Virus record (IMG/VR): IMGVR_UViG_3300043313_000921 | Span: 1-28,629 of that record | Source of the DNA: a virus | Length of the DNA stretch: 28,629 nt | Reading direction: 5' to 3' (one strand) | In this document: positions 1 through 28,629 of the stretch, piece after piece | Layout: the number at the start of each line of letters is the position of its first letter | How positions within the stretch are numbered: position 1 is the first letter of the stretch | Translations under genes and position numbers: made by a program | The notes under the pieces: generated by a model | Database searches by the model: none | What the model saw: the letters and a program-made list of their open reading frames with translations, nothing else | Told to the model about the DNA's origin: nothing

Positions 1-1
1 C

Positions 2-475
2 GCGCTGATCGACGACACGGTGCGCTGGATTCGCTTGCAGCGCGGCGCGAGCGGTGGGTGGCTGCACCCGAAGTTGAATCGCCCCGACGCGGTAGCGAAC
101 GAAGTTGAGTTGCGGCTGTCGCACGTCAAGGCGGGGCTGGTCCGTGGCGTCTCGCTGCCCGACTCCGGGGACGCGCCCCGCGCGGAATCGCCAGAGGAAA
201 TCATCGAAATCGATGAGCGCGGCGTCGTGCATCCGAAAGGGCGGAAGTCCACGGTGCTCCTTGACCCCGAACCCGAAGGCCCCTGTGTGGCGAGCGCCCC
301 AGACGGGCTCCACGCCTTGCTCCAGCGATTCATCGACTGGCACGGCGATTCCATGACGAGCGCCGCGTATCTGGCGAAGTATGGTCACGACGACAGTCTC
401 GACGACTTGATCGTTCAAGCGCGGGCGGCGTTGGGGTCCGCCCCACGCGAGACCCCCCAGGAGCCAGCACCATGA
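2..475 (+). CDS. Hypothetical protein, 5'-truncated by window edge
   Basis: The reading frame is open from the first bases of the window to the TGA at 473-475, so the gene probably begins upstream. A GTG at 20 could serve as a start (151 aa) but has no ribosome-binding site before it. The visible part is soluble and acidic towards its C-terminus, with no membrane segment or motif I recognise. The end overlaps the next start as ATGA, so it belongs to the chain of small genes up to 1730. No function can be assigned. Confidence 0.6.
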   Translation, partial: ALIDDTVRWIRLQRGASGGWLHPKLNRPDAVANEVELRLSHVKAGLVRGVSLPDSGDAPRAESPEEIIEIDERGVVHPKGRKSTVLLDPEPEGPCVASAPDGLHALLQRFIDWHGDSMTSAAYLAKYGHDDSLDDLIVQARAALGSAPRETPQEPAP

Positions 476-759
476 GTGAGAAAACTGCCACCAGCGATAG
501 GCTGGCCAGTGCGCTTGTTGAGGCGGGAGCGCCAGCCGATATGGTGATCCGCGCGCGTGGCGGCTATTACGACGATTTCAAGTCGCCACTTGGTGCGCCG
601 ATTATGCAACTGGCCAACGATGCGGCGAAGCACGGACTGCGGGACATGGCCCGCCGCGCTCGTTCAGGGGAGTTCGACTCCCAAGACTGGGAGGCTGAGG
701 CGTGGATGCGCAGCGCTGAAGCCCAGGAAGCGGTCAAACATTTAAGGGGCGGAACATGA
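472..759 (+). CDS. Hypothetical protein, 95 aa
   Basis: The ATG at 472 overlaps the previous stop (ATGA), which fixes the start. The protein is small, soluble and rich in Ala, Arg and Glu. It looks helical, with a GGYYDDFKSP segment near residues 30-40 and an acidic, Trp-containing C-terminal half (DSQDWEAEAW). I do not recognise the family. It sits second in a run of six overlapping small genes before the terminator at 1787, a usual place for accessory phage genes. Confidence 0.65.
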   Translation: MSEKTATSDRLASALVEAGAPADMVIRARGGYYDDFKSPLGAPIMQLANDAAKHGLRDMARRARSGEFDSQDWEAEAWMRSAEAQEAVKHLRGGT

Positions 760-1007
760 AGCCGATCGAGTTTCCCGAACAGACGATTGTCTGGGCGGCG
801 AATCAGCCCCCGTACTTGCCGCTGCCCGCGTACACCGACGAGCGCGAGACCATCTCGCTGTGGGCGCTCACATGGCGTGAACGGTTTCGCGTTCTGTTCA
901 CGGGACGCATTTGGCTGCGGCAACTGAACTTCGGTCAGGCGCTCCAACCGCAAGCCCCGAGCACCGACTGTCCGTGGGCCCCACGCGGGACCCGGGAGGA
1001 CCAATGA
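756..1007 (+). CDS. Conserved phage protein of unknown function, 83 aa
   Basis: The ATG at 756 overlaps the previous stop (ATGA). The N-terminal half has a pattern I recall from small proteins of unknown function in many phages: KPIEFPEQ, then QPPYLPLPAY, then a WRERFRVLFTGRIWL stretch with aromatic and basic residues (about residues 37-57). The last 20 residues are Pro/Thr-rich and less conserved in character. The resemblance is from memory and unchecked; no biochemical role is known to me. Confidence 0.7.
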   Translation: MKPIEFPEQTIVWAANQPPYLPLPAYTDERETISLWALTWRERFRVLFTGRIWLRQLNFGQALQPQAPSTDCPWAPRGTREDQ

Positions 1008-1222
1008 CCAAGGACGAAGCGATTGCCAAGGTGCTGGAAGGTTTCGAGGTGGGCGTGTTCCAGCGCAATGTGGACGGCGACGGCTCGCCTGGCTGGGCCG
1101 TGAAGGTACTGCCCTATATCGGGGCTCTCGCACTACTCGCGTCGGGGCTGGCAATGGAAGCTGACGTGGCGGCTCCGCTCCCAGCACCTGAGGCACCACC
1201 CAGGACCGGGGAGCACGCATGA
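1004..1222 (+). CDS. Hypothetical protein, 72 aa
   Basis: An in-frame extension reaches back to 911, but the ATG at 1004 is the better start: it overlaps the previous stop (ATGA) and follows GGGAGGA at 995-1001. The first 50 residues include a hydrophobic stretch (VLPYIGALALLASGLAM, about residues 36-52) that could be one short membrane helix. The tail is Pro/Ala-rich. It may be a small membrane protein; the family is not recognised. Confidence 0.6.
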   Translation: MTKDEAIAKVLEGFEVGVFQRNVDGDGSPGWAVKVLPYIGALALLASGLAMEADVAAPLPAPEAPPRTGEHA

Positions 1223-1530
1223 GCCCCGACGAGCGAGAAATCGCATGGCACGAATGGCTCGCAGGTCGCCCTGAGCATGTGCGGGTCATCGCCGAACATT
1301 TCCCCCCGTGGGAGCCGGTGCGCATCAAGTCCACGGGACAGAAGGGACATATTTACTCATTCGGGGAGCGCAAGGATGGGAGCGTGTGCCTTCAGGTGAC
1401 GGTGCGCGCCGAGGAGAATCCCGGCAGTCTCCACAGTGAGCTGCTGCCCGAAGGCCACCGTGTGTTCGGGCTCGCGCCAGACGACGTTGAACTCTGGGGG
1501 GTCGCCACCGGAGAGGCGCCTGAGAAATGA
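1219..1530 (+). CDS. Hypothetical protein, 103 aa
   Basis: The start is fixed by the ATGA overlap at 1219. The middle (about residues 32-85) looks like a small beta-barrel: EPVRIKSTGQKGHIYSFGE, then alternating hydrophobic strands, then VFGLAPDDVELWG. That spacing resembles SH3- or KOW-like folds in small phage proteins. This is a fold-level impression, not a family match. Soluble, with no catalytic motif seen. Confidence 0.6.
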   Translation: MSPDEREIAWHEWLAGRPEHVRVIAEHFPPWEPVRIKSTGQKGHIYSFGERKDGSVCLQVTVRAEENPGSLHSELLPEGHRVFGLAPDDVELWGVATGEAPEK

Positions 1531-1730
1531 GTGAATGTGCTGGCCTCAGCGGGGCAGATACCGAATTTCAGCTGATCCTGCGCAAGATCGAAGAAATGCG
1601 GCGCCGCGGATTCGTCGGGAGCATGACAGTCAACTGCAGTCCCTCGGGCCGCGTGCAATTCGAATTCAAAGGGACATGGAAACCCGGGGAAGATGACCCT
1701 CCCATCTTACCCCGGCAGCGCAAGGAATAA
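1527..1730 (+). CDS. Hypothetical protein, 67 aa
   Basis: The ATG at 1527 overlaps the preceding stop (ATGA). It is a short soluble protein with an N-terminal helix (FQLILRKIEEMRRRGF, about residues 14-29), then a likely beta-hairpin (GSMTVNCSPSGRVQFEFKG) and a basic tail. It is the last gene of the first operon; a terminator hairpin follows 56 bases downstream. No family recognised. Confidence 0.55.
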   Translation: MSECAGLSGADTEFQLILRKIEEMRRRGFVGSMTVNCSPSGRVQFEFKGTWKPGEDDPPILPRQRKE

Positions 1731-1786
1731 AGCGGCATCATGCGTTAAGCATTACATTCAGAGGGGAGTTAACCACGACCACGGCA

Positions 1787-1827
1787 CTCCGGCACCCGCA
1801 CCAACGGGCGTCGGAGGTTTTCGTTTT
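1787..1827 (+). terminator. Intrinsic terminator ending the small-gene operon
   Basis: CTCCGGC (1787-1793) pairs with GTCGGAG (1810-1816), with one G-U pair. After an A/C mismatch, CCCG (1795-1798) pairs with CGGG (1805-1808) around a six-base loop. The tail is G then TTTTCGTTTT (1818-1827). A ribosome-binding site CAGGAGG follows at once (1828-1834). The arrangement closely resembles the terminator at 28220-28266. Confidence 0.8.
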
Positions 1828-1841
1828 CAGGAGGTTTTGCT

Positions 1842-1877
1842 GTGCTGCCCAATATCACGCCCTCACATGTCAGGTGA
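1842..1877 (+). CDS. Possible 11-codon leader ORF
   Basis: A strong AGGAGG (1829-1834) lies seven bases before a GTG at 1842. That GTG opens only 11 codons (MLPNITPSHVR) and stops at TGA 1875-1877. The last codons and stop, AGGTGA, are also the ribosome-binding site for the ATG at 1885. It may be a leader peptide coupling ribosome entry to the next gene, or the strong site may be a relic. Support is position only. Confidence 0.25.
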   Translation: MLPNITPSHVR

Positions 1878-1884
1878 TCTCATA

Positions 1885-2166
1885 ATGGCTGCGGGCCCCG
1901 GCGCCGAGCTGCCGCCCGACACGGCTCGGACGACGGACCCGCGCGGGGATTCTGGGGCCGTTAGTCGGGGTGATTTTGTGCGCTACATCAACGGCGATGG
2001 CGTCGAACGCTTGGCGCAAGTGCATACGAAGGGTCCGGCATCGCTTGATTCGGCGCTCGACCTCGTCGTGGTGACGTGGGATGCGCTCGGCGCGCCCATC
2101 GCGCGGATCATCTCGGCGACCGCGAGCGCGCGACAGGCGGGCGGTCCGCCCTACTGGACACCATGA
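1885..2166 (+). CDS. Hypothetical protein, 93 aa
   Basis: The frame is open upstream to 1693, across the terminator, so early starts are unlikely. The ATG at 1885 has AGGTGA (1872-1877) seven bases before it and is preferred over the ATG at 1867. After a Pro/Gly/Ala-rich N-terminus, residues about 27-75 (GDFVRYINGDGVERLAQVHT, then LDLVVVTWDALG) look like a small beta-barrel of the kind seen in short phage structural or accessory proteins. It is the first gene after the terminator and overlaps the next gene by ATGA. Confidence 0.55.
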   Translation: MAAGPGAELPPDTARTTDPRGDSGAVSRGDFVRYINGDGVERLAQVHTKGPASLDSALDLVVVTWDALGAPIARIISATASARQAGGPPYWTP

Positions 2167-3428
2167 AGCCTCACGACCCTGATGCGCTCGCGGTCGTGCT
2201 GGGGACGGCTGCACAGATGGCTCGGCGGTTGCCACCGGGATGGGATGGGGATCGTCTAACGTCTTGGCTCATCGCGCCGAACGGCGTCAAGCTGGGCCGC
2301 ATGCTCTGGGGACGCGGGCTCGCCCTCGAGTTCGATCTCTCGGCGGCGCGCATCTATCGCCCCGTCCCGCACGTGTGGGACCATTCGCATTTGGGGCGGT
2401 TGGCCGAAGGATTCTGGTCACTGCGGCAGGGCCTCGTTCTCCGGCCTCGATCTGACTCGTGGTATCGCACGTTTCCCGGCAAGCTGTTCGATCCTGACCG
2501 CGCGGCCGTGGCGGCGGCCGATCACGTGCCGCTGAGTCCGAGCGTCGCCGCGGCGAAGCGGCTGGCGGCGGCGATCACCACCTACGACGGCATCATCAAC
2601 GCGCGCGCCAACGGCAAGGCGAACGACGCGACGATGTCCAAGCTCACGCTCACGACCGTGGCGCAGGCATTCTCGTCGCTCTGGCGGCAAGGCGGCGATC
2701 CGGCCGCGGGGACCTACACGAACATTCCGGGCGGCGCGGTGCACACCCGCGCGACGACGGGCGCGTGGCGCTCGCTCATCAACCCGAGCGGCGCGGATAA
2801 GAAGTACCTCCTCACGCTCGGCTTCAACTCGACCTCGGCGATCGACTGGGCGATCTTCGTCGATCTGCTTGTCGCCTGCGGCAACATCAACGCCGCGATC
2901 GCGACGAGCCAGACGATCAACTCCGTCGCGCAGACCCGGCAGTACGGCTCGACGCTCGGCGCTGGCGTCCTCGCCACGTTCGAGATCACCACCGCCCTCG
3001 GGACGGGGACGGGCACGTTCTCGCTCACGAGCTATACCGACCAGGATGGGAACACGGCGAACGTCTCCGACACGGGCACCTCCGTGGCGTCCGCGATCAC
3101 GGGCCGTCTCATCCCGACCGGCGGCAATGGTCTCATCCCATGGCTTGGGACGGCCACGGGTGACTTCGGTGTCCGGTCGGTCGAGACGTTTGCCTTCTCC
3201 GCCGCCCATACGGCTGGGGTCATTGCCCTGAATCTGGCGTTCCCGCTGGCGTATCTGCCCGGGATCGCGGCGAACATCTACGTCGAGCGCGACAGCACGG
3301 TGCAGATCGACGGCCTCACGGAGCTGGACACCGATGGTACGGACATCGGCGCCCTGACGTGGTACTTGCAGACCAATAGCACGACGACGGGAAGCTTCCG
3401 GGCGTTCGCGCGGTCCTGTATGGGCTAA
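2163..3428 (+). CDS. Putative virion structural protein, 421 aa
   Basis: The ATG at 2163 overlaps the previous stop (ATGA); the frame runs further upstream but without a better start. Two parts can be seen. Residues 1 to about 125 are Trp/Arg-rich and unlike the rest. From about residue 130 the protein becomes Thr/Ser/Ala/Gly-rich and beta-structured, with internal patterns (SKLTLTTVAQAFSSLWRQGG, then AFPLAYLPGIAANIYVERDS) that recall a phage structural family of about 300-400 aa found near tail or fibre genes. It begins the module that ends with the tailspike-like protein. The structural role is inferred from composition and position. Confidence 0.6.
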   Translation: MKPHDPDALAVVLGTAAQMARRLPPGWDGDRLTSWLIAPNGVKLGRMLWGRGLALEFDLSAARIYRPVPHVWDHSHLGRLAEGFWSLRQGLVLRPRSDSWYRTFPGKLFDPDRAAVAAADHVPLSPSVAAAKRLAAAITTYDGIINARANGKANDATMSKLTLTTVAQAFSSLWRQGGDPAAGTYTNIPGGAVHTRATTGAWRSLINPSGADKKYLLTLGFNSTSAIDWAIFVDLLVACGNINAAIATSQTINSVAQTRQYGSTLGAGVLATFEITTALGTGTGTFSLTSYTDQDGNTANVSDTGTSVASAITGRLIPTGGNGLIPWLGTATGDFGVRSVETFAFSAAHTAGVIALNLAFPLAYLPGIAANIYVERDSTVQIDGLTELDTDGTDIGALTWYLQTNSTTTGSFRAFARSCMG

Positions 3429-3432
3429 GGCG

Positions 3433-3783
3433 ATGCTCTACGCGGGGCAGGTCACGACGACCGCCGGCCTCATGCTGCGGACCTCGAACGCCATCGCGCG
3501 GTCCGGCGGCTACCACGTTTTGTGGGACCCCGCGACGACCGTGAGCGTCGTGGACGGCGCCAGTGGCCAGTGGGCGAAGATCACGGAGACGACCCGGACG
3601 CGCTGGCGCGGGGCCGCCGCGGCAGGTGCGGGAACGGGCTTCCGCAATCGTCATTGGTCGAGTGCAGCGGCGGACGCGAAGCAGGTGCCGATCGCGTTTA
3701 AGGCGAATCCGGCCGCGGCGGCCGCCATTCAGTCCGAGCCCGTGATCGTGCGCCAAGCGGTAGTGCGGAGTGCGGTATGGTAG
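3433..3783 (+). CDS. Hypothetical structural-module protein, 116 aa
   Basis: It starts four bases after the preceding stop. There are no membrane segments. The sequence is Ala/Arg/Thr-rich with a central WRGAAAAGAGTGFRNRHW segment. I do not recognise the family. Its place between a structural-type protein and a conserved virion-associated type protein suggests a minor virion or assembly role. Confidence 0.55.
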   Translation: MLYAGQVTTTAGLMLRTSNAIARSGGYHVLWDPATTVSVVDGASGQWAKITETTRTRWRGAAAAGAGTGFRNRHWSSAAADAKQVPIAFKANPAAAAAIQSEPVIVRQAVVRSAVW

Positions 3784-3810
3784 TGAACCTCTTACGTCAG
3801 GAGTCCTGAG

Positions 3811-4287
3811 ATGTCAGTTGGCTACGTCGTAAAAACAGCCACCGCCGCCACGGCCCTCGTGGGCGGGGCCGCCAAGACCATCGCGAACGTGATCGCCGGG
3901 ACGCGCGGTCCCGTCATCTGCGAGCTCAGCGCGGGCTTCGATGGCGTCACAGCCTCCGCCGTGCCGGTCCTCGTCGAGCTGTGCGGTTGTACGCAGGGCG
4001 CTGCGGGAACGCCGGGCACCAGCCCCACGCCGGCGCCGATTCGCCCGCTCGGCGGTGATGCCGCGATCGCGACGGCGGGTGAGAGTTATTCCGCCGAGCC
4101 CACGACGGTGACTCCGATCAAGCACTGGCTCGTGACGCCGAACGGCGGGTTGCTCGTGATTCAGTTCCCGCTCGGGCGTGAGCAGGTCGGGACGATTGCC
4201 GGGGCGAGCGCAGGCAAGGGCCAGTTGCTGCGCTGCAACGCGCCGGCGAATGTCAACGTCCGCGGCTACCTCGAATTCGAGGAGTGA
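3811..4287 (+). CDS. Conserved phage protein, probable minor structural protein, 158 aa
   Basis: The ATG at 3811 follows CAGGAGTCCTGAG. The sequence has the look of a conserved phage protein of unknown function known to me from several high-GC phages: GFDGVTASAVPVLVELC (about residues 42-58) in the first half, then HWLVTPNGGLLVIQFPLGRE (about 105-124), then a C-terminal NVNVRGYLEFEE. It is likely a beta-rich domain. The family memory is unverified. The following GTG gene starts five bases downstream, so they are co-translated. Confidence 0.6.
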   Translation: MSVGYVVKTATAATALVGGAAKTIANVIAGTRGPVICELSAGFDGVTASAVPVLVELCGCTQGAAGTPGTSPTPAPIRPLGGDAAIATAGESYSAEPTTVTPIKHWLVTPNGGLLVIQFPLGREQVGTIAGASAGKGQLLRCNAPANVNVRGYLEFEE

Positions 4288-4291
4288 CGCC

Positions 4292-4588
4292 GTGCGCATC
4301 GCCGCACGGTGGGTGACTTGGGACGAGCCAGATCGCCAAGTCGCCGTGGCGCAATGGGAAGAGCGGCAGGTGTGCGTCGTCTTCCCGCTGCATTGGGCGG
4401 CCCGTATGGGGCAGGTGCCGATGATTGCGCACGCGAAGGACCGAATCGCGGCGGTGGAGCGCCAGTCCGGTCGCACTCTCGTGCCGGGCTCTGTGCTCTT
4501 GGCGTTTAGCCGTCACGTCGAGGTACTGCCCCGCGAACAGGTCGTCGATCCCGACGTGTCGCGCAATCTGCTGACGATGGAGCGGTAG
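4292..4588 (+). CDS. Hypothetical protein, 98 aa
   Basis: The frame is open upstream, but the GTG at 4292 has GAGGAGTGA (4280-4287) just before it and lies directly after the upstream stop, so I take it as the start. The protein is Trp- and Arg-rich (ARWVTWDEPDRQVAVAQWEE) and looks like a small alpha/beta domain. No membrane segment or catalytic motif is seen. The next gene starts two bases after its stop. Confidence 0.55.
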   Translation: MRIAARWVTWDEPDRQVAVAQWEERQVCVVFPLHWAARMGQVPMIAHAKDRIAAVERQSGRTLVPGSVLLAFSRHVEVLPREQVVDPDVSRNLLTMER

Positions 4589-4590
4589 GA

Positions 4591-5532
4591 ATGGCCCGGT
4601 TCGGTCGCAGCCAACCCCATGCGCCCATCTTCCTACGGGCGCCGCTCGTTGCCGTGGCAGTCGTTGCGGCGACGGTCTCGCCGATCCATGTTTTTCAAGC
4701 CGATGCCTATCGCCCGCCGCCGACCCACGTCTATTACCTGCGGGCACCGCTCAGGGTTGTTCCCGCCGATCAGATTCATGTCATTAGCCTTGCCGTGCTC
4801 CGGGTTCAGCATCCGAGCCGCGACGCGGATGTCCTCTTCCTGCGTACACCCGCGGCGCCTGCTGCAGTCGTTACGACGCCAGCGCCGCAGATCCACATCG
4901 TCACGGCGCTCGAGCGCGCCCCCACCCATGGGACCGTCGTCGTTGTTCGACCGAGTCGGGCGTCGTTCGTCCCGGATCGGCTGGCCCCGCAGTTCCACAT
5001 CATTCTGCAACAGCATCGGACGCCCCCGACACACGTGGTGGTGTTGCGGAACGCGCTGGTGCCGGTGGTGGTGGCCGCCAAGCCAGCGCCGCAGATCCAT
5101 GTCATCAGTCTTGCGACCGAGCGGCTGCCCGTCATCCGACGCGCCGCAATCGTGTACCTCCGGCCGAGCCGCACGTCGCTCGTCCCGACCCGGCTACCCG
5201 TGCAGGTGCACGTCGTCAGCCGCGTGGGCGATCGGATCCGGGTCCGGCGTGAGCCGATGGTGGTGGTCCTGCATGGCGGCCAGCTTTTCGTGGCGTTCAC
5301 CGAGCTCGGACGTCCACCCTACGGCGTTGTGCTCGTTGGTGCGCCAAGCGCGAGTGTATCCGCCGTCCCAGGCGCCGAGCTCGGCCAATCTGGGCTCAAC
5401 GTGTCAGTGAGCGGAGCCTATGGTGTAGCTGTCTCGGGCGGGAGCGGTGCGGAGCTGGATCGCGTGTTCGGAGGCTTTTTCTTCGACGGGGTGCTCGCCT
5501 TTGATGGCCTGCACTTTTTCATCGATCCATGA
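4591..5532 (+). CDS. Repeat protein of about six 35-residue units, 313 aa
   Basis: Residues about 10-225 are built from six degenerate units of roughly 35 residues. Each unit has a strand ending in LR or VR (residues 14-16, 49-51, 83-85, 118-120, 151-153, 189-191) and a strand with I/V/F-H-V/I (32-33, 62-63, 101-102, 135-136, 169-170, 206-207). Pro-rich turns separate the strands. The C-terminal part is Gly/Ser-rich and ends in aromatic residues (VFGGFFFDG, LHFFIDP). No signal peptide. It directly precedes and overlaps the tailspike-like gene (ATGA at 5529), so a fibre, spike-adapter or chaperone role is likely, though this is inference. I recall similar Pro/Val/Arg repeats in other phages but no known function. 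Confidence 0.6.
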   Translation: MARFGRSQPHAPIFLRAPLVAVAVVAATVSPIHVFQADAYRPPPTHVYYLRAPLRVVPADQIHVISLAVLRVQHPSRDADVLFLRTPAAPAAVVTTPAPQIHIVTALERAPTHGTVVVVRPSRASFVPDRLAPQFHIILQQHRTPPTHVVVLRNALVPVVVAAKPAPQIHVISLATERLPVIRRAAIVYLRPSRTSLVPTRLPVQVHVVSRVGDRIRVRREPMVVVLHGGQLFVAFTELGRPPYGVVLVGAPSASVSAVPGAELGQSGLNVSVSGAYGVAVSGGSGAELDRVFGGFFFDGVLAFDGLHFFIDP

Positions 5533-7544
5533 GCGCGCTTCCCTGGATTACCTATGGACAGCGCGCTGCTGCGCGGAATGATCCGCTTTATCCTGATATC
5601 GTCAATGGTCCGTTGCGGACGTTGCTGTCCCAGAGTGGCTACGACCCCGACGCTGATCCTGCTCCGGTCCTGCCAAACTTCGGACCCGCCGTGGTGCTCG
5701 CCTATCAGATGGTGGGGGCGACTGCTGGCCAGCAGATTCAGGCGGCCATCACGGCGCTCGCGGCGACGGGTGGCGTCGTCGATTGTCGCGGCTTCGTCGG
5801 GCCGATCGTCCTTGACGTTGATGTCTTCGCCGGGTTGGCTGCGTACTCCACGGTCGCCTTTACGCTGCTCTTCGGGCCGCAAGATGTGCGACTGGCCGTA
5901 AAACAGTGGCCGCGGTCGCACACGACAATCGTCATGGAGGGAACGCACTTTATGTCGGCGAAAGCCGACGGCTCGGCCTTCACGCCGAGCGTCGACACGA
6001 TCAACGGCTTCGACATCATCGGGACAAACCAAGATTTGAACGTTACGGTCGCCCTGGTCGACGGCAGCGCCATCATCACGAAGGCGGTACCGAGCGATCC
6101 CAAGTGGGGGGCGCTCGAGGCTGGGTCACCGATCGCAGTGCTTGGGCGGCTGCCGTACCTTTGCAAAGACAATACGACGATCAACGTCGGCGGCGGAATC
6201 GATGCCGCAACGGCCTCGATCACGGTCGTCTCGACAGCGGGGTTCCCGACGAGCAATGCGAATGCAGCGAACTTTATTCGCATCGAGGATGAGGTAATCC
6301 AGTACACCAGTGTCGACGCCACGCACTTTCTCGGCTGCACGCGCGGCTATGGCGGCACGACCGCCACCACCCATGCGGACACAACAGCTGTGGAACGTCC
6401 TATCTACGAGCCGTTCGTGGTGTCGGCGATTGCCGGGGACAGCATCACGCTCGACGCCGTGCTTGATCCGCGGGCGACGATGGATCTTGCAGCGACGGCG
6501 ATGCCCGCGTTCATCGGGGCCTTGGATGTGCGGTTCGAAGGCGTCGGGGTCATCGATGGGAACATGGCGACGCAGAATGGCGCGGACGACAACAAAAACC
6601 CGCAAGGAGTGCGAGCTCGCTGGGCGCGGCGGTTGTACATCGGGCCGGGGGTCGAGATCCGCAACTGGGATCATGGCGGCGCGAGCTTGGAAGCCGTACA
6701 GGATTGCCGTATCCTCGCAAACGTCCAGGCCGTCGGCAATTTTACCGCCCACGTGGGCACCGGTGTGTGGCTCTTCGGCCAGTGCAAGCGTAACTACGTG
6801 CACGTCGAGAACGCCTACTCATGCGAGGCGGTTGTCAATATCGACGATCGATCGGTGGTCGGTCAGATCGTTGATGGCCCGTGCGTAGAGAACACCGTCG
6901 TGCTCGAGCATGCGAACTGGTGCCGAAGGGGTGTGTCGATGGATGGCGGGCAGAAGAACCGGATCGTGGTGCGGAACTGCGTCAACGGCCAGCCGAACCT
7001 CATCGGCGTGCAGTTCGGGGCCGGTCAGTGGGTTACGCTCGTCGCGGGCGACGGGAACCACGCGGACATCGGCATCGTCGATGCGCCGTCCTTCAGTCAG
7101 CAACACTTCGTTGCCACATCGGTCTACGTCGCACCGCGCATCAACTCGGTGACGGTCTGGCAGGGGAGCCCCGTCGTGGTGATCTACGACGGTATTAGTC
7201 TCGTGACGCCCGACTTCCTGCTTGGCGCGACGTACTCAACGTCAATCACGCCATCACCGCAGCGGGCCGAAGACCTGCAGATTTCGATCACAGACGGCGT
7301 TGCGTTCGCCATCAACAACCCGGCGATCACGCAGCGCGCACGCGGGCGGCGGATGCGTATACGCATTGCGAACATCTCTGGCGGCGCGCATGGGGCCATC
7401 ACCTTGGGCGGGGACTACCGGCTACAGGGCGGCGGTTCAGTGCTGCCAGCAATCGCCAACGGACAGCACCGTTGGTTCCACTTCATGTGGACTGGGTCGG
7501 TGTGGGACGAGACGGGCCGTAGCGCCGCGGATGTGGCGAACTGA
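5529..7544 (+). CDS. Tailspike-like beta-helix protein, 671 aa
   Basis: The start overlaps the previous stop (ATGA). Residues about 60-100 (GATAGQQIQAAITALAATGG, then VVDCRG) match the opening of pectate-lyase-type right-handed beta-helix domains in phage tailspikes. Residues about 246-290 hold a motif common in phage tail and virion proteins (IRIEDEVIQYTSV, then FLGCTRGYGGTTATTHAD). Residues about 320-560 have the short hydrophobic/Asn/Gly strand pattern of beta-helix rungs (for example LEAVQDCRILANVQAVGN). The last 110 residues look like a separate C-terminal beta domain (IRIANISGGAHGAITLGGDY). It probably binds or cleaves surface polysaccharide. Catalytic acids cannot be assigned. Confidence 0.75.
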   Translation: MSALPWITYGQRAAARNDPLYPDIVNGPLRTLLSQSGYDPDADPAPVLPNFGPAVVLAYQMVGATAGQQIQAAITALAATGGVVDCRGFVGPIVLDVDVFAGLAAYSTVAFTLLFGPQDVRLAVKQWPRSHTTIVMEGTHFMSAKADGSAFTPSVDTINGFDIIGTNQDLNVTVALVDGSAIITKAVPSDPKWGALEAGSPIAVLGRLPYLCKDNTTINVGGGIDAATASITVVSTAGFPTSNANAANFIRIEDEVIQYTSVDATHFLGCTRGYGGTTATTHADTTAVERPIYEPFVVSAIAGDSITLDAVLDPRATMDLAATAMPAFIGALDVRFEGVGVIDGNMATQNGADDNKNPQGVRARWARRLYIGPGVEIRNWDHGGASLEAVQDCRILANVQAVGNFTAHVGTGVWLFGQCKRNYVHVENAYSCEAVVNIDDRSVVGQIVDGPCVENTVVLEHANWCRRGVSMDGGQKNRIVVRNCVNGQPNLIGVQFGAGQWVTLVAGDGNHADIGIVDAPSFSQQHFVATSVYVAPRINSVTVWQGSPVVVIYDGISLVTPDFLLGATYSTSITPSPQRAEDLQISITDGVAFAINNPAITQRARGRRMRIRIANISGGAHGAITLGGDYRLQGGGSVLPAIANGQHRWFHFMWTGSVWDETGRSAADVAN

Positions 7545-7672
7545 TGATGGCTTCCAGAGCCTTCGCCCTCGCCGGGACACACAGGGCGGCCGACATTACC
7601 GAAGGGGATAGCGCATGTCTTGAGCATGGCCAGTCGCTCTATCTAGGTGCCGTTGCGCGGAGTCGGCAGTGA
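7544..7672 (+). CDS. Small coupled ORF, 42 aa
   Basis: This ORF exactly fills the gap between two larger genes. Its ATG at 7544 shares one base with the previous stop (TGATG), and its TGA at 7670-7672 overlaps the next GTG start (GTGA). A second ATG at 7547 is an alternative start. The peptide runs MMASRAFALAGTHRAADITE and continues to a YLGAVARSRQ end. The ribosome-binding site is weak, so translation would rely on coupling. Function unknown. The double overlap, in a genome where nearly all neighbours overlap this way, is the main evidence. Confidence 0.55.
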   Translation: MMASRAFALAGTHRAADITEGDSACLEHGQSLYLGAVARSRQ

Positions 7673-8007
7673 GTGATTCGCATTTCCAGATCAAACAGGG
7701 TGCGCAGAATCCGGCGCTCGAGGCCACGCTGACGAAGGGCGATGGCAGCGCGCAGGACTTGAGCGGTGGCACGGTGACGTTCAGCATGAAGCGCAAGCGC
7801 ACGGGCGCCGTGAAGGTGAATGCGGCACCGGTGGTGATCGTGAGCGCAGTTGCTGGCATGGTGAAATACCTATGGGCGGGTGTGGACAGCGATACGCCAG
7901 GCGTCTACTACGGGCAGTTCACCGTCACGGGGCTCTCGGGCGGGCCGGCGGTGTTCCCAACGTCCGGCTACATCTATGTGACCGTTGTGCCGAAGGCGAG
8001 CAGCTGA
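7669..8007 (+). CDS. Ig-like BppU/DUF2479-type phage protein, 112 aa
   Basis: The GTG at 7669 has GGAG six bases upstream and overlaps the previous stop. The pattern FQIKQGAQNPALEATLTKGD (residues 6-25), then SGGTVTFSMKRKRTG, then a final strand region (GYIYVTVVP) is typical of the N-terminal Ig-like domain found in phage baseplate upper proteins and in small stand-alone virion proteins. Here it is only the single domain. It probably decorates or joins a virion part. It overlaps the HNH gene by one base. Confidence 0.65.
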   Translation: MSDSHFQIKQGAQNPALEATLTKGDGSAQDLSGGTVTFSMKRKRTGAVKVNAAPVVIVSAVAGMVKYLWAGVDSDTPGVYYGQFTVTGLSGGPAVFPTSGYIYVTVVPKASS

Positions 8008-8456
8008 TGGCGTGCGCGCCACTGAAGACCTGTTCGGCGAGTCCGTACTGCCCGAATCCTTCGACGGGCGGGCCTTGTCCCGAGCATCAACGTGCGCGCG
8101 AGCGTCAGCGAGGATCGAGCACTGCGCGAGGTCTTGGTGCTCAACAGCGGGAATGGCGTAAGGACATTCTCTCGCGAGATCCCATTTGCCGTGGATGTGG
8201 CGCGGTGCCGAGCACCCATGCGGATCATGTGATCCCCCGGAAGCCTAGTGCTGATGACTGGAGCTATGAGAATGGACAAGGACTCTGCGGCGCGCCCGGA
8301 CCGATCGGCCCCCGCGGTGCGTGTCACTCGTTCAAGACGGCGATGGAGCGGCGCGATCTGTTCTTCGGTATCCGCCTGCGTGAAGAGGGAGCCAAGACAG
8401 GCGCGCCGGCACCGCAGGGATGGCGCTACCTGAAAGCGTTCGGAGGAGAGCAATGA
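8007..8456 (+). CDS. HNH endonuclease, packaging-associated, 149 aa
   Basis: The ATG at 8007 shares a base with the previous stop (TGATG); an in-frame extension back to 7872 would only duplicate the neighbour. The N-terminus has Cys/His pairs (Cys9, Cys15, Cys24, His27), then an Arg-rich helix. The HNH core shows Cys61-x2-Cys64, Asp73-His74 in HADHVIPR, Asn89, and Cys106-His107 in CHSFKT. An unusual GAPGPIGPRGA insert separates Cys94 from Cys106. HNH enzymes beside the terminase help cleave DNA during packaging in HK97-like phages. Here it lies two genes ahead of the small terminase. Confident on family; the packaging role is by context. Confidence 0.85.
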   Translation: MACAPLKTCSASPYCPNPSTGGPCPEHQRARERQRGSSTARGLGAQQREWRKDILSRDPICRGCGAVPSTHADHVIPRKPSADDWSYENGQGLCGAPGPIGPRGACHSFKTAMERRDLFFGIRLREEGAKTGAPAPQGWRYLKAFGGEQ

Positions 8457-9076
8457 GGGACTATGCGGCGATCCCCTGGAATCTCGTGCGCACGGTTGCC
8501 CCCGCCGTTCGTGTCGTCGGCATTGATGAGCTGAAGCACTACCTGCGGGTGACATGGGACGAGGAGAATGACAGCATCGAGGACATCGCTCTCGCTGCGG
8601 AGGAAGAAGTTGAGAAAGAGCTCTCTCGTGCACTCACGGCGCAAACATGGGTACTACGCCTAGATGCGTTCCCCTGCTGGGAGATCCTGCTGCCCAGACC
8701 AGCACCTAAGGATGGACCCTACCTCACCAGTGTGACGCAACTGCAGTATGTGGACGCGGATGGGAATACGATTGTGCTCAGTGGATCGGTCTATGTGGTG
8801 GATACCGCATCCGATCCAGCACGCATTCATCTCGCTCCTAACCAAGTGTGGCCAGCGACGAGAACTGTACCGAATGCGGTCATCATCACCTATGTGGCTG
8901 GTAAGGTGACAGGTGAGGAAGTCCCGGAGCTTATTCGCATGGCCATCAAGCAGGCAGCAGCCGACATGTACACGCACCGCGAGCCTACGCTCACCGGGAC
9001 GATCGTGAACAACCTGCCCATTTACGAGCGGCTGATGACGAGCCACCGCTGCCTGCATGAGTTTCGCTATGAGTAG
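8453..9076 (+). CDS. Head-tail connector protein, HK97 gp6 type, 208 aa
   Basis: The start overlaps the HNH stop (ATGA) and follows CGGAGGAG. The order of segments fits the gp6/gp8-type connector family: ELKHYLRVTWDEENDSIED near residues 26-45 (the D-D/E-x-L-I-type acidic helix), a long helix (AAEEEVEKELSRAL), the central beta region (TWVLRLDAFP, SVTQLQYVDADG) and a C-terminal helix of the form PELIRMAIKQAAADMYTHRE. These proteins form a ring under the portal. The gene is usually downstream of the capsid gene; here it is upstream of the terminase, and no second copy is seen after the capsid. Confidence 0.8.
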   Translation: MRDYAAIPWNLVRTVAPAVRVVGIDELKHYLRVTWDEENDSIEDIALAAEEEVEKELSRALTAQTWVLRLDAFPCWEILLPRPAPKDGPYLTSVTQLQYVDADGNTIVLSGSVYVVDTASDPARIHLAPNQVWPATRTVPNAVIITYVAGKVTGEEVPELIRMAIKQAAADMYTHREPTLTGTIVNNLPIYERLMTSHRCLHEFRYE

Positions 9077-9179
9077 GGGGGGGGCATCAAAACTCTGGCG
9101 CCCTGCGCCCAAGACCACCAGAAGCCTTCGCGCGCACGTCCACGGAATTGGCGTTCCTGAGCATATGGGGATTTCGTGA
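9069..9179 (+). CDS. Small coupled ORF, 36 aa, with a G9 tract
   Basis: This ORF fills the gap between the connector and small terminase. Its ATG at 9069 lies eight bases before the end of the connector stop, and its TGA at 9177-9179 overlaps the terminase GTG (GTGA at 9176). The peptide begins MSRGGASKLWRPAPKTTRSL and ends GVPEHMGIS; it is very basic. Codons 3-6 lie on a run of nine G (9076-9084), a site prone to slippage or to sequencing error. It could simply be a ribosome-carrying spacer. Unknown function. Confidence 0.45.
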   Translation: MSRGGASKLWRPAPKTTRSLRAHVHGIGVPEHMGIS

Positions 9180-9568
9180 GAGGTCGTAAACGCACACCGA
9201 CAAAGATCCTCGAGATCCGCGGCGCGTTTCGGCGCAATCCGCAGCGGAAAAAGGATCGCGAGGGCGAGCCGGAGCCGACATTGGGCGTCGGGAAGCCTCC
9301 GTCTTACCTCGGTCCCGAAGCGCGCGCGCGCTGGCGCGAGTTGGCGACGCTTGGGCAGATATGGCTCACGCAAGCGGAACGTCCGAAGCTCGAGGAAACG
9401 GCCAAGCTGTGGGCGAAATCGCGCCGTAACGAGCTAACGACGGCAGATGGTAAGCGCTACGACAAACTGCTGGGCGATCTCGGGTTCGATCCCGTCGCGC
9501 GCACACGCATCAAAACGCCGTCGCAATCGAAGCCTGATGCGAAGCGGAAGCGGTTTTTCGGTACATGA
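9176..9568 (+). CDS. terS: Terminase small subunit, P27 type, 130 aa
   Basis: The GTG at 9176 has GGGGA shortly upstream and overlaps the previous stop. The N-terminus RGRKRTPTKILEIRGAFRRN followed by the PPSYLGPEARARWRELA segment (about residues 41-57) is the hallmark of the P27 family of small terminases. The C-terminus is basic. It recognises the packaging site and feeds DNA to the large subunit. It overlaps the large-subunit gene by ATGA at 9565, the usual arrangement. Confidence 0.88.
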   Translation: MRGRKRTPTKILEIRGAFRRNPQRKKDREGEPEPTLGVGKPPSYLGPEARARWRELATLGQIWLTQAERPKLEETAKLWAKSRRNELTTADGKRYDKLLGDLGFDPVARTRIKTPSQSKPDAKRKRFFGT

Positions 9569-11352
9569 CTGCCACGGCGACGCGATCGCGGCGATCCGGG
9601 AAGCCGAAACGGCCTGCCGGCGGGTGGTGGGGTGATGGTCCCGCACCATGGGATCGTTGGCCTGGCACCAGCATCCGGATCCAGGCGACATGGTGTGAGG
9701 AGCGCAGTCGCTGGGAGTCGCATGGCGGGAAGTACTTCTATGACACGAAGACGGCCGACAAGGCGGTAGACTTTTTCCCCGCCTATTTGACGCACCATAT
9801 CGGGGAATTCGCGCACAAAGCCTTCGACTTGATGGATTATCAAGCACTGCTGCTCACGCGTCCGATCTTCGGCTGGAAAAGGGCCGGTGACGGCATGCGT
9901 CGATTTCGTAAAGTGTTCGCCTTCATTCCGAAGGGAGGCGGCAAGAGCCCATGGGCATCCGGCACGGGTATCTATCTCGCACTCTGCGACAACGAGCCAG
10001 GGGCCGAGATCTACGCGGTCGCGGCCGATACCAAACAGGCGCGGATCGTTCACGACAACGCCAAGATCATGGTTGAGGAATCCCGGGAGCTGCTCGAGAT
10101 GTGCGAGGTGCGGCGCGACTCGATCTACCACCCGGCGAGTCGCTCGGCCTACAGCGTGCTCTCCTCGGATGCGTCGACGAAACACGGATTCCGCCCGCAC
10201 GGCGTGCTGTTCGACGAGTTCCACGCCCAGCCGAACCGTGATCTGTACGAGGCGCTGAAGAAGTCGCTCGTGAAGCGACGCCAGCCGCTGTTGCTGATGA
10301 TCACGCATGCCGGCGACGATGACGAAGGCATCTGCTATGAGGAGTACGAGTACGCGAAAGGCGTGCTGAGCGGCAAAATCCCGGACGAATCGTGCCTGCC
10401 GGTGATCTTCGAGATGACGCCGGAGGATGACTGGAAGGATCCGAAGGTCTGGGCGCGCGTGAACCCCGGCTACGGTATCACCGTCCAGGTCGACGGCATC
10501 GCGGCGGAGTGCGAGGAAGCCAAGGTTGAGCCGCGGAAACTGAACGATTTCCTGCGATTCCACGGGAATCGATGGGTTAATCAGGCCTCGGCATGGATTC
10601 CGATCGACTGGTGGGATGCCTGCCGCGGTGATTTCACGGATGCGGAGCTCCTCCAGTTGCCGGTATTCCCCGGCTTTGACATGGCTCAGAAGCACGATCT
10701 GGCGTCGCTGGTGTTGACGTTCCCCCGGCGACTTGAGGAGCCGGCGCTCGACGTCGAAGTGGTTGGTGGGGACGCTCTGCCCGAAAAACGGGTCCTGTCG
10801 CTCAATTTTGCGATCACGTGCGTGCCATTCTTCTGGATTCCCGAAGATACGATGCGCGAGCACGAAAAGATGGATGGCGTACCCTATGAACAGTGGGTGC
10901 GCGCGGGGCTCGTGACGGCGACCCCGGGGCCGATGATCGACGAAAATCGTATCCTGCGCGATATCCGCGGCCCGATTGCCGAGCGCTTCCCCCGGATTCG
11001 GGAAGCCACGTTCAAGTATGACCCAGCCTTCGCCACGTCCATCGCGATCAATCTGCTGGCGGCCGGGTTTCGCTGCGTCGAGCTGTTACAGAACTACAAA
11101 TATCTCTCCGAGCCGAGCATGGTTTTCGAGTCGCTGATCCGCGCGAAGCGCGTGCGCCATGACGGCCAGCGGATTTTGCGCTGGAACATGGAAAACGTAT
11201 CCGTGAAACGGGACGATGCGGGCCGGATCCGCCCCGTGAAGCCCAAACGCCAGTCGAAGCGCATCGATGGCACCGTGGCGACGATCTTTGGCATCGACGG
11301 CGTGATCCGCGAGAGTTGGGGCGACGGCGGGCTCCTGATGGAATTCGCATGA
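9565..11352 (+). CDS. terL: Terminase large subunit, 595 aa
   Basis: The start overlaps the small-subunit stop (ATGA). The ATPase domain shows a Walker A-like motif, PKGGGKS (residues 122-128), and a Walker B, GVLFDEFH, with Asp217-Glu218. The C-terminal RNase H-like nuclease has candidate acids at Asp372 (GFDMAQKHDLASL), Asp486 (FKYDPAF) and Asp568 (RIDGTVA). Length and motif order fit the HK97/phiC31-type large terminases (YmfN-like, Terminase_1/6 region). It cuts concatemeric DNA and pumps it through the portal. No frameshift or missing core motif is seen. Confidence 0.93.
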   Translation: MTATATRSRRSGKPKRPAGGWWGDGPAPWDRWPGTSIRIQATWCEERSRWESHGGKYFYDTKTADKAVDFFPAYLTHHIGEFAHKAFDLMDYQALLLTRPIFGWKRAGDGMRRFRKVFAFIPKGGGKSPWASGTGIYLALCDNEPGAEIYAVAADTKQARIVHDNAKIMVEESRELLEMCEVRRDSIYHPASRSAYSVLSSDASTKHGFRPHGVLFDEFHAQPNRDLYEALKKSLVKRRQPLLLMITHAGDDDEGICYEEYEYAKGVLSGKIPDESCLPVIFEMTPEDDWKDPKVWARVNPGYGITVQVDGIAAECEEAKVEPRKLNDFLRFHGNRWVNQASAWIPIDWWDACRGDFTDAELLQLPVFPGFDMAQKHDLASLVLTFPRRLEEPALDVEVVGGDALPEKRVLSLNFAITCVPFFWIPEDTMREHEKMDGVPYEQWVRAGLVTATPGPMIDENRILRDIRGPIAERFPRIREATFKYDPAFATSIAINLLAAGFRCVELLQNYKYLSEPSMVFESLIRAKRVRHDGQRILRWNMENVSVKRDDAGRIRPVKPKRQSKRIDGTVATIFGIDGVIRESWGDGGLLMEFA

Positions 11353-11552
11353 AGCGGCCCTCCTGGCTCCGATTTCCCCGCATTCCGCGTCCCGATGTGG
11401 ATGTGCGCGACGTGCACGTCTACATCGGGCTCGCGCTCGCAACGTGGGGCGCGGCGCAACTCTCGCGGCCGTGGGCAACGATCGGCCTCGGCGTCGCGCT
11501 GGCCCTCCTCGGCGTCTTTCTGCCGCGGATTCTCCCACGGAAGGGGCCCTAA
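11349..11552 (+). CDS. Small two-helix membrane protein, 67 aa
   Basis: The ATG at 11349 overlaps the terminase stop (ATGA); an earlier in-frame start at 11316 would lie inside the terminase. The N-terminus is basic, followed by DVRDVHVYIGLALATWGAA (about residues 19-37) and WATIGLGVALALLGVFLP (about 43-60), two likely membrane helices with a short loop. A small protein of this shape between large terminase and portal recurs in HK97-like phages; its role is unknown. A holin-like function is possible but nothing supports it beyond topology. Confidence 0.7.
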   Translation: MKRPSWLRFPRIPRPDVDVRDVHVYIGLALATWGAAQLSRPWATIGLGVALALLGVFLPRILPRKGP

Positions 11553-13175
11553 GTGGGCATTATCTCGACGCTCGAGCGTTCCGGTTTGCGCGCTGATCAG
11601 GGCTCGCTCCCCTTCGATGATCCGCGGCTCTGGACCCCGTACAACTCCTGGGATGCGAGCAATGCGGCCGGTTATCCAATCACCCGTGAGACGGTGATGC
11701 GGATCTCGACCGTGTTCGCTTGTGTGAGCCTGAAGGCGGAAACGATCGGCACGCTTCCGTGTCACCTCTATCGCCGGCTAGACAATGGCGGTCGCGAGCG
11801 GGCGAAGGAGCACCGCTGTTACCGCACCGCGCGCCAAACTCCGAACGGACAGGATACGGCGATCGACTTTTTTACCCGGGGCGAAAGTCGCGTCAACCTC
11901 AGCGGGCTCGCATTGGCGGAAATCCATACCCGTCGCGATCGCGTCGAACTAGTGCCGTACAAGACGAGTGACATCACAAAAACCGAGCTCCTCGATGGCA
12001 ACCGACTGCGCTGGGAGGTCATCGATCCAGTCACCCGCCAGTCCAAGATCCTGTTGCAGGATGAGGTGCTCTATGTGCGCGACCTCATGCAGGATGGCTT
12101 CGCAGCCGTCGGGCGCGCGGTGGTTGCCCAAGAAGCAATCGCCGTTGCGGCCGCGGCTGAGGCCTTCGTCGGGGGCTTTTTCCGCAATGACGCGACCGGA
12201 CGCCTCGCGCTGAGCTTGCCGACGAACCCGGACGAGAAGACGAAGGCCGCCTATCGCCAGATGGTGAACGACAATTACGCCGGCTGGCGTAACCGCTCCA
12301 AGACCATGTTCCTCTGGGGCGGCATGACGGCGACAGAGCTCGGCAAGCATGACGACAACGGCTTCATTGTCGATCCCCGGAACTACCAAGTCGCCGACAT
12401 TGCTCGCTTCTTCGGTCGGATTCCGCTGTTTATGATCGGCCTCGAGGAGAAGTCCACGACGTGGGGCACGGGCATCGAGCAGCAGACACAAGCGTGGATC
12501 AATTACGGGATGCTACCGAGTATCGTGCGCTGGGAACAGGCACTCAATCGGGATCTGCTGCAGCCCGAGGAGCAAGAGGAGTATTTCTTCGAGTTCAACC
12601 TCGACGGATTGCTGCGTGGGGACTCGATGCAGCGCGCCCAGGTGAACGAGATCAAGCGGCGGAACGGAGTGATCAACCCGGACGAGTGGCGCCTCAGCGA
12701 CAACATGAATCCCCGCAAGGATGGCGGCGGGGAGGAGTATCTCGATACGCCGACCGGTGCGGCCCCGAACGCGGGGACAGGACCGAAGGAGCCGGACCCG
12801 AAGCCGAAACCTCAGGAACAGGCTCGGATCATCCCGGCGCCGCTGTTGGCGGATGCGGTGCACCGGATCGCGAGCCGGGAGATTGATGATGTCGGCCGTC
12901 GAGCGGCGCGCGCCACGGATACGGTGAAGTGGGCGGCCTGGGTGACGAAGTACTACGCCGCCCATCGCGACTACGTCGTGAAGGTCCTGGCACCGATCGG
13001 CGAGGCGTTTGGCTTTGAGCACTGGGTGCTTGAGGAGGCGGCCGGGTCGATTCAGCGGACAGCCGAGGGCCTGATCGCGGCCGCGGTACCTGACTTCCTG
13101 GCGCGTCGGCGGGACGAGATTACGGAAATCCTCGAGGAGACTTTCACAGCCGGCGCGGCCGCGCGACAGGAGTAG
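11553..13175 (+). CDS. Portal protein, HK97 family, 540 aa
   Basis: The GTG at 11553 follows the previous stop directly. Family marks are VMRISTVFACVSLKAETIGT (about residues 48-67), the DFF and NLSGLALAEI segment, VPYKTSDIT, a DEVLYVRDL strand, and the central FGRIPLFMIGLEEKSTTWGT region (about 288-307) of the clip/stem part. A Pro/Lys linker (about residues 410-425) leads to a helical C-terminal extension of over 100 residues. The dodecameric portal forms the vertex for packaging and tail attachment. It is followed by the protease and capsid genes, as in HK97. Confidence 0.93.
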   Translation: MGIISTLERSGLRADQGSLPFDDPRLWTPYNSWDASNAAGYPITRETVMRISTVFACVSLKAETIGTLPCHLYRRLDNGGRERAKEHRCYRTARQTPNGQDTAIDFFTRGESRVNLSGLALAEIHTRRDRVELVPYKTSDITKTELLDGNRLRWEVIDPVTRQSKILLQDEVLYVRDLMQDGFAAVGRAVVAQEAIAVAAAAEAFVGGFFRNDATGRLALSLPTNPDEKTKAAYRQMVNDNYAGWRNRSKTMFLWGGMTATELGKHDDNGFIVDPRNYQVADIARFFGRIPLFMIGLEEKSTTWGTGIEQQTQAWINYGMLPSIVRWEQALNRDLLQPEEQEEYFFEFNLDGLLRGDSMQRAQVNEIKRRNGVINPDEWRLSDNMNPRKDGGGEEYLDTPTGAAPNAGTGPKEPDPKPKPQEQARIIPAPLLADAVHRIASREIDDVGRRAARATDTVKWAAWVTKYYAAHRDYVVKVLAPIGEAFGFEHWVLEEAAGSIQRTAEGLIAAAVPDFLARRRDEITEILEETFTAGAAARQE

Positions 13176-13178
13176 TCC

Positions 13179-14084
13179 ATGGGAAGCCAGATCGTTCAGC
13201 TGGTCCGCGCGCTCTCTCAACCCGTCCTCCTCGAGCACGACACACTGGTCAAGCTCGCGCAGATCTTCCAGCGCAAGCTCGGCGGCGAAGCGTTCGATGG
13301 CGCCGAGCTGCATGCCGAGCTCGGCGCCGCGACGCCAGCGCAACGGGGCAAAGCGGCTACGCCGACCACGGTGGCGGTGATCCCGATTTACGGAATGATC
13401 GCGCAGCACCCCCAGAGTCTGGGCACATCGACCGACCAGATCGGTGCGAAGCTCGCCGCGGCGCTCAGCAACCCGCAGGTCGATGCCATCCTCCTCGACA
13501 TCGACTCGCCGGGTGGCACGGTGGACGGCATTCCTGAGCTCGGGATGAAGATCGCGGCCGCCCGCGGCATCAAGCCGATCACCGCATTCGCGAACAGCTT
13601 CATCGCGTCGGCGGCGTACTGGCTCGCCTCCCAGGCCGACGAGGTCGTCGTGACTCCCTCTGGCCAGGTCGGCTCGATCGGCGTGTACATGCTGCACGAG
13701 GATTGGTCGCAGAAGCTGGCGAGCGAAGGCATCAAGGTCCGCGCGATCAGCGCCGGGAAGTACAAGCTCGAGGGCGCGAAGTGGGAGCCCCTCGATCCCG
13801 AGTTCGAGGCGTTCATTCAGCAGCGGGTCGACGAGGTCTACGGCTGGTTCGTGAAGGCGGTGGCCGCGGGCCGGCGCGACACGCAGACCAACGTGCGCAA
13901 CGGCTATGGCGAGGGCCGCATGCTTGGCGCCACACAGTCGGTGAAAGCGAATCTTGCCGATCGCGTCGGCGGCTTCGACGACGCCCTGGCGGGACTCGCC
14001 AAACGGGTCACGCTGCGTACGGGGCCCCGAGCTGATATCCTTCGCCGACGGTTAGAACTTGACAGCCGGACGGAGATCTCCTAA
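13179..14084 (+). CDS. Capsid maturation protease, S49 (SppA-like), 301 aa
   Basis: The ATG at 13179 follows ACAGGAG. After a 65-residue N-terminal segment come the S49 marks: VIPIYGMIAQ (about 68-76), LLDIDSPGGTVDG (105-117, oxyanion region), the nucleophile candidate Ser144 in FIASAAYW, the SGQVGSIGVYM segment (161-171), and Lys194/Lys196 in SAGKYKLEG as the general-base candidate. The length is usual for phage S49 proteases that cleave the capsid scaffold or delta domain. Lying between portal and capsid genes supports that role. Confidence 0.9.
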   Translation: MGSQIVQLVRALSQPVLLEHDTLVKLAQIFQRKLGGEAFDGAELHAELGAATPAQRGKAATPTTVAVIPIYGMIAQHPQSLGTSTDQIGAKLAAALSNPQVDAILLDIDSPGGTVDGIPELGMKIAAARGIKPITAFANSFIASAAYWLASQADEVVVTPSGQVGSIGVYMLHEDWSQKLASEGIKVRAISAGKYKLEGAKWEPLDPEFEAFIQQRVDEVYGWFVKAVAAGRRDTQTNVRNGYGEGRMLGATQSVKANLADRVGGFDDALAGLAKRVTLRTGPRADILRRRLELDSRTEIS

Positions 14085-14287
14085 CGTAAGGTCTGACGCC
14101 CGAGGTGGACGCGGCAGCGTCCCTGACGGCACCAGCAGTAAAAATCGACGTCGGTCATCCGTTACGCGGCAGCGGGCGGGGACTTAGCGACTAGAGCACA
14201 CACTCTGGCGCGGTGTCCTTGCCCGCTTTCGTCTTTCCCCACAATCACGCGGTTGCGATCAAGGCCCGCCCAACACGGAGCGGACGC
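14085..14287 (+). promoter_or_regulatory. 203-base gap with hairpin before the capsid gene
   Basis: This is the longest non-coding gap inside the late operon. It holds a perfect hairpin, GGACGC (14107-14112) and GCGTCC (14117-14122) around GGCA, with no following T-run. I see no convincing -35/-10 pair. A ribosome-binding GGAG at 14277-14280 precedes the capsid ATG by seven bases. The gap may hold a promoter or RNA-processing site that raises capsid expression; this is inference from position. Confidence 0.35.
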
Positions 14288-15604
14288 ATGACGCGACTGG
14301 AGAAGTACCAGGCCCAGCACGGCGAGACGGTGGTGGCCATGAAAGCCATCCTCGAAGCGGCTGAGGCCACAAACGGGATCCTGACGGCCGAGCAGGACAA
14401 GGACTACAAGCGGCTCGACCTCGTCCGGAAGGACCTCGAAGCGTCGATCGACCGCGAGAAGTCCGTGATGGACGCCGAGCGAAAAGCGACTGCTGTCGCG
14501 ACCGTCCCCGCTCAGCCAGGCGCCGAGCTCGTCGTCACGGGTGGACATGAGCGCGAAGCCGATCGCCCCTGGCTCACCTTCGGCGAGCAAATGCAGGCCA
14601 TTCGGGCGGCCTACTCGCCGGGCATGACCTTCGACAAACGCCTCTTCGCCGCTGCCAGCGGCATGAACCAGATGGTGCCGTCGGAGGGCGGATTCGCGGT
14701 GGCACCGCAGTTCGTTACCACCATCTGGGATGGCCTGAACGCACAAGCCGATAATCTGATCGGCGAGACTGATCAGTACTCCGTTGAGGGCGAGTCGCTG
14801 ACCTTCAACGCCAACGCCGAAACGTCTCGCGTGAACGGCTCGCGCTACGGCGGGATCCAGGGCTACTGGATCAACGAAGCGGACCAGATCACGAAGTCCA
14901 AGCCCAAGCTCCGCCAGATCAAGATCGAGCCGAAAGAGCTAGCCGTGCTCGTCTACTGCACGGACAAGGCGCTGCAAAATGCGGCCGCGCTCGAGCAGTT
15001 CCTCTCGCGGGCCGCCAAGGACGAGCTGGGCTTCCTGATCGGCGACGCGATCGTGAACGGTATCGGGGGTGGCCAGCCGAAAGGCCTGATGGGATCGGGC
15101 TCGAAGGTTGTCGTCAACAAGGAAACTTCCCAGGCGAGCGGCACCTTCCTCAAGGCCAACGCGAACAAGATGTGGGCGCGCATGCACCCCCGGCTCCGCG
15201 GGGGCGCAGTCTGGCTGATGAATGTGGATGTGGAGCCCACGCTCGACGATTTCTTCACCTCCATCAAGAACGTGGCGGGGTCTGAGAACGTCGGTGGCCT
15301 CGCATCCATGATCTACAACGCCGAGCGAAACACGCTGAAGGGGCGCCCCATCCGGTTCGTCGAGTACTGCCAGTCGCTCACCACCGAGGGCGACGTCATT
15401 CTCGTGAACTTGCAGACGTACCTCACGGGTGTGCGATCGGCCGGCCTGAAGTACGCCACGTCGATCCACGTCCGGTTCGAGTTCGCTGAAACCGCGTTCC
15501 GCTTCATGCTCGCGGTCGACGGTGAGTCATGGCTCAACTCGGCGCTGACGCCGTTCAAGGGTACGAACACGTTGTCGAACATCGTCACGCTGCAGACCCG
15601 GTAA
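14288..15604 (+). CDS. Major capsid protein, HK97 family, 438 aa
   Basis: The frame extends back to a GTG at 14213, but the ATG at 14288 has GGAG seven bases upstream and is chosen. Residues 1 to about 85 are charged and helical (delta/scaffold domain likely removed by the S49 protease), then an Ala/Val/Pro linker. The shell domain carries the usual HK97 marks: FAAASGMNQMVPSEGGFAVA (about residues 119-138), the WINEADQITKSKPKLRQI segment of the E-loop/P-domain region, ELAVLVYCTDKALQNAA, NGIGGGQPKGL and ETAFRFMLAVDG. It is followed by a probable capsid-associated protein. Confidence 0.93.
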   Translation: MTRLEKYQAQHGETVVAMKAILEAAEATNGILTAEQDKDYKRLDLVRKDLEASIDREKSVMDAERKATAVATVPAQPGAELVVTGGHEREADRPWLTFGEQMQAIRAAYSPGMTFDKRLFAAASGMNQMVPSEGGFAVAPQFVTTIWDGLNAQADNLIGETDQYSVEGESLTFNANAETSRVNGSRYGGIQGYWINEADQITKSKPKLRQIKIEPKELAVLVYCTDKALQNAAALEQFLSRAAKDELGFLIGDAIVNGIGGGQPKGLMGSGSKVVVNKETSQASGTFLKANANKMWARMHPRLRGGAVWLMNVDVEPTLDDFFTSIKNVAGSENVGGLASMIYNAERNTLKGRPIRFVEYCQSLTTEGDVILVNLQTYLTGVRSAGLKYATSIHVRFEFAETAFRFMLAVDGESWLNSALTPFKGTNTLSNIVTLQTR

Positions 15605-15643
15605 CCCTGAGTCCCCGGGGACTCCCGGGAAGGAGTGAAGGAC

Positions 15644-16120
15644 ATGTTGCATCTCACAGAAGGGGCAAAGGTTGTCGGGCTTCTTCCACCGGCGACCGAC
15701 GCGGCGGGGCGCACGAGCCGCTACATCACCGTGAAGGACGCGCTCCGTGCGTGGATCCTGGTCTACATGGACCAGGCCAATGCGGCTACGATCGCGCTGA
15801 CGCCGAAGCAGGCGACGGCGGTCGCTGGCACCGGCTCTAAGGTGCTGGCGAACGTCGTCCCGATTTGGGCATGTCTCGACGAGGTGACGACCGAGGCGCT
15901 TGTGCGGGCCGCGGACGGCACGTCGTATACGACCGATGCTGCGGTGAAGCGAAAAGTGGTGGCCTTCCAGATCGAGGCTGCGGCGCTTGACGTGGGCGGC
16001 GGGTTCGACTGCATCGCGATCACCACGGGTGCCTCGAACGTAGCGAACCTCACTGCGGCGGTCGCGATTCTGGAGCCGCGGTATCCGCAGGTGACGCCGC
16101 CGACGGTCATTACCGACTAG
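15644..16120 (+). CDS. Probable capsid-associated (decoration-like) protein, 158 aa
   Basis: A GTG at 15635 is possible but sits on the ribosome-binding site AAGGAG; the ATG at 15644, eight bases beyond it, is preferred. Residues about 2-60 (MLHLTEGAKVVGLLPPATDA, then TSRYITVKDALRAWILVYM) and the rest are Ala/Thr/Val-rich and probably beta-structured. Proteins of this size directly after the capsid gene often stabilise the shell or form the outer layer, and I recall related unnamed phage proteins. No motif proves the role. Confidence 0.6.
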   Translation: MLHLTEGAKVVGLLPPATDAAGRTSRYITVKDALRAWILVYMDQANAATIALTPKQATAVAGTGSKVLANVVPIWACLDEVTTEALVRAADGTSYTTDAAVKRKVVAFQIEAAALDVGGGFDCIAITTGASNVANLTAAVAILEPRYPQVTPPTVITD

Positions 16121-16151
16121 GTCGGGGCGGCTTTGCAGCAGGACCATGGGG

Positions 16152-16180
16152 ACGCCCGCCCAGCGCATCGGGCGGGCGTT
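16152..16180 (+). terminator. Strong hairpin after the capsid-associated gene
   Basis: ACGCCCGCCC (16152-16161) pairs perfectly with GGGCGGGCGT (16170-16179) around an eight-base loop. Only TT-C-T follows, so termination would be partial at best. It lies between the abundant head proteins and the head-closure gene, a good place for attenuation or for protecting the 3' end of the capsid message. Confidence 0.6.
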
Positions 16181-16198
16181 CTCGCATAAGAGGACTTG

Positions 16199-16513
16199 AT
16201 GATAGCAGCGGGTAGTCTCAACCATCTCGTTTCGATCACCACTCCGACGGAGACCGCTGGGGATGCGCAGGTCACCTACAACCTCGTCGCCAAGGTTTGG
16301 GCTTCGCGCAAGGACCTCGGCGGGACGGATAGATCCGGCCTAGTTGCGGAGGGCGCGACCGTCTTCCGGATCCGGTATCGCGCGGATTTCACCGTCAAGA
16401 TGTGCGTTGAGGAGATCGGTCGGCGCTGGGAGATCGATTCCATCTCCGATCCTGATGGAGCGCGGCAGATACTTGACCTCGTGACGCACGAGATTGTGAG
16501 CCTGGCGGCCTGA
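16199..16513 (+). CDS. Head closure / head-tail adaptor protein, 104 aa
   Basis: A TTG at 16196 gives one extra residue; the ATG at 16199, shortly after AGAGGA, is the better start. The pattern AAGSLNHLVSITTPTE (residues 3-18), then VWASRKDLGGTD, then FRIRYRADFT and a final RQILDLVTHEIV fits the SPP1 gp16 / HK97 gp7-like head-tail joining family. It seals the connector after packaging. It is followed in order by the gp10-like and tail terminator-position genes, the standard order. Confidence 0.85.
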   Translation: MIAAGSLNHLVSITTPTETAGDAQVTYNLVAKVWASRKDLGGTDRSGLVAEGATVFRIRYRADFTVKMCVEEIGRRWEIDSISDPDGARQILDLVTHEIVSLAA

Positions 16514-17013
16514 TGCCGAACCTTGAGACGGTCGTCATTGAGATCCCGCCCGAGCTCGAGCGGATGAACGGGAAAGAGGTCTGGCAGGAGATCCAGCGCG
16601 CCCTCCCGGAGGCGTTCCAGCCGCTACTCGGGGTACTCGAGGAGGGGGCGCCGGTCGGCAAGACCGGAAAGTTGCGACAGGCGGGGTTCGGCCTGCGGAT
16701 GACTGCGGTATCGGCCGGCCTGATCAATGGCGTCAAGGTCCTCGTCGGCTCTGGCGACCCCGTGGCGCACCTCGTGGCCGAGGGGCACGAGATCGTCCCG
16801 CGCGGGCCGGGCCGCGACTCCATCGACCAGGCGCCGCGGGGCAAGAAGCGGCAGCGCCGGGCGGAGCTGCGGGCGAGCCTCAAGGCGCGGCGAGAGGCCG
16901 GCGCGATCGGCTTCGTTCCCGGCAATCCATGGGTTGAGGACGCCTTTGAGTCCCAGCGGGCCGAGATCATCGCGAGCCTCGAGGCGCAGCTGCGGAGGAC
17001 ATTCGGCCAGTGA
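16513..17013 (+). CDS. HK97 gp10-like tail-completion protein, 166 aa
   Basis: The ATG at 16513 shares a base with the previous stop (TGATG). The protein has an N-terminal helical part, then APVGKTGKLRQAGFGLRM (about residues 46-63) and VAHLVAEGHEIVPRG (about 84-98), which match the TG-x-L and Y/HLVE-G-T positions of the gp10 family. A Lys/Arg-rich segment (about 109-128) and a PWVEDAF motif follow. It acts at the head-tail interface or in tail completion. Position between head closure and tail terminator supports this. Confidence 0.8.
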   Translation: MPNLETVVIEIPPELERMNGKEVWQEIQRALPEAFQPLLGVLEEGAPVGKTGKLRQAGFGLRMTAVSAGLINGVKVLVGSGDPVAHLVAEGHEIVPRGPGRDSIDQAPRGKKRQRRAELRASLKARREAGAIGFVPGNPWVEDAFESQRAEIIASLEAQLRRTFGQ

Positions 17014-17513
17014 TATACGATGCGGTCGAAAAGGCCCACGAGATCATCCTCGCCAACTATGCAACGGACATGGCGGCCGTGATCGCGAGCAAGGCGGGCC
17101 TGACGGGCATCGTCGCGACGGCGACCATCGAGAAGCGACAGGACGTTCGAAAGTCGATCACGCTTGGCGCGGCGAAGCCGACGATCAGCATCTGGGGCCG
17201 CGGTGCCGACACGCAGGCGAAGGTCGGGACCGGCTGGCGAGACAACGTGAATGCTGTCCTCCTCGACTACTTCTGCAATGGGACCGATCCCGTTGCGGTC
17301 GCGATCCAGGCTGAGCTCGCCGCCGAGGCGCTGATGCGCTGCGTCGACAAGATGCCGAACAGCGGCGGCTCGGGAGGCGTCTTCGGCGCGGCCGAGATGG
17401 TCGGGTCCGCGCGCGTCGACCTGAGTGATGGCTACGAGAAGGACGGCGCCGGGAAATGGTACAGGACCGCGCGCGTGACCTTCCCGCTGACCGATCGGGA
17501 CGAACCAGTCTAG
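17010..17513 (+). CDS. Probable tail terminator-position protein, 167 aa
   Basis: The GTG at 17010 overlaps the previous stop (GTGA). It is a soluble alpha/beta protein with an N-terminal helix (MIYDAVEKAHEIILANYATD), a central strand region (TISIWGRGADTQ), a DNVNAVLLDYF segment and a C-terminal strand (YRTARVTFPLTDRD) of the kind seen in tail-terminator proteins. Sequence marks are weak; the call rests on gene order between the gp10-like gene and the tail tube gene. Confidence 0.6.
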   Translation: MIYDAVEKAHEIILANYATDMAAVIASKAGLTGIVATATIEKRQDVRKSITLGAAKPTISIWGRGADTQAKVGTGWRDNVNAVLLDYFCNGTDPVAVAIQAELAAEALMRCVDKMPNSGGSGGVFGAAEMVGSARVDLSDGYEKDGAGKWYRTARVTFPLTDRDEPV

Positions 17514-17523
17514 GAGGCAACAG

Positions 17524-17715
17524 ATGGAAACGAAGAAAAAGACTGCAGCCGTGCCGGAAGAGGTAAAGACTACAGCCGTGCCGGAAGAGGTGAAGTCGCT
17601 GCGAACTGAGCCGACCAAAGAGGCGCCCAAGGGCGGATCCTACGACGCCGAGACGGGCGAGTGCCTCGAGGCGCCGCCGGAGGAGAGGGTCCACCAGCGC
17701 GAGCGGGAGGAGTAG
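17524..17715 (+). CDS. Small charged protein with an internal repeat, 63 aa
   Basis: GGAGG lies a few bases before the ATG at 17524. The protein is highly charged and probably disordered, made of Lys, Glu, Pro and Thr. TAAVPEEVK and TTAVPEEVK (about residues 7-24) are a direct repeat, matched by a 27-base repeat in the DNA. No Cys or membrane segment is needed for its composition. It lies just before the tail tube gene, three bases from its start, and may be a small tail-assembly accessory. The family is not recognised. Confidence 0.55.
   Translation: METKKKTAAVPEEVKTTAVPEEVKSLRTEPTKEAPKGGSYDAETGECLEAPPEERVHQREREE
17541..17594 (+). repeat. Tandem 27-base repeat, two copies
   Basis: Bases 17541-17567 and 17568-17594 are nearly identical and differ at only two positions. 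The unit is nine codons long, so copy number could change without breaking the frame of the small charged protein. Confidence 0.85.
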
Positions 17716-17718
17716 GGT

Positions 17719-18651
17719 ATGCCAGAAGTTGAACGGCTCGACGGTCTCCTGGCCAAAATCCAGCCGACCCCGTTTACGGACCCCGTGCCGGTCGTCGGCA
17801 CCGACGCCGTCCGGATCAACCGGAGGCTGTGGTCGAACATCGTCATCGACTACCAGTGGAAGAACATGCGCGAGGCCGTCGCGACCGGGACCATCTCCCG
17901 CGCGAAGCCAGCGCTCCCACGGGGCCGCTGGTGCAAGATTACCGTGGCCTGGGAGGCACGCGGGGCTGGCTCCGACGTCCCGCCCGAGGCCGACCCTTTG
18001 TTCCGCGCTTGCGGCTTCACGCAGATCGACGGAACCTCACTCTGGCAGTACACGCAGGCCTCGCAGTCGCATGAGATGGCGGCGCTATATGCCTACGCTG
18101 GCGGCGCTCTGTTCAAGCTTGGGGACTGTCGCGGTCGCTTCCGCTGGCCGCTCGCCGTCGGCGAGGTGGCGATCCACGAGTTCGTGATGTTCGGCATGCT
18201 GTTCGCGGATCCCGCGACGACGGCGTTGCCGGGCGGTTTCGTATACGATTCCACCGAACCGGTAGCTGGCGTCAATACGGGCCTTTCGGTTGGCGGCGTG
18301 GCGGTCGACTGGCTCTCGGGCGAGTTCGACCCGATCGGAATGGACCCCGAACTTCTCGAGTCCGGCAACGCGCTCGACGGAATTGCCGGGTTCGACTACG
18401 GTGATACGGACCCGCGCTTCAAGCTCAACTTCCGGAAGATCGCTCTCGCGACCTATGATCCGATGGCGGATCTCAAGGCCCGGACAACCCGGGCGCTGTT
18501 GATGACCTTCGGTCCGGCCGTCGCGTTCAATCGGATCAAGCTGGTGTCGACGAACCTCTCCCTCACGGAGCATCGGTTCGCTGCGGCGAAGGGGTTCGCC
18601 AATTGGGACCTTGACGCCTTCGTTGAGCAATGGACGCTGCAATTCGATTGA
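17719..18651 (+). CDS. Major tail tube protein, 310 aa
   Basis: The ATG follows GGAGGAGTAGGGT. The N-terminus (DGLLAKIQPTPFTDPVPVVG), the GTISRAKPALPRGRWCKITV segment (about residues 57-76), the DVPPEADPLFRACGFTQ segment (about 90-106) and the ALYAYAGGALFKLGDCRG region (about 121-138) match the pattern of phage tail tube proteins. A later AVAFNRIKLVSTNLSLTEHR and a final EQWTLQFD strand complete it. The tube forms the tail's hollow shaft. Gene order (terminator-position, tube, chaperones, tape measure) fits. Confidence 0.8.
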   Translation: MPEVERLDGLLAKIQPTPFTDPVPVVGTDAVRINRRLWSNIVIDYQWKNMREAVATGTISRAKPALPRGRWCKITVAWEARGAGSDVPPEADPLFRACGFTQIDGTSLWQYTQASQSHEMAALYAYAGGALFKLGDCRGRFRWPLAVGEVAIHEFVMFGMLFADPATTALPGGFVYDSTEPVAGVNTGLSVGGVAVDWLSGEFDPIGMDPELLESGNALDGIAGFDYGDTDPRFKLNFRKIALATYDPMADLKARTTRALLMTFGPAVAFNRIKLVSTNLSLTEHRFAAAKGFANWDLDAFVEQWTLQFD

Positions 18652-18661
18652 CCGCATGACC

Positions 18662-18703
18662 CCGGGGAGCGGCCCGCTATAAGCCAGGGCTGCCGCTTCC
18701 CGG
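18662..18703 (+). terminator. Strong hairpin after the tail tube gene
   Basis: CCGGGGAGCGGC (18662-18673) pairs with GCCGCTTCCCGG (18692-18703): 12 pairs with one G-U, around an 18-base loop. No T-run follows, so it is more likely an attenuator or a 3'-end protector than a full stop. It lies 10 bases after the tube stop. Confidence 0.55.
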
Positions 18704-18757
18704 ATCGCTTCCCTCCGGCCCAGTCCCCCAGCGACCGGGTCAGCCTCACCGAAGACC

Positions 18758-18772
18758 GCCGGCCTTGCCGGC
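18758..18772 (+). promoter_or_regulatory. Short perfect hairpin before the tail chaperone gene
   Basis: GCCGGC (18758-18763) and GCCGGC (18767-18772) pair around CTT. It ends 11 bases before the chaperone ATG at 18784 and would lie close to its ribosome-binding site (GGAT at 18775-18778), so it could lower initiation. This is inferred from position only. Confidence 0.35.
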
Positions 18773-18783
18773 ACGGATGACTC

Positions 18784-19179
18784 ATGCCAGACAACGACGC
18801 ACGCGACTCCTATATTGAGCTCGAACTCGAACTCCCGAACGGCGCGCCGATCACGGGACACCTGATTGGCTTCCGGACCGGCCTCACGCTCAAGGCGCTG
18901 CTCTACAAGTTCTCCGAGACGCTCGAGCAGGAGGACTTCAACAAGCTCTGGGCGAAGTTCGAGGAGGCGACCGGCATCACCGAGGCGGCGCTGATCGAGA
19001 AACTCGGGAAGCTGCCGTCGGGCGAGCCGAAGATCACGATGCTCGAGCTGACGGACCTGATCAGCCGTTTCATCTACGCGCTGCGGCCAGGGCGTACCGC
19101 GGCCCGTCTGGGGACTATGACGCCCGGGTCTACCGTGGCCCCCGCGGCACCCGCATCGGCCGTGCTGACGGGCGCGTGA
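18784..19179 (+). CDS. Tail assembly chaperone-position protein 1, 131 aa
   Basis: It starts after a 132-base gap from the tail tube gene. The N-terminal half is a strand-rich domain (YIELELELPNGAPITGHLIG) leading to helices (LKALLYKFSETLEQEDFNKL, about residues 37-56). The C-terminus is Pro/Ala/Thr-rich. The size, position between tube and tape measure, and overlap with a second small gene in the -1 frame fit the G / G-T pair of siphoviruses, which chaperone the tape measure. A GTGA overlap gives ordinary translation of the second gene; the -1 frame is also open upstream. Confidence 0.65.
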   Translation: MPDNDARDSYIELELELPNGAPITGHLIGFRTGLTLKALLYKFSETLEQEDFNKLWAKFEEATGITEAALIEKLGKLPSGEPKITMLELTDLISRFIYALRPGRTAARLGTMTPGSTVAPAAPASAVLTGA

Positions 19180-19469
19180 GCGGCGAGGTCCCGGCGGAGC
19201 AGCCCCCGAGCCTCGTCGACATGGTCGGGGATTATCTGGACCGCTACAAGCACTATCCGCCTGAGGCCATGACCTGGCACGAGTTCACGAGCCTCGTCGA
19301 TCGCACTGGGCGCTACGAGGCGCGCGAGCGGGTCTTCCGAGCGGACGCCTTCCAACTCGCCCAGCCCGCGAACGACGGCGCTGAGCTGGCCATGAAGTCG
19401 ATGCACAAGGCAGCGCTCGAGCGGCTCGCCGGCATCGGCCGACCAAGCTTCCCGAGGGGGGTAGCCTGA
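19176..19469 (+). CDS. Tail assembly chaperone-position protein 2, 97 aa
   Basis: The GTG at 19176 overlaps the previous stop (GTGA). It is a soluble helical protein with MVGDYLDRYKHYPPEAMTWH (about residues 16-35) and EFTSLVDRTGRYEAR. It lies in the -1 frame relative to the preceding gene, and that frame has no stop for well over 50 codons upstream, so a frameshifted fusion is possible. I found no classic slippery heptamer. It ends with the bases GTAGCCTGA next to the HNH gene. Confidence 0.65.
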   Translation: MSGEVPAEQPPSLVDMVGDYLDRYKHYPPEAMTWHEFTSLVDRTGRYEARERVFRADAFQLAQPANDGAELAMKSMHKAALERLAGIGRPSFPRGVA

Positions 19470-20149
19470 CGACCTGTATCTGCGGGGCGGTGGCGATCGC
19501 ACGCGGACTCTGCCGACGGCACTACCAAGCCGCCTGGAAGGCCGATGCCTTGGATGTTCACGCCCGCCTGCATTGGGGGCGTGGGACTCGCCCGTGCTCG
19601 GTCGAGCACTGCAGGAAGTCGATCTACGGGGGCGCGCGCGGTCTCTGTCCGATGCACTACCGCCGGTGGCAGCGCGAGCAGGAACGTGGAACGGGGTTGT
19701 ATGGCTGCTCGGATTGCGGGCACCGATTCGCGACACTGAAGGCGGCTAGCATTCATCGCAGCCGAATGCACGGTTACGGCGGTGATCGTGACGCCGCGCT
19801 CCAGCGTTATCTGGAAGCGCACCGCAAGCAGATCATTGCGCGCGCGAACGCATGGAAGGCATCACATCGTGAGCGTCACAGGGAGCTTTGCCGCTTCAAG
19901 GAAAATCGCCGTAGGGCAAGGAAAATCAGAGCCCAAGGGACGGCATCCGCCGCCCAATTGGATGCGCGGATCGCGTTCTACGGCTGGCGCTGCTGGATCT
20001 GTGGTGCTCCCTGGGAACACCTAGACCATGTTATTCCCCTAGCGCGCGGCGGTAGCAACTGGCCTAGCAATTTTCGGCCAGCCTGCGCTTCCTGCAATCG
20101 TCACAAGCACACAACCATGCCACATCTGGTGGCGAGGGTGCGACCGTAG
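19466..20149 (+). CDS. HNH endonuclease with three zinc-finger-like modules, 227 aa
   Basis: The usual start would be the GTG at 19490, but that removes Cys4 and Cys6 of the first module. The CTG at 19466 keeps them, lies seven bases after GAGGG (19454-19458), and overlaps the previous stop as CTGA, so I take it as the start. In order: Cys4, Cys6, Cys16, His19; Cys44, Cys49, Cys61, His64 (both of the ARGLC-x2-HY type); a C2H2 finger (Cys81, Cys84, His97, His102); then the HNH core with Cys176, Cys179, HLDHVIPLARGGSN (Asp187, His188), Asn202 and Cys207-Cys210-Asn211. It is probably a free-standing homing endonuclease lodged in the tail operon. Confidence 0.8.
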   Translation: MTTCICGAVAIARGLCRRHYQAAWKADALDVHARLHWGRGTRPCSVEHCRKSIYGGARGLCPMHYRRWQREQERGTGLYGCSDCGHRFATLKAASIHRSRMHGYGGDRDAALQRYLEAHRKQIIARANAWKASHRERHRELCRFKENRRRARKIRAQGTASAAQLDARIAFYGWRCWICGAPWEHLDHVIPLARGGSNWPSNFRPACASCNRHKHTTMPHLVARVRP

Positions 20150-20160
20150 CGTTCGACTTT

Positions 20161-21510
20161 TTGGTAAGAGCCTTCTTTTCAGACTCCGGCCTCTCGGCTG
20201 GACTTGAGAAGGCGAACGACCAGCTCCGGCAACTGAAGCGCTCCGGGCCGGACGCCGGGCAAGGCGTGCGGGGAGTCGAGCAGGGGATCCGGATGCTTGC
20301 CTTCCAGGCGGTGGGCATCCCGGGGCCGCTCGGGCGCGTGGCGAGTGGGCTGCTGCAGATCGGCGGCGGATCTGCGCTCATGGTTGGGGCCGTGGCCGGC
20401 CTCGCGCTGGTCGGCTTCGCGATCCGCGCCCTGACGAAGGACGCTCGGGACAACGCGCAGGCGCAGAAGGACATGATAGCCGAGATCGCGAAGCTCGGGC
20501 CCTCTGGCGTCGCTCATGCTGCCCAACTCAAGATCGCCGACCTGATTCAGGAACGCGACCAGCCAACGCTTGCCCAGCGGTTCAAGCGCGCACCTCTCTT
20601 GTCGGGACCGCGGATCGGCGGTGGCTGGCGCCCCGAGGAGCTCGAGCAGATCAACCGGGAGATCGCCGAGCAGCAGAACATCATCAACAAGGCGATGCAG
20701 GACTTTGCCGATGCGGCGACCCGGGCGAAGCAGGACGCGGCCCTCGGAATGCGCCAGGCGATCGACCGTCAGAAGATGAGTGGCGCGCTTATGCCAGGCG
20801 GGGAGTTAGCCTCCGACCTCGACGTGCGCCAGCGCATGCGTCAGAACGAATTGCAGGCCGATCCACGGACCCGCGATGTCGCGATCCAGGTCGCGGCCGA
20901 GGAGCGGCGGGCGGCCGCTATCAATCTCTCGACTGACGCGCAGAAGAATGCGCGGGAGGCCTCGGAGGATGCCGCGATCGCGAACCGGATGCTGTGGGCC
21001 TCCGAGCAAGACGTAACGGCGGCGCTCCGGATCGAGGAGCTCGTGCGAGCCGGGATGCCGCGCGCGATTGCGCAGACCACGGCGGCGCGAGAGCGGGAGA
21101 CGGCCGCGAACGTCAAGGCGGTTAGCGTCTTGCGGTCGCAGCTGCCGCAGGCCTTCGCGGCAATGGGCGCCGCAGCGGCGGAGTCAATGCAGGCGGTCGT
21201 GCAAAGTGCCCTCCAGTCGGTCACGCAGATCGCGCAGGCCCTGCCCGGCGTGACGCCGATCGAGTCGAGCGTCATCGGCTTCGTCGGTGGGCTGCTGGGC
21301 GGCCTATTCGGGCGCTCGAGGCCGCTGCCGGTCGAGGTTACCAATGCCGCAGACCTGCGGCCCGAAGGGATCGACCGCTTCACGCTGCAGATTCTCTCGT
21401 CGTCGACGGGGGAGATGATGGACGAGATCGTCTACGAACTCGGGCGGCGGACCCGCCTTGATCGAGTCATCCGGATCCCGCGCGGCGTCCTCGTCCGGGT
21501 AGGGGGATAA
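20161..21510 (+). CDS. Tape measure protein, about 450 aa
   Basis: It is the longest helical protein between the chaperones and the distal tail genes. It has a central membrane-like segment (ALMVGAVAGLALVGFAIRAL, about residues 72-91), long Ala/Glu/Arg helices (about 110-350) and a second hydrophobic stretch (SSVIGFVGGLLGGLFG, about 369-384). The start is uncertain. TTG 20161 has no ribosome-binding site. GAGGG at 20134-20138 instead points to 20146, where the codon is GTA, giving VAFDFLVRAFF, a natural-looking start for this family. No ATG or GTG exists in between. It sets tail length and helps DNA entry. Confidence 0.75.
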   Translation: MVRAFFSDSGLSAGLEKANDQLRQLKRSGPDAGQGVRGVEQGIRMLAFQAVGIPGPLGRVASGLLQIGGGSALMVGAVAGLALVGFAIRALTKDARDNAQAQKDMIAEIAKLGPSGVAHAAQLKIADLIQERDQPTLAQRFKRAPLLSGPRIGGGWRPEELEQINREIAEQQNIINKAMQDFADAATRAKQDAALGMRQAIDRQKMSGALMPGGELASDLDVRQRMRQNELQADPRTRDVAIQVAAEERRAAAINLSTDAQKNAREASEDAAIANRMLWASEQDVTAALRIEELVRAGMPRAIAQTTAARERETAANVKAVSVLRSQLPQAFAAMGAAAAESMQAVVQSALQSVTQIAQALPGVTPIESSVIGFVGGLLGGLFGRSRPLPVEVTNAADLRPEGIDRFTLQILSSSTGEMMDEIVYELGRRTRLDRVIRIPRGVLVRVGG

Positions 21511-21511
21511 T

Positions 21512-22369
21512 ATGGGCCAGCCGGTCTTCCTCGTCCGCAACCTCTTTAGTCGGCGCATCTACCCGCTACACATCCTCGCCGCGACGGCCGCCTCGGGGGC
21601 TGGGGAGATTGCCGGCAATGAGTTCGCTCGGATCGGCGACGCCTGCCGCGACCCCTTCGACTACTGGACGAACGAAACGGCGAACACGGAGGTCCGCGGC
21701 GCGGTGACGTGCGATCGCTCCCGATCGGCCGATACCTGCGTGATCGACCGCGGGCACAACCTGGCCGGGAAGCAGGTGATCGGGGAGGTCGCCGACGTCT
21801 CCGACTTCTCGAGCGCGCAAGTGGCGTTCGATTGTGTCCTGCCGACGGTGACGGCGACTGGAGATATCGACGACGCCCTCGGCGTCCGGACCGAGGAGGG
21901 CGCGTGGATCAAGCGGTTCCCCATGCGGTCCGGGAAATATTGGCGAGTTCGGATCCCGGCGATGGGCGCCTCCCTGAAGCCGCAGGTCGTGAACATTTGG
22001 CTCGACCTGGCCTGGTCGCCAGCGCTGCTCGATACGCCGATCGCGCCGGACTCCCATGAGATCGGCGGGAGCGCCTCGGTTACGCAGTCTGGATGGGAGA
22101 TCCGATCGGGCGTCTGGGTCCGCCGAAAGGGCCGGGTCTCAATGCGGCTGATGCTTCCTCTGGATTACAGCGTCGCGCGTGATCAGATCCAGTACCAATT
22201 CGGCCTCAATCGGCCGATGTGGATCATTCACGACGAGGAGCAGGCGGACCGGGCGGTCCTTGCCCTGCCGCGGCTCGGGACGATCGAGATCGAGCAGAGG
22301 GGCCGCAACTGGTTCTATCCGCGCGTCGACTTCGAGTGGACCGAGCATAGCGCGAAGGAGGCTGCCTAG
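21512..22369 (+). CDS. Distal tail-type protein, 285 aa
   Basis: The ATG at 21512 follows GGGGGAT. The protein is beta-rich, with an N-terminal LVRNLFSRRIYPLHILAAT (about residues 7-25), DPFDYWTNETANTEVRG (about 47-63), a DRGHNLAGKQV segment (about 79-89) and a C-terminal FYPRVDFEWTEH. This order resembles phage proteins with a discoidin/galactose-binding-like domain next to the tape measure. It is at the position of Dit, which caps the tube at the tip. The name is by position and fold impression, not by a proven match. Confidence 0.6.
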   Translation: MGQPVFLVRNLFSRRIYPLHILAATAASGAGEIAGNEFARIGDACRDPFDYWTNETANTEVRGAVTCDRSRSADTCVIDRGHNLAGKQVIGEVADVSDFSSAQVAFDCVLPTVTATGDIDDALGVRTEEGAWIKRFPMRSGKYWRVRIPAMGASLKPQVVNIWLDLAWSPALLDTPIAPDSHEIGGSASVTQSGWEIRSGVWVRRKGRVSMRLMLPLDYSVARDQIQYQFGLNRPMWIIHDEEQADRAVLALPRLGTIEIEQRGRNWFYPRVDFEWTEHSAKEAA

Positions 22370-23626
22370 ATGGAGGTGATGGAGCGAAATATTCTCTTGC
22401 GTGTCGGCGGTCGGACCCTGCAACGCTACGGAGTTCTCGCGGTAGGCAGCGTGGGAATCGGTCGCACGGAAGAAATCAAGGAGACGTTCACCCGGGCCGA
22501 CGCGACGACGTGCGCCACGTATATCGACCGCGACGGCATCATCCGACTGGCCGCAGCGAACGTGCCGCGCATCGAGTGGGTGGATCTCGACGGCGACGGG
22601 ATTCGGGAAACGCCGGGGATTCTCTTGGAGGGAATCCGCCAGAATCTCCTCGATAACAGCGATTACGAAGCCGACATCGTGGGATCGGGCTCCTATGCCG
22701 GTTCGACGGTTGTCCGTGACAATGCCCATGCGCTAAGGGGATCGTGGGCGCTCAAGTGCACGACCGTCCTCAACACGTTCTCGGGAATCGTCATCACCAC
22801 ACGCAGCGGCGCCAAGCCCGCTGCGTCTCCGGGCAGCGTTTATTCGGCAAGCGGCTGGGTCTTCGCGACGGGTAGCGCCATTGGGCAGGCCATGCGCGTG
22901 CAAATCGACTGGTACAATGGCGCTGCGTACATCTCGACCAGTGCCGGGACGCCAGTCACCCTCGTTGCCGGATGGAATCGCCTGCTGGTGGCGGGCACGG
23001 CCCCGGGCAGCACGACCGGCGTGGTCGTGGACATCATCACCAACACCGCCGCGCAGCCCGTCTTTGACGTGTGGGTCGATGTGCCGCAATTCGAACTCGG
23101 CGCGTTCGCCAGCAGTGCGATCCCGACGCTGACCGTACCGCTCACCCGGGCAGCGGACAGCCTCACCCTACCGTTCAACTTCGGGCCAATGGATCTCACC
23201 GCGCTAGCACGGATGGCGCGGCCGATCCATGCCGACGCCTCTGGCGACCTGGGCTCTGAACCCCAGGTCTATCGAATCTCGACCACGTCACCCGTGATCC
23301 GCGGCAACTTTCAACAGGCTACACGCCTACTGCGATCGTTCATCGACTCCACTGGGACCGATGTGCAGCAGACAACTGGCATCCCGGCTGGTGCAGAATT
23401 GAAGATGTGTGTGCAATATCGGCTGCTCACGACGGGCGGGTTAACCAAACTCGACGTAGGCAGTGGTTTCACGGCTGAGAGTTCGGCGGCGGGTCCCATT
23501 GCCAGCTTCGGTATACAGACACTTGAAGTGGGTGGCACTACTACGGTCTCGCTCTACGGCGTCCTCTTGGACCTGCTGGTCATCCGAGATCTCCACACGC
23601 TCGCCGAAGCGCTGGCCGTCCCATGA
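22370..23626 (+). CDS. Tail protein with a carbohydrate-binding-like domain, 418 aa
   Basis: The ATG at 22370 directly follows the previous stop, with GAAGGAGG upstream; ATG 22379 is an alternative. Residues about 40-85 have TRADATTCATYIDRDGIIRL and GILLEGIRQNLL, a motif common to phage virion and tail-associated proteins. Residues about 90-255 look like a CBM4/9-type beta-sandwich (NLLDNSDYEADIV, ASGWVFATG, VPQFELGAFASS). The C-terminal 150 residues form another beta-rich part. It probably sits at the tail tip or fibre and may bind glycans. Confidence 0.65.
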   Translation: MEVMERNILLRVGGRTLQRYGVLAVGSVGIGRTEEIKETFTRADATTCATYIDRDGIIRLAAANVPRIEWVDLDGDGIRETPGILLEGIRQNLLDNSDYEADIVGSGSYAGSTVVRDNAHALRGSWALKCTTVLNTFSGIVITTRSGAKPAASPGSVYSASGWVFATGSAIGQAMRVQIDWYNGAAYISTSAGTPVTLVAGWNRLLVAGTAPGSTTGVVVDIITNTAAQPVFDVWVDVPQFELGAFASSAIPTLTVPLTRAADSLTLPFNFGPMDLTALARMARPIHADASGDLGSEPQVYRISTTSPVIRGNFQQATRLLRSFIDSTGTDVQQTTGIPAGAELKMCVQYRLLTTGGLTKLDVGSGFTAESSAAGPIASFGIQTLEVGGTTTVSLYGVLLDLLVIRDLHTLAEALAVP

Positions 23627-26600
23627 GAGCGGGGTTCACCTCAGACCTTGAGATCGAATGTCGGCGCCCGGACTCCAGGATTCGGACTTTCATCGACGCC
23701 GAGATCGAGGTCTCCTCCGACGTGCGGCGCCGGCGCGCGCAATGGATGCTCGCCGACTCGGTTGTGCTGCGGACGCACGACTTCCCGGCCTCGAGCGCAC
23801 TGACCGCCGCCGGACAGACGACGGCCCTGACCCTCGCGAATGCGCCGGCAGGGAACGACCTCTACGAGGTTCACTTCCTCGTCCAAATCACGCCAGTAAT
23901 CCCGGGCGCCGGCACGAACACGCACGTCGTCGAGGTAGCGATCGACACCCGCCCCGCCGCCGGCGCCTGGACGGAGCGCGCGGCCATTCGCTACGAGGTC
24001 CTCCGAACAGCCGGGCAGAATGGGGCGATCGTCCGCTGGCTGCATGAGGACGAGCTGATCCGACTCGGCGGCCTTATCTCAACGAGCGAGCTCCGTCTGC
24101 GGATCAAGTCGGCGAGCGGGCCGGGGGGCTGGGCCTTCGTCGTCCATGGCTACAACCTCGCCACGAACGGGGATGCCGTGGCGGGCGTCAACTATCACAC
24201 CGGTCTCGCGGTCGACTTCCCGGTCGATGGTGGCGTCGCCCTCGCTGACAAGGTCAAGACGCTGGTCGAGAATGCAGTCTCGGATGGCTATCAGCAGGAC
24301 CTCGACGGGAGCTACGCCAGCGCGGCGGCGAGTCCCTTCCTGTTGGCTCGGATGGCATGGGGGAAAGACGACGTTCGCGACATCCCGCTTGATCGCTTTG
24401 TTGCCTATCTGAACCCCCGGGTCGATGGTGGGCAGCCGCGGAACGTACACCTCTGGCTGATGCGGCCCTACGCCGTCACGAGGCTTGGCGATCGCGCGAC
24501 GGAGAGCGGCAACGCATGGAACCAAACGCAGGTCGACCCGACCCTGCTCTCGAACCACCTCGACATTGAGGTCACGCCGCTTTCGAGCACGCTCGGCGTC
24601 TTCGCTACGGCTGGCGACACGCCGGAGGAGGTCGTCTTCTCTTGGGCCACGAAGCCGGAGGCCGACAAGCCGCACCCGAAGCGCTACGTCCCGAGTCTTG
24701 CGACCCCGGCCTCGAGCCTCGACGGCCCGGTCACCCTGTTCCTCATCTGGGCGCAGCAGCGGGACGGGACACCGGCGACGAACGTCGGATGGGGCCAGGA
24801 CTCGGCGACTGCGGTGATCGTGTCCGGCAGCCGGACGCTCAAGACCGTGCAGATGCGGATCCTCGACCTGACCGGGAAGTGGGTCCTTGAATCGCCCGAG
24901 CGTGGGGCGGCAACCCGGGCGTGTCTCCGCTGCCGGGTCGAGTCGGGGGACTACCCGAGCACGGCGACGGTTGCCTTCACCGGCGCCGGCGCTGGTTCGC
25001 GATTCGACCTCGGGGTCGTACCGACCAAGACGGTCCAGTTCATCTGCCGCGCCGATGTCCCTCCCGGGGCCTCCGCCGTCTTTCAACTCCGCAACGATGC
25101 CGACGCTGCATGGGTCACCGTCACGGACGGACAGACGACAGATGACCTCGTCGGCATCACGAAGACGCAGACCCGCAAGGGCCAGGTCATCCTCACATCG
25201 ACGCCGAACCTCGATGCCACACCGCTGGTATTCGAGTTCGGAATGCGGGAGCTGACGACCGTTCCGCTCCACCATGGGGCGCGGCTCCAATCCGCGCGCT
25301 GGGCGGTCGATCCGCTGCAGCTCGTGGCGGAGACAACGAACGCCCGCATCGTTCTGCCGCGCGATCCAAAGAACCCCTACGATCGGGTCACCGAATTCCT
25401 CCGCGGCTATTTCATCGGCCAGGTCACACTCCGGGTCTGGGTCGGTACGCCCGAGCGGCCGCGCTGGATGCACATCGACGACTTCCTGATCGACGACGAG
25501 GAGTCGGGCGACGGCGAGGTTGGCATCCCGGCGCTTGGTGTGACCTGCCTCGAGCGGGGGACCCTGCCCGTCTTCGACTCGGTCACGGAGAGCGCGCAGC
25601 CGCTCGTCTATGCGAACAAAAGCCTCGCATTTGCCTATGACGACATCCTCACAAAGATCGGCGTCTCGGGTCGCTTCCTCGGTCCGGGCATTCAGGACGC
25701 CGCGACGCTCGTCTCGAAGATCTTGACCGAGTCGGAAGCGAAGGCCGAGCTCGATGCGCTCAACTTCCTCGACGGCTCGGCGCGCATCTCCTCGCAGGGG
25801 CGGATCAAGTCGGTCCGGATGTTCGGTGACAAGGCGGTCGCGCGCGTCTTCCCCCGCGAGCGGATCAAGTGGACATCGGTGACGCCAGGCTATCGACAGC
25901 GCGCCCCGGAGGTACGGATCCCCTGGCAATGGAACGACACCGAGGAGCGCTACCAGTCGGAGCACAAGGCGGTGAACGCGGCCGCGGTCCTCCGGCTCGG
26001 GCGCGCGCGGATCGACCCGCCCCAGCTGCTGCCGGACGTGATCACGAAGTGGATCCCAAGCGCGACACTGGCGGACCGGATCGGCAAGCGGCACGTCGGG
26101 GCCTTCGGTGCCGGGATGATGCTCTGGTTCTTCGAGGTCGATACGCCCGAGCCGCAGCTCGAGCCGGGCGACTGCGTCGCGGTCCCGACGGATCTGTTCG
26201 CTGGCCGCGACCCGATGAACGACCGGCCGGTCTCGGGGGAGGTCGAGGCGATCGGCGTCATCGCTGCTGCGAGCGAGGACTTCCGGACCTTCGCCCTATT
26301 CATGCGCTCCTGGGCGGACATCACGGGCAGTACAGAAGCCGGCACCCGGATCGGCTTTGCGGCTCCGGATATTTCGAGTCTCGCATTGTCCATCAGTGCC
26401 ACCCAACAGGTTACCCTGACCATCGGCGCGACCGCCAGTAGAGCTATCCGCTGGGCCACCTCAACGACTGGGTTTCCTAGCCAGGCCACCACCGAAGCAG
26501 GGACCCTTGTGGTCCTTGATGCTGCGGGCAATGCGGTCATTGATCTCGGGGCGCTCGCCACATTGGCCACCATGTACGTCTGTGTGTTGCCGTTTGAGAA

Positions 26601-27447
26601 TGCGAACGGTTCGGGGGCAGAGGGGATGCTCCGCCAGGCTCAAATCACGGCGCAGCCGATCCCCGCCACGACCAAAGTGATCTTCCTCACCTCGGGGACG
26701 AGTTGGACGGTCCCGGGCGATTTCAACGCAGCCAACAACAGCATACAGGGGATCGGTGGCGGCGGCGGCGGCGCGGCGAGTCGTATCAGCATTCCTATTG
26801 GTGGTGGTGGTGGTGGTGGCGGTGGCGGGGAATATCGCAAGATCACCAATTTCTCGCCGGGTGGTTCGACAGTCGCATATGTCGTCGGACAGGGCGGCGC
26901 AGGTGGTTCCGGCTCTGAGGGTGCGGCCGGTGCCGATGGCACAGATACGACATTCAACGTCACCTCTCTCGTCGCGAAGAAGGGAACGGGGGCGCCCGGT
27001 GCCTCCGGTGGTGCGGGTGGAACGGGCGGGACGGGCGCTGCTGCCAACTTCAATGGCGGCGCGGGTGGCGCTGGATCAAGCGGCGGTGGGAATCGCGGTG
27101 GCGGCGGCGGCGGCGGCGCGGGAGGAACGACGGGCGTTGGAGGAGCTGGCGCAAGCTCCGTGAGTGGGACCGGTGGTGCTGGAGGAGCAGGCGGGACGGC
27201 GAGCGGCGGTGCGGCTGGCAGCGCTGGGGGTGGCAATGGTGGAGCAGGAACCGTATTCACATCTGCGCCGGGCGGTGCGACGGCGGGCGCGGGCGGTGGT
27301 GGAGGGGGGGGGACTAACCTCCAAATCGGTGGTGCCGGTGGAGTCGACGGCGGCGGGGGAGCGGGCGCGGGTGCTGATGGTGTTAGCTTCACGTCCGGCG
27401 GTAACGGACGCCAGGGTCTTATCGTGATCACCTACACCACTGCTTAA
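23623..27447 (+). CDS. Tail-tip protein with a glycine-rich C-terminal adhesin domain, 1274 aa
   Basis: The start overlaps the previous stop (ATGA). Residues 1 to about 905 form the tail-tip body: an N-terminal virion-like part, beta-sandwich domains, and a C-terminal half with YRQRAPEVRIPWQWND and a LEPGDCVAVPTDLF segment (about residues 846-859) that recall tail-tip hub proteins. Residues about 910-1005 look like an Fn3-like domain. Residues about 1018-1274 begin with SGTSWTVPGDFN, become a Gly-rich region with many GGX runs, and close with GRQGLIVITYTT, the hallmark of Gly-rich adhesin domains. It probably carries both hub and receptor-binding functions. Confidence 0.75.
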   Translation: MRAGFTSDLEIECRRPDSRIRTFIDAEIEVSSDVRRRRAQWMLADSVVLRTHDFPASSALTAAGQTTALTLANAPAGNDLYEVHFLVQITPVIPGAGTNTHVVEVAIDTRPAAGAWTERAAIRYEVLRTAGQNGAIVRWLHEDELIRLGGLISTSELRLRIKSASGPGGWAFVVHGYNLATNGDAVAGVNYHTGLAVDFPVDGGVALADKVKTLVENAVSDGYQQDLDGSYASAAASPFLLARMAWGKDDVRDIPLDRFVAYLNPRVDGGQPRNVHLWLMRPYAVTRLGDRATESGNAWNQTQVDPTLLSNHLDIEVTPLSSTLGVFATAGDTPEEVVFSWATKPEADKPHPKRYVPSLATPASSLDGPVTLFLIWAQQRDGTPATNVGWGQDSATAVIVSGSRTLKTVQMRILDLTGKWVLESPERGAATRACLRCRVESGDYPSTATVAFTGAGAGSRFDLGVVPTKTVQFICRADVPPGASAVFQLRNDADAAWVTVTDGQTTDDLVGITKTQTRKGQVILTSTPNLDATPLVFEFGMRELTTVPLHHGARLQSARWAVDPLQLVAETTNARIVLPRDPKNPYDRVTEFLRGYFIGQVTLRVWVGTPERPRWMHIDDFLIDDEESGDGEVGIPALGVTCLERGTLPVFDSVTESAQPLVYANKSLAFAYDDILTKIGVSGRFLGPGIQDAATLVSKILTESEAKAELDALNFLDGSARISSQGRIKSVRMFGDKAVARVFPRERIKWTSVTPGYRQRAPEVRIPWQWNDTEERYQSEHKAVNAAAVLRLGRARIDPPQLLPDVITKWIPSATLADRIGKRHVGAFGAGMMLWFFEVDTPEPQLEPGDCVAVPTDLFAGRDPMNDRPVSGEVEAIGVIAAASEDFRTFALFMRSWADITGSTEAGTRIGFAAPDISSLALSISATQQVTLTIGATASRAIRWATSTTGFPSQATTEAGTLVVLDAAGNAVIDLGALATLATMYVCVLPFENANGSGAEGMLRQAQITAQPIPATTKVIFLTSGTSWTVPGDFNAANNSIQGIGGGGGGAASRISIPIGGGGGGGGGGEYRKITNFSPGGSTVAYVVGQGGAGGSGSEGAAGADGTDTTFNVTSLVAKKGTGAPGASGGAGGTGGTGAAANFNGGAGGAGSSGGGNRGGGGGGGAGGTTGVGGAGASSVSGTGGAGGAGGTASGGAAGSAGGGNGGAGTVFTSAPGGATAGAGGGGGGGTNLQIGGAGGVDGGGGAGAGADGVSFTSGGNGRQGLIVITYTTA
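26752..27411 (+). repeat. Glycine-codon-rich low-complexity region
   Basis: GGN codons dominate this stretch, with runs such as ten or so successive Gly codons near 26802-26828 and a G8 tract near 27303. It encodes the GGX region of the tail-tip adhesin. The other strand shows a long Pro-rich open frame, which is only the mirror of this composition. Such DNA favours repeat-length change and recombination. Confidence 0.8.
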
Positions 27448-27459
27448 AGAATGCGGAGA

Positions 27460-27960
27460 TTACCGTGCGGAGCTCTCGCTCATGAATGGTGCCCGATTGC
27501 GCAAGTAAGTCGCGATGACTGCCCGCCGGCCGCGTGTCGCCGCCTTGATCTTGTGAGAAGCGAGCGCTTCCCATGTATCGGCGAAGTCATCAGCAAAATG
27601 TTCGAGGTCGTCCACTGTCGGCCCGGCTAGCGAGTCTCGGTCAACCTGATGAAACCATTCCGAGAACAGCCCCATGTCGGTGAACTGCAACAGGTGGCCG
27701 AACTCATGCGCCAAGGTATGCCGCGGCCGCGGCGCCATCGGTGACAATGTCATCCCCCCCGTCGCAACATTGAATTCGCCGATGGCCGTTACGAGAGCGG
27801 AACCCGGGGCGACTGGTCGCTCATATACTAGCGATGTCGGCGAGGTACCGACCGCTATCATGAGGCTGTCGACGAGGCCCTTGTACTGCACGGGTAGCGT
27901 CTGGCCCTCGATCATGGCGGGGAGGGCGAGCAGGGCGAGTAGAACGATGGTGTAGCGCAT
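27460..27960 (-). CDS. Exported HEFGH zinc metallopeptidase, 166 aa
   Basis: It reads right to left, convergent with the tail-tip gene 12 bases away. The frame is open upstream to 28149, but the ATG at 27960 has GAGGAAA upstream and shares a base with the stop of the 44-aa gene. A signal peptide is visible: MRY, then TIVLLALLALPAMI, then IEGQT near residues 16-21. The zinc motif HEFGH is at residues 85-89 in RHTLAHEFGHLLQF, after GEFNVATGGMTLSP. A later DLEHFADDFAD (118-128) may give the third ligand (Glu120), as in M78/ImmA-like enzymes. Substrate unknown. Probably an accessory (moron) gene acting outside the cytoplasm. Confidence 0.75.
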   Translation of the reverse strand: MRYTIVLLALLALPAMIEGQTLPVQYKGLVDSLMIAVGTSPTSLVYERPVAPGSALVTAIGEFNVATGGMTLSPMAPRPRHTLAHEFGHLLQFTDMGLFSEWFHQVDRDSLAGPTVDDLEHFADDFADTWEALASHKIKAATRGRRAVIATYLRNRAPFMSESSAR

Positions 27961-28094
27961 CACGGTTTCCTCGTCTTGGCCCAACGAGCGAGGGACGCCT
28001 TCTTCGCAATTGCTGACCGCTGTTCGGGCGTCAACTTTGCATGACGCAACTTTGCCAGTCGAGCGGCGTCCGGATTTTTGATGCGTTTGACCAT
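27960..28094 (-). CDS. Small basic protein, LTPEQRSAIAKKA-type, 44 aa
   Basis: The ATG is at 28094 and the TGA at 27960-27962 shares its last base with the metallopeptidase ATG, so the two are translated together. The protein is strongly basic: MVKRIKNPDAARLAKLRHAK, then LTPEQRSAIAKKASLARW and AKTRKP. The LTPE-x-R-x-x-IA-x-KA-x-x-ARW pattern recurs in short prokaryotic proteins, some beside DNA-binding or toxin-antitoxin-like genes (memory only). It could be a regulator of, or partner to, the downstream peptidase. No signal peptide, so it acts in the cytoplasm. Confidence 0.65.
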   Translation of the reverse strand: MVKRIKNPDAARLAKLRHAKLTPEQRSAIAKKASLARWAKTRKP

Positions 28095-28118
28095 GCCACA
28101 AGCTAGCGCAAGCATCGG

Positions 28119-28132
28119 CCCGCGCAAGCGGG
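28119..28132 (-). promoter_or_regulatory. Hairpin in the leader of the - strand cassette
   Basis: CCCGC (28119-28123) pairs with GCGGG (28128-28132) around a four-base loop that reads GCAA on + and TTGC on -. It lies 24 bases before the - strand start at 28094. The gap 28095-28219 should hold the cassette promoter, but I cannot identify a convincing -35/-10 pair in it. Confidence 0.35.
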
Positions 28133-28219
28133 AAGGAAGCCCGAACCATAGGAACTATTGCCTAAGCCACGGGAAAACCCCACATTAGGTCTGAGGACTG
28201 GGGATAACTCATAACCACG

Positions 28220-28266
28220 AGCCCCCCGTTTCGCCCGCACTGGGCGCGATGGGGGCTTTTCGTTTT
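28220..28266 (+). terminator. Intrinsic terminator before the membrane-protein gene
   Basis: AGCCCCC (28220-28226) pairs with GGGGGCT (28251-28257), enclosing an inner stem CGCCC (28232-28236) with GGGCG (28242-28246). The tail is TTTTCGTTTT (28257-28266). The ribosome-binding AGGAGG (28269-28274) follows at once and serves the ATG at 28281. TAACCACGA (28212-28220) precedes the stem, as at 1770-1778. It is placed to end late + strand transcription reading through the convergent cassette, or to attenuate the next gene. Confidence 0.8.
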
Positions 28267-28280
28267 CCAGGAGGACCCGC

Positions 28281-28595
28281 ATGGCGTTGCTCAGACTCTT
28301 AGCGCGTGTCCCTGATGTCTGGAAGGCGGCGGGGATCATGGCCGCGCTGTTCGTCGGCGGGTTAAGTGCTGGGGCACTGCTCTCGGGCTGGTCGGAGATT
28401 CCCCAAAAGGTGTCCGTGTTGGAAGTGAAGGCCATTGAAAGCGATGCTGATCGCCAGCAGATGGAGAATGAGCTCAAGGGCGTACGAGACCTGATTCGGC
28501 AGCAGCTCTGTCTGACTGTGGCGGAGAAGCAACGGACGCCCTGGCAAAACTGCGTGGATCCGAATGACTTCACCGGGTCACGGCGGACGCCATAA
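28281..28595 (+). CDS. Small membrane protein, possible lysis gene, 104 aa
   Basis: AGGAGG (28269-28274) lies six bases before the ATG. A basic N-terminus is followed by one membrane helix (AAGIMAALFVGGLSAGALLS, about residues 16-35), then a charged helical, coiled-coil-like part (about 43-76) and a short tail with Cys77 and Cys91. This topology occurs in holin-associated and spanin-like proteins and in other small phage membrane proteins. The place after the tail genes favours the lysis region, but no endolysin is in the window to confirm it. Confidence 0.6.
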   Translation: MALLRLLARVPDVWKAAGIMAALFVGGLSAGALLSGWSEIPQKVSVLEVKAIESDADRQQMENELKGVRDLIRQQLCLTVAEKQRTPWQNCVDPNDFTGSRRTP

Positions 28596-28629
28596 CGGCG
28601 CGCGACACGCACGAGCTGCGGCTCGATCG

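Follow-up and report, generated by a model that had tools for sequence, protein, structure and literature searches.

A pair of probable terminators fused to ribosome-binding sites at gene-block borders of a tailed phage

Introduction

Do two similar hairpin modules lying far apart in one phage genome stop transcription, start translation, or share a regulatory signal? The question is raised by the window analysed here, a whole stretch of 28,629 bases from an IMG/VR virus record (64.7% GC), in which TAACCACGA, a GC-rich hairpin, TTTTCGTTTTC and AGGAGG follow one another in that order both at 1770-1834 (site 1) and at 28212-28274 (site 2). The original prediction saw matched terminator plus ribosome-binding-site modules that bracket the structural genes, with a possible antitermination or processing signal in their conserved flanks. 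The source of the window is a tailed phage, and its terminase, portal, protease, head, connector and tail genes have profile matches (Table 1). Two genes similar to HNH endonucleases lie within the structural region (7872-8456 and 19490-20149). A relative of the terminase with 62% identity is held by a Gemmatimonadetes MAG, a weak hint from sequence similarity that this may be the host group. Our preferred reading, to which we assign a probability of about 0.75, takes each module for an intrinsic (Rho-independent) terminator joined to the Shine-Dalgarno sequence (SD) of the gene that opens the next rightward unit.

Table 1. Features of the two modules and of the genes around and between them
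Feature	Position	Strand	Basis
Exact 9-mer TAACCACGA, 5' of site 1 hairpin	1770-1778	+	sequence match
Site 1 stem-loop, terminator-like, CTCCGGCACCCG / CGGGCGTCGGAG, loop 6	1787-1816	+	folding
Site 1 U-tract, exact TTTTCGTTTTC	1818-1828	+	sequence match
Site 1 Shine-Dalgarno AGGAGG	1829-1834	+	sequence
Possible 11-aa leader ORF, GTG start 7 nt past SD	1842-1877	+	sequence; identical in L003
First sizeable ORF past site 1, 93 aa, no family match	1885-2166	+	
Terminase small subunit	9176-9568		profile match
Terminase large subunit	9565-11352		profile match
Portal	11553-13175		profile match
Protease	13179-14084		profile match
Major head protein	14213-15604		profile match
Connector proteins	16196-17013		profile match
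Tail protein	22370-23626		profile match
ORF with signal-like N-terminus and HEFGH zinc-metalloprotease-like motif	27460-27960	-	by eye
44-aa basic ORF, overlaps start of metalloprotease-like ORF	27960-28094	-	by eye
Exact 9-mer TAACCACGA, 5' of site 2 hairpin	28212-28220	+	sequence match
Site 2 stem-loop, terminator-like, unbranched	28221-28256	+	folding
Site 2 U-tract, exact TTTTCGTTTTC	28257-28267	+	sequence match
Site 2 Shine-Dalgarno AGGAGG	28269-28274	+	sequence
First gene past site 2, 104-aa protein, apparent N-terminal membrane segment	28281-28595	+	by eye

Results

Folding gave -23.7 kcal/mol for the site 1 hairpin (1770-1828; z -3.36) and -29.0 kcal/mol for that of site 2 (28212-28267; z -4.52), and 0/200 shuffles matched either value. 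When the flanks were included up to the start codon, z was -1.65 at site 1 (11/200 shuffles as good) and -2.54 at site 2 (3/200). Each hairpin is a single stem with small internal loops; the branching that had been predicted is not seen, and the 9-mer, the 11-base tail and AGGAGG are exact at both sites as claimed. The U-tract lies directly 3' of the stem at both sites, has T at 8 of its first 10 bases and is interrupted by CG. Both sites therefore have a stable GC-rich hairpin with a U-tract directly behind the stem, and judged on sequence they are most likely intrinsic terminators. The reverse strands also fold (z -2.22 at site 1, -3.26 at site 2), but the reverse-strand bases behind the stem, TCGTGGTTA, form no T-tract, and we therefore read the sites as one-way. 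At both sites the SD begins 0-1 nt past the 11-base tail, with the start codon 6-7 nt past the SD. AGGAGG also precedes other gene starts in this phage (17512, 22356).

The complete arrangement of strong hairpin, U-tract, SD and start occurs twice on the plus strand of the window, never on the minus strand, and in none of 200 dinucleotide-shuffled windows, where terminator-like hairpins averaged 0.22 against the two modules of the real plus strand. Two detection rules applied window-wide placed hairpin, U-tract and SD together only at sites 1 and 2, and a looser scan added hairpins at 5476 (+) and 17540 (-), whose tails are different. These results agree with the predicted pairing of a terminator and a ribosome-binding site. 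A stock terminator scan of the window listed neither site (10 versus 7.8 in shuffles; 9 versus 7.2), in our reading because it demands an uninterrupted stem and both stems have internal loops. Rfam 15 gave no match in the window at the gathering score.

Another reading is translation control, in which the modules are structured 5' leaders with no terminator and the hairpin and its flank hide the SD in read-through RNA. At site 2 the SD is indeed largely paired for some 5' ends (mean probability unpaired 0.15-0.16 for RNAs beginning at 28205, 28212 and 28258). In matched context, however, the two SDs had accessibilities of 0.49 and 0.31, unremarkable beside the 0.04-0.66 spanned by the window's other SD-like sites, and the pairing partners of the SD are unlike between the sites. 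We hold this explanation to be highly improbable.

How far does the likeness of the two sites extend? Counting both strands of the whole record, TTTTCGTTTTC has two exact copies, which are sites 1 and 2; allowing one mismatch again returns two, and 0/100 shuffles had two. Many copies scattered in coding DNA, which the original prediction had named as one possible refutation, are thus not present in the record. The alignment of the 3' flanks is significant (equalled in 1/4000 shuffles, or 2/4000 with looser gaps), and what matches is the U-tract plus the SD, each of them functionally expected. The alignment of the 5' flanks was equalled in 420/4000 shuffles, in 844/4000 with looser gaps and in 1023/4000 random window pairs. 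ACATT and the G-rich stretch, which had been counted as conserved flank, are at chance level and hence no evidence; a common 5-mer turns up in 55,965 of 200,000 random pairs of 20-nt stretches. A common 9-mer does so in 455/200,000, in a test that was post hoc, and we take the shared TAACCACGA as modest, suggestive evidence. Part of its identity has a structural reason, since its CGA end can pair with UCG of the tail, and in the fold of 1770-1828 the ACGA end is paired with the tail. As a possible antiterminator fold, the G-rich stretch and the 5' arm could form by eye only 4-5 bp, too weak a pairing to support a claim.

The stems differ in sequence between the sites (by eye), as the original prediction had stated. 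Identical 9-mer and 11-mer flanks around unlike stems could be the trace of a terminator plus ribosome-binding-site cassette duplicated at both borders, with stems that have since diverged. We consider such a history very unlikely: the stems are unlike by eye, the 5' flanks past the 9-mer are at chance, and neither the search of the record nor the pattern scans of other viruses turned up a third copy. We read the common tail and the ACGA/UCGU base as terminator style or old common descent and not as a proven regulatory code.

A shared antitermination signal at both sites is possible. In one candidate form, a late promoter with a -10 element ending in ACATT would give a leader of ~60-75 nt ended by the hairpin, until a promoter-loaded phage antiterminator, like Q21 or AlpA, let the polymerase read on into both rightward blocks. 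This account is more specific than the terminator-SD explanation and compatible with it. The best sigma70-like -10 candidates, TACATT (1753-1758) and CACATT (28181-28186), both end in the common ACATT, AT content is higher in the stretches upstream of the sites (0.52 and 0.44) than in the window (0.35), and a rightward promoter close to site 2 is plausible given the leftward ORFs that precede it. The promoter scores are ordinary, however, with 23.9% and 18.5% of 476 window stretches scoring as high; a stock scan found no promoter at either site, the -10-like sequences are weak, and the 5' flank similarity, as noted, is not significant. Searches of PHROGs with 36 ORFs of the window and 4 of an overlapping contig, from a record that is incomplete, recognised no antiterminator. 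We regard a promoter and leader of this kind as tentative and somewhat unlikely. The signal that had been proposed to be conserved in the flanks comes down to one 9-mer, to which the scans joined no other virus, Rfam match or recognised antiterminator. An undescribed form of antitermination, in which one phage factor would recognise the paired leaders (ACATT promoter and 9-mer), carry polymerase through both hairpins and switch on the structural and 28281 blocks together, in a group of phages whose hosts may be Gemmatimonadota, seems to us distinctly improbable.

The gene map fits site 1 as the start of the structural region and fits site 2 only roughly as its end. Site 1 is adjoined upstream by small rightward ORFs (20-1730) and downstream by the structural region, as the original prediction held. 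Site 2 lies ~0.8 kb past the last structural gene (end 27447), with two leftward ORFs between, and stands at the head of a further rightward block. The larger of these leftward ORFs (27460-27960) has a DUF6055 match that is sub-threshold only. The start at site 1 is untidy: the SD may serve the short ORF at 1842, which stops 7 nt short of the ATG at 1885, or it serves the frame of that ATG through a TTG (1837) or CTG (1840) start upstream. The 104-aa protein that heads the block past site 2 has no PHROGs match and only sub-threshold Pfam matches, and in an overlapping contig the block continues with a DUF5675 protein and small ORFs. Its position, though no family match, suggests that this block may hold lysis genes. 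A small ORF past the window end (L010:6242-6475) has a sub-threshold match to a Fis-type helix-turn-helix (HTH_8) and no PHROGs match, and is a possible regulator.

We also looked for the module in other genomes. Site 1 with its surroundings and site 2 each recur unchanged in one further contig record of the same virus (L003 and L004, respectively), and scans of a viral collection, which may omit records of the window's own or very near genomes, found the module with two patterns only in contigs of this virus and no genuine copy elsewhere. The pattern TAACCACGA-N30-60-TTTTCGTTTTC matched 9 stretches, 2 of them L003 and L004; the other 7 fold weakly (-5.3 to -10.1 kcal/mol), and 5 of these 7 are one near-identical AT-rich sequence. 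The second pattern, CCACGA-N25-55-TTTTCGTT-N1-9-AGGAGG, matched 10 times, twice in the same virus, and by eye the other 8 are without a hairpin abutting a T-tract with a start codon behind it.

Relatives of the large terminase subunit comprise 27 viral loci, 2 of them the same virus, and 1 genome locus (L128, covered over 17.0 of 58.1 kb). The matched pair of modules is absent from the distant relatives examined, which are mostly fragments: apart from this virus, 18 of 25 viral contigs are shorter than 11 kb, so that most cannot show both borders. Under one rule, 3/25 (L103, L104 and L105, whose modules are identical in sequence) carry a single terminator plus SD on the minus strand with another tail, and L012, 48% identical to the ORF at 2076-3428, has none. 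Under a second rule, an SD in the pattern used accompanied 0/55 hits in G003 and G005-G008, and L128 gave no hit; near cases seen by eye number 3/55 (G006:585, with AGGGGG and ATG; G005:25709; G003:35518). Absence in relatives is therefore rule-dependent, since the second rule misses the L103 site and these three.

Among 92 strong terminator-like sites in other viral loci, 7 have SD and start directly behind the terminator (5 distinct sequences, two seen twice), and hence the arrangement occurs in other phages. Tails of the form T(4-6)CGT were present at 5 of the same 92. In the Gemmatimonadetes MAG, ACGA-N12-42-TTTTCGT had 103 matches against 39 for the backwards pattern; among the matches listed a few have clean mirrored stems and many have no stem (by eye). 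TTTTCGTTTTC has 5 sites in the MAG, none a clean terminator, L132 and L133 coming nearest by eye. A host-wide tail style is not established, given these stemless matches and the want of a clean terminator with this tail. Tallying tails over 399 kb of this MAG gave 119 hits, with too much noise to be of use.

Discussion

The order of hairpin, U-tract, SD and start codon is read from the sequence itself; from it we infer termination and any control of read-through. If the modules are terminators fused to an SD, polymerase arriving from upstream would mostly stop in the U-tract, and RNA ending at the hairpin would lack the SD and leave the downstream gene silent. Only read-through transcripts would carry the SD. 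There is no room for a promoter between tail and SD, and the downstream gene would therefore depend on read-through. The ORFs gated in this way would be those that open the structural region (1842/1885) and the block beginning at 28281, and read-through could come from partial leakiness or from a late antiterminator resembling Q21 or AlpA. Site 1 would in addition close the series of small genes upstream, and site 2 would stop rightward RNA from the structural genes that is antisense to the leftward ORFs. Should the gate be regulated, it would point to a switch for late genes in a group of phages that has been little studied, and its factor would best be sought at the paired modules. Should it be unregulated, the modules are a tidy case of phage compactness, with terminator and ribosome-binding site fused at gene-block borders.

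Several known systems resemble parts of this arrangement, and the papers listed by a literature search included such analogues and, as far as those listings show, no description of a module of this kind. Terminators of the E. coli rrnB T1 type combine a GC-rich stem, whose foot has complementary bases, with a CG-interrupted T-tract that follows at once. The modules share all of these traits and differ in that the SD of the next gene starts 0-1 nt past the tail.

In phage 21, Q21 acts at 21PR'-21tR' (PMC6606751), and in Pseudomonas, AlpA acts at two loci, alpB and PA0807, at each of which an intrinsic terminator is predicted directly ahead of the first gene (PMC7969949). As in both of these, a probable terminator here precedes the gene that opens what may be a late or lysis unit, and as for AlpA there are two loci per genome; in contrast, the promoter, binding element and antiterminator of our phage are only hypothetical. 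The Caulobacter GTA offers a likeness in that terGTA sits close to where a phage-like structural cluster begins and GafYZ carries transcription past this terminator behind the first GTA gene (PMC11150451). However, terGTA consists of three 150-bp GC-rich direct repeats behind the first gene, whereas ours is one short hairpin before it. As stated in the same paper, known factors such as Q21, lambda Q and GafZ have no mutual sequence similarity.

The SAS and ESAS elements of cluster K mycobacteriophages are a loose analogue, likewise repeated beside gene starts, and about half come with an inverted repeat (PMC3203893). Many genes carry SAS, a 13-bp sequence that is conserved, and in ESAS a variable spacer is flanked by 17-bp arms that are conserved, whereas our phage has two copies with a U-tract and stems that differ; with the tail in two copies only and unlike stems, we do not place the modules in this family. 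Set beside these systems, the fusion of a terminator to an SD at gene-block borders looks like an already known kind of phage control element.
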